Positions 1 through 64,000 of a stretch of 64,000 nt of DNA are shown here, one piece after another; position 1 is the first letter of the stretch, and every line of letters starts with the position of its first letter. The DNA comes from Gemmatimonadota bacterium (GTDB lineage: Bacteria > Gemmatimonadota > Gemmatimonadetes > Gemmatimonadales > Gemmatimonadaceae): positions 62,001 to 126,000 of the forward strand of contig BJHH01000001.1 in assembly GCA_014192065.1 (NCBI GenBank). Direction: 5' to 3'. The position numbers and the translations under genes were made by a program. A model generated the notes under the pieces. That model was given only the letters and a program-made list of their open reading frames with translations. It was not told where the DNA came from and searched no databases.

Positions 1-120
1 TGCATAATCGCCCTGAACGGTCATTTCTCTAGCTCCGGTTGATGCACTGCCAAGATACCGTACGGCTGGCGGCTGAGTGCGGTCGGGAATAACGTACCGC
101 CTCAACCGAGGACTCCATCG

Positions 121-2388
121 ATGACGCGAACGATTCGTCTTGCCGCCGTTTCCCTTGTCGCCATCCCGCTGATCGCGGCGACGCTCGAAGATCCGCCGCT
201 GCGCGGCTATTCCGCCGACGCGAGCAAAGTGCAACGCGAGTGGGAGGCGAAGTTTCGCGCCATTCCGGAACCATCGCGCATTCGCGAAAACCTGCGGCTG
301 CTCTCCGCGCGCCCCAACCACCTGGGTTCAGCCTACCAGAAAGAGAACGCGACTCGGGTGCGCGACCTGTTCCGTTCGTATGGCTGGCAGGCGGAGATCG
401 AGGAATACTCGGTGCTCTTCCCGACGCCGAAAGAGCGCGTGCTCGAGATGGTGGCCCCGACAAAGTTCGTGGCGCGCATCGACGAGCCCGTGCTGAAGGA
501 AGACCCGACGTCGGGCCAGAAGGCCGAGCAGCTGCCGACGTACAACTCGTACTCGGGTGACGGCGACGTCACCGCGCCGTTGGTCTACGTGAACTACGGT
601 ACACCGGCGGATTACGACGAACTCGACAAGCGCGGCATCTCCGTTCGTGGCGCCATCGTGATCGCGCGGTATGGCGGGAGCTGGCGCGGTATCAAGCCGA
701 AGGTCGCGTACGAGCATGGCGCGGTGGGCTGCCTGATCTACTCGGACCCGAAGGACGACGGGTACGCGCAAGGCGAAGTGTATCCCGCTGGCCCGTGGCG
801 TCCGAAGGACGGCGTGCAGCGTGGCAGCGTGATGGACATGCCGGTGTATCCGGGTGATCCGCTCACGCCTGGTGTCGGCGCGACGAAGGATGCCAAGCGT
901 CTCGACATCAAGGATGCCGTGACGATCATGAAGATCCCCGTGATGCCGATCTCGTACGCCGACGCGCAGCCGTTGCTCGCGGCCATGACGGGGCCGGTGG
1001 CTCCAGAGAGTTGGCGCGGCGGACTGCCGCTGACGTACCGGATTGGCCCCGGCGCGGCACGTGTGCACCTCAAGCTCTCATTCAACTGGAACCAGACGCC
1101 GCTCTACAACGTGATCGCCAAGCTCCCCGGCTCGACCTGGGCCGACGAGTGGGTCATGCGTGGCAACCATATGGACGGTTGGGTGAATGGCGCGTCGGAT
1201 CCGCTTTCGGGTCTGGTGGCCGAGCTCGAAGAAGCGCGGGCGTTGGGAGAGATCTACAAGCAGGGCTGGCGCCCGAAGCGGACCATCGTCTACATGGCGT
1301 GGGATGGCGAGGAGCACGGCCTCATCGGTTCGACCGAGTGGGCCGAGCATCATGGCGACGAACTGCAGCAGAAGGCCGTGATGTACCTCAACACCGACGG
1401 CAACGGCCGCGGGTTCCTCAGCGCCGAGGGGTCGCACTACCTCGAAAATCTGGTGAACGCCGTCGCGCGCGACGTCACAGATCCGGAGACTGGCGGCACG
1501 GTCTGGAAGCGCTGGCAGGCAGCGGTGATCGCACGCGGCGACGCGAAGGCAAAGGGCGAAGCGCGTGGCGGGCGCGCCGATCTGCGCATCGCTGCGCTCG
1601 GCTCCGGTTCCGACTACACCCCGTTCATCCAGCACCTTGGGATCCCGACGCTGAACCTCGGATTCGGTGGCGAGGGCGGCGGCGGCGTGTACCACTCGAT
1701 CTATGATTCGTTCACCTGGTACTCGCGGTTCGCCGACACCACGTTCACCTACGGTCGCGCGCTGGCGCAGACCGTGGGCACAGTCATTATGCGCACGGCG
1801 AACGCTGACGTGCTGCCCTATCAGTTCGACAATCTGGCGGAGACGGCGCGCGGGTATGCGGCGGAACTCAAGGCCCTCCGTGATGCGGAGGCCGCAAAGA
1901 TCGCCGAGGTCAATCGTCAGCATGATGAAGGGGTGTTCACCGCGATGAACGATCCGTGGAATCCGTTACAGCCACCACAACGCGAGGTGAACGCGCCGAT
2001 CATCGAGTTCGCGCGGCTGGACAACTCGCTCGACTCGCTCACGCGCGCGGCACAGCGTTACGAGCGCATGCAGGCGACCGCGATCATCCAGAATCTCGGC
2101 GCGGTGGCGCTTGGCCAGGCCAATGCGCTGTTGCGTACCGCCGACCAAGAGATGTTGCTCGCCGAAGGCCTGCCGAGGCGGCCCTGGTTCAAGCATTCGC
2201 TCTACGCGCCCGGACTCTACACGGGCTACGGTGTCAAGACGATGCCCGGCGCACGGGAAGCGCTCGACAGCCACGACTGGGCGACAGCCAACCGGGAACT
2301 CATCCGGATTTCGGGCGCGCTCGACAAGGAAGCTGCGCTGATCCACAAAGCGGCGACGGTGCTCGAGCGGAAGAGTGTGGTGCCGTAA
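121..2388 (+). CDS. Exported M28 zinc peptidase, glutamate carboxypeptidase II-like
   Basis: Predicted exported exopeptidase that trims peptides outside the cytoplasm (family knowledge). Seen: a signal peptide at about residues 1-21; a protease-associated domain at roughly 150-290; an M28 core with a complete two-zinc set, H350, D360, E398, D426 and H525, and the general base E397 in WDGEEHG; and a C-terminal helical domain (about 600-755) resembling the transferrin-receptor dimerisation domain. Ligand order and spacing match those known from human glutamate carboxypeptidase II. The start is supported by GAGGA at 108-112, 8 bases before the ATG. The gene converges on the next one with an 18-base gap, where I see no clear hairpin. 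The substrate cannot be told from sequence; an aspartyl/glutamyl dipeptide is only a family analogy. Confidence 0.92.
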   Translation: MTRTIRLAAVSLVAIPLIAATLEDPPLRGYSADASKVQREWEAKFRAIPEPSRIRENLRLLSARPNHLGSAYQKENATRVRDLFRSYGWQAEIEEYSVLFPTPKERVLEMVAPTKFVARIDEPVLKEDPTSGQKAEQLPTYNSYSGDGDVTAPLVYVNYGTPADYDELDKRGISVRGAIVIARYGGSWRGIKPKVAYEHGAVGCLIYSDPKDDGYAQGEVYPAGPWRPKDGVQRGSVMDMPVYPGDPLTPGVGATKDAKRLDIKDAVTIMKIPVMPISYADAQPLLAAMTGPVAPESWRGGLPLTYRIGPGAARVHLKLSFNWNQTPLYNVIAKLPGSTWADEWVMRGNHMDGWVNGASDPLSGLVAELEEARALGEIYKQGWRPKRTIVYMAWDGEEHGLIGSTEWAEHHGDELQQKAVMYLNTDGNGRGFLSAEGSHYLENLVNAVARDVTDPETGGTVWKRWQAAVIARGDAKAKGEARGGRADLRIAALGSGSDYTPFIQHLGIPTLNLGFGGEGGGGVYHSIYDSFTWYSRFADTTFTYGRALAQTVGTVIMRTANADVLPYQFDNLAETARGYAAELKALRDAEAAKIAEVNRQHDEGVFTAMNDPWNPLQPPQREVNAPIIEFARLDNSLDSLTRAAQRYERMQATAIIQNLGAVALGQANALLRTADQEMLLAEGLPRRPWFKHSLYAPGLYTGYGVKTMPGAREALDSHDWATANRELIRISGALDKEAALIHKAATVLERKSVVP

Positions 2389-2406
2389 CCGCCGTTCGAC
2401 TTTCCG

Positions 2407-5400
2407 TTAGGCCGGCTCGTTGTCGCCCCCATCCGGCGTCGCGCCGCGCGCTGGCTTCACCGCAGGCTTCACGACGACGTCGGTCAGGCCCGCGGCCTTG
2501 AGCTTGGCATTGAGTGCGGACACTCCGACCTTCTGGACTGCTTCCCAGCGGCGCTTGAGCGCATCGTAGGCGGCGAGGCGTTCCCTCGCCGCCGCGACGA
2601 CCGCCGCCGTTGGCGGTTCGTCGGCGTCTTGCAGGACGTTGAGTGGTCCGTCGAAGGTGCCGGCAATGCTCGAAAACGTTTCAGTAGGCGGGGTGCCCGC
2701 ACCACGCCCGCCGTCAGCAGCAGCAGCACCACCACGGCCGCCACGCCCACCGCCAGCGCCAGCGCCGCCAAGTGCAGCGAGTTGTGTGTCGAGTGCGTCG
2801 ATTACCGCGCCCACCTCGCCATTTGCCTGCGCTTTCCGGTCACGAAGCTGCGCGCGCAAGTCAGTGATCTGCCCAGCGGCTCCGAGCCTTGCGTTGCCCG
2901 CATCGTACAGGCCAAGCGAGAGTGTGTATTGCAACTGCAGCGCGGCAGCCGGCGTCTTGACGCGCGGATCCATGCGCACCGTGAACGTCTGCGTGTAGCT
3001 AGTCCCGTGCACTATGAGCTTGGCCGTGTACTCGCCTGGGGCGACGAACGGCCCCTCGGGCTCGCACTTGGTGTTGCGCGGCGTCGCCGAGATCGGGAGC
3101 GAGCAACTGGCGCCATCGGGCCGCTCGAAGTGCAGGTCCCACACCATCCGATGGAGTCCGGCCTTGGTCGAGAGCGGCTGCGGTGGGCGAAACCAGTACC
3201 AGGGTGCGTTGCCCGCGTCCTTCGGCTCGTCGAGTTGGTCGGCACTCGAATACTCGCGGATCAGGCGGCTGCCGGCGCCCAGTATCTGCAGCGTGACCGG
3301 ACCGGTCGCGTCGCTCTTAAGGAAGTAGTCGATCACCGCGCCATCGGGGGCATTCTCGGCCATCGGTTCGTCCGGCGGCACCGGCGTGTCGGTGTACATC
3401 GAATAGCGCACGCGCGTGGCCGTCGCCGGCTTGAACAGTGTCGCCGCATCAGCAGCGGACTTCTCGCTCCACTGCCGGAGCGCGCTGATGTCGTCGAGAA
3501 TCCAGAATCCGCGGCCGTGCGTGCCGACGGCAAGATCGTTGTCCTTGATCACGAGATCGCGGATCGACGTGCCGGGCAGATTGTTGCGCAGTGAGCTCCA
3601 ATGGTCACCGTGATCGAGCGAGAACCAGACCGTGCGTTCGGTGCCGGCGAAGAGGAGGCCTCGGCGTTTCGGATCTTCCTTGATCGTGTTCGTCGGCGCG
3701 CCTTTTTCGATGCCGCTGACGATCTCCGTCCAGTTCTTGCCGCCGTCTGTGGTGCGATAGAGATGCGGGTTGAGATCGTCGAGACGGAGCGTGTTCACCG
3801 CGGCGTACGCCGTGTTGGCCTCGAAGTGCGACGCGTCCATGATCGAGATTTTCGCCCAAGGGCCGATGGCGGGCGGCGTCACGTCGTTCCAGCTCTTGCC
3901 ATTGTCGCGCGTGACGTGGATCAACCCGTCGTCCGTACCAGCCCAGATCGTGTTCGAGTCCACCGGGCTCGGCGCAATCGTGTAGATGACGCCGCGGCGT
4001 GACGATGCCGTGGCCGGGGTGCCGCGGTACTTGCCCACGTTCTTCGGCGCATCCCACGTCTCACGGGAAAGGTCGGGGCTCTTCTGCTTCCAGTGTTGCC
4101 CACCGTCCACGGTTTCCCAGAGCACGTTGGTGGAGTAGTAGAGTTTTTTCGGATTGATCGGCGAGAAGAGGATCGGCATCGTACGGACGCCGCGGAACAG
4201 GTTCGGTCCTGCGCCCGCACCGCCACGCCCGGCGCCTGCGTTCGGTGAGACATTCTGCGTCTGACCCGTACGCCGGTCGAAGCGCGTCACCGTGCCGCCG
4301 TAATAGATGTTCGGGTTCAGCGGATCGGGCGCGACGTAACTGTACTCCGACGCGCCGACGGGATGGAACTCGCGATAGCCGATCGAGCCATCGTTACCGC
4401 GGCTCGCGACGCATGCCGAACCCGATTCCTGCTGACCGCCGCAGAGGTTGTAGGGCCAGTTGTAGTCGGCCGACACATGATAAAACTGCGCTGTCGGCTG
4501 GTTGTACCACGAACTCCACGTATCGCCGCCGTTCACCGTGATCACCGCGCCCTGGTCGGCGACGACGAGCATGATGTCGGGGTTGTTCGGATTGATCCAA
4601 TATCGCTGATAGTCGTCACCTCCCGGCGCGCCGCGGTGCGACTTCCAGCTCTTGCCGCCGTCGATGCTCTTCCAGGCCACGATGTTCGCTGAGTAGACGA
4701 CGTCGGGGTTCTTCGGATCCACAGTGAGCGCCGCGAAGTCGTCGCCACGGCCGTACACTCGATTGTCGTCGTTGGTGCGCGTCCACGACGCGCCCGCGTC
4801 ATCGCTCCGCCAGATGCCACTCTTGGTCCCCGCAGTGACAGTCACATAGAGCCGGCTCGCATTGCTCGGCGCGATGGCGACTCCGACGCGACCGAGTCCG
4901 TCGGCGATCGTCGGCAAGCCGCCGCTGAGCTGCGTCCAGCTGTTGCCACCATCGGTTGTCTTGAACAATCCGGTACCCGGGCCGCCGAACACCCCGTTCT
5001 CCCACGGACCCTGACGCGCTTCCCACATCGCGGCGTAGAGCGTGTTTGGGTCGGTCGGCGACATCACGACGTCGGCGCCACCGGTGTTCTCGTCCTTGTA
5101 GAGCACCTTCTGCCAGGTCTGCCCGCCGTTGGTGGAGCGGAAAATCCCGCGTTCGGTGTTCGCACCATACGGATGTCCGAGCGCGGCGACGAACAGCCGG
5201 TCGGGATTTGTCGGATCCACGACGATGCGCGGGATCTGTTGCGCGTCGCCGAGTCCGATGTGCGTCCAGGTTTTGCCCGCATTGGCACTCCGCCACATGC
5301 CGTCGCCAGTGGAGAGGTCGGGGCGTTGCAGTCCTTCGCCCGAGCCGACGTAGATGATGTTTGGATTCGAAACCGACACGTCGATCGCGCCGATCGACTG

Positions 5401-5688
5401 CGAGGGCTGGTCGTCGAAGATTGGCGTCCAGATCCGACCGTAGTCCGTCGTCTTCCAGACTCCGCCATTCGTGACGCCCATATAGAACACGTTCGGTTGC
5501 GAAGGCACGCCGACGGCACTTTTGGTGCGACCGGCGCGGAAGGGACCGATCATGCGCCACCTGAGCGACGCCGTGGCACTCGCGGGAACCGTGGATTGTG
5601 CGGTGGCGGAGCTCACGAGCGCGGTGGCGCCCAGTACGGCAAGCGCGAGCGCGGCAAGGGCCGGGGACCAGGTGGGGCGGAGCGACAC
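2407..5688 (-). CDS. Exported sortilin/VPS10-like BNR-repeat protein 1
   Basis: A 1093-residue exported beta-propeller protein of the sortilin/glycosyl-hydrolase-like group common in Gemmatimonadota and Acidobacteriota; its biochemical role is unknown. Seen: signal peptide about 1-30; many Asp-box units of the form S/T-x-D-x-G-x-x-W (KSIDGGKSWKS, KTTDGGNSWTQ, TRDNGKSWND, TTDGGKNWTE) over about residues 40-760; a C-terminal Ig-like segment with WDLHFERP and a four-Cys stretch; then a Gly/Arg-rich insert encoded near 2695-2772. The start is GTG at 5688 with GAGG shortly upstream. The N-terminal opening SLRWRMIGPFRAGR parallels the second sortilin-like protein at 11133-14198, so the two are paralogues. 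No catalytic sialidase residues could be assigned; ligand binding or peptide sorting is as likely as hydrolysis. Confidence 0.88.
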   Translation of the reverse strand: MSLRPTWSPALAALALAVLGATALVSSATAQSTVPASATASLRWRMIGPFRAGRTKSAVGVPSQPNVFYMGVTNGGVWKTTDYGRIWTPIFDDQPSQSIGAIDVSVSNPNIIYVGSGEGLQRPDLSTGDGMWRSANAGKTWTHIGLGDAQQIPRIVVDPTNPDRLFVAALGHPYGANTERGIFRSTNGGQTWQKVLYKDENTGGADVVMSPTDPNTLYAAMWEARQGPWENGVFGGPGTGLFKTTDGGNSWTQLSGGLPTIADGLGRVGVAIAPSNASRLYVTVTAGTKSGIWRSDDAGASWTRTNDDNRVYGRGDDFAALTVDPKNPDVVYSANIVAWKSIDGGKSWKSHRGAPGGDDYQRYWINPNNPDIMLVVADQGAVITVNGGDTWSSWYNQPTAQFYHVSADYNWPYNLCGGQQESGSACVASRGNDGSIGYREFHPVGASEYSYVAPDPLNPNIYYGGTVTRFDRRTGQTQNVSPNAGAGRGGAGAGPNLFRGVRTMPILFSPINPKKLYYSTNVLWETVDGGQHWKQKSPDLSRETWDAPKNVGKYRGTPATASSRRGVIYTIAPSPVDSNTIWAGTDDGLIHVTRDNGKSWNDVTPPAIGPWAKISIMDASHFEANTAYAAVNTLRLDDLNPHLYRTTDGGKNWTEIVSGIEKGAPTNTIKEDPKRRGLLFAGTERTVWFSLDHGDHWSSLRNNLPGTSIRDLVIKDNDLAVGTHGRGFWILDDISALRQWSEKSAADAATLFKPATATRVRYSMYTDTPVPPDEPMAENAPDGAVIDYFLKSDATGPVTLQILGAGSRLIREYSSADQLDEPKDAGNAPWYWFRPPQPLSTKAGLHRMVWDLHFERPDGASCSLPISATPRNTKCEPEGPFVAPGEYTAKLIVHGTSYTQTFTVRMDPRVKTPAAALQLQYTLSLGLYDAGNARLGAAGQITDLRAQLRDRKAQANGEVGAVIDALDTQLAALGGAGAGGGRGGRGGAAAADGGRGAGTPPTETFSSIAGTFDGPLNVLQDADEPPTAAVVAAARERLAAYDALKRRWEAVQKVGVSALNAKLKAAGLTDVVVKPAVKPARGATPDGGDNEPA

Positions 5689-5753
5689 GGCAGGGCCTCG
5701 AGAACAGGTGATGGGGACTAATCTGTTGCCGCGCGCGTTTCGCCGCGGCCCAA

Positions 5754-6626
5754 CTAGGCGACCGGGTAGTCCGTCAGGCGGGCGAGTACATCGCGCGCGC
5801 GCATGCCGGCGGCTCGCAGTTCGCGTACACCCGTGTCGCCGTCCGACTTACTCAGCTTGGCGCCGCTCTGTTTGCGGAGCAGCCGATGATGAAAGAAGCG
5901 CGGCGGAATGTCCCGGCCGATCAGTCGTGCGAGGTGCATCTGACGGCCGGTCGAGTTCAGGAGATCCTCGCCGCGAACGACAAGTGTCACATCCTGATCG
6001 AAATCGTCGACAGTGACGGCAAACTGATACGTCCAGTTGCCGAATCGGTCGCGAATAAGAAAGTCGCCACACTGATCGGACGGGGACTGTTCCTGCGAGC
6101 CGAGCGCGAGATCCTCGAATTGTTCGAACCCAGGGGCCATCACGACGCGTCTCGCGAGTGTCGTGGACGGGTCGACCTGCTGGCTTCGGCACCGCCCGGG
6201 ATACCGCGTCTCTTCGTTGAACCGATCACCGGCTTCGGCGGCGATCTCCTTTCGCGAACAATCGCACGGATACGCGAGCCCGCGCGCCTCGAGGTCGGCC
6301 AGCACCTCGGCGTAGCGCGCGCCCCGTTCGCTCTGACGTGGTACGGCCGCATCGGGCACGAATCCGAGCCAGTCGAGGTCCTCGAGAATCGCCGCCTCGT
6401 ATTCCGGCTTACAGCGCGTGCGGTCGTGATCCTCAATGCGCAGAAGCACGCGGCCGCCGGCATCGCGCGCCGCCTGCCAGACGTGCGTCGCGTTCAGGAC
6501 GTGCCCCAGGTGCAGGTAGCCCGTAGGAGCGGGCGCGAACCGTGTGACTGTTATGGCTTCGCGCCCTGCAGCTGCTTTGCGACCTGCTCCGCCTTTTCCA
6601 TCACGCGCAGCAGATTCCCACTCCAC
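5754..6626 (-). CDS. gluQ: Glutamyl-Q tRNA(Asp) synthetase
   Basis: Cytoplasmic paralogue of the GluRS catalytic domain that attaches glutamate to queuosine in tRNA(Asp) (known family function). Seen: the class I opening FAPAPTGYLHLGH, with HLGH at residues 39-42; a KMSKS-type loop KLSKSDGD near residue 255; zinc-type cysteines C121 and C123 followed by C146; no anticodon-binding domain, as expected at 290 residues. The only ATG that keeps the FAPAPTG motif is at 6626, so the first 25 codons lie inside the 3' end of the dipeptidase gene, an overlap of 76 bases. I found no GTG or TTG alternative in that stretch; an ATA start nearer the motif is possible but rare. Transcription probably reads through from the dipeptidase gene. 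Confidence 0.9.
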   Translation of the reverse strand: MEWESAARDGKGGAGRKAAAGREAITVTRFAPAPTGYLHLGHVLNATHVWQAARDAGGRVLLRIEDHDRTRCKPEYEAAILEDLDWLGFVPDAAVPRQSERGARYAEVLADLEARGLAYPCDCSRKEIAAEAGDRFNEETRYPGRCRSQQVDPSTTLARRVVMAPGFEQFEDLALGSQEQSPSDQCGDFLIRDRFGNWTYQFAVTVDDFDQDVTLVVRGEDLLNSTGRQMHLARLIGRDIPPRFFHHRLLRKQSGAKLSKSDGDTGVRELRAAGMRARDVLARLTDYPVA

Positions 6627-8038
6627 AGCTTGCCGATCTGTTCCTCAGTGTACCCACGCTTCACGAGTTCAGTCGTCACGTTGATCGACTCTGGAGCGCA
6701 GTTGAATCCGTCGATGCCGCCACCGCCGTCGAAGTCGGAACTGATGCCAACGTGGTCGATGCCGATGAGCCGCACGGCGTAGTCGATGTGCGTGACGAAA
6801 TCCTGGACGTTGGCGCGGCGTGCCGCTGCGGGCACCGGGTACTTCACATTGAGCTCGTCGAGTTTCGTCTGGAATCGCGTGCGCGTCGCATCGTCCAGCG
6901 CGTCGATCGGGTTCCCGCGACCGCCACGACCACCGGCGGCCGCGCCCCCGGCTCCGCCACGTCCTGCGCCACGACCACCGGCGGCAGCGGCCGGTTCTTC
7001 GGCTGGATCACCGATTGAGCAGGCGGCCGAGCGCACAGCCACCGCGCCGCGTCCGCCGGCACCACCACCGGCACTACCACCGGCACTACCACCTGCACCA
7101 CCGCCACGACTGACCGCCGCCGCCGGCATGTTGAACTCGCGACCGAGCGCTTCCAGCGCGGCCGTGCGCTCCGTCGACGGCGCCGGTGTGCAATTCACAT
7201 ACGATGCAAAGGCCGTCGTGTGCATCACGCCGCCGTTCTTCTTGAGTGCCAGCAGCTGTTCGTCATCGAGGTCGCGTGAAGCGGTCGGGCAGAGCGCACG
7301 AACGCTCGAGTGCGACGCGATGACCGGCGCCTTGCTATTGGCCATCACCCAGAGGTTCGCCGCCTTGGAGGGGTGCGAAATGTCGAGGAGGATGCCGTAC
7401 TTGTTCGCCTCGGCTACCACCTGGCGGCCGAATGGGCTGACGCCGTTCCACTTCCAGTCGTTGGTAGCTTCGCCCGTGTTTGAGTCGGAGAGTTGGCTGT
7501 GACCGTTGTGCGCGAGCGAGAGGTAACGCGCCCCGTAGTCGGCGAACTTCTTGACGTTGGTGATGTCGTTCCCGATGCCGTAGCCGTTCTCGACGCCCAT
7601 CAGCGCGACGAGCTTGCCGGCCTTCACGATGCGGCGAACGTCGGCGGCTGTGCGCGCGATCTCGATCTTGTCCGGCGCCATCTTCTCGGTCAGCTTGTGC
7701 ACCGCTTCGAACTTGGCGATGTCGGTGTCGTAGGCGCGCTTGAACCCTTCCGGCGTGAAGTCGTCGTTCTGGCCGACGTAGACGCTGAAGAAGATGCCGT
7801 TGTAGCCGGCCTTCATCTTCGGAATATCCACCTGCCGGCGCAGGCCCGTGACGTAGTTGGGCGGTGTGTCGCTCATGTTGCCGGGGTCGAAATCGACATG
7901 CGTGTCGAGCTTGATCACGCGGTCGTGGATCGCCTTGGCCTTCGCGATGAGCGCGGCGTCGGGCTGCTGCGCAGCGAGGGGCGCGGCAACCAAGAGGAGG
8001 GCGAGTGCCGTGCGGCGGATCGGCGTGCGAGGTGTCAT
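6551..8038 (-). CDS. Exported M19 membrane-type dipeptidase
   Basis: Renal-dipeptidase-like zinc amidohydrolase that cleaves dipeptides (family knowledge), here exported. Seen: signal peptide MTPRTPIRRTALALLLVA; metal and active-site motifs in family order, KLDTHVDFD, the glutamate in MGVENGYGIGND, ISHPSK, ASHSSVRA and HVGISSDFDGG. An insert of about 70 residues rich in Gly, Ala and Arg (encoded near 6910-7125, with one CSIGDPAEEP stretch) splits the barrel and is not part of the usual family. I chose ATG 8038 because the signal peptide begins there; the open frame continues 35 codons upstream without family character. GluQ overlaps its 3' end. The gene is divergent from the FecR-like gene, 191 bases away. 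Confidence 0.9.
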   Translation of the reverse strand: MTPRTPIRRTALALLLVAAPLAAQQPDAALIAKAKAIHDRVIKLDTHVDFDPGNMSDTPPNYVTGLRRQVDIPKMKAGYNGIFFSVYVGQNDDFTPEGFKRAYDTDIAKFEAVHKLTEKMAPDKIEIARTAADVRRIVKAGKLVALMGVENGYGIGNDITNVKKFADYGARYLSLAHNGHSQLSDSNTGEATNDWKWNGVSPFGRQVVAEANKYGILLDISHPSKAANLWVMANSKAPVIASHSSVRALCPTASRDLDDEQLLALKKNGGVMHTTAFASYVNCTPAPSTERTAALEALGREFNMPAAAVSRGGGAGGSAGGSAGGGAGGRGAVAVRSAACSIGDPAEEPAAAAGGRGAGRGGAGGAAAGGRGGRGNPIDALDDATRTRFQTKLDELNVKYPVPAAARRANVQDFVTHIDYAVRLIGIDHVGISSDFDGGGGIDGFNCAPESINVTTELVKRGYTEEQIGKLWSGNLLRVMEKAEQVAKQLQGAKP

Positions 8039-8229
8039 GGGACGATCACGGTGTGAAGAGAGGGCAGCGCGACGGCCCGGGTAACGTACGATGCGGCGCC
8101 GACGCTGTCGACGCCGCCGTACCCCGATCAGCGACGATTTCACTGCCGCAGGGATGCCCTTTCCTACATCCGTTTGCTGAGCTACTCTATGTCACAGGTA
8201 CGGACCGACACCCCCGAAAGGAGAACTCC

Positions 8230-9105
8230 ATGGCAGGCGACGGCGGCAAGTCCACGAACCAGCCGCATACAGGTGCGCAACACCATGCAAAAATCACGAC
8301 CGATCAGGGCATGCCCCTCAAGAAGATCGTCACGGTTGGCGTGGTCGCCGCGGTCCTCGGCGGCGGTGCGCTTTGGTGGCTGAATCGCGCAGGCGAGGAC
8401 AACAAACTGAATATGTTGTTTTCCTCGGGCGAGGTGCGGAATATCTCGACGGTCAATGGACAGCGTGGTGACATTACGCTGTCTGATGGCTCGAAACTGA
8501 GCATCGGCCCGGCGACGAAACTCGTCATTATTCCGAAGTACAACGAACTGTACCGCGGCGTGAAAGTCGAGGGCACGGCGAACTTTGACGTCAAGGCGAG
8601 TTCCGGCGTTCCGCTCGAGGTTCGCGCAGGTGGCGCGGTGCTCGTCATTGACGAGGGTACGTTCGTTGTTCGCGGCTACGCCGATGAAGGCGAAGCGTTT
8701 TTCAAGCTGGTGTCGGGAACGGGCGAGCTGCGGAGCAAGGGCGAGCGTCGCCAGGTCACCGGTCCGGTGTCGGTCCGTATCTCCAAGGATTCGACCATGG
8801 CCGATGCTGACGCTGACGCCGTTGCGGTCGCCACGTCGTGGGCGGACGGCAAGGTGGTCTTTAAGGGTGCGCTGCTCAAGGACGTGCTGCCCCAGTTCAA
8901 CAAGTACTACGCGATGACGCTTCAGGTCACGGACGAGGCGCTCCTGGCACGTCCGGTGACGATGGAAGCTGATCTCGATTCAAAGCAAAAGGCGATCACG
9001 GCGCTCGAAGCGAGCGCGTTCGTGAAGTTCTCCTACGACGGTAGCAAGCAAATCCTCAAGGACAATCCGGCCGCGGCGGCGAAGGCGGCTGCCAAGAAGG
9101 ACTAG
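8230..9105 (+). CDS. FecR-like single-pass membrane protein
   Basis: A 291-residue protein with a cytoplasmic N-terminal stretch (about 1-33), one transmembrane helix (about 34-52, IVTVGVVAAVLGGGALWW) and a periplasmic FecR-type beta-helical domain (NGQRGDITLSDGSKLSIGPAT...FDVKASSG...VIDEGTFVVRGY), followed by a C-terminal module of the kind found after FecR in anti-sigma proteins. FecR proteins usually relay a TonB-receptor signal to an ECF sigma factor; no sigma gene lies beside this one, and it lacks the canonical N-terminal anti-sigma domain, so a sensor role is inference only. The start is firm: AAGGAG sits just before ATG 8230. A strong terminator follows at 9125. Confidence 0.8.
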   Translation: MAGDGGKSTNQPHTGAQHHAKITTDQGMPLKKIVTVGVVAAVLGGGALWWLNRAGEDNKLNMLFSSGEVRNISTVNGQRGDITLSDGSKLSIGPATKLVIIPKYNELYRGVKVEGTANFDVKASSGVPLEVRAGGAVLVIDEGTFVVRGYADEGEAFFKLVSGTGELRSKGERRQVTGPVSVRISKDSTMADADADAVAVATSWADGKVVFKGALLKDVLPQFNKYYAMTLQVTDEALLARPVTMEADLDSKQKAITALEASAFVKFSYDGSKQILKDNPAAAAKAAAKKD

Positions 9106-9124
9106 GCGTCGTGCGGCAGGAATT

Positions 9125-9169
9125 GACGCGGCGCCCGGGGATTCGCTCCTCGGGCGCCGCGTCAGTTTT
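9125..9169. terminator. Strong bidirectional intrinsic terminator
   Basis: A perfect 13-bp stem (9125-9137 with 9151-9163), extendable to 16 bp with a wobble pair, closes a 7-base loop and is followed by AGTTTT. It lies between the convergent FecR-like and carbonic anhydrase genes and can serve the plus strand; the minus side lacks a clear T run. Confidence 0.75.
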
Positions 9170-9188
9170 CAGGCGTACTCAGGCGTTT

Positions 9189-9836
9189 TCATCCGTCCAG
9201 CGCGGCAATCGCGCGGCCGAAGGCCGGGCCGACCTCGGCATTGCCCGAAGCCCTGAATCCGAGGTCGCGGAGCCGGCCGTCACTGAGCGAATAGATCCAG
9301 CCATGGACCGTGAGGTCTTGGCCTCTGTCCCACGCATCCTGCACGATCGTGGTTTCGCAGACGTTCATGGCCTGCTCGATCACGTTGAGTTCGGACAGCC
9401 GGTCAACTGCCGCTTCGCCGCCGCCGGCACGCTCGACAATCGCCGCATGCTTGTGGCGGACATCCTGCACGTGGCGCAGCCAATTGTCGATGAGGCCGAT
9501 CTTCAGGTTGTCGTGCGCGGCGCGAACGCCACCGCACCCGTAGTGACCGCAGACGATGATGTGCCTGACCTTCAGTGCGTCGACCGCATACTCAATGACG
9601 GAGAGACAGTTGAGGTCGGTGTGGACGACCACATTGGCGACGTTGCGGTGCACGAACAGTTCGCCGGGCAGGAGGTCGACAATTTCATTTGCCGGCACGC
9701 GGCTGTCGGAGCAACCGATCCAGCAGTACCCGGGCGTCTGTTGCGCCACGAGTGTCTCAAAGAAGCCCGGCTGCTCCTGCGCGATGCGGGTGGCCCAGAC
9801 GCGATTTCGGTCGAACAGATGGAAGAGATCGGGCAC
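9189..9836 (-). CDS. can: Beta-class carbonic anhydrase
   Basis: Cytoplasmic zinc enzyme interconverting CO2 and bicarbonate. Seen: the zinc ligands and Asp-Arg dyad of the beta class in CSDSRVPANEI and CGHYGCGGV (two Cys, one His, one Asp), plus LPGELFVHRNVANVV. Counting from the GTG at 9836 gives 215 residues and an N-terminus that lines up without gaps to the usual family start (DLFHLFDRNRVWATRI before PGFFETL). A longer reading from GTG 9905 would add 23 residues unlike the family. Neither start has a good ribosome binding site, so the start is uncertain. The downstream side ends at the convergent terminator. Confidence 0.93.
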   Translation of the reverse strand: MPDLFHLFDRNRVWATRIAQEQPGFFETLVAQQTPGYCWIGCSDSRVPANEIVDLLPGELFVHRNVANVVVHTDLNCLSVIEYAVDALKVRHIIVCGHYGCGGVRAAHDNLKIGLIDNWLRHVQDVRHKHAAIVERAGGGEAAVDRLSELNVIEQAMNVCETTIVQDAWDRGQDLTVHGWIYSLSDGRLRDLGFRASGNAEVGPAFGRAIAALDG

Positions 9837-9966
9837 GCGGAATGGGGGCTTGGGTACTGCATCAGGACAAGCACCAGCGGGTTCCGCAAACTGCGGCACC
9901 CGCACCGCCGTCGCAACGGCCTGTGGGGGTGAACTCGGCCGCTATTCGGCCGCACCTCCGTCGCGG

Positions 9967-10440
9967 CTACGGAATCGAGATGAGTTGCACCGTGAAAACG
10001 AGAATCGACGAGGCGGGAATCGCACCGTTGGCGATCGCGCCGTAGGCAAGGGCGGGTGGGATCACGAGTTTGCGTGTGCCGCCAACCTTCATTCCAGCGA
10101 GCCCTTCGTCCCATCCCTTGATCACATTGCCGCCACCGAGGGTGAACGCGAACGGTGCCTTGCCGACGCTCGAGTCAAATGTTGAGCCGTTGATCAGGTT
10201 GCCCGTGTAGTGGACCGTGAGGCGATTCCCGCTGACCGCGGTGTTGCCCGTTCCGGCTGGCGTGTCCTGGTAATAGAGGCCGCTGGCCGTTTTGGTCATG
10301 TTCGACAGATTGACGCCGAGCGAAGCCGCGAACGTCACGTTGGTGATGTCGGCGATCGGACCCACCGGCGCTTCGGGCGTGCACGAGGCGAGCGCGATGG
10401 CGGTGACGACTGCGATGATGGGGCGGATGGTGATGCGCAT
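9967..10440 (-). CDS. FKBP-type peptidyl-prolyl isomerase lipoprotein
   Basis: Proline isomerase assisting folding of exported proteins, anchored to a membrane by lipid. Seen: lipoprotein signal ending in LASC (residues about 16-19), a short linker, then one FKBP domain over about residues 50-157 with VHYTGNLINGSTFDSS, VIKGWDEGLAGMKVGG and IPPALAYG. At 157 residues it is a single-domain member. ATG 10440 is the natural start since the signal follows directly. It may be co-transcribed with carbonic anhydrase, about 130 bases downstream, but the link is loose. Confidence 0.9.
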   Translation of the reverse strand: MRITIRPIIAVVTAIALASCTPEAPVGPIADITNVTFAASLGVNLSNMTKTASGLYYQDTPAGTGNTAVSGNRLTVHYTGNLINGSTFDSSVGKAPFAFTLGGGNVIKGWDEGLAGMKVGGTRKLVIPPALAYGAIANGAIPASSILVFTVQLISIP

Positions 10441-10532
10441 GATGGAGTGTGTCGGGGAGGGAAGCCGCGTGAAGGTGGCGGCCTAAGGAACTTAACCCGC
10501 TTGCCCTGCCTATGGGTCTGACGTTGCCTCCG

Positions 10533-11126
10533 TCAGGCCGCTGCCTGCGATGGCGCGATCGGAACAATCCATCGTTTGTAGAGACTGGCGAGAATCACGC
10601 CGGCAGCAGTTTCAAGCACGAAGAGCCCGAACCAGAGTTCGGCCGCACCGCCGCCGCGGAGCACGGGTAGCGGCCCACCAGCCGCCGTGAGCAGGACAGC
10701 GGCGGCGACTGCCGCGGCGCCGGCGGCACGGCGCGACTTGGTGACGGTGCCGATCACCAGCGCGCCGCCCGCGAGCGCGAGCACGAACGACGCGATATCC
10801 ACCCAGATCGGCAACGACCCGCCGCGTTGGATGCGCGTGATATTGGCGAGTGCCGTGGCCGGGAATGCCGACAGCCACATCATCGCGCCGAACCGAAGTC
10901 CGCCGGTCGCACAGATGCGATCCGGCACGACCCTCACGAACTCGTGGTAGGCCCAGGTCACCGCGATGCCGATCGCGATCACGAACGGGAGCCCGCCAAG
11001 CAACTGGCCCCAGACCGGTTTGACGACGAGCGCATGCAACCCCGCGAACAGCGCGAGCCCGGAGATGCCGAGCACGCAGCCGATGGCGACGATGCGCCCG
11101 ATGAGTGGAGCCGACCGCGCCGTCAC
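10533..11126 (-). CDS. Polytopic membrane protein, function unknown
   Basis: I do not recognise a family. The 197-residue product has about six hydrophobic segments (for example RIVAIGCVLGISGLALFAGL, FVIAIGIAVTWAY, IASFVLALAGGALVIGTV, LWFGLFVLETAAGVILASL) separated by short loops, so it is an inner-membrane protein. It starts with GTG at 11126, only 6 bases after the stop of the sortilin-like gene, so the two are very probably one transcript and this protein may accompany the sortilin-like product. No charged active-site motif is visible. Confidence 0.65.
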   Translation of the reverse strand: MTARSAPLIGRIVAIGCVLGISGLALFAGLHALVVKPVWGQLLGGLPFVIAIGIAVTWAYHEFVRVVPDRICATGGLRFGAMMWLSAFPATALANITRIQRGGSLPIWVDIASFVLALAGGALVIGTVTKSRRAAGAAAVAAAVLLTAAGGPLPVLRGGGAAELWFGLFVLETAAGVILASLYKRWIVPIAPSQAAA

Positions 11127-11132
11127 GGCAGG

Positions 11133-14100
11133 CTACCGTCCCTTTGGTGCCATCACGGCGACATCGCCGGGTTGCACTTTGACCACGCGCAGCACGGTCG
11201 TCTGCTTCTGGCCCGCCACATCAAGTACGACGCGATAGTCGCCGGTCTCGGCGGTCGCTCCACCACGACCACCGCGGCCGCCGCCACCACCACCACCACC
11301 ACCGCCTCCGCGTCCACCACGCCCACCGCGCCCGGCGGCCTCTGCCAACGCGCGCTGCACCGCTGTTGGACTGCCCGTCGAATCAGGAGCCCCGAACGAT
11401 TCCGCTGGGCGCGGGTTGAATCCGCGCGGGAATCCAGGAACCTGCGCCGTGTCGGGGAAACCGCGGCCGCCGCGGCCACCGAATGCCGCGGCCATCCCGC
11501 CCCCACCTGCGTCCTGGCCGCCACCCGCGACCGCGTCTGCGGCGGCGAGGGCGAAGTTCCACGTCACTTTGTTCACTCCGGCCGCGGTGCCGCCGTTCAG
11601 GCGCGCCACGGTGTCGCCGCGTGTATTGACGACCAGTACGCGCACGGCGCCCGTGACCGCCGCATTCAGGCGATACGAAATCTCCGCGCCGTTCGGGCCA
11701 CCGTCACCCTTCCAGCCGCGCTGTGCGCGCGGCTCGGAGCCTTGGATTGGCTGCACATACTGGAATGCCGGAGGTGGTTCGAAGAGATGCGCGCTCTTGG
11801 CCACGACGGCCGGTGTCATCTGCTGTAACTGGCTGATGTCGAGAATCCAGATCGCACGCCCATGCGTGCCGGCGATCAGTTCGCGGTCGCGCGGATGGAT
11901 CTGCAGGTCGTAGACCGGAACGGTCGGGAGGTTGTTGCTCATCGGGAACCAGCGCTGGCCCTTGTTGAGCGACGCGAAGACCCCGGTCTCGGTGCCCACA
12001 TAGAGCAGGTTCGGGTTGACCGGGTCTTCGCGGATCACGTAGCTCGACGCCGGTACGCCTGAACCGTCTGGCAGGTTGCCGTTGATCGACCGGAAGGTCT
12101 TGCCCCAGTCGGTCGACATGAAGACGTACGGCTTGAAATCGTTTTCACGGTGGCCATCGCGCACGACGAACACCGTCGCCGAGTCGTGGTGTGATGGCTC
12201 GATCCGCGCGACGTGCGACATCGGTGGCGTGCCGGCGGGAAAGTGATCACTCAGGTCTTCCCAAGTGCCGCCGTCGTTCCGCGTGAGCCACACCTTGCCG
12301 TCGTCGGAGCCGGCATAGAGCAGGCCGGCACGGATCGTCGACTCGGCGATGTTGACGAGTGTCGAATTCTCCTCGGCGCCCGTGGCGTCACGGGTGATGC
12401 CGCCCGAGGCGTCGGCGGCCGCGTTGCCGTCGGCGTCGAAGCCGGTCGCGACGCGAATCCAGGTTGGGTCTGCGCGTGTCAGGTCACCGGAGATGGCGCG
12501 CGGGTTGGCGCCCTTCTCACTTGACTTGAAGACTTTTTCTGCGCCCGTGTAGACGACGCTGGCGTTGTGATACGAGACGATGAACGGTGAGTTCCAGTTC
12601 CATCGCGTGGCGACCGTCGGGTCGGCGAGGGCGCGTTTCATATTCGCGCGGATGTCGTCGATCTGCTGCTGCTGGTCGGCGGTGAGCGGCGTCGAGCCAT
12701 CGCCCTTGATGACCGAGATCTGCTGGCCAAACTGGCTGGCCGCGACGGTGCGCACCTTGGCGCTCTGGTTCTCGCCCGTGGCGAGGTTGCGGCGCGAAAT
12801 GTTGCCGCCCTGCGTCGTGTAGTAGACGTTGTTCGGATCAGCCCAGTCCTGTGCGGTGAGGAGTCCGTCGGCCGACGCCACTTGGAACCAGTCCGTCATT
12901 TGGAGCTGGCCGTTGCGGCGGCGACTCAGGCCGCAGCTTGTGCCGTTGTCCTGCAGGCCGCCGCAAATGCGGTAGGGCACCTGATAGTCGAAGCTCACGC
13001 CATAGAACTGGCCCATCGGCATGTTGTTTATCGAGTCGTACGTGCCGCCGCGATCCCACGTCTGGAAGAGACCCGCGTCGCCAGCGATGATGAAATGATC
13101 AGTGTCCGACGGGTCGATCCACATCGCGTGATAGTCTTCGTGGTTGCCCACCATTGAGAGCTTCCACGAGTAGCCGCCGTCGTCCGAGAAGGCGAAGTCC
13201 ACCGCCATCCGGTAGATGCGGTTCGGGTTCTTCGGATCGATGCGTATCTGCGAGAAGTAGAACGGACGGTTGTTGATCGTACTCATCCACTTCCAGGTCT
13301 TTCCCGCATCGGTGGACTTATAGACACCCGAGAGGAGCTGCTGCGGCTTTATGCCGCGCACGCTATCGGCCTCGACCATCACGTAGAGAATGCTGGAGTT
13401 ACTGGCCGCGATATTGATGTTCATGCGTCCCTTCGGCGTTTCTGGGAATCCGCCGCCTTTGATCTCGGTCCAACTGCGGCCGCCGTCCGTGGTCTTCCAG
13501 AGTCCGGAGCCCGGGCCGCCCGACTTGAGGAACGCTGGCTTGCGCAGACGTTCGTACGCTGCAGCGTAGAGCACTTCCGGATTGCGCGGATCCATCGCGA
13601 CGTCGACGAAGCCCGCCTTGTCGCTGATGAACTTGATCAGGTTCCAGCTCTTTCCGCCGTCCGTGGTCTTGTACATCCCGCGTTCGGGATTGTTCGTCCA
13701 GACGGCGCCGAGTGCGGCGACGTAGACGATGTTCGGATTGGTCGGGTGGACGACGATGCGACCGATGTGCTGCGTCTTCTCGAGTCCGACCGATGCCCAG
13801 CTGACGCCGCCGTCGGTGGACTTATAGACGCCGTACCCAGGGGTCACGCTGTTGCGCGAGTTCTGCTCACCGGTGCCGACATAGATGGTGTTCGGGCTCG
13901 ACGGCGCGATGGCGATGTCGCCGATCGAGGAGACCGGCATGTCGTTCCAGACGGAGAAGAAGGTCGTGCCCGCATTGACCGTCTTCCAGACGCCGGCACC
14001 GCCACCCGTGATGTAGAAGACCCGTGAGTTCTTCGGGTCCACTTCGACGTCGGTCATGCGGCCGGCCATGTTCACCGGGCCGATCGAGCGCCACTTCAGC

Positions 14101-14198
14101 GAGGCGAGTGTGGCGGCATCGGGCGACTGCGCGGCCAGGGTCGAGGTGACAGCGGCGATGGCCGCGGCGGAACGGACGAGGGGCGCGATTGGGCGCAT
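11133..14198 (-). CDS. Exported sortilin/VPS10-like BNR-repeat protein 2
   Basis: A 1021-residue exported beta-propeller protein, paralogue of the one at 2407-5688. Seen: signal peptide from ATG 14198 (MRPIAPLVRSAAAIAAVTST); the opening SLKWRSIGPVNMAGR; repeated Asp-box units (KSTDGGVSWAS, KTTDGGKSWNL, KTTDGGRSWTE, KSTDAGKTWKW, STDWGKTFRS); a C-terminal Ig-like part; and an extreme Gly/Arg tract near 11255-11345 with a run of about eleven glycines. The frame is open 155 codons further upstream, but that part overlaps the tlpA-like gene and has no family sequence, so I reject it. The ligand is unknown. The membrane protein at 10533 follows by 6 bases. Confidence 0.88.
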   Translation of the reverse strand: MRPIAPLVRSAAAIAAVTSTLAAQSPDAATLASLKWRSIGPVNMAGRMTDVEVDPKNSRVFYITGGGAGVWKTVNAGTTFFSVWNDMPVSSIGDIAIAPSSPNTIYVGTGEQNSRNSVTPGYGVYKSTDGGVSWASVGLEKTQHIGRIVVHPTNPNIVYVAALGAVWTNNPERGMYKTTDGGKSWNLIKFISDKAGFVDVAMDPRNPEVLYAAAYERLRKPAFLKSGGPGSGLWKTTDGGRSWTEIKGGGFPETPKGRMNINIAASNSSILYVMVEADSVRGIKPQQLLSGVYKSTDAGKTWKWMSTINNRPFYFSQIRIDPKNPNRIYRMAVDFAFSDDGGYSWKLSMVGNHEDYHAMWIDPSDTDHFIIAGDAGLFQTWDRGGTYDSINNMPMGQFYGVSFDYQVPYRICGGLQDNGTSCGLSRRRNGQLQMTDWFQVASADGLLTAQDWADPNNVYYTTQGGNISRRNLATGENQSAKVRTVAASQFGQQISVIKGDGSTPLTADQQQQIDDIRANMKRALADPTVATRWNWNSPFIVSYHNASVVYTGAEKVFKSSEKGANPRAISGDLTRADPTWIRVATGFDADGNAAADASGGITRDATGAEENSTLVNIAESTIRAGLLYAGSDDGKVWLTRNDGGTWEDLSDHFPAGTPPMSHVARIEPSHHDSATVFVVRDGHRENDFKPYVFMSTDWGKTFRSINGNLPDGSGVPASSYVIREDPVNPNLLYVGTETGVFASLNKGQRWFPMSNNLPTVPVYDLQIHPRDRELIAGTHGRAIWILDISQLQQMTPAVVAKSAHLFEPPPAFQYVQPIQGSEPRAQRGWKGDGGPNGAEISYRLNAAVTGAVRVLVVNTRGDTVARLNGGTAAGVNKVTWNFALAAADAVAGGGQDAGGGGMAAAFGGRGGRGFPDTAQVPGFPRGFNPRPAESFGAPDSTGSPTAVQRALAEAAGRGGRGGRGGGGGGGGGGGRGGRGGATAETGDYRVVLDVAGQKQTTVLRVVKVQPGDVAVMAPKGR

Positions 14199-14272
14199 GC
14201 GGGGAGATCCTGGCGTGAGGTGTGCGGCGTCTGCTGCCGGCCTGAGCCAGCGACACCACAAGATGCAGCCGT

Positions 14273-14287
14273 TGCGTGAATCACGCA
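14273..14287. other. Perfect 7+1+7 inverted repeat between two genes
   Basis: TGCGTGA and TCACGCA arms flank a single A. It lies 75 bases upstream of the second sortilin-like start and 46 bases past the tlpA-like stop. It could be an operator or a small hairpin; there is no T run, so it is not a standard terminator. Confidence 0.3.
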
Positions 14288-14332
14288 TCAGACGAGCCGC
14301 CAACCGGCGCGCTCGCGTGGTGCGCCGATCCG

Positions 14333-14899
14333 TCAGGCGCTGGGTTGCGCGAGTGCCTTGCGAAGCGCGTTCGTCAGCGTCGTGTCGCCCTGCTGGATCG
14401 CACCGATCTTGCGCCAGCGAATGACGCCCGTGCGATCGATCAGGAACGTTTCCGGTACGCCGATCGTGAGGAACTGCGCGGTGATGCGCTCGTCGGGGTC
14501 GAGCCAGACCGGGTAGGTCATCTGGAAGTCGCGCACGAACTCGCGGATGCCCTCTTCCATGCCGCCGTTGTCGACACTCACGCCCGCGACAACGAGCCCG
14601 TCCTTCGCATACTGCCGATGCAACGCTTCCAACTCCGGAATCTCGGTGCGGCACGGGTGGCACCAGGTGGCCCAGATGTTCAGCAACACCACTTGTCCAC
14701 GCAGCGCAGCGAGCGAAACCGAATCACCGCTGAGTGCACGCGTCGCGTACGCCGGCGCCGCTGCGCCGACCTTCACGACACCATCTGGTGTATCCATGGA
14801 GCAGGCTCCGAGCGCCGCCGCGGTGCACAGCGCCGCCACGAGCGCGGCCAGTGAAGTGCCTGACCTCAGCGCGGTTCGTGCGGCTAGCCGCCGCTGCAT
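14333..14899 (-). CDS. TlpA-like thiol-disulfide oxidoreductase lipoprotein
   Basis: Membrane-anchored periplasmic thioredoxin of the TlpA/ResA group, which normally reduces disulfides in exported proteins such as apocytochromes or copper sites. Seen: lipoprotein signal with LGAC (C33); the redox motif WCHPC (C80, C83) after LLNIWAT; VSVDNG; and the cis-proline loop IGVPETFLIDR. ATG 14899 overlaps the stop of the upstream gene in the sequence TGATG, which favours this start and implies translational coupling. A longer reading to 14965 lacks signal character. Its coupling to the Cys-motif protein upstream suggests that protein as a substrate (inference). Confidence 0.88.
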   Translation of the reverse strand: MQRRLAARTALRSGTSLAALVAALCTAAALGACSMDTPDGVVKVGAAAPAYATRALSGDSVSLAALRGQVVLLNIWATWCHPCRTEIPELEALHRQYAKDGLVVAGVSVDNGGMEEGIREFVRDFQMTYPVWLDPDERITAQFLTIGVPETFLIDRTGVIRWRKIGAIQQGDTTLTNALRKALAQPSA

Positions 14900-16131
14900 C
14901 ACCGGAAGTCCGCAGCGCGCGTTCTTGCCACGCGCACCGACGACGGACGACCGGGCACGGTCCATGCAAACCAGACGTCGTCGCCGGAGCGTGCCATGCG
15001 GGGGAACCCACTCGCACGCGCCGCACTGGACGCCGCGACCGTCGTGGCCGGACCGGCGCCCTTTTCGGTCACGCGCCGGACGCGCACGCTCGCCGTGTCG
15101 CCGCCTGTGCGCTCGATCCAGCTCACAAGCGCACTGCCATCCTTGAGCAACACCGCAGCCACGCGGCCCGCGGGCTTGCCTTCGTCCACGGTGATCGGTG
15201 CACCAAAGGTCGCGCCCGCGTCGGACGAAAAAGCGACTCGCACTCGCGGTACATCCTTCGCGCCGGTGTACCAGGCGAGCGCGACACGCTGTCCCGCGGC
15301 GTCAACGTATGGGCCATTCACCGGACAGGCGTTGATCTCCCAGTTGTCGGCGTACACGGCTTTCGGCTCCGTCCAGGTACCACCCACGCGCCGCGTCACG
15401 TAGATGTCGCGGATCTCGGTGGCCGTCCGATCGCGGTAGGCAACGATCGGTCCGTTCGCGGTGAGGGCGGCAGTCGTCTGGCAGCAGTCGCAGGCACGAC
15501 CGTCGAGCAGCACCTCTTTCGTGGGCGCACCGTCAGCGCCGATCGTCGTGGCGAACAGCATCATTTCCTGAATGGGATTCTTGCCCGTCTTGTCGGCCTT
15601 GCGGCCGTCGAGCCAGACGGCGCCGAACCCGGATCCCTCGCGCCACATCGTCACGAATCCCTTCTCCGTGGCGGAGCGATCGCCGTGCGGCGCGACCGGC
15701 GTGCCCCAGCTCTTGCCGCCGTTGGTGGACTGGGAAATGCGCACGTCATAAGCGTACGACGTGGTGCCGAAACGCTGCAGCCAGTGTGCGGCCATCTTGC
15801 CGTCGGCCTGCACGGCGAGCGACGGAAAATCGGCCCAGTTCACGAAGTAGTCGCGGCCGGCGCGGATCGTCTGCGGCGGACTCCACCTGGTGCCGTCCCA
15901 TGACGCGAATCGAAGTGCCATCGCCGAGTCCGCCGCCGGTTCAATCCAGGACAGGAACACCTTGCCGTCGGGACCCACCGCGAGGTTCGACTCGGCGGCG
16001 CCGGGTCCGGTTGGGCTCTCGATCTGCTGGAGTTCTGGCGCGGCCGACCGTGCGGTGACGGTGCGGCCGGGTGCGAACGCCAGCGCGAAGGTGCCAACGG
16101 CCACGATGGTGACGACACGAATCGTTTTCAT
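14899..16131 (-). CDS. Exported sialidase-like beta-propeller with CxCC motif
   Basis: A 410-residue exported six-bladed-propeller-like protein usually filed as exo-alpha-sialidase by fold; I see no firm catalytic set. Seen: signal peptide about 1-27; propeller repeats such as STNGGKSWGTP and SSDAGATFGAP; and cysteines C214, C216 and C217 (ACDCC) with C269 (ACPVNGP), all in otherwise cysteine-poor sequence. Four clustered thiols in an exported protein suggest a metal site or disulfides (inference). The TlpA-like gene starts inside its stop codon, so the pair is co-translated. It may be a redox or copper protein rather than a sialidase. Confidence 0.8.
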   Translation of the reverse strand: MKTIRVVTIVAVGTFALAFAPGRTVTARSAAPELQQIESPTGPGAAESNLAVGPDGKVFLSWIEPAADSAMALRFASWDGTRWSPPQTIRAGRDYFVNWADFPSLAVQADGKMAAHWLQRFGTTSYAYDVRISQSTNGGKSWGTPVAPHGDRSATEKGFVTMWREGSGFGAVWLDGRKADKTGKNPIQEMMLFATTIGADGAPTKEVLLDGRACDCCQTTAALTANGPIVAYRDRTATEIRDIYVTRRVGGTWTEPKAVYADNWEINACPVNGPYVDAAGQRVALAWYTGAKDVPRVRVAFSSDAGATFGAPITVDEGKPAGRVAAVLLKDGSALVSWIERTGGDTASVRVRRVTEKGAGPATTVAASSAARASGFPRMARSGDDVWFAWTVPGRPSSVRVARTRAADFR

Positions 16132-16245
16132 GGAAGCGCCTTTGTGAAGTGGGTGCCGTGGTCGAGAGGGCCTAGGTGCCGATAGGACGAATGTGCTGCC
16201 GAGGATTCGACACGCAAGCGGTCCGCCCCCACAGCGAACGCGTGA

Positions 16246-16674
16246 TCAGCGGGCAACCAACTCGGCGTCGAGCGTCATCGGCACCGCCGAAAGGGCCTTC
16301 GACACGATGCAGCCGACCAGCATCTCCTCGGCAAACTTCTGAAACTCGGCGGCAGAAATACCCGGCACCGCGCCACGTGTTGTCAGCGCGATCGCGGAAA
16401 TCCCGAAGCCGGCGTCCCCCTTGGTGAGGTGTACCGCGGCCGTGGTGTGGATGCTCGTAGGCTGGTGGCCCGCCTTGAAGAGCGAGTTGTTCAGCGCCAT
16501 CGAGTAGCAGGCCGCGTGCGCGGCGCCGAGGAGTTCTTCGGGATTGGTGCCTTGGCCGTCTTCAAACCGAGTCGAGAACGAATACGGGCCATCAAAACTG
16601 CCGCTTCCAAGCCTGACGTTTCCGTTGCCCGTCTTGAGGTCGCCCGTCCAGCGTGCGTCTGCTTTGCGATCCAT
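16246..16674 (-). CDS. osmC: OsmC-type peroxiredoxin
   Basis: Cytoplasmic thiol peroxidase that reduces organic hydroperoxides. At 142 residues it matches the OsmC length. Seen: the two redox cysteines C56 (HAACYSMAL) and C122 (VGCIVSKAL), the N-terminal RWTGDLKTGNG and the central GTNPEELLGAA. ATG 16674 follows GGAG at suitable spacing. It stands alone, with 114 bases to the sialidase-like start downstream. Confidence 0.94.
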   Translation of the reverse strand: MDRKADARWTGDLKTGNGNVRLGSGSFDGPYSFSTRFEDGQGTNPEELLGAAHAACYSMALNNSLFKAGHQPTSIHTTAAVHLTKGDAGFGISAIALTTRGAVPGISAAEFQKFAEEMLVGCIVSKALSAVPMTLDAELVAR

Positions 16675-16843
16675 CGGAGCTGCTCCGTGTCGTGAAAGAG
16701 GTTCGGCGCCCGCCGACAGTCAGTCAGCGGGTGCATACGGAGTATTGCGAGGTGGCCCGCCGCTTACCAGTAGGTCGGTCCGGGCGATCGGTCCTGGCGC
16801 GATCGGTCAGGTGACCGATAGCGCTCACGAGCCGCCCGATGCC

Positions 16844-17350
16844 CTACAACGTCTCGCGCGGCACGCCTGCCGCAGCGCGCCAGGCCTGAAGTTGCCCCAG
16901 ATGATATCCGAGGTGTCCGGTGAGGAGGTAGCCGACGAACTCGCCAGCGTTCTTCAGGTGGCGCCCGGACGGCGGGAACGGATTGGGTGCAGAGAGTGCG
17001 TCGTCGTCCAGCTGTGTGGCCGCGTCACGCAGGTCGGTGTACACGCGCTGCAGCGTTTCGATCAGGTCCGCCATTGGCGGATACTGTGCCGCGTCGTGTG
17101 ATGGCTGTGTGCCGGGGTTGAACAGCGCGCGCCATGCCTTCGGGCAGATCGCCGGGCGCCCGCAGACCTTTCGTGCGAAGTCGCCCGTCACCGCGAGGTG
17201 GCCGAGTACCCAGCCTGCCGTCTTGAGGCCGGGCACTGGCTCGAGCGCGCGGTGCGCGTTGGTCAGGCCGTGAAAGAGCAGTGCTGCGCTCGCTAACTGA
17301 TGCCCGCACTGATTGGCGGGCAGAGTGAGTAGATGCATGGCGTCGCTCAC
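16844..17350 (-). CDS. DinB-like four-helix metal-binding protein
   Basis: A 168-residue member of the DinB/YfiT-like superfamily, cytoplasmic; members bind a divalent metal and some are thiol-dependent transferases. Seen: the histidine pattern typical of the fold, with GHLAVTGDFAR in the middle and LLTGHLGYHLGQLQAWR at the end. The GTG start at 17350 overlaps the stop of the histidine phosphatase gene in GTGA, so the two are coupled; an ATG four codons later is an alternative. The specific reaction cannot be read from sequence. Confidence 0.8.
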   Translation of the reverse strand: MSDAMHLLTLPANQCGHQLASAALLFHGLTNAHRALEPVPGLKTAGWVLGHLAVTGDFARKVCGRPAICPKAWRALFNPGTQPSHDAAQYPPMADLIETLQRVYTDLRDAATQLDDDALSAPNPFPPSGRHLKNAGEFVGYLLTGHLGYHLGQLQAWRAAAGVPRETL

Positions 17351-17898
17351 TTCATCGCCGGGCAGCCGGTCGCCAGCTCCGGAGACGGCGCACCGTAGGA
17401 GGACAGCACGACGCGCGCCGATGCGCCGTCGATGACCAGAGTGTAGAAGTTGGAATACTGCGAATCGCAGAGGTCGGGCAGTTTCGGTCCGCCGAGTGCC
17501 GCGATGATCTGCGTGACGGTGTTGCTATGCCCGACGACGAGCACCGTCTGGCCGACATGTTTGCGCACTGCGTCGGCCACGGCCTTGGCGTGGTCGGCCA
17601 CTGCGCCGCTGACCGGCACGGTTTCCATCGTCAGTCCGAGCGCTTGAGCGGTCGGCTTGGCCGTGTCTTTCGTGCGCACCAACTGGGTCGTGATCACCGC
17701 CTGCACGTGGGCGTTGACGAGCGCGGCAGCGAGCGCCTTGGCGCGAGCGGTCCCGGCATCCGTCAGCGGGGGATCGTTTGCGGGCGTCGTGCCCTTTTCT
17801 GCGTGCCGCACGATGATCGCGACCGTGGGCGCTGCCTGTGCGAAGGCGATCGCGGGGGCAAAGGCGAGGGTCAGGATGGCCGAGCGGAAGCGTCGCAT
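17347..17898 (-). CDS. Exported histidine phosphatase (SixA/PGM type)
   Basis: A 183-residue phosphatase of the histidine phosphatase superfamily, carried outside the cytoplasm. Seen: signal peptide about 1-22; RHAEK at residues 31-35 with catalytic H32; LTDAGTARAKALA; and the second histidine in VVGHSNTV. The short length without a large cap resembles SixA-like proteins, but export argues against a phosphorelay role. It is coupled to the DinB-like gene by a 4-base overlap. Confidence 0.88.
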   Translation of the reverse strand: MRRFRSAILTLAFAPAIAFAQAAPTVAIIVRHAEKGTTPANDPPLTDAGTARAKALAAALVNAHVQAVITTQLVRTKDTAKPTAQALGLTMETVPVSGAVADHAKAVADAVRKHVGQTVLVVGHSNTVTQIIAALGGPKLPDLCDSQYSNFYTLVIDGASARVVLSSYGAPSPELATGCPAMK

Positions 17899-17985
17899 GA
17901 TGACCGAGTAGCGGGGAGGGTGAAGCGTCAGCCAACGGGCTGCGGAGACATCTCCAATCCTATCACCTGCCGGAACAGATGGCGT

Positions 17986-18495
17986 TCAGCGACCAGTTGG
18001 TGGGGGCTGCAGATGCTCGTCGAGCAAGCGGACAATTGCCGGCTCGATCTGTTCAGGCGTATCCATCGAGCCATGCCGTGCGCGCACGGCGCCTTGGCGA
18101 TCGACGAGGAACTTGGTGAAGTTCCACTTCACCGTCGTCGTACCCAGCAGACCGCGCTGCTCGCGCCGGAGCCAGCTGAACAGGGGGTGCGCCTCGGGTC
18201 CGTTGACCTGGATCTTCGAGAACATCGGAAAGGTCACCGCATAGTGTGTCGAGCAGAAAAGCTGGACCTCTGCGTCGTCGCCCGGCTCCTGCTTCCCGAA
18301 CTGGTCGCAGGGAAAGCCGAGGATGGCGAATCCGCGATCACGATGGCGGAGCCAGAGTGCTTCGAGTCCGGCATACTGCGGCGTGTAGCCACACTGGCTT
18401 GCGACGTTGACCACGAGACAGACCTGGCCGCGGTACGCAGCGAGCGGTTGCTCCTCACCCATGATGGTGCGCGCGCTGAATTCGAACAGGTTCAT
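17986..18495 (-). CDS. Glutathione peroxidase family thiol peroxidase
   Basis: Reduces hydroperoxides, probably with thioredoxin as donor as in most bacterial Cys-type members. Seen from ATG 18495 (169 residues): catalytic C35 in VASQCGYTPQY, FPCDQFGKQEP with the Gln of the active site and a nearby Cys, and WNFTKFLVD with the active-site Trp and Asn. The frame is open 20 codons further to 18555, but the family begins at MNLFEFSAR. It is divergent from the flavin operon; the shared 167-base region holds a tandem repeat. Confidence 0.92.
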   Translation of the reverse strand: MNLFEFSARTIMGEEQPLAAYRGQVCLVVNVASQCGYTPQYAGLEALWLRHRDRGFAILGFPCDQFGKQEPGDDAEVQLFCSTHYAVTFPMFSKIQVNGPEAHPLFSWLRREQRGLLGTTTVKWNFTKFLVDRQGAVRARHGSMDTPEQIEPAIVRLLDEHLQPPPTGR

Positions 18496-18605
18496 GGTCG
18501 GACGATTGCCGTGGTGCCGGTGAAGCGCAACTGTCTGTTGTGGCACGTCAGCCACCGCGGCGCGCGGGTTCCATAACGCCTAGCGAAGGTCAAGCGTATA
18601 TAAAT

Positions 18606-18645
18606 TTGCGCTGGATCGTGTATTGGTTGCGCTGGATCGTGTATT
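18606..18645. promoter_or_regulatory. 19-bp tandem repeat, 21-bp period, operator-like
   Basis: TTGCGCTGGATCGTGTATT occurs at 18606-18624 and again, perfectly, at 18627-18645. The 21-bp period is two helical turns, so two protein dimers would bind the same DNA face. An AT-rich block TATATAAAT lies just upstream at 18597-18605, and GGAG plus the GTG of the flavin operon lie just downstream. I see it as an operator or activator site; the regulator is not encoded here. Confidence 0.45.
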
Positions 18646-18662
18646 CCACGGAGCTTGGCACG

Positions 18663-19571
18663 GTGACTGACGAGTTGAACCCCGAATCTGAGGCCATGCC
18701 GCCTGCCGCCGCCCGGCAGTCGACGGGACGTCGTGCGTCCGGAGTAGCGGCTGCGATGGGGTCCAACCGCCTGATGGCCATCGGCTCGGCTGCAGTGATC
18801 GGTGTGTACGCGGCTGGCTTCTTCAAGACGAAGGCCGCGGCCGACCGGTTTGCTGCGGACTCCAATGTTCGACGTCCGCCACCCCCGAGTGAACCGGTAG
18901 CCAGCGCAGACCGAACTGTGGAGCGCGTGACGCCACCGGCCGCCGATCCGCGCGGTACGCGAGTTGGCGCTGGCGCCACCGCTGCGCTGCCCCCGATGCC
19001 GGCGCTCGTGCGGGCAGACGACCATGTGCCGGGGAAGCCGGTCTCGAGTCCAGCCGCAGCAGAACCCGCCACGATTCAGGCCACCGTCGCGAACGCGCTG
19101 CCGTCGGTAACGGCCGCGGCTGCCGACAGCGTCCCTGTTGTAGCACCGGTCGTTACCTCGCCGGAAGTCGTGACCCCGCCCCCGACGCCACCAGCGCCGC
19201 CACCAGCGCCGCCACCAGCGCCGGTGCCAGCGCCGGTGCAGGTCGCGGCGCCGCAACCGATCGCCACGAAGCGCGCCGAGCCCGATCCGCCGGCGCGAGT
19301 CCAGGCGGCGCCATGGAAGGACGGCACCTACTACGGTTGGGGCAAGTCTCGTCACGGCGACATCCAAGCCGTGGTCGTGATCCATGGTGGCCGCATTACC
19401 AACGCGCTGGTCGCGCAGTGTTTGACGCAGTACTCATGTTCGTGGATCGCGGCGTTGCCCCCGCAGGTCGTCGGCCGCCAGAGTGCCGAAGTAGACTACG
19501 TCTCGGGCGCGACGCAAAGCGTCAACGCGTTCTACTACGCGATCGTCGAAGCACTCAGCCACGCGAAGTGA
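18663..19571 (+). CDS. Membrane-anchored FMN-binding electron carrier on a Pro/Ala stalk
   Basis: Likely extracytosolic one-FMN redox carrier. Seen from GTG 18663 (302 residues): a short cytoplasmic N-terminus, one transmembrane helix at about 37-56 (NRLMAIGSAAVIGVYAAGFF), a long Pro/Ala/Val-rich stalk (about 77-215) and a C-terminal FMN-binding domain with D278-Y-V-S281-G-A-T284. The D-x-x-S-G-A-T pattern is the known site where ApbE links FMN to threonine, so T284 is the probable attachment residue. GGAG at 18650-18653 supports the start; the frame is open further upstream but crosses the tandem repeat. The apbE gene overlaps its stop by 4 bases. Confidence 0.86.
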   Translation: MTDELNPESEAMPPAAARQSTGRRASGVAAAMGSNRLMAIGSAAVIGVYAAGFFKTKAAADRFAADSNVRRPPPPSEPVASADRTVERVTPPAADPRGTRVGAGATAALPPMPALVRADDHVPGKPVSSPAAAEPATIQATVANALPSVTAAAADSVPVVAPVVTSPEVVTPPPTPPAPPPAPPPAPVPAPVQVAAPQPIATKRAEPDPPARVQAAPWKDGTYYGWGKSRHGDIQAVVVIHGGRITNALVAQCLTQYSCSWIAALPPQVVGRQSAEVDYVSGATQSVNAFYYAIVEALSHAK

Positions 19572-20578
19572 GCGACCTGGTGATCCGCACCGTTCCGATG
19601 ATGGGAACGGTTGTCTCCATCCAAATCGTCGGCCACGGTAGCAGCGACGCAGCACGGATCGAGCGAGAGTCCGCTATCGATCGCGCGTTCGAGTGGTTCT
19701 CGCAGGTTGAAGCTTGTTGCACGCGCTTCGACGACCAGAGTGAGCTGCGGCGCCTCTGCGTGCGCGTCGGCGAGCCCGTGGTGGTGAGCGACATGCTTTT
19801 CGCTCCGCTGCATTTCGCGCTGACGGTCGCAGCCGAGTCTGGTGGCGCGTTCGACCCCACGGTTGGCGGCCCGATGGAGGCGCGGGGGTTCGACGCGAAC
19901 CATCGCACCGGCACGCACTCGCGATCGGCCGGCGCGGCCGCGAGCGGCGCGTCGTTTCGTGACGTCGTGGTTGACACGGCCGAGCGCTCGGTCACGATCC
20001 TGCGCCCGCTCACGTTGGACCTTGGCGCGGTCGCCAAGGGACTCGCCATGGACCTCGCCGCCCGCGAACTGCAGCCATTCGGAAACTTTGCGATTGATGC
20101 CGGCGGCGACCTCTACCTCGGCGGCACCAACGCGGCGGCGGAGGCGTGGACTGCCGGTATTCGGCATCCGCGCGAGGAGCGAGCCGTGATCGAGACGATT
20201 CGCCTGTCGAACCTCGCCGTCTGTACCTCCGGTGACTACGAGCGGGCAGGAGTCGCCACCGACAGCGGCCACCACATTCTCGATCCGCGAGCCAATGTCG
20301 TGTCGGGCGCAGAGATATCGTCCGTAATAGGCGCTAGCGGACAGGCTGTGCCATCCGCAACGGCCGTCGCCAGCGCGACGGTCATTGCACCGAGCGCGAT
20401 GGTCGCCGATGCGCTCGCCACCGCTGCGTTTGTGCTCGGCCCCGTCGCTGGGCTCACCTTCCTTGAGCAGAACGGTGTGCGCGGCGTGATGTTCACGTCC
20501 AGGCTTCAACGGTGGGCGACGAAAGACTTCAACATGGAACACCCCGAACTAGATGACGCCGCTGTCCGCCGCACTTAA
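19568..20578 (+). CDS. apbE: FAD:protein FMN transferase
   Basis: Transfers FMN from FAD to threonine of target proteins outside the cytoplasm. Seen: MMGTVVSIQI at the start, a Cys-containing VEACCTRFDDQSELRRL, LTLDLGAVAKGLAMD and FAIDAGGDLYLGG, which form the FAD/Mg site of the family. The start is taken as GTG 19568 because GTGA overlaps the upstream stop; GTG 19580 is an alternative. No clear export signal or lipobox is visible, which is odd for ApbE, though short N-terminal signals may be missed. The obvious substrate is the SGAT protein encoded immediately before it. Confidence 0.92.
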   Translation: MSDLVIRTVPMMGTVVSIQIVGHGSSDAARIERESAIDRAFEWFSQVEACCTRFDDQSELRRLCVRVGEPVVVSDMLFAPLHFALTVAAESGGAFDPTVGGPMEARGFDANHRTGTHSRSAGAAASGASFRDVVVDTAERSVTILRPLTLDLGAVAKGLAMDLAARELQPFGNFAIDAGGDLYLGGTNAAAEAWTAGIRHPREERAVIETIRLSNLAVCTSGDYERAGVATDSGHHILDPRANVVSGAEISSVIGASGQAVPSATAVASATVIAPSAMVADALATAAFVLGPVAGLTFLEQNGVRGVMFTSRLQRWATKDFNMEHPELDDAAVRRT

Positions 20579-21392
20579 ACGTTGTTTTCGCACCCCGAAG
20601 GGCATGCTGATCGCCCTGCTGGTGGTCGTCACCGCGTTCGCGGTGGTGAACGAAGGGCTGCGGCTTGTCGCACCCGGTCTCGCTGCAGGCGTACTCGCCG
20701 CGATGCTCGTCGATGCACCTCTCCTGCGATGGCGCGAGGGCGCATGGTGTGTTCCCGACGGCGCGCTGCTGACCGGCCTCATCGTGGCGATGGTGTTGAG
20801 TCCGTACGGGGCGTGGTGGATTGCGGCGGTGACGTCGGCGACTGCGATCGTCAGCAAGTACCTGCTACGCATGGGCAAGGCGAATGTGTTCAATCCGGCC
20901 GCACTCGCGCTCGTGATCACCTTCTATCTGTTCGATGCCGGCCACAGTTGGTGGGGCGCGCTCGCCGACGCGCCGACGTGGCAGCTCGTCGTGCTCGGTG
21001 CGACAGGCATCTTCATCACCGACCGGGTGAAGAAGACTCCGCTCGTGCTCTCGTTCCTCGGCAGCTACTACCTCCTCGTCACTTCGATGGCGTTCCTCGG
21101 TGAGCCGGATGGAGTTGCCGCACTGTATCGTGCGCCGGACCTCAACGCGGCGTTGTATTTCGCGTTCTTCATGGTCACCGATCCGCCCACATCGCCGCCC
21201 AGGTACCGCGACCAGTTGATCAATGGAGTGATCGTGGCCGTCGTCGCGGTCGCGACGTTCGAGTTCATTGGCGCGGCCTATTTCCTGCTGGCGGGATTGC
21301 TGGCGGCGAATGTGTGGGAAGCGTTCCGCCGGTGGCGGGTACGTCGCCCGGCGGGGAGTTCGGCGCGCGCGCGCGAGGAAGCGGCCTCGTAG
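20553..21392 (+). CDS. RnfD/NqrB-like membrane protein without SGAT site
   Basis: A 279-residue inner-membrane protein of the RnfD/NqrB family, with about eight or nine hydrophobic helices. Seen: KANVFNPAALALVITFYLF and FFMVTDPPTSPPRYRD, both typical of the family. The S/T-G-A-T flavinylation motif of true RnfD/NqrB is absent, so this protein is probably not itself flavinylated. It overlaps the apbE stop by 26 bases. With no other rnf or nqr gene nearby it may move electrons across the membrane to the FMN carrier (inference). Confidence 0.87.
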   Translation: MTPLSAALKRCFRTPKGMLIALLVVVTAFAVVNEGLRLVAPGLAAGVLAAMLVDAPLLRWREGAWCVPDGALLTGLIVAMVLSPYGAWWIAAVTSATAIVSKYLLRMGKANVFNPAALALVITFYLFDAGHSWWGALADAPTWQLVVLGATGIFITDRVKKTPLVLSFLGSYYLLVTSMAFLGEPDGVAALYRAPDLNAALYFAFFMVTDPPTSPPRYRDQLINGVIVAVVAVATFEFIGAAYFLLAGLLAANVWEAFRRWRVRRPAGSSARAREEAAS

Positions 21393-21434
21393 CGTTTCGC
21401 GCGTTGTTCGCGGTGCTCCCACGCGTTGCTCGCT

Positions 21435-21556
21435 GGCCACTCCTCCGGGGTGGACCTAGTCGCTTACACGCTTCGCGCCCCGCGGTACTGCTGCGGGTCG
21501 CTCGCTACGCGACACGGTCCACCCTGCGGAGGGCCTACGCTCGCTCCGCGTGAGCG
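21435..21556. repeat. 122-bp palindromic repeat, copy A
   Basis: Identical to copy B at 24236-24357 except for two bases near the end (21538 and 21547), in the same orientation. Its outer parts, 21435-21463 and 21509-21535, are imperfect inverted arms including the exact pair GGTGGACC/GGTCCACC; smaller hairpins lie between them. It starts 42 bases after the rnfD-like stop and ends 17 bases before the metalloprotease stop. Confidence 0.9.
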
Positions 21557-21572
21557 AGCGTAAGCCGCCGAA

Positions 21573-24098
21573 CTATCTCCGCGGCGGTTCCAGTGTCGCT
21601 GTTACGCGATCCACAACGTCCGCCCAGTGCGCCTTGGCCACCGCGTTCGTCGCGGCGGCGCCCGACGTGCGCGCCAACGCCTGCACGGCGCGCAGTTGCG
21701 CCCGCGCGAGCGCTGGGAGATCGCTGCGTGGTACGTTCGGCGCCGCCGTGAATGGAGCTGGTGTCTGCGGCGCCCCGCCGCGTCCACCCGCACCAGCGAC
21801 AGCGCCCGCCGGAGCCGGTGGATTCACGATTTGCCCAAGCCGTTCGAGATACGCACGCTGTAGCTGACGCCGATGCGCGTCGAGCGCGCCGGCAAACACC
21901 ACCGCGCGCACGTCTCCCATGTATTCCGCGAGCGGGTAGGCGTTCGCGAGGTCGAACGATTCACTTTCCGCGAGTCGCCCGAGCCGCGCATTGCTCAGGA
22001 GGTTGGTGAGCACGCCACCCGCACGCGCCGCAACGCTCTGCGTCGGTGCGCCGAGTTTCGACAAGACATCCGCCGGCGAAAGCCAAGCAGGAGTCGTGAA
22101 GACATTTTCGCTGAGAAATGCGAGCGCGGCCTTCTGCTTCGCCTTCGCCACCACCTGATACACCGGGCCGCCCTGGTCGGCCGTCTTAAAGTCGACGTAG
22201 ACGCCAGAGACCACGTTGACGACGTGCCCCATGTACTGTGCCCACTGGCCAAGTGCCTCGTTGTAGATCTCCTCGAGGTCGGAGTAATCCTCGCCAGGCT
22301 TCGTCGTCCACGCGACCATCTGCGAAAACACCTTTTTCATGTTGGCGACGGCGTAGCCCGATGACTTCACCGGATCGTCGCCCATGTCCTCGGTCTGATT
22401 GCGCGGGTCGGTGCCGGTGTACTGCCCAGGGCCGTAGCGATACGCGAACAGTCCCTTCTCGTCGGTCACCCACGTATTGAGCGTGGGGCGCTCAGCCTCT
22501 GGCGTGCGCGCCTGGAGCAGCGCGCGGTAGCCCCAGTTGATTGCAAAATCGTCGAACGGTCCCGTTCGGCGGATGAAGTCTTTCGGCGCGAGACCGTCGC
22601 CTGGCTGCGCAACGTAGTTCTGGCGCGCGTAGTCCATGATCGTGAGCGAGACGCCGTACGTGCTCGCGAATGCCTTCGAGCGCAGGCTGTCAGTCGGGAT
22701 TGAGTTCGACGCGATCATGTTGTGCGGCAGGCCAAGCGCGTGGCCGATTTCGTGCGTGATCACCATGTGCATCGTTTGGCCCATCAACTCTTCGGTGAGC
22801 GTCATCGAGCGGGCGGCGGGATTGGCGGCGCCTGTCTCGATCAAGAGGCGGTTGCGGTACGACCGCATGTGATTGTGGTACCAAGTGATCTCGCTATTGA
22901 GGATCTCGCCGGTGCGCGGGTCGTGCGTATTCGGGCCGACCGCGTTGCGCACGGTGCTCGCCGCCCAGCGCACGACGGAGTAGCGCGCATCGTCCATGTC
23001 CCAGTTGGGATCGTTCGTTGGAGCGTAGCGTGCCTGCACGGCGTTCTTGAATCCAGCCTTCTCGAATACCTTGGCCCATTCCTCCACGCCCCTCTTCACG
23101 TACGGCGCCCACTTGGCCGGTGTGGCGGGGTCGAGGTAGTAGACGATGGGCTTCACCGGCTCGACGAGTTCGCCGCGCGCATACGCAGCTGGATCCTTGG
23201 GCTCCATGCGCCAGCGCACGATGAACTTCTGCGTGGCCGCCTTCTGTTCGTCGAGGCCGTAGTTCACCCGCTCAATGCCGAAGAAGCCCACTCGGTCATC
23301 GGCGTAGCGCGGGCGCATCGGCTCCTTAGGGAGGAGGAGCAGCGACTGCCGCATTTCGAGGGAGATCGTGCCCGCGCTGCGGTCGTTGCCTGGCGGTTCG
23401 GCGGCGTCGAAGGTCTGCACGTGGCGCACTTCGACATTGACGGGGAAAGCACGCACGCTGCTCACCCAGCTGCGCGCGGGGTCGAAGCGGCGCACGGCAT
23501 AGGTACGGCGTTCGGCGGCGGACAGTCCGGAAATACCTGGCGTGTCACCGGCGAAAAAATCGGTGACGTCGATGACATACGTCGCGCTGTCGCTTCCGTA
23601 TGCCTGAACGGGGAACGAGGCCAGCACGGGCATAAAGTTGTTCTGCGCAACGGATTGGGCGATGGGCAACGAATCGTCGGCCACCGCGCCATAGCTCAGG
23701 CTGCGGAGCACGATGCGGTCGCCGATCCGTTCGAATCGTACCACCCGTTCCTCGCGCGAGCTGCCAGCCGACGTGAACCCGGCCGATCCCTCAGGCACAC
23801 CCGAAATGCGGCTCACCATCAGGAACTCTCGCTTGCTCGCCGAGTCGGGGACTTCGAAGAACCAGCGGTCTCCCACATGGTGTGCGGTGATCATCCCGCG
23901 CTCGGTCTTCGCGCGGTCCGTGATCACCTGCGCGTACGGGCGCGGGCCTGCCTGGGCGTTGCCCCGGCCAGCGCCCTGCGGCGCACTGGCGGCTGGGGTT
24001 TGCGCCGGTTGCGGCGCCGGCGGAGCAGTCGGGGGTGGATTCTGTGCGCCGAGTGATACGGCAGTGGCGGCGAGGGCGATGAGGGCGTGCGTGCGCAT
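21573..24098 (-). CDS. Exported zinc metalloprotease (DUF5117/DUF4953 type)
   Basis: An 841-residue exported endopeptidase-like protein. Seen: signal peptide about 1-18; a Pro/Ala/Gln linker; a long N-terminal region of the DUF5117 kind; and the metzincin-like zinc motif H449-E450-x-x-H453-x-x-G456-x-x-H459 (HEIGHALGLPH) in the C-terminal half. A Gly/Arg insert is encoded near 21770-21825. ATG 24098 opens directly into the signal. The gene sits alone between the two 122-bp repeats, which makes it a candidate for movement or duplication as a unit, but its base composition looks like that of its neighbours. Confidence 0.9.
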   Translation of the reverse strand: MRTHALIALAATAVSLGAQNPPPTAPPAPQPAQTPAASAPQGAGRGNAQAGPRPYAQVITDRAKTERGMITAHHVGDRWFFEVPDSASKREFLMVSRISGVPEGSAGFTSAGSSREERVVRFERIGDRIVLRSLSYGAVADDSLPIAQSVAQNNFMPVLASFPVQAYGSDSATYVIDVTDFFAGDTPGISGLSAAERRTYAVRRFDPARSWVSSVRAFPVNVEVRHVQTFDAAEPPGNDRSAGTISLEMRQSLLLLPKEPMRPRYADDRVGFFGIERVNYGLDEQKAATQKFIVRWRMEPKDPAAYARGELVEPVKPIVYYLDPATPAKWAPYVKRGVEEWAKVFEKAGFKNAVQARYAPTNDPNWDMDDARYSVVRWAASTVRNAVGPNTHDPRTGEILNSEITWYHNHMRSYRNRLLIETGAANPAARSMTLTEELMGQTMHMVITHEIGHALGLPHNMIASNSIPTDSLRSKAFASTYGVSLTIMDYARQNYVAQPGDGLAPKDFIRRTGPFDDFAINWGYRALLQARTPEAERPTLNTWVTDEKGLFAYRYGPGQYTGTDPRNQTEDMGDDPVKSSGYAVANMKKVFSQMVAWTTKPGEDYSDLEEIYNEALGQWAQYMGHVVNVVSGVYVDFKTADQGGPVYQVVAKAKQKAALAFLSENVFTTPAWLSPADVLSKLGAPTQSVAARAGGVLTNLLSNARLGRLAESESFDLANAYPLAEYMGDVRAVVFAGALDAHRRQLQRAYLERLGQIVNPPAPAGAVAGAGGRGGAPQTPAPFTAAPNVPRSDLPALARAQLRAVQALARTSGAAATNAVAKAHWADVVDRVTATLEPPRR

Positions 24099-24235
24099 GC
24101 GACCGTCGGGTAGAAGGATGGCCCAAAATGTCGCTCGCGGTGTCCAACAGCGCCACGGTGCCTGCGCGGAGATTCCGCGCGGTGCGCGCGGTGCTCGCGG
24201 TGCGCGCGTTGCGCGCGGTGCTCGCGGTGCTCGCG

Positions 24236-24357
24236 GGCCACTCCTCCGGGGTGGACCTAGTCGCTTACACGCTTCGCGCCCCGCGGTACTGCTGCGGGTC
24301 GCTCGCTACGCGACACGGTCCACCCTGCGGAGGGCCTAGGCTCGCTCTGCGTGAGCG
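24236..24357. repeat. 122-bp palindromic repeat, copy B
   Basis: Same orientation as copy A, 2801 bases away, with 120 of 122 bases equal. It lies 138 bases upstream of the metalloprotease start. The sequence before it (about 24176-24235) is a degenerate tandem of the type GCGCGCGGTGCTCGCGGT, and a decayed form of the same tract precedes copy A. Confidence 0.9.
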
Positions 24358-24454
24358 AAAAGCGTTCGTCGGAGGCGCGTGCGCAGGCCGCGGACGGCGG
24401 CGAAGCGCGCCGCCTCGGCGTTTCGAGCATTAGCGCCGACGGCGAATGCTTTTC

Positions 24455-24496
24455 GTGAGCGCCGCGGGCGGCCAGTGTGAGCGCCGCGGACGGCCA
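24455..24496. repeat. 20-bp tandem repeat, two copies
   Basis: GTGAGCGCCGCGGGCGGCCA at 24455-24474 recurs at 24477-24496 with one change (G to A). It lies just past the acylase stop. Confidence 0.6.
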
Positions 24497-24509
24497 TCGA
24501 AGCCGGCTG

Positions 24510-26732
24510 CTAGTTCCCCGGCTTGTATGTCTTCTCGGTGTGCCCCTTGAGCTGGCTCGGGTAGTAGTAGACCTCACGCAGGTCGCCCGTTGAGTACCGC
24601 GCGCCCTGGTCGTTGAAGTGTTTCGACCCCACGACACTGTTCAGGCCACCGGCCGTTACTGCGCGCGCGCGGACACTGTCCTTCCCGAACTCGACCACGG
24701 CCACGAAGCTATTGCCGCTCGACCCGTACCACTTCTTGGTGTTCGGGTAAGCGCGCGCTGCGAACGATGCGAGGGTGCCCGTCTGTCCTGCCGACGGGAA
24801 GCCGACTGGCGTGCTCGGCGCGGTGTCATCGAATTCCGACTCGATCTTGGCATTCAGGCGCTGGAAGCGGTTGATATCGCCCCATGGCGTGTTGCACTTG
24901 CCGAAATCGGCCGTGAGTTTCGCGCAGGCCGCGTCGAGCGCCTGCAGGAGTTGGTCGCCGGTCGGCGCAGCCGGTGCCGCACCGCCGCCACGACGTCCTC
25001 CGCGTCCACTGCCGATACGGCCGGCCTCAGTCGTGTAGAAGATCGCGAGCGATGTCGGCACCGAGGTCACGCTCCACCGCAGGTCCCACTTCCGCAGCAG
25101 GTCAATCTGTTCGGCGAGTTTTGCCTTGAGTGGATGCGACGCCGGCGCATCGTCCCACGCCTTCAAAAGTGCGGGGACCGATTTGTCGAATCCCGGCATG
25201 TAGGAGTCGTAGGCCGCGTCGCGTAGCCCTTGGATCGAAAAGTCTTTTTTGTTCTGCAGGACGATCACTGCGTGCCGCCCGCGCGCCGACTCGCTGCCGT
25301 TGTCGACCCACGCCGGGAAGTTCGCCTGCTTCGGACTGTCTGGGCCCGCCGCCGCCCACGGCCAGTCGTTGGCGTTGTAGACCCAGCCGCTGTTGGGATT
25401 GATGGCGTTGGGCGCCTTGTCGAACGGGAGTAGTGCGCCCCATTCCGTGGCCGGGTCGCTGCCGTCCACCGGCTGCCGCCAATCGAACTTCGTGTCGCGC
25501 TGCGGCAGGAAGTTTGCGTGGAGGTACGCGACGTTGCCTTCGGCGTCCGCGAAGAGCGTGTTGTTCGACGAGTTCGTGTTGAGCGCCATCGTCTTGTTGT
25601 ACTCAGCGAGGTTCTTCGCCTTCGTGCGCAGGTAGCTCTGCGTCAGCGCCTTGAGCGGCTCCTGCATGATGCGGGCCGCGACCCACCGACCACCTTGTGA
25701 ACGCACGATCGGGCCGAAGTGCGTGTAGTAGACCGTAAACGCCTTCTTCGCCATGCCAGCGTCGGTCTTGTACGGCACGGTGATCTGCTTGGCGATGAGC
25801 GGCCGTTCGTTGTTGCCAAACTTGTAGAAATATTTGCCGCCCTTCTCGGTCACGGTCTCGAGAAACTCATCCGACCGGTCTGCGGCGCTGGTGGTGTGCA
25901 TCCAGCCCGCGGTGCGGTTGAAACCCTGGTAGATGAAGAACTGACCCCAAGTGGCCGCGCCGTAGGCGTCGAGGCCTTCGTCGCTCGTCATCTGGAGCTC
26001 TTCCCGGAAGAAGAACGAGGTGTGCGGGTTGATCAACAGCAGCGCCCGGCCATTCTTCGTGTTCTTCGGTGACACGGCCATGCCGTTGGAACCGCCCGGC
26101 TCCTTTTCGATCGCGTCCTCGGTGGCCTTCGCGTCGTCCGCTTCGCGCGCGGCGCGATCGAACTGCGTGCCCGGGCCCATACTGGCGAGCTTCACCGGGC
26201 CGTTTCCATAGAACGCCTGCAGCTGTCCGACGTTGACCACGCCAATGTCGTTGCCGATGCTCCCTTCGCTGAACGTGAGCGCCATCCACGGTTCGAACTT
26301 CATGATCACTCGCGGCTTCACTTCGGGGTGTTTCGAGAGGTAAAAGTTGAGTCCGTCGGCCCACGCGACCATCAGCGTTTGCAGCCACGCCGGACTCTGT
26401 CCGTAGATCTTCTTCATGGAATCGGGGTCGATGAAGAGCTTCATCTGCAGGTCGCGGTAGATGGCGCTCTCGCCTTCGGTTTCGGCGGTGCGGCCTTGCG
26501 ACGTGATGAAGTTCGCTTCGACGCGGTTGAAGTCGTCTTCGGACTGCGCATACATCGCGCCGAACACCACGTCGGCGTCGGTCTTCCCGCGCACGTGCGG
26601 GATGCCCCAGTCGTCGCGCGTGATCGTCACATTTTGGGCCTGGGCCTGCCAGCGCACGAGTTCGGCTGTGGTTGGAACGCCCGGCGTGTGGAAGGTGAAG
26701 GCCGCGGCGAGGAGGAGTCCGAGCTTCTTCAT
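24510..26732 (-). CDS. Exported penicillin acylase-family Ntn hydrolase
   Basis: A 740-residue S45-type acylase precursor that would cut itself into alpha and beta chains and hydrolyse amides such as N-acyl side chains. Seen from ATG 26732: signal peptide about 1-22; VTITRDDWGIPHVRGKTDADV; the autoprocessing site EPGG/S215NGMAVSPKNT, where S215 becomes the beta-chain N-terminal nucleophile; LLINPHTSFFF and the later asparagine-rich core. A Gly/Arg tract (near 24970-25015) interrupts the beta chain. The frame is open 79 codons further upstream but without family sequence. Substrate unknown; quorum-signal or peptide-type amides are possible. DUF885 lies 109 bases upstream. Confidence 0.9.
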   Translation of the reverse strand: MKKLGLLLAAAFTFHTPGVPTTAELVRWQAQAQNVTITRDDWGIPHVRGKTDADVVFGAMYAQSEDDFNRVEANFITSQGRTAETEGESAIYRDLQMKLFIDPDSMKKIYGQSPAWLQTLMVAWADGLNFYLSKHPEVKPRVIMKFEPWMALTFSEGSIGNDIGVVNVGQLQAFYGNGPVKLASMGPGTQFDRAAREADDAKATEDAIEKEPGGSNGMAVSPKNTKNGRALLLINPHTSFFFREELQMTSDEGLDAYGAATWGQFFIYQGFNRTAGWMHTTSAADRSDEFLETVTEKGGKYFYKFGNNERPLIAKQITVPYKTDAGMAKKAFTVYYTHFGPIVRSQGGRWVAARIMQEPLKALTQSYLRTKAKNLAEYNKTMALNTNSSNNTLFADAEGNVAYLHANFLPQRDTKFDWRQPVDGSDPATEWGALLPFDKAPNAINPNSGWVYNANDWPWAAAGPDSPKQANFPAWVDNGSESARGRHAVIVLQNKKDFSIQGLRDAAYDSYMPGFDKSVPALLKAWDDAPASHPLKAKLAEQIDLLRKWDLRWSVTSVPTSLAIFYTTEAGRIGSGRGGRRGGGAAPAAPTGDQLLQALDAACAKLTADFGKCNTPWGDINRFQRLNAKIESEFDDTAPSTPVGFPSAGQTGTLASFAARAYPNTKKWYGSSGNSFVAVVEFGKDSVRARAVTAGGLNSVVGSKHFNDQGARYSTGDLREVYYYPSQLKGHTEKTYKPGN

Positions 26733-26841
26733 GGCGAGATCCTGCAGTAGGAGTGCGGATGGCGAAGAAGGCGCCGCGTGACCTAGCGACGCCTCCATCG
26801 GAAACATACGATTGACATCGGTCCTGCGCTGCAGCCCGCCG

Positions 26842-28854
26842 CTACCGCTTTTCCGGACGCGGGATGTGCGGTGGTAGCGACTCGGAGAACTTCCATGGCG
26901 CGGCGCCGTCGCGGGTGAGTGGAACATTGCCCAGTCGCGCGCGCACCATCGCGATCGGCATCGGCCCACCCTGGTAGATGGCGTCGTGGAACGCGAGCTC
27001 CGTCATTTTGCGCCCGCCGACCAGCTCCTTGTACAGCGCGCGCAGCTGCAGTCCGCCGAGCATGTAGCCGGCTTGGTAGAGGGGCGAATACGAACCGCCG
27101 AACGAACGGCGCACTTCACCCTCTGCGTTATTCGGCTCGAAGTTCACGGTGTCGATCAGGTACTTGATCGCCTGATCGGGAGTCATCTTCCCCAAATGGA
27201 AACTGAGTGAGAAGACGATGCGCGCGCTGCGGTGCATGCGCCAAAAGAGCGCGCCCATCCGGTCTTCGGGCGTCACATGAAAATCGTGGTCCCAGAGGAA
27301 GAACTCCCAGTAGAGCGCCGACCCCTCGTTCCAGAACGGCGTGTTGAAGATCCGGCGGTGCGTGTTGTACCGCGCCGTCATGAATCCCTGCAGGTGGTGG
27401 CCCGGATTCAGCTCGTGAAAGACGGTCGCGTGCGAGAAGTGGGGGTTGTTGCCCCGCAACGAGTTCTGCTTCTCTTCATCCGTCATATCGTTGGTCGGAT
27501 ACGATACCTGGATCGTCGCGCCGCCGAGGAAGAAGGGCGACACGCGCTGGCGGTCGGGCGAGATCATTTCCATCCGCCAGTCTTCCTTGGCGAGATCGGG
27601 AATCGTGATCCAGTTTTTGGCCTCGAAGAACTGCTCCGCTTCGCGCGCAAGGCGCCGGATGAGTTCGGTCTGCTCGCCGGGCGGGACATAAGTGTCCTTC
27701 ACCTTGTCCATCGCGGCCTTCCAGTTGTCGCCGAAGCCCATCTCGCGGGCCGCCTTCTTGGCCTCGTTGAGATTGAACGCGTACTCCTGCTCGGCGATCG
27801 CGATTAACTCTTCCGGCGTGTACGGAATCATCTCCTTGGCAAGGTCGGCGTCGAGCCCGTCGCGGCCGATCGGATCGCCGATGATCGGCGCGCCTGCGTC
27901 GGCAGCACCACCACCACCACCGCCGCCGCGTCCACCACCCGCAGCACCACCCGCAGCACCACTCGCGCCGCCACGACCGCCGCCGGCCGCTGCGACTGCT
28001 GCGCCACGCCCTCCGGCCGCTGGCTGAATACCGACGAGCCGCTGGCGAATTGTCCGTGAATAGCTCGTGAGCGACTCGTCCACCTTCGAATACGGATTCT
28101 CGACCCACCAGGTGAACATCGGGTCGTAGCCCTGGTAGTACCGGTACCACGAGCCGACCTGGTTGCGGAGTTGATCGAGCACCTCGGCGGCGCGGTTCGC
28201 CACCGTGCGCGAGACGCGCGGCACGAGCATTCCCGCGGTCGGCATGTCCGCGCCCGCCCCGCCGCGGCCTGCCGGCGTCTCGAGCAGCACACGGATGCTG
28301 TCGACGGCGCGCGTCACCTGTGCGAGCACGCGAGCGACGGCCTGACCGTCCACCTTCTTCATTTCGCGGCGATCGTCCATCAGCGTGAGTAGCCGGTCGG
28401 CAAAGGGCATCAGCGCCGTCTGTTCCGCGCGCTGCTTGTCGGCGCGGTCGAGGAGCGCGATCTGGTACTTGAGGGTGTTGTTGAGGAGAACGTAGTCGAC
28501 CTTTCCTTCCTGCTTCAGTCGGTCGAAGTCGATCTCACCGAGCCGCGTGCGCCACGCCTGATAGAACTCGCGCATGCGCTTGCGCTGCATCGGCGAATCG
28601 GTCGCGTCGTAGCGCTGCGAGATCGCGCCCTGGTCGGCGCTGTAGCGGCTGACGACCTCGGCGAGTTCGCTGCCCTGGCGGGCGACGAGGTCGGCGAGTT
28701 TCGGCACGGCGGCGAGTGGGTCGGGCGCGCGAGTTGGTGGCGTGGCTGCACCGCGCTGTGCACGCGCGGTGGAGGCGAACGCGACAGTGGCGAACGCGAC
28801 AGTGGCGAACGCGACAGTGGCGAACGCACGACGGGTCAGCGAAGAACGGCTCAT
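26842..28854 (-). CDS. Exported DUF885 metallopeptidase-like protein
   Basis: A 670-residue exported protein of the DUF885 family, thought to be zinc peptidases. Seen: signal peptide about 1-32 whose core is the repeat AFATV three times over; coiled N-terminal helices; a Gly/Ala/Arg insert (near 27900-28020); and the probable metal motif H480-E481-LNPG-H486-H (ATVFHELNPGHHLQGF). MTPDQAIKYLIDTVNFEPN and SFGGSYSPLYQAGYMLG are typical of the C-terminal part. ATG 28854 is followed at once by the signal. TATCAA at 28896-28891 on the minus strand may be its -10 element. Confidence 0.88.
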   Translation of the reverse strand: MSRSSLTRRAFATVAFATVAFATVAFASTARAQRGAATPPTRAPDPLAAVPKLADLVARQGSELAEVVSRYSADQGAISQRYDATDSPMQRKRMREFYQAWRTRLGEIDFDRLKQEGKVDYVLLNNTLKYQIALLDRADKQRAEQTALMPFADRLLTLMDDRREMKKVDGQAVARVLAQVTRAVDSIRVLLETPAGRGGAGADMPTAGMLVPRVSRTVANRAAEVLDQLRNQVGSWYRYYQGYDPMFTWWVENPYSKVDESLTSYSRTIRQRLVGIQPAAGGRGAAVAAAGGGRGGASGAAGGAAGGGRGGGGGGGAADAGAPIIGDPIGRDGLDADLAKEMIPYTPEELIAIAEQEYAFNLNEAKKAAREMGFGDNWKAAMDKVKDTYVPPGEQTELIRRLAREAEQFFEAKNWITIPDLAKEDWRMEMISPDRQRVSPFFLGGATIQVSYPTNDMTDEEKQNSLRGNNPHFSHATVFHELNPGHHLQGFMTARYNTHRRIFNTPFWNEGSALYWEFFLWDHDFHVTPEDRMGALFWRMHRSARIVFSLSFHLGKMTPDQAIKYLIDTVNFEPNNAEGEVRRSFGGSYSPLYQAGYMLGGLQLRALYKELVGGRKMTELAFHDAIYQGGPMPIAMVRARLGNVPLTRDGAAPWKFSESLPPHIPRPEKR
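28775..28828. repeat. 15-bp tandem repeat inside a signal peptide
   Basis: GCGAACGCGACAGTG occurs three times in perfect tandem (28775-28819) plus a 9-base partial copy. It encodes the hydrophobic core of the DUF885 signal peptide. Each unit adds five codons, so slippage would change signal length but not frame. Confidence 0.85.
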
Positions 28855-28985
28855 CGGGGGCAGTGGACGCGGGTGGAAAGGCGTTGGGCATTGATAGTAC
28901 GGACTCGGCCGCCGTCGCGGCTAGCGCCGATTGAGCCACCGCGTGGTCCTCCGCTGTGACCGCGTTGTCCCGCATAAGGACGCGT

Positions 28986-29513
28986 CTACGGTAGGTTCAC
29001 GCCGACGGGCCGCCAGTTCACCGGGTCGTTCATGAGCTTGTGGCTTGGGCTCACGACCTCGACGCGCGTGGGGCGCACGCGGATCAGCACGAAGTCGTCG
29101 TCCTTCGCGCCTTTTGGGTAGAAGGGCCCCCATTCGGCCTTCCAGTGTTTCGCCTTTTCCGATTTGTCGGTGACGATGTCGGCGACGCCGAAGACCGTCG
29201 CGTACTCGAGTCCCTTGGCGTCAAAGTAGAGCAGGGTGACCCGGTTGTTTCTGCGGATCTCGCTGACCTTTCGCGTGGCGGGATTTGTTCCGATCCAGAT
29301 GGTGAGATTCTTGTCGGGCACGAGAGGGTCGACGATGCGCGATTGCGGCTGCGCGCTGTCGCCAACCGTCGAGAGCGTGGCGTAACGGGCGTGCGTCATG
29401 ACGTCGCGCGCGGCGGCAACGATGGCGGCTTTGGTCGGTGCGGCGGCGGGCGCCTGGCCACCGACGGCACGAACAGCAGCTGCGCAAGCGACGGCGACGA
29501 GTCGCCACCTCAT
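28986..29513 (-). CDS. Exported pyridoxamine 5'-phosphate oxidase-like protein
   Basis: A 175-residue split-barrel flavin-binding-fold protein. Seen from ATG 29513: signal peptide about 1-19 (MRWRLVAVACAAAVRAVGGQ), then the fold with MTHARYATLSTVGD, PQSRIVDPL, LTIWIGTNPATRKVSEI and VTLLYFDAKG. A signal peptide is unusual for this mostly cytoplasmic group, so it may bind a cofactor such as heme, F420 or FMN in the periplasm, or only use the fold. It is an isolated gene; 171 bases upstream hold nothing I recognise. Confidence 0.8.
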   Translation of the reverse strand: MRWRLVAVACAAAVRAVGGQAPAAAPTKAAIVAAARDVMTHARYATLSTVGDSAQPQSRIVDPLVPDKNLTIWIGTNPATRKVSEIRRNNRVTLLYFDAKGLEYATVFGVADIVTDKSEKAKHWKAEWGPFYPKGAKDDDFVLIRVRPTRVEVVSPSHKLMNDPVNWRPVGVNLP

Positions 29514-29685
29514 CGGAGCATCTCGACGGTGACAAACTCGGCGAGCCGCTGGCGCGATGTATGCGCGCGCGACGGCTTGGGATCGGGTTGTGGAGCGGGA
29601 AGCGTCGGGTCCGTCACTCGCTAAATGTATTGCATCCAGCCACCGGGCTTCGCGGACCGCGTGCGCACCCGGCGCACGCATGCGT

Positions 29686-31146
29686 TCACAGGGTCGGTCG
29701 TGACGATGAGTCGGGGCCGTGACCGCCGCATCCGGCGCGCGCGATGTTCCGCAACATTCCGCCAAATACCAACTGGTGCAACGGGTAGAGTGCGTACCAG
29801 TAGGCCCTGCCCAGCAGCCCGACCGGATCAAAGGTCGCCGTTTGCCGGATGGTCGCCGACGAACCGTCGCCGGTAACCTCGAACTCGAGCCACGCCCGGC
29901 CGGGCAGCTTCATCTCCGCGACGAGGCGCAGCAGGTTCGGCTCGAGCGCCTCCACCCGCCAGAAGTCGACGGTGTCGCCAACCCTGAGGTCCGTGTCAGA
30001 ACGCCGGCCGCGTCGCACGCCAACGCCCCCGACGAGCAAATCGAGGAAGCCACGCACCGACCAGAGCCAGTTCCATGCGTACCAACCCGTGTTGCCTCCG
30101 ATACGCAGGATCGGCGCGAACGCGGCCTCCGGCGTCGTGGCGACGCTCAGGGTTCGCGAGTCCACCAGCCGCGACCCGAACTGCACGCCGCCCCAGGCGG
30201 GCAACGGACCCGACGACGACAACGCGTCCGACCAGCGCGTTGACGCAAACTGGTGCTCTTCGCTCGCGATGGCGCTGCGAATGGCCTCGTCGATGCCCAC
30301 GGGGCGGATCGAAAACGTCTCGAGCGCCGCGGTGTCGCGCACCACGGTGCTATGAATGATGCTCTCGATGAGTTTGCGCCCGATGCGCGCATAGAGTGGC
30401 GTGACGAGACCGAGCCAGAGACTCGACACGTACGGAGTCAGGATCGGTACCGCAATCATGCGTAGGCGTAGCCCCCGTAGCCGGGCGTAAGCAAGCATGA
30501 TGTCGGCGTAAGACATCTGATCCGCGCCGCCGATCTCGTAGATCCGGTGCCGCGACACCGGAAGCTCAAGTGCCTCGACCAGGTACTGCAGTACGTCGTC
30601 GATCGCGATGGGCTGCGCCGGAACCTTGACCCACTTTGGCGTGATCATGATCGGGAGCCGTTCCACCAGCGAGCGAATCATCTCGAACGAGAGGCTGCCC
30701 GACCCGATGATGATCGACGCTCGAAACTCGAGCACCGGCACCCCCGACTCGCGCAGGACGTCGCCGACCTCGTGTCGGCTGCGGAGGTGCGCCGACAGAT
30801 CCTCCTCGGTGTTGCCCAGACCTCCCAGATAGATGATGCGGCTGACACCGGCTGCCTTCGCCGCCGCACCGAAGTTCTTTGCCGCCTGCCGGTCCGACTG
30901 CTCGAAAGATCCTGCCGACCCCATCGAGTGAACCAGGTAATAGGCCACGTCAACGCCTCGCAACGCGAGTTCAATGCTCGGCCGATCGAGGAGGTCGCCC
31001 GCGAAGACCTCGGTCGATGGGCCGGTCTTCGCCTTGAGCGTGGCTGGGCGCCGGGCCAGGCAGCGGACGTGGTACCCGCGATCCTCAAGAGACTTGAGGA
31101 GCCGTCCGCCAACGTACCCGCTCGCCCCCGTCAGCAGCACGAGCAT
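29686..31146 (-). CDS. NmrA-like SDR reductase with C-terminal DUF2867 domain
   Basis: A 486-residue two-domain protein. The N-terminal atypical short-chain reductase domain has the NAD(P) motif TGASGYVGGRLLKSL at residues 6-20 and YYLVHSMGS; the C-terminal third is DUF2867 (NWLWSVRGFLDLLVGGVG, DFWRVEALEPNLLRL, FDPVGLLGRAYWYAL). Proteins with this pairing are common, often annotated YbjT-like, and of unknown substrate. ATG 31146 lies 3 bases after the stop of a 56-aa ORF, a possible short operon. Confidence 0.88.
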   Translation of the reverse strand: MLVLLTGASGYVGGRLLKSLEDRGYHVRCLARRPATLKAKTGPSTEVFAGDLLDRPSIELALRGVDVAYYLVHSMGSAGSFEQSDRQAAKNFGAAAKAAGVSRIIYLGGLGNTEEDLSAHLRSRHEVGDVLRESGVPVLEFRASIIIGSGSLSFEMIRSLVERLPIMITPKWVKVPAQPIAIDDVLQYLVEALELPVSRHRIYEIGGADQMSYADIMLAYARLRGLRLRMIAVPILTPYVSSLWLGLVTPLYARIGRKLIESIIHSTVVRDTAALETFSIRPVGIDEAIRSAIASEEHQFASTRWSDALSSSGPLPAWGGVQFGSRLVDSRTLSVATTPEAAFAPILRIGGNTGWYAWNWLWSVRGFLDLLVGGVGVRRGRRSDTDLRVGDTVDFWRVEALEPNLLRLVAEMKLPGRAWLEFEVTGDGSSATIRQTATFDPVGLLGRAYWYALYPLHQLVFGGMLRNIARAGCGGHGPDSSSRPTL

Positions 31147-31149
31147 CGA

Positions 31150-31320
31150 CTAGCTCCGCACCGAGAGCGTGATCTGGAGGATCGCGACGAAGTGCGGGAA
31201 CACGCCGACGATCGTCAGCAGAACGCCGCGCGGCGCCGGCTTCACGGAGTGCGATGCCTGATCGGCGCTGTGCTCGTTACGGCGCGTGGTGTTCGTCGCA
31301 TGACCTTTAGAAGCTAACAT
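31150..31320 (-). CDS. Possible 56-aa single-helix membrane protein
   Basis: A short frame starting at ATG 31320 encodes a polar N-terminal half and a hydrophobic helix PRGVLLTIVGVFPHFVAILQ near the C-terminus. Its stop is 3 bases before the reductase start, which suggests co-transcription. There is no clear ribosome binding site, and the ATG forms a CATATG palindrome with a divergent ATG, so the start is doubtful. I do not recognise a family. Confidence 0.4.
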   Translation of the reverse strand: MLASKGHATNTTRRNEHSADQASHSVKPAPRGVLLTIVGVFPHFVAILQITLSVRS

Positions 31321-31389
31321 ATGTACTACTCTTCATTCGGCGTTCCGAACGACGCACGAGAAGCGACCAAGGTGAACGGAGAACGATCG

Positions 31390-31662
31390 ATGTCGATGGC
31401 ATTTCTGCGGGACGACGCGGAGGGCGAGATGCCCCGCCGCAACTATGGACTGCCGGGCCGGGACGATCCCGACTTCGATCGTGTGGCGGCCATGGCGCTC
31501 CTCGAAGCGGCCCGCGTCGGAGAAACACAACTCGCCGAGCGCGCGACGGGATACTACTGGGGCGAGCCGAAATTGCGGCCCCACGTCGAAAAGCTGCTCG
31601 CGGATGCCGAGCGTACGAACGATGACCGGCTCGAACAGCTTGCCAGCCGATTTCTGCGCTGA
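31390..31662 (+). CDS. Small acidic protein, function unknown
   Basis: A 90-residue, charged, probably helical cytoplasmic protein (LAERATGYYWGEPKLRPHVEKLLADAERTNDDRLEQL in two parts) of no family known to me. ATG 31390 is preceded by ACGGAGA at good spacing; the frame could also open at ATG 31321, but that lacks a binding site. A hairpin follows at 31670-31699. Codon use looks like that of the neighbours, so I think it is real. Confidence 0.55.
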   Translation: MSMAFLRDDAEGEMPRRNYGLPGRDDPDFDRVAAMALLEAARVGETQLAERATGYYWGEPKLRPHVEKLLADAERTNDDRLEQLASRFLR

Positions 31663-31669
31663 AGCAATA

Positions 31670-31699
31670 CGGCCCGGAGGCTGGCATGACTCCGGACCG
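31670..31699 (+). terminator. Terminator-like hairpin
   Basis: Ten-base arms CGGCCCGGAG (31670-31679) and CTCCGGACCG (31690-31699), one mismatch, with a 10-base loop, directly after the small acidic gene. The T content downstream is weak (TCTGTGT), so it is only a candidate. Confidence 0.45.
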
Positions 31700-31746
31700 T
31701 CTGTGTAGCGTTCGGCATGGCTGAAAATTCTCGTGGGAGAGGTCCA

Positions 31747-32988
31747 ATGAATTTGTTCGCGCGTGCCACCTTGTTCCTGACGCTCGTCTCCACATCGATG
31801 CAGGCCCAGGTCAACGCGGGCGCTCAAAGCCCCGAACCCAGCCTGCCATTCACGGTGACGCAGGTGGCCGCGTTCAACCTGCCGTGGCGCATCGCGTTCC
31901 TGCCCGATGGGCAGATGTTGATCACCGAAAAAGTCGGACCCGTCTGGCTCGTTGGGCCGGGAGGCCAGACAGGGACGATGCGAAAGATTTCTGTCGGGAA
32001 CGTGCCGACCGTCGTTTCCCAAGGTCAGGGCGGTATGCTCGGCGTCTACGTGTCGCCGAACCACGCGACCGACAAGAGCGTCTACCTGACGTATTCCGAG
32101 CCGGGCGACAGCGCGGCCGGGTCGAGCCTCGCGCTCGCGAAAGCCAGGCTCGTGATCGGCGCCGGATGGGCGAGACTCGATGGGCTGCAGGTCATCTGGC
32201 GCGACGGCGGTCGCGGCCGCGGCGGTCAGGTTGGCGGGGCGGTCGCCTTCTCGCCAGACAAGCAGTACCTCTTCCTTACGGTTGGCGACCGGCAGCGAAT
32301 GACGCCCGCGCAAGATCCCAACTCGCCGCTGGGCAAGATCCTGCGGCTCACGCTCGACGGGAAACCGGCGCCGGGCAATCCGCAGGCCGGCAAGATCGGC
32401 GCGGCGAGCCTTGCGATCATCAATCCGCCACGCAACACGGAACTCGCCAAGACGGCGCCGGTTGTCAGCACGTACACCTTTCCGGGACCGAACCTGACTC
32501 CGTCGGAAACGTGGAGCACGGGCTTCCGCACGCCGTACGGTCTCGCGTTCGGGCCAGACGGCCGGCTCTGGGAAGTGGAGCATGGGCCCCGCGGCGGCGA
32601 CGAGCTGAATCTCATCGAGCCTGCCAAGAACTACGGCTGGCCGCTCGTGGCGAATGCCACTGACTACGACGCCACGCCGATCCCGAGTCCTGAAACGCGG
32701 CCGGACCTGACCAAGCCGGCCATCTACTGGACCCCCATCATCGCGCCGGGAAGCATCACGTTCTATAGCGGCGCGATGTTCCCGCAGTGGCAGGGTTCAG
32801 CGCTGATGGGTGGCATGGCCACCAAATCACTCAACCGCATCACCTTCGATGGAAAGGGCGGCGCCACTCCCGCCGAACGCTGGGACGTCGGCCACCGCAT
32901 TCGGGACCTAGGGATCGGTCCGGATGGCGCTGTGTGGATGATCGAAGACGCGAATCCGGGTGGGCTGTTTCGCGTGACGCCGAAGTAG
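31747..32988 (+). CDS. Exported PQQ-dependent aldose/sorbosone-type dehydrogenase
   Basis: A 413-residue soluble quinoprotein of the YliI/glucose-sorbosone dehydrogenase group, oxidising sugars in the periplasm with PQQ. Seen: signal peptide about 1-20; propeller motifs LPWRIAFLPDGQMLITEK, GMLGVYVSPNHA, LGKILRLTLDGKPAPGNP, SETWSTGFRTPYGLAF and EHGPRGGDELNLIEPAKNYG, which holds typical PQQ and Ca contacts. The start is well supported by GGGAGAGG before ATG 31747. No PQQ synthesis gene is in the window. Confidence 0.92.
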   Translation: MNLFARATLFLTLVSTSMQAQVNAGAQSPEPSLPFTVTQVAAFNLPWRIAFLPDGQMLITEKVGPVWLVGPGGQTGTMRKISVGNVPTVVSQGQGGMLGVYVSPNHATDKSVYLTYSEPGDSAAGSSLALAKARLVIGAGWARLDGLQVIWRDGGRGRGGQVGGAVAFSPDKQYLFLTVGDRQRMTPAQDPNSPLGKILRLTLDGKPAPGNPQAGKIGAASLAIINPPRNTELAKTAPVVSTYTFPGPNLTPSETWSTGFRTPYGLAFGPDGRLWEVEHGPRGGDELNLIEPAKNYGWPLVANATDYDATPIPSPETRPDLTKPAIYWTPIIAPGSITFYSGAMFPQWQGSALMGGMATKSLNRITFDGKGGATPAERWDVGHRIRDLGIGPDGAVWMIEDANPGGLFRVTPK

Positions 32989-33000
32989 CGGGGGCGGCGG

Positions 33001-33035
33001 CGGTCGTGGCGGCGTGCCCCGAGACGCCACGACCG
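33001..33035. terminator. GC-rich hairpin after the PQQ dehydrogenase
   Basis: Perfect 11-bp arms (33001-33011 and 33025-33035) round a 13-base loop, 12 bases past the dehydrogenase stop. No T run follows, so it may act as an mRNA 3' stabiliser rather than a classic terminator. Confidence 0.45.
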
Positions 33036-33162
33036 TCAGATCAACCCGGGTATCTACAGAGGCCTCGACGAGGCGGCGGATGATGAGATCGGCGACGGTA
33101 GGCATGCGCCGCAAAGATGCGGCGGTGCAGCCTGTGCCTCAATAGCGCGCGCCGATCATTGC

Positions 33163-33191
33163 TTGTCCCCAGCCCGGTTCCGCTGGATACT
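33163..33191 (+). promoter_or_regulatory. Sigma-70-like promoter of the S9 peptidase
   Basis: TTGTCC (33163-33168), 17 bases, GATACT (33186-33191), each matching the consensus at four of six positions. The expected start of transcription is near 33198, about 24 bases before the ATG. Confidence 0.45.
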
Positions 33192-33221
33192 TACCGGGTC
33201 TCTTACTGAAACCGGTCCATC

Positions 33222-35273
33222 ATGATGACACCAATCCGCTGCTCGCTGATCCGCTTCGCCTGCGTCGCCGCCCTCCCGCTATGCGCGGCGGAGTCGCAAG
33301 CGCAGAAACGGGCGATGACCCTCGACGACGGCTTCCGCGTGGTGAACGTGGGCGGTGGGCAGATCAGCCCCGACGGGCGCTGGGCGCTCTACAGCCGCAC
33401 CGCACGCGACTTCGCGAGCGATTCGTCCAAGACCACCTGGTGGCTCGCGCCGACCGACGCGTCGACGCCGTCGCGGCAGTTTATCGGCGAGGCAGGCGCG
33501 AGCAACATCACGTGGGCCCCGGACTCGCGCACGCTCTACTTCTTGCGCACCGTCAATAAGGTGCGGCAGCTGCACTCGATGTCGCTCGATGGCGGCGAAG
33601 CGCTCGCGCTCACCGAGTTCAAGGAGAACGAAGGGAACTGGACACTTGCCCGAACAGGCAAGTTCTTCGTCATCCGCCGGGCCGAGAAGGACTCGCTCCT
33701 GGAAAAGAAGAAGAAAGACGGCTGGGACCACGTCTACGTCGACGAAGGCTCCAACGGACAGAGCGCCGAGAGTTGGTCGAATCTCTGGATCTACGATCTG
33801 ACGTCGAAACAGCTCATGCGCCTCACGTCGCGCGACTGGACGATTGGCGCAATGGATGTCTCGCCCGACGGCAAGCGTATTGTGGCTACCATCCGGTCGG
33901 ACAACAAGCGCAACACGGGCGGCGCGTCGGAGCTCTCGCTCATCGACATCGCGTCGAAACAGATCACGCAGCTCACCGACAACAAGGGTCCCGAGAGCGG
34001 CCCTACCTGGGCGCCAGACAATCGCACGGTCGTCTTCGAGGCGGTGTCACTCGACAAGTGGGACTCGGGCAACGGCGACTTCTGGGCGATTGATGTCGAT
34101 ACCAAGGCGATCAAAAAAATCACACAGCCCCATACGGGGCAGATCGGCTCGTCGGTGTTCACGCCCGACGGCAAGTACCTCTACTTCGCCGGCGGCTTTG
34201 GCACCGCGCGCTGGCCGCGCCGCCTCGACGTCACCACGGGCAAACTGGATGACCTCGCCGCCACCGCGGGACTGATTGGCGTCTCGTCCTGGTCGAAGGA
34301 CCGCACCAAGTACCTCTACAGTTATCAGGACTTCAACACGCCCGCCGATCTCTACGTCGGCACCGTCGGCACGACGACGGACCGTCAGGTGCGGCTCACC
34401 GACGCGAACCCGTGGGTGCGTGACTCGATCGCGATGGGCAAGGTCGAGGTGGTGCAGTGGAAGAGCGTGAAGGACTTCACGATTGAAGGTCTGGTCCACA
34501 CGCCTGCGGGCTACGACCCGGCGGCGAAGAAGCCGATCCCGCTCATTCTCAATATCCACGGCGGCCCAGCGGGCGCCTGGACGAACAACTTCTCCACGAT
34601 CGCCCACGTCTACAACGGACTCGGTTACGCGCTCATCTCGCCGAACGTCCGTGGTTCCGTGGGATACGACGACAAGCTGATGCGCGGCAATCTGGCCGAC
34701 ATCGGCGGCGGTGACTACCAGGACGTGATGACGGGCGTGGACGCGATGATCGCGCGAGGACTCACCGTGGCCGACAGCATCTCCCTGCGCGGCTGGTCGT
34801 ACGGCGGCATACTCGGCGGCTGGACGATCACGCAGACGGCACGCTTCAAGGCCGCGAGCCTCGGCGCGATGGTGAGCGACTGGACCAGCGAGTATGGCCC
34901 GGGATTCAACTTCGACGTGAGTCTCTGGTACATCGGCGGCGACCCGTGGACCAACGCGCAGGCGTTTCGCGAGAAGAGTGCGCTCACCTACGTCAACAAG
35001 GTCAAGACGCCGACGCTGCTCCTCCACGGCGACAACGACATCACCGACACGCCAGCGCAGAGCATGAATTTTTTCGCCGGGCTTCAGAAGTTCAACGTGC
35101 CGTCGCGCTACGTGCGGTTCCCCAATGAGCCACACGGCTTCGGCAAGATGAAGCACCAGCGCGTGCGCGATACCGAAGAGATCCAGTGGATGCAGAAGTA
35201 CGTGCGCGGGCTCGCGGACTACACCTACCCCGATGTGCCGAGCGACAAGAAGAAGGTGTCGGTGGTGCCCTGA
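33222..35273 (+). CDS. Exported S9 prolyl-oligopeptidase-family peptidase
   Basis: A 683-residue serine peptidase acting on peptides, probably in the periplasm. Seen: signal peptide about 1-27; a WD40/TolB-like beta-propeller at about 35-410 (ISPDGRWALYSR, WAPDSRTLYFL, VSPDGKRIVATI); then the alpha/beta-hydrolase domain with catalytic S526 in GWSYGG, D606 in HGDND and H638 in EPHGF. Length and order suit acylaminoacyl- or dipeptidyl-peptidase types of S9; exact specificity is not readable. Confidence 0.93.
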   Translation: MMTPIRCSLIRFACVAALPLCAAESQAQKRAMTLDDGFRVVNVGGGQISPDGRWALYSRTARDFASDSSKTTWWLAPTDASTPSRQFIGEAGASNITWAPDSRTLYFLRTVNKVRQLHSMSLDGGEALALTEFKENEGNWTLARTGKFFVIRRAEKDSLLEKKKKDGWDHVYVDEGSNGQSAESWSNLWIYDLTSKQLMRLTSRDWTIGAMDVSPDGKRIVATIRSDNKRNTGGASELSLIDIASKQITQLTDNKGPESGPTWAPDNRTVVFEAVSLDKWDSGNGDFWAIDVDTKAIKKITQPHTGQIGSSVFTPDGKYLYFAGGFGTARWPRRLDVTTGKLDDLAATAGLIGVSSWSKDRTKYLYSYQDFNTPADLYVGTVGTTTDRQVRLTDANPWVRDSIAMGKVEVVQWKSVKDFTIEGLVHTPAGYDPAAKKPIPLILNIHGGPAGAWTNNFSTIAHVYNGLGYALISPNVRGSVGYDDKLMRGNLADIGGGDYQDVMTGVDAMIARGLTVADSISLRGWSYGGILGGWTITQTARFKAASLGAMVSDWTSEYGPGFNFDVSLWYIGGDPWTNAQAFREKSALTYVNKVKTPTLLLHGDNDITDTPAQSMNFFAGLQKFNVPSRYVRFPNEPHGFGKMKHQRVRDTEEIQWMQKYVRGLADYTYPDVPSDKKKVSVVP

Positions 35274-35324
35274 TCGGCGAACGGCGCGACGATATCAGCG
35301 TGCCGCTGTTGTTTCAGCCTCCGC

Positions 35325-36425
35325 CTACTTGTTTCCCGGCCTTCGCGGATTCACCGCGATCGCCAAGTTGAGCCGCGTGTCGAGCGTGTTGTAGCTGATC
35401 TGCAGGTTGTAGCCGTTGGGCGTTCGCGTGTGGTAGCTCTTGAACTGCGCGGCGTGAATCTCCATCCCGTCGGACGTGTCGATCGTGTGGACGAGGCCGC
35501 GCTTCTGGAGTGCGGCCACCACACCGTCGGTGTCCCAGGGTGAGATGCCGAACGAGATGTGGTCGACGCTCCCCGCCGCCCGGGCACGGCCCTGGCCGAA
35601 CGCGGGGTCGAGCGGATTGCCGCCGCGGATGATGATGTTGCCGACATCGGCCATCATCAGCTCGTTCTGGCTTCCCTCATCGTAGGTCGAGCCCCAGCCA
35701 AGCAGGTTCATATAGAAAGAGACGCTGGCCTTGTAGTTCGTGGCGCCATAGGAAAAGTGATCGAGCCAGACCGTCTGCCAGCCGGTGGACTCGAACGGCG
35801 CTGGCGCCGAGCCCTTCGCGTTGGCGGGCGACGTGCGACGCGCCTTGGCCCAGCCCTGGCCGTTCCCGATCTGCAGGTCCCAGCCGTCGAGGTCCTTCAC
35901 GTGGAAGCTCTCGAAGCCCTTGCCGTCGTTGTCGGCCACGGGCTTCATCCCACGCTGTTCGAGTGCGGCCTTCACGGCCTGCGCATTCCACGGCTCGATG
36001 TCGAAGCCGAAGCCTTCGACTACGGCCGTCACAGGCGCGCGAGGTGCACCACCACCACCACCGCCGCCACTACGGCCACCGGCAGCCGGCGGAGGGAATG
36101 AGTCCACCGGGACGCGCCGGAAGATCACGGTGCCCCAGTCGCCGACGTCCATCACGACGCGCTTGGCATCTTCGCTGCGCAACTTCCATCCCATGAGCGC
36201 GACGTAGAACGCCGCTTCCTTCTCCGGCTCGGCGACCCGGAAGGTGATCTGGTTGATCGAGGTCGTCCGCCAGCCGGTCTTCTCGAACACCGGCTTGATG
36301 GCGTCGGCGTTGCAGGCGGGTGTGCCGTAGGCGCGGATGCAACGGCCCTGGGCGGAGGCAATCGTCGCGACGGCAATCGTCGCGACGGCGAGCGTGTGTG
36401 CGGCAGCGCGAATGAGATGGCGCAT
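35325..36425 (-). CDS. Exported two-domain VOC (glyoxalase-fold) protein
   Basis: A 366-residue exported protein with two vicinal-oxygen-chelate modules (about residues 50-200 and 210-366), seen in repeated INQITFRVAE/LDHFSYGATN and GWKLRS/GWGSTYD segments and FHVKDLDGWDLQI against QFKSYHTRTPNGYNLQI. A Gly-rich linker (near 36040-36100) sits inside the first module. The signal peptide precedes. Metal ligands could not be assigned with confidence and no reaction can be given. TATCAT at 36466-36461 (minus strand) may be its -10. Confidence 0.82.
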   Translation of the reverse strand: MRHLIRAAAHTLAVATIAVATIASAQGRCIRAYGTPACNADAIKPVFEKTGWRTTSINQITFRVAEPEKEAAFYVALMGWKLRSEDAKRVVMDVGDWGTVIFRRVPVDSFPPPAAGGRSGGGGGGGAPRAPVTAVVEGFGFDIEPWNAQAVKAALEQRGMKPVADNDGKGFESFHVKDLDGWDLQIGNGQGWAKARRTSPANAKGSAPAPFESTGWQTVWLDHFSYGATNYKASVSFYMNLLGWGSTYDEGSQNELMMADVGNIIIRGGNPLDPAFGQGRARAAGSVDHISFGISPWDTDGVVAALQKRGLVHTIDTSDGMEIHAAQFKSYHTRTPNGYNLQISYNTLDTRLNLAIAVNPRRPGNK

Positions 36426-36531
36426 GAGACGTCCTCGTTCGGGATGGGAAGGCCGACCCGATGATATTGCCGAACCGGGCGCCGCAGCGTAACCTCGACG
36501 CCGCGCGTTCCTTCCGGATCGGAACGGTGCA

Positions 36532-36537
36532 TATTAT
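36532..36537 (+). promoter_or_regulatory. Candidate -10 element before soxC-like gene
   Basis: TATTAT in a GC-rich region, 45 bases before the soxC-like start. I see no convincing -35 box at the usual distance. Confidence 0.3.
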
Positions 36538-36582
36538 TCCGGCTCGTGCGACCAATTGCCGCTGCCTGAGGTAGCCCTTCCT

Positions 36583-37887
36583 ATGGCCCGACGCGACGAA
36601 CAGAAACGACCGGCATCGCCTGCCAGTGTCACCGATCCGTCCGCAGTGCTCGAACCCCTGCTGAGCCGACGGTCGGTCGTCGTGGGTGCGGCGCTCGCGG
36701 TCGGCGCATCGGTGATGCAGGGCATGGCCGCGCCAGTGCCCCAGGCGCGCCCGACGCCGCCGATTGTGCCAGATGGGCCGGTCCCCGATCCGACCACGGT
36801 GCTGGGGCGGTTGCCAAACGAACTCGGTGTGCGATCGCAGTTCGAGAAAGCCAAGCGCAGGCCGAGCAACACCTCGTCGCAGTCGCCGCTCGACGACCTG
36901 TACGGTGCGATCACGCCGTCTGAGCTGCATTTCGAACGGCATCACGGCGGCGTCGCGGTGGTCGACCCCGCGACCTACACGCTGCTCATCCACGGCCTGG
37001 TCGAGCGGCCGATGATCTTCACTCTGGACGACCTCAAACGATTCCCATCGGCGTCGCGGATCTGTTTCCTCGAATGTGCGGGCAACATGGCGCGGGGCGC
37101 GAAGGAAGAAACGCGCGCGCAGCAGGTGTGCGGCCTCACGAGCCAGAGCGAGTGGACCGGCGTCATGCTCTCGACGCTCTTCAAGGAAGTGGGCGTGCGG
37201 CCCGACGCGTCCTGGTTTCTCGCCGAGGGGCAGGATGCGGCGGTGATGTCGCGCAGCATTCCGCTGGAGAAGGCATTCGACGACGCGATGATCGTCTACG
37301 CGCAGAATGGTGAGGCGATCAGGCCGGAGCAGGGATATCCAGCGCGGTTGCTGCTTCCGGGTTGGGAGGGCAACACGAACGTGAAATGGTTGCGGCGGCT
37401 GGAGCTCTCGACGCGCCCGTTCATGACGCGCGAGGAGACGAGTAAGTACACCGAGGCGATCAAGGGCGACAAAGCGCGTCAGTTCAGCTTTGTCATCGAC
37501 GCGCGGTCGATCATCACGTCGCCGACCTATCCCGGCCGCGTGGAGAAAGGATGGATCGAGATCCGTGGCATCGCCTGGAGTGGCCGCGGGAAAATCCGGA
37601 GGGCTGAGTTGTCGTTTGACGAGGGCAAGAGCTGGGTTGCGGCGACGCTTCAGGCGCCCGTGCTCTCGAAGGCGCATACCCGCTTCCGGCATCTATATGA
37701 ATGGGACGGCACCGAGGTGACGGTGATGTCGCGAGCGGTCGACGAGACCGGGTACGTCCAGCCCACGGTGCGTGAGTTGGTCGATGCGCGCGGCCCAGGC
37801 TCAGGTCCGTATCACCTCAATCCGATTACCGGGTGGCGATTCAGGCCCGACGGCAGCGTCACCTTCCGCACGGAGAAGTGGGCATGA
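36583..37887 (+). CDS. soxC: Sulfite dehydrogenase molybdopterin subunit, SoxC-like
   Basis: A 434-residue exported sulfite-oxidase-family molybdoenzyme. Seen: a Tat-type signal with R29-R30 (LSRRSVVVGAALAVG); the molybdenum ligand C165 in FLECAGNMARG; later SEWTGVMLSTLFKEVGV, GYPARLLLPGWEGNTNVKW and the C-terminal Mo-co dimerisation domain (RGIAWSGRGKIRRAELSFD). ATG 36583 is preferred over an upstream TTG because GAGG precedes it. It overlaps the cytochrome gene in ATGA, as soxCD do. No soxABXYZ genes are near, so it may act as a free sulfite or sulfoxide oxidoreductase. Confidence 0.9.
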   Translation: MARRDEQKRPASPASVTDPSAVLEPLLSRRSVVVGAALAVGASVMQGMAAPVPQARPTPPIVPDGPVPDPTTVLGRLPNELGVRSQFEKAKRRPSNTSSQSPLDDLYGAITPSELHFERHHGGVAVVDPATYTLLIHGLVERPMIFTLDDLKRFPSASRICFLECAGNMARGAKEETRAQQVCGLTSQSEWTGVMLSTLFKEVGVRPDASWFLAEGQDAAVMSRSIPLEKAFDDAMIVYAQNGEAIRPEQGYPARLLLPGWEGNTNVKWLRRLELSTRPFMTREETSKYTEAIKGDKARQFSFVIDARSIITSPTYPGRVEKGWIEIRGIAWSGRGKIRRAELSFDEGKSWVAATLQAPVLSKAHTRFRHLYEWDGTEVTVMSRAVDETGYVQPTVRELVDARGPGSGPYHLNPITGWRFRPDGSVTFRTEKWA

Positions 37888-38453
37888 AGCGCGCACTGGC
37901 CCTTTCGTTCGTGTTGATCACTGCCGCGGCGTGCAACCGCGCCGACGCGCCGCCTTCGCGATTCGGTTTTGGCCGCGCCGCCACGCCCGCCGAGATCCAA
38001 ACGCTTGATATCGACGTGGGGCCGGACGGCGTAGGACTGCCAGCTGGTCAGGGGACCGCTGTAGCAGGGGCGCCGGTCTACGCAGCGAAATGCGCCACCT
38101 GTCATGGGTCGGCGGGCGAGGGTACGCCGATCGCGGCCGCACTCGTTGGGCGCATTCCCAACGATTCCTTCAACTACGCCACCTCGACGGGCGGCGACCG
38201 CCGGAAAACGGTTGGGAGTTGGTGGCCGCACGCCACGACGCTCTACGACTATATCCGTCGCGCGATGCCGTTCGACAAGCCGGGCACACTCACGCCCGAC
38301 GAGATCTACGCAGTGACCGCCTTCCTGCTCGCGAAGAACGAGATCGTCAAGGACGATTTCGTGATCGACGCGACGAGCTTGCCGGCGGTGAAGATGCCGT
38401 CGCGCGACCGGTTCGTGGCCGATGATCGGGAGAAGTCGAACCGGGTGAGGTGA
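37884..38453 (+). CDS. soxD: c-type cytochrome, SoxD-like electron acceptor
   Basis: A 189-residue monoheme cytochrome c. Seen: lipoprotein-like signal ending AAAC17; heme motif C70-A-T-C73-H74; an axial-Met candidate in AMPFDKPGTLTP; and ALTAFLLAKNEI-type C-terminal helix. ATG 37884 lies in the 4-base overlap with soxC, so both subunits are made together and it probably takes electrons from the molybdenum site. It is shorter than diheme SoxD of classical Sox systems and carries one heme only. Confidence 0.88.
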   Translation: MKRALALSFVLITAAACNRADAPPSRFGFGRAATPAEIQTLDIDVGPDGVGLPAGQGTAVAGAPVYAAKCATCHGSAGEGTPIAAALVGRIPNDSFNYATSTGGDRRKTVGSWWPHATTLYDYIRRAMPFDKPGTLTPDEIYAVTAFLLAKNEIVKDDFVIDATSLPAVKMPSRDRFVADDREKSNRVR

Positions 38454-38656
38454 GGTGCCGACGCCGCAAGCCTACTGCCAGCGATGCCGCTGTCGGCCGG
38501 CTGGGCGGCGATGGGTGAAACCAGTGCAAGCTGAATCGCGAGCATTGTCGCGGCGATTCGTGATCTGCGCATGAGTGACTAGTCTATCGCGTTAACCCCG
38601 TCTACTGCGCGAGAGAAACCCCTGAACGGGTAGTCAAGACGGACCTGCGGCGCCGG

Positions 38657-41077
38657 TCAGAACTTCCAACTGTAGCCGACCCGTACGACCTGCGTTTCGA
38701 GGTAGTCCGTGCTCACGAAGCTGAAGTCCGTGCCACGGGTGGTGCGCCGCAGCTGCATCGCGTTCAGCAGATCGGTCGCGTTCACCACGATCTCGCCCTT
38801 GCCCTGGCTGATGCTCTTCTTCAACCCCATGTCGAACGAGAAGCGGCTCTCGATGCGACCCTGCGGCAGTAGGTCAGGGGCCAGATAGACGTTCGACACC
38901 TGAGCCTGCCAACCCCGCGCGAGCTTGAGACCGAGGTCGAGCTTGGCGTTTCCCGACGTGAGCTGCTGACGCTCGGCCGAATAGGTGACCGGCACGGGAT
39001 ACTTGTTGACGACCGTGAACGCGTCGATGGTCTTTTGATACGCGCTCGCATTGGCAGTGAGCGAGAGATTCGGTGTGAGCGCCTGCTGCCAGACGAACTC
39101 CGAACCGGTGCTCCGGCTGCGCCCGGCATTCTGGAAGACGTTGTACAGGAGCACGCTGCCGGGCGCCTGCGTGGCGATGCGTGTGATGGTTCCGTCGACG
39201 AGCCGGTGATACGCGGCCGCGTAGAAGCTCCCGTTCGACCAGCTGGTCTTGTACCCCGCCTCGGCCGACGTGGAGTACTGCGGCTGCAAGCCCGGGTTGC
39301 CGACCTTGATCAGTTCCGGCTCGTCGTACTTGGGGAAGATGCGGATGTCGACTTCGTTCGGGCGGTCCACGCGCCGATTGAAGAACAGGGTCAGCTTGTT
39401 GGAGTCGTCGAACTTCCAGGCCGCCCGCACGCTCGGGAAGGGTATGAAGTAGCTGTACCCGTCGCTCGTGTACGTGTTGTGCCCGGGTTCGACGTCGTAG
39501 TTGAGGTGCACGTTCTCGATCCGGACGCCGCCCTCGAGTTCGATGCGTTCGCTTTCAAACACGTAGTTGCCGTAGATCGCGGGAATCGCTTCGCGATACG
39601 TCGCGCGGCCGCCGGCCCCGGTATCGATCTGCGAGTTCTGGCCCGGGGAGAACTGCATGTTGACCGGAATCGCGCGGTACCGCCCCTTGAAGCCGGCCTC
39701 GATGCGTCCCTGCCGCAGCGGCCTGACGTAATCCGCGTTGAGGTCCACGACGTGCTCGTCGGACAGCAGCTTGAACGCGTCGGTGCCGCTGGACGCCGGC
39801 AGCGTGTTCGTGAAGAAGTACTTCTCGTCCTCGCGGTGGAAGGAATAGTTCGACGTGAACGCGAGCGTGTGCCCGGGTGCCGGGAATTTGTGCGTGAAGA
39901 CCGCGGTGGCGAATGCGGTGTACTTGACCTCGTCCTCCAGGAACTGCCAGAGCCGGTAGCGATTCTGGAGCGAGCCCTGGAAGTACGGGTTGTCACCGCG
40001 GTCGATGATCTTCTCCCGGTTGCCCAGGCCGGAAACGGTCAGGGTGTTGTGGCTGTCGAACGCATGATCGATGCCCACGTTCAGCGTGGCGTAATCGGTG
40101 TTCCGGTTGCGTTTGATCTGCTGGAAGATCACTGTTCCGTCGCCGTACGTGCGGGTGGAGAACTCGTTCTTGTTCAGCGTCGGCGAGTGGAGCCAGTCGG
40201 CCTGTATGAACGTGTTCGTCGGCCCTTTCCGGTAGTTCAGGAAGAGTGACGGGTTGATCTTCGGGGTCCGCTGGTACTGGGGGCGAATCGTGGGAAGGTT
40301 GTCCTTTTTCACCCACAGCGCGCCCGCGCCGGCCATGAGGCCGGCCTTGCCGCTGAACCCTTTCTGCTCTTCCTTCTTCATGATCAGGTTGATGATGCCG
40401 GCGCTGGCGTTCGCGTCGAATTTCGCGGAGGGGTTGTTGATGACCTCGATGCGCTCGAGGGCGGACGCGGGAATGTTGTCCAGTCCGTTCTGCGATGCGA
40501 CGCCGGTCAGCGCGGTCTGCTTGCCGTCAATCAGCACCACCACCTTGTCGCTTCCGCGCACTTCCACCTTGCCGCCCTGGCCGATCGTCACGCCCGGAAT
40601 GGTGGACATGGCCTGCAGGACCGAACCACCCGACTGGCTGATGTTGTCGGACACGGCAAAGGTCTTCCTGTCCATTGCGGCGGACACGGCATCCTCGGTG
40701 GCCGTGATGGCGACCTGGCCGAGCGTCTGCGCCTGCCTCGTCATCGGCAGCGTACCGAGGTCGAGGAACGCGCTCAGCTCGCCGATCAACACCCGCTGGC
40801 GGACGGGTTCATAGCCGATCGATCTAACGATCAGGACGTAGACTCCCCGCTTCAGTCCTGAGAACGTGAACGCGCCCGCCTCGTCGGTGAGCCGCCCGCC
40901 CACGAACGCGCTGTCCTTCTCCGTGAGAAGCTGGAGGGAGAGGTACGGAAGTGGGGTCTTTGACTGCGCGTCCCGAACCTTGCCGAACAGGGTGACTCCG
41001 CTGGCCGGCGCCTGCGCCATTGCGGTCGACACAACACAGAGCGAGATCAGGAACGGGAGGAGGAAACGCTTGGTCAC
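38657..41077 (-). CDS. TonB-dependent-type outer-membrane receptor
   Basis: An 806-residue outer-membrane protein. Seen: signal peptide about 1-21; a carboxypeptidase-regulatory-like domain at about 28-110 (LFGKVRDAQSKTPLPYLSL, GAFTFSGLKRGVYVLIVRSIGYEP); a plug domain (about 125-235; VLQAMSTIPGVTIGQGG, VVVLIDGK, SALERIEVINNPSAKFD); then a 22-strand-type barrel ending in an aromatic residue (YSWKF). Start is GTG 41077. The type is like the Bacteroidota outer membrane beta-barrel family. No substrate or sigma/anti-sigma pair is adjacent. Confidence 0.9.
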   Translation of the reverse strand: MTKRFLLPFLISLCVVSTAMAQAPASGVTLFGKVRDAQSKTPLPYLSLQLLTEKDSAFVGGRLTDEAGAFTFSGLKRGVYVLIVRSIGYEPVRQRVLIGELSAFLDLGTLPMTRQAQTLGQVAITATEDAVSAAMDRKTFAVSDNISQSGGSVLQAMSTIPGVTIGQGGKVEVRGSDKVVVLIDGKQTALTGVASQNGLDNIPASALERIEVINNPSAKFDANASAGIINLIMKKEEQKGFSGKAGLMAGAGALWVKKDNLPTIRPQYQRTPKINPSLFLNYRKGPTNTFIQADWLHSPTLNKNEFSTRTYGDGTVIFQQIKRNRNTDYATLNVGIDHAFDSHNTLTVSGLGNREKIIDRGDNPYFQGSLQNRYRLWQFLEDEVKYTAFATAVFTHKFPAPGHTLAFTSNYSFHREDEKYFFTNTLPASSGTDAFKLLSDEHVVDLNADYVRPLRQGRIEAGFKGRYRAIPVNMQFSPGQNSQIDTGAGGRATYREAIPAIYGNYVFESERIELEGGVRIENVHLNYDVEPGHNTYTSDGYSYFIPFPSVRAAWKFDDSNKLTLFFNRRVDRPNEVDIRIFPKYDEPELIKVGNPGLQPQYSTSAEAGYKTSWSNGSFYAAAYHRLVDGTITRIATQAPGSVLLYNVFQNAGRSRSTGSEFVWQQALTPNLSLTANASAYQKTIDAFTVVNKYPVPVTYSAERQQLTSGNAKLDLGLKLARGWQAQVSNVYLAPDLLPQGRIESRFSFDMGLKKSISQGKGEIVVNATDLLNAMQLRRTTRGTDFSFVSTDYLETQVVRVGYSWKF

Positions 41078-41309
41078 GGTTGTCGCGGTTGGGTGCGGGT
41101 CGCGGCGGGTCGCGGCGCGGACAAACTGAAACTAGCCGCAGTCGCTTGAACCGGGATACCTCGACCTCTCGCGAATGACGTGGCTGAACGCAGGGAAGCC
41201 GGGGTCCTACCTCAACCGGCGCCGCCGCGATCGTCGTGCCGCCAAGGCCAGTACCAAGTGCCGCCGACCACTTCGCGGTGGCCGCCGTCGCGAACTGTGC
41301 TTGTCTGGG

Positions 41310-43001
41310 TCACTTCGGCGGTTCGACCGCACCCTTGGTCAGCAACGACGTGTCGCGAATCGCCTTGAACTCGTTGCCCACGCGCCACTGCGGCATCTGC
41401 GCCGCCTCGGCGACGCGGTAGCCGATCGTCAGGAAGAGTTGGAGATCCTGCTGCGCACCGCTCAGGTCCCAGCCGGGCAGGACTTCGTCCTGTGGCTTGT
41501 GATAAAAGTTCGCCGTGTAGTCGTCACGCTTCTCTTTCGAGAATTCCTTCGGCTTGCCAACGAACTCGACACCCTGGTCGGGATAGAATGCCGGGACGCC
41601 CTGCTTAGCGAAGTTGAAGTGGTCCGATCGGTAGTAGTAGCCCTTCTCGGGCTCCGGGTCGGGCCGTAGCGTGCGCGCCTGTTCGGCGGCCGCTACGCGC
41701 GCGTAGTCGTCGAGCTCCGACGCCCCGAGTCCAATCACCGTGAGGTCGCTGGTGAGACCCCAGGTGTTGAGTCCGTCCATGTTGATGTTCGCCGCCGTCT
41801 TCGCGAGCGGATAGATGGGAGCCACCGCGTAATATTGCGAGCCAAGCAGCCCCTGCTCTTCGCCGGTCACCGAGAGAAAGAGGACCGAACGTTTGGGCGG
41901 CGTCTTCATCGCGGCGTATCCCTTGGCCAGCGTGAGCAGGCCTGCCGTACCCGTCGCGTTGTCGAGCGCACCGTTGTAGATGGAATCGCCATTCACCGTC
42001 GCGCCAACACCGAAGTGATCCCAGTGCGCAGTGTAGACGATGTACTCGTCCTTGAGCACGGGGTCGCTGCCCTCGAGCTTCGCGACCACGTTGCGGGAAT
42101 CCACCGTGCGCAGCCTGTTGTTGAGCTTTACGCTCGCGGTGACGCCGAGCGGGACCGGCTGGAACGCCGCCGTCGCCGCGCTCGCCTTGAGTGAGTCGAA
42201 CTGTTGGCCGGCCATCTCGAAGAGCGCCTTGGCCTGGTCGAGCGTGATCCAGCCCTCGACGGTGCTGCGCGACAGGTTCTTGTCGGGCGTGACGAGATCG
42301 AACTGTTCGGACACGCGACCCTGGACGACGACGAACGGGTAGCCCGCCGGCTCAGTTTCGTGGACCAGCAGCACCGCAGCCGCCTTGTGCTTCATGCCCT
42401 GTTCGTACTTGTAGGTCCAGCGACCGTAGTAGGTCATCCGCTTGCCGCCGAACTTGCTGCTGTCGGCGAGCGGTGGATCGTTCACGAGCATCACGAGTGT
42501 TTTGCCGGCGACGTCCATGCCCTTGAAGTCGTCCCACCCGAACTCCGGCGCCTCGGTGCCGTAGCCGACGAACACCATCTCCGATTTGGCGACAGAGACG
42601 GACGGTGCGACGTGCTTGGTCCACGCGACGTAATCGTCGCGCCATCTGAGCGACTTCGTCGTGCCACCCTTCGAAAAGGTCAGTGTGGGTGCGCCCTGCA
42701 CGGTGATCCCGACGAGCGGGACCTTCTGGATGTAGGTGCCGTCGGTGTTGCCGGGCTTGAGGCCGATCGCCTTGAACTGCGACTCGAGGTAGGCAACGGT
42801 GCGGTCCTCGCCAAGCGATCCCGGTGCGCGGCCGAGGAGCGAATCGTGGGCGAGCACGCGGATGTGGCCGTTGATCGTTGCGGTGTCGATCGCCGAGATC
42901 GATTCCGGTGGCGCGGCGGGGCCGGCGCCAGACAGATCGCCACTGCAGGCGAGTGCGAAAAGGGCGACGGGGACGGCGAACAGACGGGCGACCTGATGCA
43001 T
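41310..43001 (-). CDS. M28 zinc aminopeptidase lipoprotein
   Basis: A 563-residue lipid-anchored exopeptidase. Seen from ATG 43001: lipobox FALACSG; a protease-associated insert at about 130-270; and the M28 core with H326 and D328 (TAHWDHFG), D347 (GALDNATG), E381-E382 (TGEEQG) and a later His in RSDHFNF, a complete two-zinc set. The frame opens 17 codons earlier but the signal begins here. It is divergent from the cyanophycinase-like gene; the 88-base gap holds an AT-rich shared promoter region. Confidence 0.92.
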   Translation of the reverse strand: MHQVARLFAVPVALFALACSGDLSGAGPAAPPESISAIDTATINGHIRVLAHDSLLGRAPGSLGEDRTVAYLESQFKAIGLKPGNTDGTYIQKVPLVGITVQGAPTLTFSKGGTTKSLRWRDDYVAWTKHVAPSVSVAKSEMVFVGYGTEAPEFGWDDFKGMDVAGKTLVMLVNDPPLADSSKFGGKRMTYYGRWTYKYEQGMKHKAAAVLLVHETEPAGYPFVVVQGRVSEQFDLVTPDKNLSRSTVEGWITLDQAKALFEMAGQQFDSLKASAATAAFQPVPLGVTASVKLNNRLRTVDSRNVVAKLEGSDPVLKDEYIVYTAHWDHFGVGATVNGDSIYNGALDNATGTAGLLTLAKGYAAMKTPPKRSVLFLSVTGEEQGLLGSQYYAVAPIYPLAKTAANINMDGLNTWGLTSDLTVIGLGASELDDYARVAAAEQARTLRPDPEPEKGYYYRSDHFNFAKQGVPAFYPDQGVEFVGKPKEFSKEKRDDYTANFYHKPQDEVLPGWDLSGAQQDLQLFLTIGYRVAEAAQMPQWRVGNEFKAIRDTSLLTKGAVEPPK

Positions 43002-43034
43002 GGCGGTAGTTCCCCTGTGAGGTGACAAGAATCT

Positions 43035-43042
43035 ACTATAAC
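43035..43042. promoter_or_regulatory. AT-rich block with -10 candidates on both strands
   Basis: ACTATAAC reads as TATAAC on the plus strand (48 bases before 43090) and as TATAGT on the minus strand (34 bases before 43001). It is the only AT-rich spot between these divergent genes and may be the -10 for one or both. Confidence 0.35.
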
Positions 43043-43089
43043 TTCTCAGCACTCCCGCACGCCCTGCCGCCGCCCCGGAGCCCTTCTAT

Positions 43090-43902
43090 ATGATGAAGCG
43101 ACGCGATTTTCTGGTCACCACGACGCTCGGCTCTGTCGGCGTCGGCGCGGCACAGCTGCCATTCGATCCCCTGATCACACCCGACGCGCCCCCCGCGACC
43201 AGTCACGCGCGCGCCACCCGCAAAATCCTCATCGCCGGCGGTGGCTTCAACACCGCGTTCATCCGCTACATGGCCATGCTGACCGGCAAGAAGCGGCCGC
43301 GCATCTGCTATCTCCCGTCGGCCTCGGCCGACAGCGCGACGGGCACGCTCTCGTTCTTTAAGAATTGCGCGACACTCGATGTCGAGCCGCACGCGCAAAA
43401 CGTGTTCATCGAGAGTCTCACCCAGCAGCAGGGTTGGGATGAGGTCTTTCTTTCGATGGACGCCATCGTCTGCTCCGGCGGCAACACGCTCAACCAGCAG
43501 GCCATCTGGAAGGCGCAGGGGATCGACGTCGTGCTTCGCGAGGCCTGGGACAAGGGCATCGTGCTCGGCGGCGCGAGCGCTGGCTCGCTCTGTTGGTTTG
43601 ACGAGGGCACCACCGACTCGCGGCCGAAAGCGCTCTCGATCGTGAAATGTTTGGGATTCCTCAAGGGAAGCCATTCGCCGCACTACAACGCCGAGGCCGG
43701 ACGGCGGCCGCTCTACCACAAGCTGATCGGCTCGGGTGAGATGCAGCCTGGCTACGCCTGCGACAACGACGCGGGGATCTACTTCGAGGAGAACGAGGTG
43801 AAGCGCGTCGTCGCCACACGCGACGGCGCGAAGGTCTACTACGTCAGCGTCGTGGGCGGACAGGTCGTAGAGAAGACGATGGAGCCCGAGCGCCTCGCGT
43901 AA
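43090..43902 (+). CDS. Exported S51 peptidase, cyanophycinase-like
   Basis: A 270-residue serine peptidase of the peptidase E/cyanophycinase fold. Seen: a Tat-type signal KRRDFLVTTTLGSVGVGAA; ICYLPSASAD; VCSGGNTLNQQ; the nucleophile S163 in GGASAGSLCW; and GSHSPHYNAEAGRR. Family members cut Asp-containing dipeptides or cyanophycin. No cyanophycin synthetase is nearby, so a general aspartyl peptidase role is more likely. It is followed by an M28 peptidase 70 bases later. Confidence 0.87.
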   Translation: MMKRRDFLVTTTLGSVGVGAAQLPFDPLITPDAPPATSHARATRKILIAGGGFNTAFIRYMAMLTGKKRPRICYLPSASADSATGTLSFFKNCATLDVEPHAQNVFIESLTQQQGWDEVFLSMDAIVCSGGNTLNQQAIWKAQGIDVVLREAWDKGIVLGGASAGSLCWFDEGTTDSRPKALSIVKCLGFLKGSHSPHYNAEAGRRPLYHKLIGSGEMQPGYACDNDAGIYFEENEVKRVVATRDGAKVYYVSVVGGQVVEKTMEPERLA

Positions 43903-43972
43903 CTTGCATGGGAAGCGCGCCACACCCCGGCGCGCTTCCAGTCGGACCCCCGTACCGATTCCACCACCAGCC

Positions 43973-45778
43973 ATGACCCTGTCTCGAACTGTCCGTATCG
44001 CGGCCGTCGCCATTACCGCCGCGTTCCCGCTCGTCGCTCACGCCCAGACCGACGCCACCATGCAGCGGATCTTCCGCATCGGCATGGACAGCTCGTGGGC
44101 CCCGCGACTCGCGCAGACCCTGCTCGATTCCATCGGGCCGCGTCTGACGGCGAGCCCCGGCCATCACGCCGCCGGCGACTGGGTCGTGAAGATGTACAAG
44201 GAGTGGGGCATCGAGGCGGAGAAGGCGCCGTACGGCACCTGGCGCGGTTGGCGCCGCGGCGTCTCGCATATCGACCTCGTCGCGCCGCGCACGCGGTCGC
44301 TTGAAGGCACGATGCTCGCCTGGAGCCCAGGCACCAAGGGAGTCCCGGTCACGGCCGAGGCGATCGTGCTCCCGAAGTTCCGCGACAGCACCGAGTTTGT
44401 GAAATGGTTGCCGCAGGCCAAGGGAAAGATTGTCCTCCTCTCGCCCGCGTATCCGACCTGCCGTCCGTCGGAGGACTGGCTCCGTTTTGGTACCCCAGCG
44501 TCAATCGCGCGTATGGATTCCGCGATTGCGCTCATGAATCGTGAATGGGCCGTGATGACGGGCCCCGACGGCCGACCCGACAGCACCAAGCTCTATCGCG
44601 GCACGGGCTACTCGCTCGCGCTCGGCACGGGCACACTGGGCACACGCCTCGAGAAGGCTGGCGTGGCCGGTATGATCTCGTCGCGCCTCAAGCTTTCCGG
44701 TTTTTCGAATCCGTTCGCCGCGGCCGGTGGACGCGGCGGTGCGGGTGGCGGTGCGGGTGGCGGCGGACGCGGTGGTCGCGGTGGTGCACCGGTAGCTGGC
44801 GGCAGTATGCGTGGCGGCGGTCCGGCCGCGAGTGTCACGGCTGCGAACACGGCGCGCACGGCCGGCGGCCCGGGCGGATCTGGCGGTTGGGGCGTGGTAG
44901 AGATCTTCGAGACGTACAACAAGGTCGCGCCCGCCGTCACGCTGACCTGCGAGGACTACGGCCTCGTCTATCGCCTCGCCGAGAACAACCAGCACCCCAA
45001 GGTGAAGCTCGACCTCGACGCCACGCTGCAGGGAGAGAAGCCGACGTTCAACGTTTTGGGTACGATCAAGGGAACCGAAAAGCCGAACGAGTACGTGATG
45101 CTCTCCGCCCATTTTGACTCGTGGGACGGCGGCTCGGGCGCCACGGACAACGGCACGGGCACGATGATGGCGATGGAAGCGATGCGCATCCTCAAGCTGG
45201 CGTATCCGAATCCGAAGCGGACGATCATGGTGGGGCACTGGGCGAGCGAAGAGCAGGGGCTCAATGGCTCGACAGCGTTCACCGAAGACCGTCCCGAAGT
45301 GATGCAGGGACTTCAGGCGCTGTTCAATCAGGACAACGGCACCGGCCGCGTGCAGTCTCTGTCGTCGTCGGGGCTCACGGCGATTGGCCCGCACCTCAAG
45401 TCGTGGTGGCAGCAGCTGCCCAGTTTCTACACCGACAGCATGAGTAACAACGCCGTGTCGTGGAGCTTCAACGACGTGCCGACGGGCAATCCGGGTGGCA
45501 CCGACGGCGCCGTGTTCGCCTGCTTCGGCACGCCGTCCATCGGCATGGGTGCGGTGGGCTGGAACTACAGCACCTACACCTGGCATACCAATCGCGACAC
45601 CTACGATAAAGTCGTGATGGATGACCTCAAGCACAACGCGACGCTGGCCGCCGCGCTGGTCTATGCGGCGTCGGAAGATCCGGATTTCATTTCGCGCGAG
45701 AAGTCGCCGGGCACGTGGCCCGAGAACTGGCCGGCGAACTGCGGCAAGGCGCCGCGTGTCACAAAGCCTCGGCTCTAG
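43973..45778 (+). CDS. Exported M28 zinc peptidase
   Basis: A 601-residue exported exopeptidase. Seen from ATG 43973: signal peptide about 1-24; a protease-associated region split by a long Gly/Arg/Ala tract (near 44720-44895); and the M28 core with H380 and D382 (LSAHFDSWDG), SGATDNGTG, the Glu pair in WASEEQGLNG, FNQDNGTG and the last His in YTWHTNRDT. Two cysteines in PTCRPSEDW and LTCEDYG could bond. The DUF4399 gene follows by 10 bases, so they share a transcript. Confidence 0.9.
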   Translation: MTLSRTVRIAAVAITAAFPLVAHAQTDATMQRIFRIGMDSSWAPRLAQTLLDSIGPRLTASPGHHAAGDWVVKMYKEWGIEAEKAPYGTWRGWRRGVSHIDLVAPRTRSLEGTMLAWSPGTKGVPVTAEAIVLPKFRDSTEFVKWLPQAKGKIVLLSPAYPTCRPSEDWLRFGTPASIARMDSAIALMNREWAVMTGPDGRPDSTKLYRGTGYSLALGTGTLGTRLEKAGVAGMISSRLKLSGFSNPFAAAGGRGGAGGGAGGGGRGGRGGAPVAGGSMRGGGPAASVTAANTARTAGGPGGSGGWGVVEIFETYNKVAPAVTLTCEDYGLVYRLAENNQHPKVKLDLDATLQGEKPTFNVLGTIKGTEKPNEYVMLSAHFDSWDGGSGATDNGTGTMMAMEAMRILKLAYPNPKRTIMVGHWASEEQGLNGSTAFTEDRPEVMQGLQALFNQDNGTGRVQSLSSSGLTAIGPHLKSWWQQLPSFYTDSMSNNAVSWSFNDVPTGNPGGTDGAVFACFGTPSIGMGAVGWNYSTYTWHTNRDTYDKVVMDDLKHNATLAAALVYAASEDPDFISREKSPGTWPENWPANCGKAPRVTKPRL

Positions 45779-45788
45779 GAGCAGTCAA

Positions 45789-46226
45789 ATGATGCGTCGC
45801 TTCATGCAGTCTGTTTCATGCGGGCTCGTCGCGCTCGCGCCAGCCTTTGCCGGCGCTCAGGGCGCCGCGGTCGCGCCCGTCGTTCCGGCGCCTGCGCCTG
45901 AGATCTTTCTTCGTGCACCGGTCACCGGCGCCACGGTGGGCAAGACATTTGACGTCGTGTTCGGACTTCGCCACTATGGCGTTGCCCCAGCCGGCGCGAA
46001 TATCGCGAGTACCGGTCACTTCCACATTCTGATCGACGTCGAAGCGCCGCCGGTCGGTGCCGTGATTCCGCAGGATGCGCTCAACCTGCACTTCGGCAAG
46101 GCGCTGATCGAGACGACGATCACGCTGGCGCCGGGCAAGCACACGTTGCGGGTCGTGCTCGGCGATTTTGAGCACAAGGTGATTGCGGGCCTCGTCTCGA
46201 AGCCCGTTACCGTCACTGTGAAGTAG
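45789..46226 (+). CDS. Exported DUF4399 protein
   Basis: A 145-residue exported protein. Seen: signal peptide about 1-23; the DUF4399 domain at about 35-145 with VGKTFDVVFGLRHYGVAPAG, TGHFHILIDVEAP and HFGKALIETTITLAPGKHTL. Histidines in TGHFHILID suggest a metal site (inference). AGGAG at 45777-45781 gives a good start. The gene ends 20 bases before a strong terminator. Confidence 0.88.
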   Translation: MMRRFMQSVSCGLVALAPAFAGAQGAAVAPVVPAPAPEIFLRAPVTGATVGKTFDVVFGLRHYGVAPAGANIASTGHFHILIDVEAPPVGAVIPQDALNLHFGKALIETTITLAPGKHTLRVVLGDFEHKVIAGLVSKPVTVTVK

Positions 46227-46246
46227 GGCAGGAGCGGCAACGCACG

Positions 46247-46276
46247 AAGGGGCGCGGAGTGATCCGCGCCCCTTTT
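46247..46276. terminator. Strong bidirectional intrinsic terminator
   Basis: A 12-bp perfect stem AAGGGGCGCGGA/TCCGCGCCCCTT with a GTGA loop, flanked by A and T runs, between the convergent DUF4399 and serine hydrolase genes. Confidence 0.88.
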
Positions 46277-46283
46277 CGTTGGC

Positions 46284-47258
46284 CTAGCGGGCCCCGTCGA
46301 AATAGTCGACGATGCGCTGCGCGATCTGCCCGATCCGGTCCTCGGCGTCGGCGTACGGTCCTTCGATTGCGTTGGCAAAAAAGGCCACAACGACCGGCCC
46401 CGAGCGCGTGAAGATGACGCCGACATCGTTGGCCAGCGCCGGAGGGAAGTCACCGGTCTTGTGGGCCACCGGGACATTCAGGAAATGCGGGAGCCGCCGC
46501 GCGCCCGACTGCTGACCGCGCATCATCCGCATCATATCCGCACAGGCCGCTTTGCTTGCCACCGCCGGCGTGGGCGCCGTGCCATCGTGGCATCGCTGAA
46601 TCGCCTCGAGCATCCGCCCAGTTGCGTGCGGCGTCATTTCGCCGAGCCAGTAGCTGCGATCGGTACTCGTCTTGTCGTTGCGGTCCGCGCCCTGCGGCAG
46701 TGCGGCATACTTCGCGAATAGGTCGGCGGTCGTCATGCTCAGCTTCACCGTGCCGCCGTAGCCCGACGCGACGAGCCACCGGTTGACTGCGTCGACGCCG
46801 CCGGTCTTGCCGATCGCGATATCGGTGGCCGTGTTGTCACTGGTGATGATCATCTGGGTCAGCACGTCGCGAAATGTGGGTTGCAGTCCGGGATCCTGAT
46901 ACCGAAAAATCCCGGAGCCCCCGCGCATCTCCGATGCGCCAATGGTGATCCGTTCTGAGAGCGAAAGCGACCCCTGGTCGGCGAGTTGCATCGCGAGGAC
47001 GAGCACCGGAATCTTGATGACGCTGGCAGTGTTGAAGGTGTCGTGCGCGTGCACGCCGGCCTCTTCGCCGGTGGTGAGGTGCTTGACCCAGACGCCGGCC
47101 TTCCCGGGGAAGCGGACCAGTTCGGCGTCGAGGAGGCGCTGCAGTCCGCCGCTGGCCGCTACCCGCGCCGGCAGTTGGGTTGGCACCTGCGCGGCCGTCG
47201 GTGTCGCGCAGGCGAGCATGAGCGATGCAATCGCAAACCAACGGGGCGCTGTTCTCAT
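46284..47258 (-). CDS. Class A beta-lactamase-fold serine hydrolase lacking Glu166
   Basis: A 324-residue exported serine hydrolase. Seen from ATG 47258: signal peptide about 1-23; S79-V-I-K82 (the SxxK nucleophile); S140-D-N142 (SDN); K267-T-G269 (KTG). The Glu-x-x-x-Asn omega-loop motif that activates deacylating water in true class A enzymes is not seen: counting from SDN, Glu166 falls on T176. It may acylate without fast turnover or work on another substrate, so I do not call it an antibiotic-resistance enzyme. It converges on a terminator. Confidence 0.85.
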   Translation of the reverse strand: MRTAPRWFAIASLMLACATPTAAQVPTQLPARVAASGGLQRLLDAELVRFPGKAGVWVKHLTTGEEAGVHAHDTFNTASVIKIPVLVLAMQLADQGSLSLSERITIGASEMRGGSGIFRYQDPGLQPTFRDVLTQMIITSDNTATDIAIGKTGGVDAVNRWLVASGYGGTVKLSMTTADLFAKYAALPQGADRNDKTSTDRSYWLGEMTPHATGRMLEAIQRCHDGTAPTPAVASKAACADMMRMMRGQQSGARRLPHFLNVPVAHKTGDFPPALANDVGVIFTRSGPVVVAFFANAIEGPYADAEDRIGQIAQRIVDYFDGAR

Positions 47259-47333
47259 GGGCACTCGGCGGGTGGTGGGTTGCCTCAACCTACAGTGAAC
47301 TCGACGGCATACGCACTCCGGCCTCGTGTGCCA

Positions 47334-47918
47334 TCAGCGCCTTCTTCCGAGCCACCGCGCGGCGAGCACGCCGCCGAGGAATCCACCAAGGTGGGCCTGC
47401 CAGCTGATCCCCGGCTGGCCTGGCATCACGCCGAACACGAGCCCACCCCACGCCACGGTCACGCCAATGCTGAGCGCGATGCTCGCAAAGCTGCGCGCAA
47501 ACCAGCCGCTGAGCATCAGGAAACCCAGGTAGCCGAAGACCACGCCGCTCGCGCCAACGTGTACGGAAGCCGGTGCGCCGACGAGCCAGGCCATCAGTCC
47601 CGCCCCGAGCATCGACAGCAGCGTGACGGGAATGAAATGGCGCGCGTTGCGCAACATCACGAGCCATCCCAACACGAGGAATGGCACGCTGTTCGCGACG
47701 AGGTGACTCAGGCTGCCGTGGATGAATGGGGCAAAGAGAATCCCGCGGAGACCGGTGGTCGTCCGCGGGATGACTCCGTACTGGATGAGCGCGCCGCCGG
47801 TGACGAGGTTTGCGGCGAACGCGGCCCAGAATGTTGCTAGCGTGCCGCCGATCGTGACGGCCTGCGTCGTGAGCGTGCTGAGTGTGCGACTGCCGGTGAC
47901 CCGGGTGAGTCCCGGCAT
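47334..47918 (-). CDS. Rhomboid intramembrane serine protease
   Basis: A 194-residue six-helix membrane protease that cuts transmembrane segments. Seen: the nucleophile Ser in HVGASGVVFGYLGF, the partner His in WQAHLGGFLGG, and the HGSLSHLVANSVPF loop. ATG 47918 is 6 bases past the stop of the secreted small protein, so the two are one transcript. Its substrates are unknown. Confidence 0.92.
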   Translation of the reverse strand: MPGLTRVTGSRTLSTLTTQAVTIGGTLATFWAAFAANLVTGGALIQYGVIPRTTTGLRGILFAPFIHGSLSHLVANSVPFLVLGWLVMLRNARHFIPVTLLSMLGAGLMAWLVGAPASVHVGASGVVFGYLGFLMLSGWFARSFASIALSIGVTVAWGGLVFGVMPGQPGISWQAHLGGFLGGVLAARWLGRRR

Positions 47919-47924
47919 CGGGAA

Positions 47925-48362
47925 CTAGTGCGGCTTGACGCGCGTCAGCGTCAACGGGAACGACATGCTCTGGCCGTTGAAGCTCGCCGAGGCCGACCCG
48001 TTCAGCGTGTCGTCCTTCCGGATGAAGGTGTACCACATTTCAATGCTCATCCCTTGGGCGGCCATCGTCGCGGCGGCGGTGACTGTGTCACCAGCGATCG
48101 TGATTTCGCGAAACGCCACCATCCCCTCGAGGCCGGAGATCATGCCGGCCAAGCCCGACCCTTGCTGCTTGAGTTCGGCGTTGACCGGCATCTGGCCATT
48201 CGGCGAGTCGATCGAGCCGGTCCAATTGCCCAGAAAGGCCGCCGCACCTGCCGCCAGCTTTACAGGATCGCTTGCTGGCTTCGTCTTGGCCGTGTCGGAC
48301 TGGGCCTGGGCGGAGGCGGCGAGGGTGAGCATGAGTGCGGCAACGACGGCGGAACGGCGCAT
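47925..48362 (-). CDS. Small exported protein, function unknown
   Basis: A 145-residue exported protein with signal peptide about 1-20, a short Thr/Lys/Pro linker, then a beta-rich domain (FLGNWTGSIDSPNGQMPVNA, GMISGLEGMVAFREI, SIEMWYTFIRKDDTLNGS). The pattern GxWxGxI...L.G.I resembles lipocalin-like or calycin-type small domains, but I cannot assign a family. It heads a two-gene unit with the rhomboid protease, 6 bases apart, so it may be linked to it functionally. Confidence 0.75.
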   Translation of the reverse strand: MRRSAVVAALMLTLAASAQAQSDTAKTKPASDPVKLAAGAAAFLGNWTGSIDSPNGQMPVNAELKQQGSGLAGMISGLEGMVAFREITIAGDTVTAAATMAAQGMSIEMWYTFIRKDDTLNGSASASFNGQSMSFPLTLTRVKPH

Positions 48363-48486
48363 GGGAAGCCCTCGGGGCTAGCGATTGTGGAACCCAACGG
48401 AAGTGACGATGAAGATATCTACCTCAGAGTTCCATGACCAGATGGAATCGCTCCCTATCCCCGCCGGTGGAATGTCAATGCAGTAG

Positions 48487-48783
48487 ATAGCGCGCGCCTA
48501 CGACAAGGCGGGCCAGGCCGACAGCGCGCTCCGCTACTTCGAGCGCCTGACTGCGCCGGAGATGCTCGGTGGACAGGTGGCTTCGCTGCCGCAGGCACTC
48601 GCCCTGACCCCGCGCCGCCTCGGCGAGCTGTACGAAGCGAAGGGCGACATCACGAATGCGATCAAGCACTACCAGGCATTCGTGACGTTGTGGAAAGACG
48701 CCGATCCGGAACTGCAGCCGCAGGTCGCTGAGATCAAGGCCCGTCTTGCGCGTCTCTTTGCCGCCGAGGCGAAGAAGCGCTAG
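48487..48783 (+). pseudogene. 3' remnant of a TPR-containing protein, probably kinase type
   Basis: From 48487 the frame reads IARAYDKAGQADSALRYFER, then RRLGELYEAKGDITNAIKHYQ and LWKDADPELQPQVAEIKARL, i.e. two TPR-like helix pairs and the tail usual at the C-terminus of Gemmatimonadota Ser/Thr kinase-TPR proteins. A stop at 48484-48486 and unrelated sequence before it show the 5' part is gone. An ATG at 48562 could give 73 residues but has no ribosome binding site. I take it as a decayed or truncated gene. Confidence 0.7.
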
Positions 48784-48856
48784 GCGACGCGAGCGCGGTG
48801 ATGGTATCATAGAGGCGACTCGCGTTGTCTCCCGATCCCTAGCCGCGCTCCCTGCC

Positions 48857-50911
48857 ATGCGCCTTCGCCTGATTGCATCGCTCGTCCTGCTCTTCACCGC
48901 TCTCGGGTCGTGCACGAACGGCACCGTGGACTGGCCCGTCTACCAGGGCAGCGACGACAAGACGCACTACACGAAGCTCGCGCAGATCTCGCCGGAGAAC
49001 GTGTCGCAGCTGCAGGTCGCGTGGACCTACGACACGAAGGATTCGTTCAAGGGGTCCGAGATGCAGTCCAACGCCGTCGTGATCGACGGGGTGCTCTACG
49101 CGATGTCGCCCAAACAGCGCGCCTTTGCGCTCGACGCGGCGACGGGCAAGGAACTGTGGAGCTTCGACCCGACGAACGGAAAGTTCACCGGCCCGCGCAT
49201 CCGCTACCGCGGTGTGGTGGTGCACGACGGGCGCTTCTATTTCAACTATCGCTATCGGCTCTATTCGCTCGACGCGAAGACGGGCAAGCCGTCAGCTGGC
49301 TGGGGCAACGACAGCGGCTGGGTTGATCTCCGCGAAGGGCTCGATCGCCCCGTGGCCGGCCTCTCGGTGAGTGCGAGCACGCCGGGTGCCGTGTACAAGG
49401 ATCTACTGATTGTCGGCACGTCGGTGCCCGAGGCGTTGCCTTCCGCGCCAGGTGACATCCGCGCCTTCGACCTGAAGACGGGCGCGATGCGCTGGACCTT
49501 CCACACGATTCCGCATCCGGGCGAGTTTGGCTACGAAACCTGGCCGCCCGATGCGTGGAAGGTCGCGGGCGGCACGAACGCCTGGTCGGGTGTCACGATC
49601 GACCAGCAGCGCGGCATGGTGTTCTTCGCGACCGGTTCGGCGTCGTTCGACTTCTACGGCGCCAATCGCGTGGGCGACAACCTCTTCGCGAACTCGATTG
49701 TTGCGCTCGATGCCAGCACCGGCAAACGCATCTGGCATTTTCAGGGCCTCAAGCACGACCTCTGGGACCGTGACTTTCCCGCCGCACCGACGCTCGTGAC
49801 GGTGCAACGCGACGGCAAGCCGGTGGACGCCGTCGCCCAGATCACGAAGACAGGGCATGTCTGGCTGCTCGACCGGATGACGGGAACGGAGCTCTTCCCG
49901 AGCGAGTGGAAGCAGATGCCCAAAGCGATCCTCGACGGCGAGGTGACCGCCGACTCGCAGCGCTTCCCGACGCTGCCGAAGCCGTTCGCGAGGCAGCAGC
50001 TCACCGAAGCGTTGCTCACCGACCGCACGCCCGAGGCGCACGCGGCCGCATTGAAGATTTTCCGAGAGAATCCGACACCGCATCCGTGGACGCCGCCGAA
50101 TGAAAAGGGAATTATCATCTTCCCCGGCGTGGATGGCGGCGGCGAGTACGGTGGACCGGCGTTCGACCCGAAGACGGGCCTCCTCTACGTGAACTCGAAT
50201 GAGATGGGTTGGGTGCTCAAGATCGTGCCGCGTGAGGAGAAGTCGCTCTTCGGCGCCTACTGCGCCGAGTGCCACGGTCCGAAGTCCACGCCGATTGGGC
50301 CCACGCTCACGGGAGTGAGCAAGCGACTCAACCGCGAGCAGATCGTCGCTGCGATTCGCGGCGGTACGGGTCGCATGCCCGCGTTCGCCACCGCGCTCGG
50401 TGACTCTTCGATCGCCGAACTCGCCGAGTTCCTGGTCAGCGGCAAACCGCCAACGCGCACGCCGAAGTCGGTGCCAACCTTTTTGAAATATCGCAACACC
50501 GTGTTCGATATCTTCCTCGACCACGAGGGCTACCCGGGCATCAAGCCGCCCTGGGGCACCCTCAACGCGATCGATCTCAACTCCGGCGAGACCAAGTGGT
50601 CGATTCCGTTCGGCGAGTACCCGAAGCTGGCCGCACAGGGCCTCAAGGATACCGGCAGCGACAACTACGGCGGCGCGATCGTCACCGAGAATGGGCTGCT
50701 CATCATCGCCGCCACGACGTACGACAACAAGATCCGCGCTTTCGACAAGTCGAACGGCAAGTTGCTCTGGGAAGGGCAGCTGCCCGCCGCGGGCAACACA
50801 ACGCCCTCCACCTATATGGTCAACGGCAAGCAGTACATCGTGATCGCCTGCGGTGGCGGCAAGAACGATGCGCCGAGTGGTGGGAGCTACGTCGCCTTCG
50901 CGCTGCCGTAG
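48857..50911 (+). CDS. PQQ-dependent dehydrogenase with inserted cytochrome c
   Basis: A 684-residue lipoprotein quinohemoprotein dehydrogenase. Seen from ATG 48857: lipobox LGSCT; PQQ propeller repeats (VDWPVYQGSDDKTHYTKL, GVLYAMSPKQRAFALDAATG, WDRDFPAAPTLV); a single heme motif C469-A-E-C472-H473 with DSSIAELAEFLVSG; then more propeller (LNAIDLNSGETKWSIPFGEY, SDNYGGAIVTENG). The heme domain sits inside the propeller instead of at the C-terminus. It likely oxidises alcohols or sugars and passes electrons within the protein. TATCAT near 48803 may be its -10. Confidence 0.9.
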   Translation: MRLRLIASLVLLFTALGSCTNGTVDWPVYQGSDDKTHYTKLAQISPENVSQLQVAWTYDTKDSFKGSEMQSNAVVIDGVLYAMSPKQRAFALDAATGKELWSFDPTNGKFTGPRIRYRGVVVHDGRFYFNYRYRLYSLDAKTGKPSAGWGNDSGWVDLREGLDRPVAGLSVSASTPGAVYKDLLIVGTSVPEALPSAPGDIRAFDLKTGAMRWTFHTIPHPGEFGYETWPPDAWKVAGGTNAWSGVTIDQQRGMVFFATGSASFDFYGANRVGDNLFANSIVALDASTGKRIWHFQGLKHDLWDRDFPAAPTLVTVQRDGKPVDAVAQITKTGHVWLLDRMTGTELFPSEWKQMPKAILDGEVTADSQRFPTLPKPFARQQLTEALLTDRTPEAHAAALKIFRENPTPHPWTPPNEKGIIIFPGVDGGGEYGGPAFDPKTGLLYVNSNEMGWVLKIVPREEKSLFGAYCAECHGPKSTPIGPTLTGVSKRLNREQIVAAIRGGTGRMPAFATALGDSSIAELAEFLVSGKPPTRTPKSVPTFLKYRNTVFDIFLDHEGYPGIKPPWGTLNAIDLNSGETKWSIPFGEYPKLAAQGLKDTGSDNYGGAIVTENGLLIIAATTYDNKIRAFDKSNGKLLWEGQLPAAGNTTPSTYMVNGKQYIVIACGGGKNDAPSGGSYVAFALP

Positions 50912-50924
50912 GTAGGAAGGCCCG

Positions 50925-51392
50925 ATGCTTGCACGCGCGCCAAAGTCCACCCGTCCATTTGAGGTGCGCTCATCTCCGATGCAGGGGCAGGGCGTGTTCG
51001 CGACGCGCGCCATCCCGGTCGGCGTACGGCTCGTTGAGTACGGTGGCGAGCGACTGACGCCGGCCCAGGCCGAGGCACGCTATCCCGATCTGGATGGCGA
51101 GCGACACCACACCTTTCTCTTCGCGATCGACGATGACCTGGTCATCGACGCGGCCGTGGACGACTACGTCGCCAAGTGGATCAATCACAGTTGTGATCCC
51201 AATTGCGACGCCGTGGTGGACGACCGGCGAATCTGGATCGAGACGATCCGGCCGGTCCGGCGGGGGGAGGAGTTGGCCTACGATTACGCCTACATTCTCG
51301 ACGAACCGCACAGGCCAGCCGCCAAGCGGCGGTTCCCATGCCATTGCGGCGCAACGAGTTGCAGGCGGACGATACTCGGCAAGAAACGCTGA
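50925..51392 (+). CDS. SET-domain protein-lysine methyltransferase
   Basis: A 155-residue stand-alone SET domain using S-adenosylmethionine to methylate protein lysine. Seen: GQGVFATRAIPVGVRLVEYG at the start, WINHSCDPNCDA (the cofactor knot), IRPVRRGEELAYDYAY with the active-site Tyr, and a post-SET cysteine cluster FPCHCGATSCR. The start ATG is 14 bases after the previous stop. It is of a type with eukaryotic relatives, known in various bacteria; target unknown. Confidence 0.9.
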   Translation: MLARAPKSTRPFEVRSSPMQGQGVFATRAIPVGVRLVEYGGERLTPAQAEARYPDLDGERHHTFLFAIDDDLVIDAAVDDYVAKWINHSCDPNCDAVVDDRRIWIETIRPVRRGEELAYDYAYILDEPHRPAAKRRFPCHCGATSCRRTILGKKR

Positions 51393-51430
51393 CCAGTTGA
51401 GGCCAGCCGCGGCTGGGCCCGCAAGGTCGA

Positions 51431-51436
51431 TATAAT
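51431..51436 (+). promoter_or_regulatory. Perfect TATAAT -10 element
   Basis: TATAAT 47 bases before the DUF305 start in a GC-rich gap. No good -35 box is visible at 16-18 bases, so activation by another factor is possible. Confidence 0.4.
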
Positions 51437-51483
51437 TACGGCTCGCCCGGGGTCCCGCCTGGGCCCACACGCCACTCACTCGA

Positions 51484-52173
51484 ATGACCCCAAGAACCTC
51501 TCACGCGATTCGTCTTGTTGCGTTCATCGTGACGGTCGCCCTGACCGGCGCCTGCTCAACCGCAGTGAGTCGCGCACGCCTGGATGGCATTGGCGTGATG
51601 GGTCAGCAGGGCGCGACCATCCGCGCGCAGCGCGACAGCGCGCGCTGGCCCTGGACCGCGGCCGACGCCGACTTCATGGCGACGATGTTGCATCATCACG
51701 CGCAGGCGATCGTCATGGCTCAGTGGGTTCCAACCCATGACGCAGATCCTGCCATTCACCGCCTCGCCGGCCGCATCATCACGGCGCAGACCGATGAGAT
51801 CCAGCTGATGCGCACCTGGCTGCTCGACCGCAACCAGCCGGTGCCCGACGCCAATCCCGCCGGCCAGACGATGCAGATGGGCGGGATGACGCACACCATG
51901 TTGATGCCGGGCATGCTCACCGACGCGCAGATGCAGGAGCTGGATGGGGCGCGCGGCAAGGAGTTCGACCGGCTCTTCCTCACCTATATGATTCAGCACC
52001 ATCGTGGCGCCGTGACGATGGTGAGTGCGCTCCACGAGCATCGCACCAACGCGCAGGACGAGACCATCTTCAAGTTTTCGGCCGACGTCCACATCGACCA
52101 GAGTACCGAAGTCGCACGCATGATCACGATGATGCTCGAGATGGGCTTCACGCCGCCGATGCCCCCGGGCTGA
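51484..52173 (+). CDS. DUF305 lipoprotein, copper-site-like
   Basis: A 229-residue exported ferritin-like protein with a lipobox TGACS. Seen: two helix pairs with His/Met clusters, TMLHHHAQAIVMAQW and YMIQHHRGAVTMVSALHEH, plus Met-rich AGQTMQMGGMTHTMLMPGM. DUF305 proteins often sit in copper-handling loci, so metal binding is likely but not proven here. The LVIVD-repeat gene follows by 55 bases in the same direction. Confidence 0.85.
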   Translation: MTPRTSHAIRLVAFIVTVALTGACSTAVSRARLDGIGVMGQQGATIRAQRDSARWPWTAADADFMATMLHHHAQAIVMAQWVPTHDADPAIHRLAGRIITAQTDEIQLMRTWLLDRNQPVPDANPAGQTMQMGGMTHTMLMPGMLTDAQMQELDGARGKEFDRLFLTYMIQHHRGAVTMVSALHEHRTNAQDETIFKFSADVHIDQSTEVARMITMMLEMGFTPPMPPG

Positions 52174-52228
52174 CGCGCGCGGCACCACGAGTGTGTCAAC
52201 CCCCGATTTCCCAATGAGGAGGCAGTCA

Positions 52229-54235
52229 ATGAAGGAACTGTTCCGTCGGATTACCCTGGCCGGCGTGCTCGTCGTCGGCATCGCGTGCGCGTACGCGACG
52301 CCACCGGCGCCGGCGCCGGCCGCCAAGCCCGATCCGCGCGTTGGCCTTAAGGCCGGTCTGAATAACGCCGGCGAAGCGCTCTCCGGCATGAAGGTCACGG
52401 CCAAGGCCGTCTCGCCGCCGGGATTTCTTGGTATCACGAACTCCGACCTCGCCTTCACCGGCAAGTACGCGATTCAGGGCAACTACAACGGCCCGGTGGT
52501 CTGGGACATCTCCAATCCCAGCAATCCGGTGATGGTCACCGCGTACACCTGCCCGGCGTCGCAGAACGACGTCTCGGTCTACAAGAACCTGATGTTCATC
52601 TCGGCCGAAGCCTTCAACGGACGGCTCGACTGCGGCACGGGCGGCACAGGCAGCGCGCCAATGGGCGCCGACTCGGTCAGCGCCGCGCGCTTCCGCGGCG
52701 TCCGCGTCTTTGACATCAGCGACATCAAGACGCCCAAGCTCGTGGCGAATGTGCAGACCTGCCGCGGCTCGCACACGCACACGGTGCTTGAGGACCCGAA
52801 AGACAAGCTGAACGTCTACATCTACGTGTCGGGTTCAGCGCCGATCCGTTCGTCCACCGAGCTGCCGGGCTGCGTGAACGCCAATCCGGCGCAAAACGAA
52901 AACTCGAGCCTGATGAAGATCGAGATCATCAAGGTGCCGCTCGCCAATCCGGCAGCGGCAGCTGTGGTGAGTCGCGCGAATGTCTTCACCGGTCTCACGA
53001 CGCCGGCCGCGCATGGCGGCGCGCCCGATGACCTCGCCGCCGCCGCGAAGGCGCTGGCGACAGCGAAGACAACGGGTGGTTTCGTGGCGAACAACCCGAG
53101 CACCGGCGCCGAGATGGTGGTGAACGTGGCCTCGCTGCGTCCGCTGCTCGACAGCATCGTGAAGGCGCGCGGTGGGGCTGGCCTTGCGGCGGCCACGTCG
53201 GCCGACACGACGGCGCTCCGTCCGCTCGTGCAGGGCTTCATCAATCGCGCGTTCGGCCAGCAGGCTGCGGCGCCGACGCCTGGCGTCACGCCAAATAGCT
53301 CTGGACGGCAGTGCCACGACATCACGGTGTACCCGGCCAAGGGAATCGCTGGCGGCGCGTGCGAAGGACATGGATTCCTGCTCGACATCAGCGATCCGAT
53401 CAACCCAGTTCGGCTCGATGCCGTGGCCGACTCGAACTTCGCCTACTGGCACTCGGCCACGTTTAACAATGACGGCACGAAGCTGCTCTTCTCGGACGAA
53501 TGGGGCGGCGGCAGCGGCCCACGTTGCCGCAGCACGGACCCCAAGGAATGGGGTTCGGACGCGATCTTCACGGTCGAAAACAAAAAGCTCAAGTTCCAGA
53601 GCTACTACAAGCTTCCCGCGGCGCAGACCGCGAACGAAAACTGCGTCGCGCACAACGGCTCGCTCATTCCGATTCCGGGCCGTGACGTGATGGTGCAGGC
53701 CTGGTACCAGGGTGGCATCTCGGTCTTCGACTGGACGGACGCCAAGAACCCGCAGGAAATCGCCTTCTTCGATCGCGGACCGGTGGACTCGACCCGCATG
53801 CAGATGGGCGGGTCGTGGTCGGTGTACTGGTACAACGGCGCGATCGTGAGCTCCGAGATTGCGCGCGGTTTGGACGTGGCCGACCTCATCCCGACCGAGC
53901 ACATCTCCCAGAACGAGATCGACGCGGCCAAGACCGTGCGCTGGGATTTCCTGAATGCGCAGGGTCAGCCGGCGATCAACTGGCCACCGACCTTCTCGCT
54001 GGCCAAGTCTTTTGTCGACCAGCTCGAGCGCAAGAAGTGCCTGTCTGCGGCGCGCATCGCCGAGGTCCGCCAGTCGCTCGCGACGGCGGAAGCCGGATCC
54101 GGCGCGTCACGTACGAACGCACTGTCCACGCTGGCGTCGGCCCTCGATGGCGACGCCCGCAACTCCTGCGACGGGCCGAAAGTCGGTCTGCTCAAGAAGG
54201 CGGTTGTTGACCTGCAGAACGTCATCATCCCGTAA
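52229..54235 (+). CDS. Exported LVIVD-repeat beta-propeller protein
   Basis: A 668-residue exported propeller of unknown activity. Seen from ATG 52229 (strong GAGGAGG before it): lipobox-like GIACAY signal; LVIVD-type units YNGPVVWDISNPSNPVMVTA, GVRVFDISDIKTPKLVANVQ, GISVFDWTDAKNPQEIAFF; an Ala-rich helical insert (about 245-355); and C-terminal helices. Cysteines in NGRLDCGTG, RGSHTHT, SGRQCHD and GGACEGHG could pair. It ends at a very clear terminator and is downstream of DUF305, with which it may cooperate. Confidence 0.82.
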   Translation: MKELFRRITLAGVLVVGIACAYATPPAPAPAAKPDPRVGLKAGLNNAGEALSGMKVTAKAVSPPGFLGITNSDLAFTGKYAIQGNYNGPVVWDISNPSNPVMVTAYTCPASQNDVSVYKNLMFISAEAFNGRLDCGTGGTGSAPMGADSVSAARFRGVRVFDISDIKTPKLVANVQTCRGSHTHTVLEDPKDKLNVYIYVSGSAPIRSSTELPGCVNANPAQNENSSLMKIEIIKVPLANPAAAAVVSRANVFTGLTTPAAHGGAPDDLAAAAKALATAKTTGGFVANNPSTGAEMVVNVASLRPLLDSIVKARGGAGLAAATSADTTALRPLVQGFINRAFGQQAAAPTPGVTPNSSGRQCHDITVYPAKGIAGGACEGHGFLLDISDPINPVRLDAVADSNFAYWHSATFNNDGTKLLFSDEWGGGSGPRCRSTDPKEWGSDAIFTVENKKLKFQSYYKLPAAQTANENCVAHNGSLIPIPGRDVMVQAWYQGGISVFDWTDAKNPQEIAFFDRGPVDSTRMQMGGSWSVYWYNGAIVSSEIARGLDVADLIPTEHISQNEIDAAKTVRWDFLNAQGQPAINWPPTFSLAKSFVDQLERKKCLSAARIAEVRQSLATAEAGSGASRTNALSTLASALDGDARNSCDGPKVGLLKKAVVDLQNVIIP

Positions 54236-54255
54236 CGGCAGTGCAGCCGATCGCG

Positions 54256-54292
54256 AAAACGGGCCGGGCGCGAAAGCGTCCGGCCCGTTTTT
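54256..54292 (+). terminator. Intrinsic terminator with GAAA tetraloop
   Basis: A stem of about 16 bp (54256-54271 with 54276-54291), one G-T pair, capped by GAAA and ending in TTTTT. Confidence 0.92.
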
Positions 54293-54420
54293 GCTTAGTG
54301 GCGTCTGGGTGGTTCGACCGTGCGGACGGCCGAATCAAGTGGTCAGCGCTGTCTTGCGGCTACAGCTTGCGCTGGGTGATACTCACCCAGTTTCCCACTC
54401 TACCCGCAACCGAGCCTCCG

Positions 54421-54807
54421 ATGACGCACCGTCCCGTTCACGCCGCCAACCTCCCCAAGCCTGTTGGTCCCTACTCGCCAGGCATGGGCTTCGAGCGCCT
54501 GGTGTTCGTCTCCGGCCAAGGCGCGACCGATCCAGGTACCGGCAAGATTCTGAGCGCTGACCCCGCCGCGCAGACGGAACAGTGTCTCAAGAATGTCGAG
54601 GCGATCCTCAAGGCCGCCGGCAGCGACCTGCAGCATGTGTTGCGCTGCGGCGTATTCCTGATCGACATGAAGGAGTTCGCGCAGATGAACCTGGCGTACC
54701 AGCGCATGTTCGGTGATCATCGTCCCGCGCGCACAACGGTCCAGGCGGCCGGACTTCCCGGCGAAGGTCTGCGCGTCGAGATCGACTGCATCGCGTACAT
54801 CCCCTAA
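54421..54807 (+). CDS. ridA: RidA-family enamine/imine deaminase
   Basis: A 128-residue trimeric cytoplasmic protein that hydrolyses reactive enamines such as 2-aminoacrylate. Seen: NLPKPVGPYSPGMG, RLVFVSGQGATDPGTGKI, QTEQCLKNVEAILKAAG and the active-site region RTTVQAAGLPGEGLRVEIDCIAYI. The family-typical start at ATG 54421 fits. It is monocistronic between a terminator and a convergent gene. Confidence 0.93.
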   Translation: MTHRPVHAANLPKPVGPYSPGMGFERLVFVSGQGATDPGTGKILSADPAAQTEQCLKNVEAILKAAGSDLQHVLRCGVFLIDMKEFAQMNLAYQRMFGDHRPARTTVQAAGLPGEGLRVEIDCIAYIP

Positions 54808-54821
54808 GGGCGACCGTTCGG

Positions 54822-56114
54822 TCACACCGACTCGGGCGGCTCCGGAGGCAACAACTCCGCGGCCGCTGATCCGGCCGCTGATCCGGCCGCGATTCCGGCC
54901 GCGCGGCCGGTTGCCCAGGCCCAATAAAAGTTGTAGCCGCCGATCGGTCCGAAGGCGTCGAGCACTTCACCGCAGAAGAACAATCCAGGATGCCGGCGGC
55001 TCTCCATCGTGCGCGAATTGACCTCGGCGAGACTCACGCCGCCACCGGTGACTTCCGCTTTTTTGTAGCCTTCGTCGCCGGTGCAGGGCAGCACGCCGCG
55101 AACGAGCGTGTCGATCAGGCGCAGCCGTTCCTCGCGGCGCAGATCCGCCAACGATCGCGTGGGATCGACGTTGGCGACACCAAGCAGCGCGTCGGCGAGC
55201 CGTTCGGGCATTTCGGCGCGCACGGCTCCGGTGACCGTGCGCGCGCCATGTGGCTTGAGCGCTAACTCCCACTGTGCGTCGTCGAGCGCGGTCCATTGCA
55301 CCTGGAGTCGCGCCGTCGCATCGCCTTCGGCGCGGGCGCGCACGAGCACGTGGGACACGTCCAGCACCGACGGTCCGCTGTATCCATGGTGCGTGAAGAG
55401 GAATCCACCAGTGGCCTGCGCGGTCCGGTGACCGGCCTTCGCGGTGAGCGTGACGGTGAGTGCAATGCCGGCCAGGCTCGCGAACGCACCCGAGCCATCG
55501 GTGAGCGGGGTGAGCGCGGCGTAGGTCGGATGCATTGTGTGGCCCAACGCTCGCGCGACGTCGAGTCCCTTGCCTTCGCTGCCGGTATTGGGAACCGACA
55601 GGCCGCCACAGGCGATGATCACCGCATCGGCGGCGAGTGGCGGCGCATCGGTCAGCGTGACCTGCCATCCGTTCCGGGTCGGTGCGATATCACGCACATG
55701 CGTGTTCATCCGGACCTGTACACCTGCGCCGGTGGCGTATGCGAGCAGCCCGTCGCGCACGTCGCGCGCCTTGTGCGAGGCCGGGAATACTTTGAGCGCC
55801 TCTGGCTCGTCGACCAGCGGGATCCCGAGGTCGCGCTCGAAAAACTGTCGCTGTTCGGCGAGTGGCCACGAACGCACGATCCGCCGCAGTGTGTTCACGG
55901 ACGAATCGGTCACGAAACGCGATTCATCCACGACCATCGGCAGGATGTTGCACCGTCCACCGCCGCTGATGAGGATCTTTCGGCCGCCGTCTTTCGTGCG
56001 CTCGATCAGCGTGACCTCGGCGCCGGCCGTCGCGGCGAAAATCGCCGCCATCGTGCCCGCCGCCCCCGCGCCGATGACCACGATGCGCCGCCGCCCGCGC
56101 GCGGGATCAGTCAT
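54822..56114 (-). CDS. BaiN/HI0933-like FAD-dependent oxidoreductase
   Basis: A 430-residue cytoplasmic flavoprotein of the BaiN/HI0933 group. Seen: dinucleotide motif VIGAGAAGTMAAIFAA at residues 12-27, KILISGGGRCNI, the NTGSEGKGLDVARALGH loop and the C-terminal GEVLDAFGPIGGYNFYWAWA, which closes the FAD site. The last 20 residues are an Ala/Gly/Ser tail (AAGSAAGSAAAE) from a short tandem DNA repeat near 54860-54911. The physiological substrate of this group is unclear. It faces ridA and is 49 bases downstream of the helicase gene. Confidence 0.9.
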   Translation of the reverse strand: MTDPARGRRRIVVIGAGAAGTMAAIFAATAGAEVTLIERTKDGGRKILISGGGRCNILPMVVDESRFVTDSSVNTLRRIVRSWPLAEQRQFFERDLGIPLVDEPEALKVFPASHKARDVRDGLLAYATGAGVQVRMNTHVRDIAPTRNGWQVTLTDAPPLAADAVIIACGGLSVPNTGSEGKGLDVARALGHTMHPTYAALTPLTDGSGAFASLAGIALTVTLTAKAGHRTAQATGGFLFTHHGYSGPSVLDVSHVLVRARAEGDATARLQVQWTALDDAQWELALKPHGARTVTGAVRAEMPERLADALLGVANVDPTRSLADLRREERLRLIDTLVRGVLPCTGDEGYKKAEVTGGGVSLAEVNSRTMESRRHPGLFFCGEVLDAFGPIGGYNFYWAWATGRAAGIAAGSAAGSAAAELLPPEPPESV

Positions 56115-56163
56115 GAACTCCCCCCGCGGGATTCAGACGCTGCGAGGCGCTGCGAGGCGGTGC

Positions 56164-57897
56164 TCAGCCCGCTCGGTCGCGTCGGATCAGGAGCTTCTTG
56201 CCCTTGATCGAACTCGCGGAAAGCGCGCCGATGATGTCGTCCGCCATATCCTCGGGCACTTCGACGATCGAGTGCCGGTCGAAAATGGTGATCGCGCCGA
56301 TGGAGCCAGAGTCAATTCCCAGCTCACCGGTGATCGCGCCCACGAGATCGCCGGGACGGATCTTCACCTTGCGGCCGCCACCGACGTAGAGCTTGGTCGT
56401 CGCGGCCGATGTGCTTTTCTTGGGCCGTTTGGGGCCGGACGTTGCGCCAGCCGCTGCACCGCCGACCGTTGGCCCACGCCGTGCTGCGCGGTCGGCTTCG
56501 CGTGCCCGCGCGGGATGACGCTCACGCTGCGGCGGTGCGACCGGAATCTCGACCTCCTCATCCTGACCGTCCTTCATCATCGACTGCTTCACGGCTGCCG
56601 CGGCGATGTCGGTCATCTTGAATTCCTTCGACATCGACTCGACGAACTCGCGCCACGGATCCAGTTCGCCCGTGAGGATCACGTCGCGCAACGCCGCTTT
56701 CGCGACTTCCATGCGTCGCGCCTTGAGGTCGGCGACGGTGGGCACATCGAGGAGTTCAATGGGCGCGCCGGTCACCCGCTCAATGTTGCGCAGCATCCGA
56801 TGCTCACGCGGCTCGGCGAGCGTGATGGCCGTGCCCGTACGTCCCGCGCGTCCCGTGCGTCCAATGCGGTGCACATAGGCTTCGGCCGCCGAGGGTACGT
56901 CGTAATTCACCACGTGCGATACGTGCTGCACGTCGAGCCCGCGCGCGGCGACGTCGGTCGCGATGAGGAGGTCCGACGTATGCGCGCGGAACTTCTTCAT
57001 GACGCGGTCGCGCTGTTCCTGCGACAGTCCGCCGTGCAGCGCCTCGGCGTGGTAGCCGCGCGCATTCAATGTTTCGGTGAGCCCGTCCACTTCGGTGCGC
57101 GTCCGGCAAAAGACGATCGCGCTCTTGGGGGCTTCGGCGTCGAGGATGCGACCCAGCGCGGCCATCTTGTGCGCGCGTGCGACGACGTAGGCGACCTGGC
57201 GCACCTGGGCCGTCTGGCCGGCAGCGACCTTCGCGTTGTCAATCCGAATGACTTCTGGATTGCGAAGGTGCGATTTCGCGATCGCGGAGATGCGCGGTGG
57301 CAGCGTGGCAGAAAAGAGGGCGACCTGCTTTTCTTTTGGCGTGGCGGCGAGGATCGCCTCGAGGTCGTCGGCGAAGCCCATGTCGAGCATTTCGTCGGCT
57401 TCGTCGAGTACCACGGTCTTCACGCTGGCGAGATGGACCGTCTTGCGGCGGATATGATCGAGGGCGCGCCCTGGCGTCGCGATCACGACGTCTACGCCGC
57501 GCTTGAGCGAACGGATCTGCGATTCCATCGACGCGCCGCCGTAAATCGGCACCGCGACTGCGCCAAGCGTCTTGCCGTAGCGATAGATCGCCTCGGCCAC
57601 CTGCATCGCGAGCTCACGGGTGGGAACCAGCACGAGAGTCGAGGTGCGCTCGCGCGGCGCTGCATTGGGGGTGATGCGCTGCAGGATCGGGAGTGCGAAG
57701 GCGGCGGTCTTGCCGGTTCCGGTCGCGGCCTGCGCAAGTACATCGCGGCCGGCAAGCAAGAGCGGGATCGCAGCGCTTTGGATCGGGGTCGGCTCTTCGT
57801 AGCCCAGCGCCGCGAGCGCGGCAAGTAAACGCGGGTCGAGCTGGAGCGAAGCAAACCTCGCGGCGGGTCCTTCGGGTTCTACGGGGCGCGGAGGCAT
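56164..57897 (-). CDS. deaD: DEAD-box RNA helicase with DbpA-type RNA-binding tail
   Basis: A 577-residue ATP-dependent RNA helicase acting in ribosome assembly or RNA decay (family knowledge). Seen: Q motif PTPIQSAAIP, Walker A AATGTGKT, PTRELAMQV, TPGR, DEAD as VLDEADEM, SAT in LFSATLP, ATDVAARGLD and HRIGRTGRAG. A basic linker is followed by a C-terminal DbpA/CsdA RNA-binding fold (about 500-575; KVKIRPGDLVGAITGE, IGAITIFDRHSIVEVP). The ATG at 57897 fits the N-terminus. Confidence 0.95.
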   Translation of the reverse strand: MPPRPVEPEGPAARFASLQLDPRLLAALAALGYEEPTPIQSAAIPLLLAGRDVLAQAATGTGKTAAFALPILQRITPNAAPRERTSTLVLVPTRELAMQVAEAIYRYGKTLGAVAVPIYGGASMESQIRSLKRGVDVVIATPGRALDHIRRKTVHLASVKTVVLDEADEMLDMGFADDLEAILAATPKEKQVALFSATLPPRISAIAKSHLRNPEVIRIDNAKVAAGQTAQVRQVAYVVARAHKMAALGRILDAEAPKSAIVFCRTRTEVDGLTETLNARGYHAEALHGGLSQEQRDRVMKKFRAHTSDLLIATDVAARGLDVQHVSHVVNYDVPSAAEAYVHRIGRTGRAGRTGTAITLAEPREHRMLRNIERVTGAPIELLDVPTVADLKARRMEVAKAALRDVILTGELDPWREFVESMSKEFKMTDIAAAAVKQSMMKDGQDEEVEIPVAPPQRERHPARAREADRAARRGPTVGGAAAGATSGPKRPKKSTSAATTKLYVGGGRKVKIRPGDLVGAITGELGIDSGSIGAITIFDRHSIVEVPEDMADDIIGALSASSIKGKKLLIRRDRAG

Positions 57898-57995
57898 AGA
57901 GCAAGATATACCAAGTTTGCCCCTTTAAGCTGACGAAACTGGGTGGAATTGGCCCATCTGTTCCGCTGGTAAGTCGTCTCAGCGGAGTGCCTCCG

Positions 57996-58172
57996 TCACT
58001 CCACACCGCTCCGCACGACCACTCCCACCGCCACGGCGCGCGGCCTGCTCAGGTTTGGCGTCCAGCCGATGTTGGTGTTCCGCAATGGGACGAGGAGGCG
58101 CGGGTCACCGGGCGCCCGGTAGAACAGGCCAAAGGTGCAGTGTGCGGGATCGGCCCACTGCCGGGCCGTCAG
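57996..58172 (-). CDS. Small DUF5808-like ORF, possibly a remnant
   Basis: The frame read back from 57996 carries HCTFGLFYRAPGDPRLLVPL followed by NIGWTPNLSRP, which matches the DUF5808 signature FxYxxxDPRxxVPxxxGIGWTxNF from memory. No ATG, GTG or TTG lies in a sensible place; a CTG at 58172 overlaps the cupin stop as CTGA. So either a rare CTG start is used (58 residues) or this is a decayed copy. The hydrophobic C-terminal helix of the family is shortened here. Confidence 0.45.
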   Translation of the reverse strand: MTARQWADPAHCTFGLFYRAPGDPRLLVPLRNTNIGWTPNLSRPRAVAVGVVVRSGVE

Positions 58173-58498
58173 TCCACGATGAAGAGTCGTGCACCCGATA
58201 TCGTGGACGAGCGGTGCGGTTGCGCCCCGTCGGCCACCTGATAGCTCATGCCCGGCGTCAGCGTGACCGTGCGGCCATCTGCGAGTTCGGTGTGCAGCAC
58301 ACCCGCGACGCAGAGCAGAATATGCCCCTTCTCGCACCAATGGTCGGCGAGGTAGTCCGCTGAATACTCCACCATGCGCACGCGGATCGTGCCGAGTTGG
58401 CGTGTACGCCAGGTCGCCACGCCGGTCGCACCCGGATGATCGACTGAGGCTACCTGGCTCCAGTCGGTGGTCTCAAACGGAATGTTCTGAATGTTCAT
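58169..58498 (-). CDS. DHCW-motif cupin protein
   Basis: A 109-residue single-domain cupin. Seen: ADHWCEKGHILLCVAG, the motif that names the group, carrying His, Cys and Glu as likely metal ligands, then LADGRTVTLTPGMSYQVADG. Activity is not known. It starts 18 bases after the amidase stop and so belongs to the same transcript. Confidence 0.88.
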   Translation of the reverse strand: MNIQNIPFETTDWSQVASVDHPGATGVATWRTRQLGTIRVRMVEYSADYLADHWCEKGHILLCVAGVLHTELADGRTVTLTPGMSYQVADGAQPHRSSTISGARLFIVD

Positions 58499-58516
58499 GA
58501 GAATCCTCGCAAATGA

Positions 58517-59950
58517 TCAGCCGGCGATGGCGGGCCGCTTTGTGCCGTGCATGGTCGCCTGCTCGAACGCGTGCGCCATCTGCAGGACGCTCCACTCGTG
58601 ACGCGCGCGGCCCACAATCTGGATGCCCACGGGTAGTCCCGCATTCGTGAACCCTGCCGGTACTGAAATCGCGGGATTGGTCATGAAGCTCACATACCAG
58701 CACGATCGCATCCAGTCGATGTACGTCTTCATCGGCGTGCCGCCGATCTCCGTCGGATACGGTATCGTCACGTCGAATGGAGCGACCTGCGTCACCGGGA
58801 GTACGAAATACTCATATCGCTGGAACAACTCGGTGGCCTGGTTGAACAGCTGCGATTGGCGTTCGGTGGCCTTGGCGACCTCGGCCGCCGTTTGTCGCTC
58901 GGCTTCGGCCACTTCCCATTGGATCGTCTCCTTCACGAGGTCTGGATGCTGGCGGACGAGCGCAGCGTAGCTGGTGTGAAAGCTGAGGTGCCGCAGCGCG
59001 AGGAAGGCGTCGTCAACCCCGGTAAAGTCGGGCTCGGCTTCCTCCACCACGCAACCCAGCGACTCGAACACCGCGCGGTTCTCGTTGATGACGCGGCTGA
59101 CTTCCGGTTCGAATGGAATCCCGCCGAGCCCCTTCCACCACGCCACGCGCACACCCTTGTAGTCGCGGCCAAGCGGACGTGCGAATTGGGCGGGGTCTTC
59201 GTCGATGGCCAGCGGCTCGTGCGGGTGCGGGCCGGCGATCGCGCTCAGAAACAACGCCACGTCGGCAACGTTTCGCGCCATCGGTCCCGATGTCGACAGG
59301 GGCGACCAGCTGTGCGGTTCGTTCGGCACCCGTCCCGGCGACGGGCGAAATCCGACCACGTTGCAGAACGCCGCCGGGTTGCGCAGCGATCCGCCGGTGT
59401 CGGTGCCGTCGGCGATCGGCAGCATGCCGCAGGCGAGCGAAACGGCAGCGCCACCGCTACTCCCACCGCAGGTCTTGGATAGGTCGTACGGGTTGAGCGT
59501 CGCGCCGAAGACGGGGTTGAACGTCTGCGACCCCGCACCAAACTCCGGCGTGTTGGTCTTGCCGATGGTGATCGCGCCGGCCGCGCGGCCGCGCTGCACG
59601 ATCAGCGCGTCCCTCGTCGGCACATTGTCGCGATACAATGGCGACCCCTTCACGGTACGAATGCCGGCGGTGTCGAGGAGGTCCTTGTGGGCGATGGGCA
59701 GTCCATGCAGCGCACCCAGCCGGTCGCCGCGGGCCGTGGCTTCATCTGCCAGAGCCGCCGCGGCCATCGCCTCGTCGGCGACGAGCGTGACGATGGCATT
59801 CACCTTCGGGTTCACGCGTTCGATCTGTGTCAGGTGTGCCTGGAGCAGTTCGCGCGCGGAGAGCTGCTTCGCCTTGATCATCGCCACCAGTTCGATTGCG
59901 GGGCGAAAGCAGAGATCTTCCGCGGACGTCGTACGCTCGGTTGGCTGCAT
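58517..59950 (-). CDS. Amidase-signature family amidase
   Basis: A 477-residue amidase hydrolysing an unidentified amide, cytoplasmic since no signal is seen. Seen from ATG 59950: the Lys-Ser-Ser triad K89 (IAHKDLLD), S164 (KTCGGSSGG) and S188 (DTGGSLRNPAAF). The open frame runs 89 codons upstream into the next gene without family sequence. It is not GatA of a transamidosome, as no gatB or gatC is near. It follows the class C serine hydrolase by 71 bases. Confidence 0.9.
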   Translation of the reverse strand: MQPTERTTSAEDLCFRPAIELVAMIKAKQLSARELLQAHLTQIERVNPKVNAIVTLVADEAMAAAALADEATARGDRLGALHGLPIAHKDLLDTAGIRTVKGSPLYRDNVPTRDALIVQRGRAAGAITIGKTNTPEFGAGSQTFNPVFGATLNPYDLSKTCGGSSGGAAVSLACGMLPIADGTDTGGSLRNPAAFCNVVGFRPSPGRVPNEPHSWSPLSTSGPMARNVADVALFLSAIAGPHPHEPLAIDEDPAQFARPLGRDYKGVRVAWWKGLGGIPFEPEVSRVINENRAVFESLGCVVEEAEPDFTGVDDAFLALRHLSFHTSYAALVRQHPDLVKETIQWEVAEAERQTAAEVAKATERQSQLFNQATELFQRYEYFVLPVTQVAPFDVTIPYPTEIGGTPMKTYIDWMRSCWYVSFMTNPAISVPAGFTNAGLPVGIQIVGRARHEWSVLQMAHAFEQATMHGTKRPAIAG

Positions 59951-60021
59951 GGGAACTGCCTCGTCTTCAGTGAATGGTCGGCCGTTGCGGTCGGTCAGCA
60001 CTGCGCGATGCCTCACACCGT

Positions 60022-61584
60022 TCAGTTGCCCGGGCAGAGCGGTGCTCGCGACACCATGCCAGTGGTCGGCGCCGGTCTGACCTCGAGAAACTGCACCTGC
60101 GGCGGAGTCGTTGGCGCGAGCGTGATCGACACGAGGAGGTCGCCGCGTGCACATGGCAGGATCCACTGTCCGCGGAGCGCGTTCTCGACGTAGGCAAACC
60201 CCGTTCCTGCTTGGCATGCGCCGACTTGCGCGCGGAGCGCCGCGACGTCCGCCGCGCGCCGGTCGATCGACCGGTCGAGGAAGAGATTCTCTGCCGCGAG
60301 CGACCTGGCCAGTGTGTCATCCCAGTTCAACACGAGGCGCGTGACCTGGTCTCTCGCAATGACCAACGCCGGTGCCGGGACCGCCATCCGCGGCTGCAGG
60401 GCGCCCGTCTGCGCGAGCGCGGCCATGGCCGCATCGATTGGCGCACCCCACCCGGAGTAGGTGCGATTGCCGAACGCGATGATCCCAATGCCGTATTCCG
60501 GTAACCAGCGCATCTGCGACCCGAATCCTGGCAGTCCGCCACTGTGCGCGACGATATGCGCGAAGAGGCAGTTCGTGGACACGCGCAGTCCGTATCCGTA
60601 GCCGCCGGTGTTCAGTTGGAGCGCTCCCGTGGCACTGCGCACGACCGACGATGCTCCTGGGCGCGAAAGCTGTTGCATTTCGCGCAGCGACGATCGTCGA
60701 ACCGGGCCGGTCTCTACGCCGTCGCGCGGTGGCCAGGCCGCGAGATACGCCGAGACGTAGGCGCCGAGATCGCTCAATGAGGTGAGCATGCCACCCATCG
60801 CGCCGAAACTACCGTCGGGCAACTGGGCCTCCTCCTTCCACTGGTCGTCTTCCCACCGGTAGCCGTGTGCGAGTCGGTTCGCCGGCACCGAGGTTGGCGA
60901 GAGCGTCGTCGAGCGCATACCGAGCGGGCGAAGGATGTGCGTGGCGACGTACTCGTTGTAGGGCATCCCAGATACGCGGGTGACGATGCGGCCGAGGATG
61001 GCGAAGCCGTAGTTCGAATACTCGTACGCGATGCCGGGTGCATTCGAGAACGGAATGCCGCGGGTGATCATCTGCGAGAGCTCGTCGTCGGTGCGTGCGA
61101 GCTGCTGGTCGCCCCACGGATTGTCTTCCGGAAATCCCTCGGCGTGCGACAGCAGGTGACGGATCGTGATCTTCGGCGAGTCGGTTGTCGGGTACCTAAG
61201 GCCCGCCAGCTCAGGCACATAGCGCTCCGCCGGGTCATCAAGCGAGAGCTTGCCCGCGTCGCGCAACGCAAGAATAGACATCGCCGTGAAACTCTTGGTC
61301 ATTGAGGCGATGCGGAACACGGTGTTGGAGTCCACCGGCGATTTCGATGGCACCTCGCGAAAGCCGGTGACACCGATGTGGGCGAGCCGGCCGTCGATGA
61401 TGACACCCCACGCCGCGCCCGGGATGTGCTCGCGTGTGGTGAATTCGCGCATGATGCGGTCGACGGCGGGCAGCGCGGCCCGGAGTTTCGCGTCGCGCGC
61501 CGCGTCGGTGAAGGACTGTGCGGCGGCAAGGTGCGGAAGCGCGGTGGCGAGGACGCAGTAAACGAATAAGCGTGCGGGGCTCAT
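60022..61584 (-). CDS. Exported class C beta-lactamase-family serine hydrolase
   Basis: A 520-residue exported penicillin-binding-fold hydrolase. Seen from ATG 61584: signal peptide about 1-23; S94-M-T-K97 (SxxK), Y189-S-N191 (YxN) and HSG near residue 347. A C-terminal extension of about 130 residues (RSLAAENLFLDRSIDRRAAD, a lipocalin-like tail) follows. Such proteins act as D-aminopeptidases, esterases or peptidoglycan enzymes. The start overlaps the stop of the NTF2-like gene as ATGA. Confidence 0.9.
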   Translation of the reverse strand: MSPARLFVYCVLATALPHLAAAQSFTDAARDAKLRAALPAVDRIMREFTTREHIPGAAWGVIIDGRLAHIGVTGFREVPSKSPVDSNTVFRIASMTKSFTAMSILALRDAGKLSLDDPAERYVPELAGLRYPTTDSPKITIRHLLSHAEGFPEDNPWGDQQLARTDDELSQMITRGIPFSNAPGIAYEYSNYGFAILGRIVTRVSGMPYNEYVATHILRPLGMRSTTLSPTSVPANRLAHGYRWEDDQWKEEAQLPDGSFGAMGGMLTSLSDLGAYVSAYLAAWPPRDGVETGPVRRSSLREMQQLSRPGASSVVRSATGALQLNTGGYGYGLRVSTNCLFAHIVAHSGGLPGFGSQMRWLPEYGIGIIAFGNRTYSGWGAPIDAAMAALAQTGALQPRMAVPAPALVIARDQVTRLVLNWDDTLARSLAAENLFLDRSIDRRAADVAALRAQVGACQAGTGFAYVENALRGQWILPCARGDLLVSITLAPTTPPQVQFLEVRPAPTTGMVSRAPLCPGN

Positions 61585-61970
61585 GAGTGCAGTTGTCGTT
61601 GGTAATCGGCGGCGTCGAAAAAGCCGAGTGAGTGAACGATCAGGCCGTCGGTGTCGAACGTCCATTCTTCGTGTCCGCTAATGCGAACGCGTCTGCCGGT
61701 GCCGCCGGGGCCAGTATGTGTACCGGTCAACGTCCACGCGTAGATGGTCTTGTCGTCGTGGACGGAGAGGCTGTCCATCGTGACGACCAGGTCGGGGAAC
61801 GCGGTCATGAACGACTGCGCCGATTCGGCGATCGCGGCGCGGCCGACCGCCGGGGTGCCGCCGTTAATCGTCAGCGAGCCATGCTCGGCGGCGTGGCCGG
61901 CGACGCGCGCGGCGTTCTGGCTGCACCACGCGGCGGTGTACTGCGTGGCCAGTGCGGTCAGATCTTTCAT
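61581..61970 (-). CDS. NTF2/SnoaL-fold protein
   Basis: A 129-residue small cone-shaped-fold protein of the SnoaL/ester-cyclase-like type. Seen: [39 protein letters not shown] and [19 protein letters not shown]. No enzyme can be named. Both ends overlap neighbours by 4 bases (ATGA with the 61-aa gene before it and with the class C hydrolase after it), so three genes are translationally linked. Confidence 0.85.
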
Positions 61971-62152
61971 TGTTCGTCGGAGGAACTGCTCCAGCCGTAC
62001 GATTTCACGGACTCGCCGCGTTTACGTGGTTGCGTCACCTTGCGCGAGGCTTTCGCATCCTTGGCGGTGCCCGGACCCCCGGCCTTTGGTGCCTTGGGCT
62101 TGGGGCCGCCTTTTCCAGGCTGGCGCTCCCGACCCTTCTTTCCACCCTTCAT
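61967..62152 (-). CDS. 61-aa highly basic, disordered small protein
   Basis: A Lys/Gly/Pro/Ala-rich protein ([15 protein letters not shown]...[14 protein letters not shown]) with an acidic/serine tail SSSSDEQ. It is too short and biased to be placed in a family; it would bind nucleic acid or be a ribosome-linked protein (inference). ATG 62152 has a textbook AGGAG (62164-62160) with a 7-base spacer, and its stop overlaps the NTF2-like start. It opens a six-gene minus-strand run. Confidence 0.65.
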
Positions 62153-62365
62153 CTGCGGACTCCTGTTGGAGCAAACGACGAGGTGTACCGCGTGATCCCC
62201 GAGACGAATTGCCTGCTGCCTTTCGCCTGCCCCAATCATACCGCTGACGGCGTTGAGCCGTATGCACCGTGGGTCGAATCCGCTAGATTTCACCTCTGCC
62301 CCAGCAGGTCGTTTGTTGGGGCCGCCGTGGCCAATCCGCCGGGCCGTATCCAGCACACCCATCAG

Positions 62366-63907
62366 ATGACTGACACCGATCACACGCTCCTCGGCCGTAT
62401 TCGGGACGCGACCTCGGTTCTCGAACAGATTGTCGAGAATCGCGAACTCCTCGTGGGAATTCCTGTGGACGACCGCAAACGCCTTGCGATGGCCGCGGGA
62501 CGTGTGTCGCGTCCTGAGGCCATTGAACGGCGCCGCGTCGTCAAGCTGTCCAAGCAGATCAAGCGCCAGACCGAAGTGCGGGTGGAAGAACAGGTCCTCG
62601 CCGAGTCCGGGATCCGGAAACTCCGCCGCAAGGCCGTGTTCGCGGCGCCAAATATTTTCCCGCCATCCGATTTCAGCCAGGAGACGGTTGGGGGCGATCC
62701 GGACTTTCGTGAAGTCGTGGAACCGCAGGTCTGCTACTCGTGCAAGCAGCGGTACACCACGATCCATCACTTCTATGACCAACTCTGCCCGACCTGCGCC
62801 GCCTTCAACTTGGCCAAGCGCACGGAGTCGGCCGATCTGCGGGGACGCGTCGCGCTGCTCACCGGTGGCCGCGTCAAGATCGGGTTTCAGGCCGGGCTCA
62901 AGCTGCTCCGCGCGGGCTGCCAGCTCATCGTCACCACGCGATTCCCGCGCGACTCGGCGGCGCGCTACGCGGCGGAACCGGATTTCGGCGAATGGGGCGA
63001 TCGGCTCGAGGTCTTTGGACTCGACCTGCGCCATACGCCGAGCGTCGAAGCCTTTTGCCGGGAACTGCTGCACACGCGGAGCCGGCTCGACTTCATCATC
63101 AACAACGCCTGCCAGACAGTGCGTCGCCCGCCGCAGTTCTATGAGCACATGATGGAGGGCGAAACGGCGTCGCTGTCCACGATGCCCGAGCCGGTGCGCA
63201 AGCTGCTCGGTTCGTATGAAGGGTTGCGTGGCTATCACATGATTCCCGAGGGCGGAAATCTGCCGGCGCCGCTCGAACGCACGCTATCTGACGTCGCCGG
63301 GCTCACCCACGCGGCGCAGCTCTCGCAACTGCCGCTCTTGCCTGGGGAACGCGAGGCGCAGAAGGCGCTTTTTCCCGAGGGCCAGCTCGACCAGGACCTC
63401 CAGCAGATCGACCTGCGAGACCGCAACTCGTGGCGGTTGATGCTGGCCGAAGTGCCAGCCGTCGAACTCCTCGAAGTGCAGCTCGTGAACGCCGTGGCGC
63501 CCTTCATCATCAACGGGCGGCTCAAGGCCCTCATGCTGCGCACGGCCGAGCACGACAAACACATTGTCAATGTCTCGGCGGTCGAAGGCCAATTCTACAG
63601 AAAGCATAAGACCACACGGCACCCGCACACGAACATGGCGAAGGCTGCGCTGAACATGATGACGCGCACCTCGGCAGCCGAATACCAGGTAGACGGTATT
63701 CACATGAATGCGGTGGATACGGGCTGGGTCACGGACGAAGATCCCGCCGAACTTGCCGCTGCGAAAACCGCCGAACATCGGTTCCATCCGCCGCTCGACA
63801 TCGTAGACGGTGCGGCGCGAATCGTGGATCCGATCATCGCGGGATTCAACACCGGCGAACACATTTGGGGTCGGTTTCTGAAAGACTACAAGCCGACCGA
63901 TTGGTAG
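62366..63907 (+). CDS. Large SDR-family protein with Cys4 module and altered active site
   Basis: A 513-residue cytoplasmic protein. Seen: an N-terminal helical region (1-115); a Cys4 module CYSCKQRY...CPTC with C123, C126, C141 and C144 and two histidines between; then a Rossmann domain beginning [17 protein letters not shown] with FIINNACQT and NVSAVEGQF. The catalytic YxxxK is replaced by T422-N-M-A-K426 (HTNMAKAAL), with Ser intact. The start at ATG 62366 has no good ribosome binding site. It may be a reductase with a different proton donor, or a regulator using the fold. Confidence 0.82.
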
Positions 63908-63954
63908 TCGGCGGCCCACCGAATGCGGGCCAAGGCATCACGGTGCGGAATTCT

Positions 63955-63983
63955 CTGGCAAATTACCGTCGCCCTGATACAAT
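63955..63983 (+). promoter_or_regulatory. Sigma-70-like promoter at the window edge
   Basis: CTGGCA (63955-63960), 17 bases, TACAAT (63978-63983). Transcription would begin near 63990, next to GTGCGCGAAC at 63991-64000, which may open a gene outside the window with almost no leader. Confidence 0.45.
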
Positions 63984-64000
63984 TCCCGTCGTGCGCGAAC

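Follow-up and report, generated by a model that had tools for sequence, protein, structure and literature searches.

A recurring carrier-apbE-rnfD-like gene trio from Gemmatimonadota as a candidate two-flavin transmembrane relay

The window analysed here, a stretch of 64,000 nucleotides from a Gemmatimonadota genome, contains three co-directional plus-strand genes, each overlapping the next, that encode an FMN carrier, an ApbE flavin transferase and an NqrB/RnfD-like membrane protein (hereafter the trio). The overlaps measure 4 bp between carrier and apbE and 26 bp between apbE and the rnfD-like gene. The features of the locus are:

17986-18555, minus strand: divergent gene of the GSHPx family (Pfam E 2e-41), with no evident export signal
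18663..19571, plus strand: FMN carrier gene, with a GTG start, an N-terminal transmembrane helix, a stalk and a C-terminal FMN_bind domain (Pfam FMN_bind, E 8.6e-5, above the gathering score)
18771..18824, plus strand: transmembrane helix of the carrier (LMAIGSAAVIGVYAAGFF), from an alignment of 18 carriers and hydropathy, with invariant Y49, A51 and G52, then T56 just after the helix
18825..19319, plus strand: stalk of ~165 residues, 47% Pro+Ala and free of Cys (stalk measurement; Cys counts)
19320..19568, plus strand: FMN_bind domain (AlphaFold2 pLDDT 91; nearest solved folds 8P2A and 8P2B)
19419..19439, plus strand: C253-L-T-Q-Y-S-C259, a cysteine pair around the predicted flavin-contact segment (alignment of 69 carriers)
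19512..19514, plus strand: T284, the predicted FMN attachment residue in VSGAT (T in 68/69 carriers, S in 1/69)
19568..20578, plus strand: ApbE flavin transferase, without signal peptide or lipobox (Pfam E 6e-53; N-terminal survey and control)
20553..21392, plus strand: NqrB/RnfD-like membrane protein of 279 aa (NQR2_RnfD_RnfE, E 1e-14), with no NAD domain and no SGAT loop, riboflavin-site residues kept

A sequence-only reading of this DNA had proposed three overlapping genes, and both the coordinates and matches above gathering scores to the Pfam families FMN_bind, ApbE and NQR2_RnfD_RnfE bear it out. Its start at 18597 is not a start codon in the carrier frame, where we found TTG at 18606, GTG at 18663 and, as an alternative start, ATG at 18696. 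With the GTG start its numbering of T284 within the SGAT motif is right (ACG at 19512-19514), while its stalk of 140 residues grows to ~165 on measurement and its divergent 'thiol peroxidase' becomes a member of the glutathione peroxidase (GSHPx) family. We discarded this peroxidase as a partner of the system, as it recurred in the loci checked only beside the trio of one close relative (L039/L075, same contig). Two perfect 19-bp direct repeats (TTGCGCTGGATCGTGTATT) lie 21 bp apart at 18606-18645, directly before the carrier start,; such repeats were not found in L075, the nearest relative. Beyond the rnfD-like gene lie convergent genes for a DUF4953/DUF5117 Met-zincin-like metallopeptidase (21573-24098) and a penicillin-amidase family protein (24510-26732); relatives of both accompany the trio at just a few of the Gemmatimonadota loci.

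The sequence-only reading had also noted that no rnf or nqr genes lie nearby, and this extends to the whole genome. At 97.75% completeness it encodes one PF03116 protein, one ApbE and one FMN_bind protein, with no second PF03116 protein and no PF02508 protein (RnfA/E, NqrD/E), so that an Nqr or Rnf complex acting in trans is absent as far as these families show. With one of each in this genome, the ApbE has a single recognisable FMN_bind substrate. A survey of relatives showed this gene order to be shared by dozens of genomes spread over several phyla (besides Gemmatimonadota, also Acidobacteriota, Opitutae, Chloroflexota and a Bacillus), and the trio is therefore not a chance arrangement. The order carrier, apbE, rnfD-like was intact in 71/89 loci, the exceptions including some at contig ends and some without an adjacent apbE. 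The short rnfD-like gene was present in 40/395 Gemmatimonadota genomes and, when named genomes were screened, also turned up in Bryobacterales and other Acidobacteriota, Opitutae, Dehalococcoidia, Nevskiaceae and a Bacillus; only 4/297 sampled Acidobacteriota genomes carried it, indicating a patchy distribution. Nor is it confined to full rnf/nqr clusters, the finding that would have told against the sequence-only reading: 34 of the 40 Gemmatimonadota genomes, and 13 of 15 trio genomes mostly from other phyla, lack full-length NqrB/RnfD. Three loci with trio genes (L102, L104 and L151) come from metagenome bins named Candidatus Kuenenia, Bordetella parapertussis and Bifidobacterium breve; these look like mislabelled records, and in our tree L102 and L104 fall among sequences from other phyla.

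Neighbour clustering revealed no constant fourth partner. When 117 flanking proteins were scanned with Pfam, no family occurred in more than four, and no electron donor or acceptor gene recurred among them. Thioredoxin-like neighbours in three loci are a hint at most.

The membrane protein was modelled with AlphaFold2 from 74 homologues (mean pLDDT 91) and was assigned the RnfD/NqrB fold by Foldseek with probability 1.00. Structural alignment with VIA gave Z 24.6 against RnfD over 257 residues (rmsd 5.0), with RnfD/NqrB structures spanning Z 24.6 to 21 and the next families, ammonium and urea transporters, at Z 12 and below. The profile alignment skips residues 142-215 of A. vinelandii RnfD, taken to be the FMN-bearing periplasmic loop, leaving ~6 residues in their place; by alignment, the loop comprises 23 residues in the short form vs 74-92 in full-length NqrB/RnfD. 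None of the 74 homologues carries an [ST]GA[ST] motif. The sequence-only reading that the membrane protein lacks the SGAT site thus stands, refined in that the entire FMN-bearing loop is gone, and W133, W134 and G135, all invariant, occupy the position where it was. In V. cholerae NqrB, T162, N200, N203 and D346 hydrogen-bond riboflavin (PMC9325719), and the D346A substitution impairs the enzyme (PMC10643135). By motif and alignment these correspond to T74, N111, N114 and D210 of the trio protein, conserved in 95-100% of the 74 homologues, with S or H in place of T74 and N111 in some Chloroflexota of the wider tree set. The side chains by which the NqrB/RnfD family binds riboflavin are thus matched and flavin binding is predicted: with the riboflavin residues kept and the FMN loop lost, one non-covalent riboflavin is expected, and a covalent FMN of the NqrB/RnfD type is not. 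A link to enediyne UnbU-type RnfD proteins was considered and dropped, no literature on it having been found.

Beyond PF03116 the membrane protein matches no Pfam family, and the NAD-binding PF00175 domain is absent. In the nearest published system, termed Nqr/Rnf-like, an NAD domain is fused to the membrane protein (Méheust et al. 2021, PMC8238504; Huang et al. 2024, PMC11334425). Our search of Chloroflexota separated a short group at 248-393 bits from weaker matches scoring no more than ~93 bits, many of which were ~500-600 aa long. Of nine longer proteins fetched, six adjoin a carrier; in five cases the order is carrier-apbE-membrane protein. Two examples that were scanned contain PF00175, and we identify this type with the published Nqr/Rnf-like system. 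In a 66-sequence tree, one group each was formed by the short forms (SH-aLRT 93), the NAD-fused proteins (99) and full-length NqrB/RnfD (99), identifying the trio protein as an NAD-domain-free relative with its own clade. The gene order, WW motif and loop loss common to the trio and the NAD-fused form could mean that the trio is an NAD(P)H-driven Nqr/Rnf-like system in which the NAD-binding reductase has become a free-standing cytosolic protein encoded elsewhere. We consider this doubtful, given that the genes beside the trio include no recurring reductase of this kind and that the short form, besides its separate clade, has an invariant N-terminal lysine (PKG) of its own and further residues not found in the NAD-fused form. 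That the trio is a functionless relic of a lost Nqr/Rnf complex would agree with a genome lacking every other Nqr/Rnf membrane subunit tested, but is very improbable indeed: one clade apart from full-length NqrB/RnfD, with residues strongly conserved across phyla and a trio intact over large distances, already contradicts it. Two further protein types emerged from these searches, both with no carrier or ApbE nearby: a PF03116-like Gemmatimonadota family of ~520-545 aa (L065, L066 and L067, from genomes G389, G162 and G287), whose Cys-rich C-terminal part resembles Sel1-like repeats and which falls in a clade distinct from the trio protein, and a third NqrB/RnfD-like type in Chloroflexota, of ~557 aa (L216, L220 and L223), of which L216 has a TDPKTVP motif and no Pfam match.

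The carrier domain matches domain 2 of SaFMN3 and domain 1 of CbFMN4 (8P2A, 8P2B). It combines an FMN_bind fold and a D-x-x-[ST]GA[ST] motif with an encoded ApbE, the combination by which ApbE-flavinylated proteins are recognised, and covalent FMN on T284 is predicted from the sequence. Alignment with the contacts described for SaFMN3/CbFMN4-type structures (PMC10339131) equates H23 (domain numbering) with the stacking Tyr14, T47 with the Thr bonding flavin N5 and Y49 with the residue on the other flavin face. C45 and C51, which are C253 and C259 of the protein, flank the T47-Y49 stretch of this contact segment. C253 is present in 68/69 carriers and C259 in 63/69; of the six lacking C259, four, all Opitutae, show a cysteine at the xRHGD position. 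Counted after the transmembrane helix in 72 carriers, cysteines number two in 61, three in six, none in four and one in one. Paired cysteines with none in the stalk fit a disulfide, and hence an extracytosolic domain. The pair is absent from Bacillus and part of the Chloroflexota carriers and is thus not required for the basic relay.

Median stalk length was 136 residues for two-membrane lineages, compared with 71 for the short trios of Chloroflexota (Mann-Whitney P 9e-6, uncorrected for relatedness), ~54 for NAD-fused Chloroflexota and 30 for Bacillus, with the two-membrane median shortened by some transmembrane calls that landed within Ala/Val-rich stalks. This pattern, a correlation only, fits a stalk that spans the periplasm. 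Charges around the helix are clearly N-in/C-out in Chloroflexota carriers, and leave the orientation ambiguous in Gemmatimonadota and Acidobacteriota, where K/R residues after the helix outnumber those before it (5.0 vs 2.5 and 4.6 vs 2.8, respectively). Export of the carrier by the Tat route was rejected, with a twin-arginine motif in just 2/64 carriers.

Across ~84 trios the ApbE domain begins a median of 4 residues past the earliest possible start, and no signal peptide was found at any of these loci, including those with longer extensions of up to 44 residues; neither the signal peptide nor the lipobox that marks exported ApbEs of extracytosolic flavinylation systems is present. In a same-genome control, Nqr-linked ApbEs have a clear twin-arginine signal (SRREFLT followed by a hydrophobic stretch), whereas the trio ApbEs do not. 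ApbEs of short-type trios contain ~4 Cys on average, in odd and even counts, vs 0-2 in exported ApbEs. Together, the missing signals, the Tat control and the cysteine counts predict a cytoplasmic ApbE, and the usual picture of ApbE acting on the carrier outside is left unsupported: the two proteins appear to sit on opposite sides of the membrane. Twin-arginine signals were seen in Gemmatimonadota ApbE genes (L225-L233) whose genomes also contain full-length nqrB/rnfD-type genes, in several cases at a distance of only ~3 kb; these ApbEs have no lipobox, unlike most characterised ApbEs as reported.

The mismatch would disappear if the FMN domain were cytoplasmic (N-out/C-in), placing ApbE and carrier in one compartment and the relay on the inner face, as the signal-less, Cys-containing ApbE and the K/R excess after the helix in Gemmatimonadota and Acidobacteriota carriers would allow. 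We judge this improbable in view of the clear N-in/C-out charges of Chloroflexota carriers, the near-strict pairing of cysteines with none in the stalk, the conserved WWG in a loop that is periplasmic in NqrB/RnfD and the longer stalks of two-membrane lineages. Flavinylation before export is, in our view, more likely than a cytoplasmic carrier domain, though no precedent for a cytoplasmic ApbE with an outside substrate was found in the literature. In its fullest form, the proposal that a cytoplasmic ApbE flavinylates the carrier before it crosses the membrane, and that the ready-made flavoprotein is exported to form the outer half of a quinol-driven two-flavin relay with a cysteine pair at its flavin, is tentative, and we put it somewhat short of an even chance.

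Computation supplied the genes and their order, the folds, the sites that are kept or lost, the phylogenetic clade and the absence of Nqr/Rnf. On this basis we read the operon, with modest confidence and on balance in its favour, as a two-flavin transmembrane relay, a reading in which flavin occupancy, compartment, direction, donor and acceptor are inferred. The narrower claim of a transmembrane flavin relay is well supported by the fold, the conserved riboflavin pocket and the recurring trio. The 'small transmembrane wire' of the sequence-only reading survives on the same three grounds, although its design is not new in outline, Nqr/Rnf-like systems having been published. In the relay as we envisage it, the covalent FMN on T284 of the carrier would replace the lost loop FMN of NqrB/RnfD on the outer side, at the invariant WWG. 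With its long flexible tether the carrier could bind to the membrane protein first and afterwards contact a more distant partner, which in two-membrane bacteria may lie as far out as the outer membrane. ApbE would be dedicated to this carrier, there being just one of each in the genome, and, as it has no export signal, would most likely modify it before export. Electrons would probably pass between a quinone/quinol pool (or a soluble reductant) on the cytosolic side and an extracytosolic partner; the direction we favour, from quinol to an outside acceptor, is a guess. Counting against this reading, no quinone site could be made out. The reverse is conceivable, with an extracytosolic donor feeding carrier FMN, then riboflavin, then quinone, as in the second half of the Na+-NQR pathway, where electrons pass from FMN(NqrC) to FMN(NqrB), riboflavin and ubiquinone (PMC9325719). 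The trio keeps just that NqrC-to-quinone half; yet no donor gene is linked to it, and the cytosolic NAD(P)H module of the sister NAD-fused system suggests outward flow (PMC8238504), leaving the reverse course rather unlikely. If the relay proves true, it would be the smallest NQR/RNF electron path and, with just two flavins on two proteins and neither iron-sulphur clusters nor an NAD domain, would offer a simple model for flavin electron transfer across a membrane.

Compared with known systems, the trio most closely resembles the Nqr/Rnf-like system, in which an FMN_bind carrier and an NqrB/RnfD-like protein are likewise encoded with or near ApbE, the gene order is the same in Chloroflexota examples, and the flavinylation site of the membrane protein is lost, as already reported (PMC8238504, PMC11334425), with a WW motif in the shortened loop. 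In contrast to that system, the trio lacks its defining C-terminal PF00175 domain, has a longer stalk, a carrier cysteine pair and its own clade, and is found mainly in Gemmatimonadota, Bryobacterales, Opitutae and Dehalococcoidia. With the NqrB-NqrC and RnfD-RnfG pairs of Na+-NQR and RNF it shares the RnfD/NqrB fold, the riboflavin-site residues and the ApbE-type SGAT threonine of the carrier, but its genome has neither PF02508 (NqrD/E, RnfA/E) nor a second PF03116 protein, its membrane protein lacks the FMN loop with the covalent SGAT threonine, and the closest FMN_bind structures to its carrier are the SaFMN3/CbFMN4 domains (8P2A, 8P2B). These proteins (PMC10339131) offer the closest solved fold and are of the same small single-domain type, but they string together three or four domains, whereas the trio carrier has one, on a long stalk and with a cysteine pair at the flavin. 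The ApbE lacks a signal peptide, as does the cytosolic ApbE of Klebsiella pneumoniae (reviewed in PMC12052999), whose substrate is a soluble cytoplasmic fumarate reductase and not a membrane-anchored, extracytosolic-looking carrier. The relay design is thus known in outline; new are the NAD-domain-free clade, the signal-less ApbE, the carrier cysteine pair and the roughly twofold longer stalks of two-membrane lineages. The surprise is the compartment mismatch between ApbE and its substrate rather than the operon itself, and it poses a concrete question: can flavinylation precede export?
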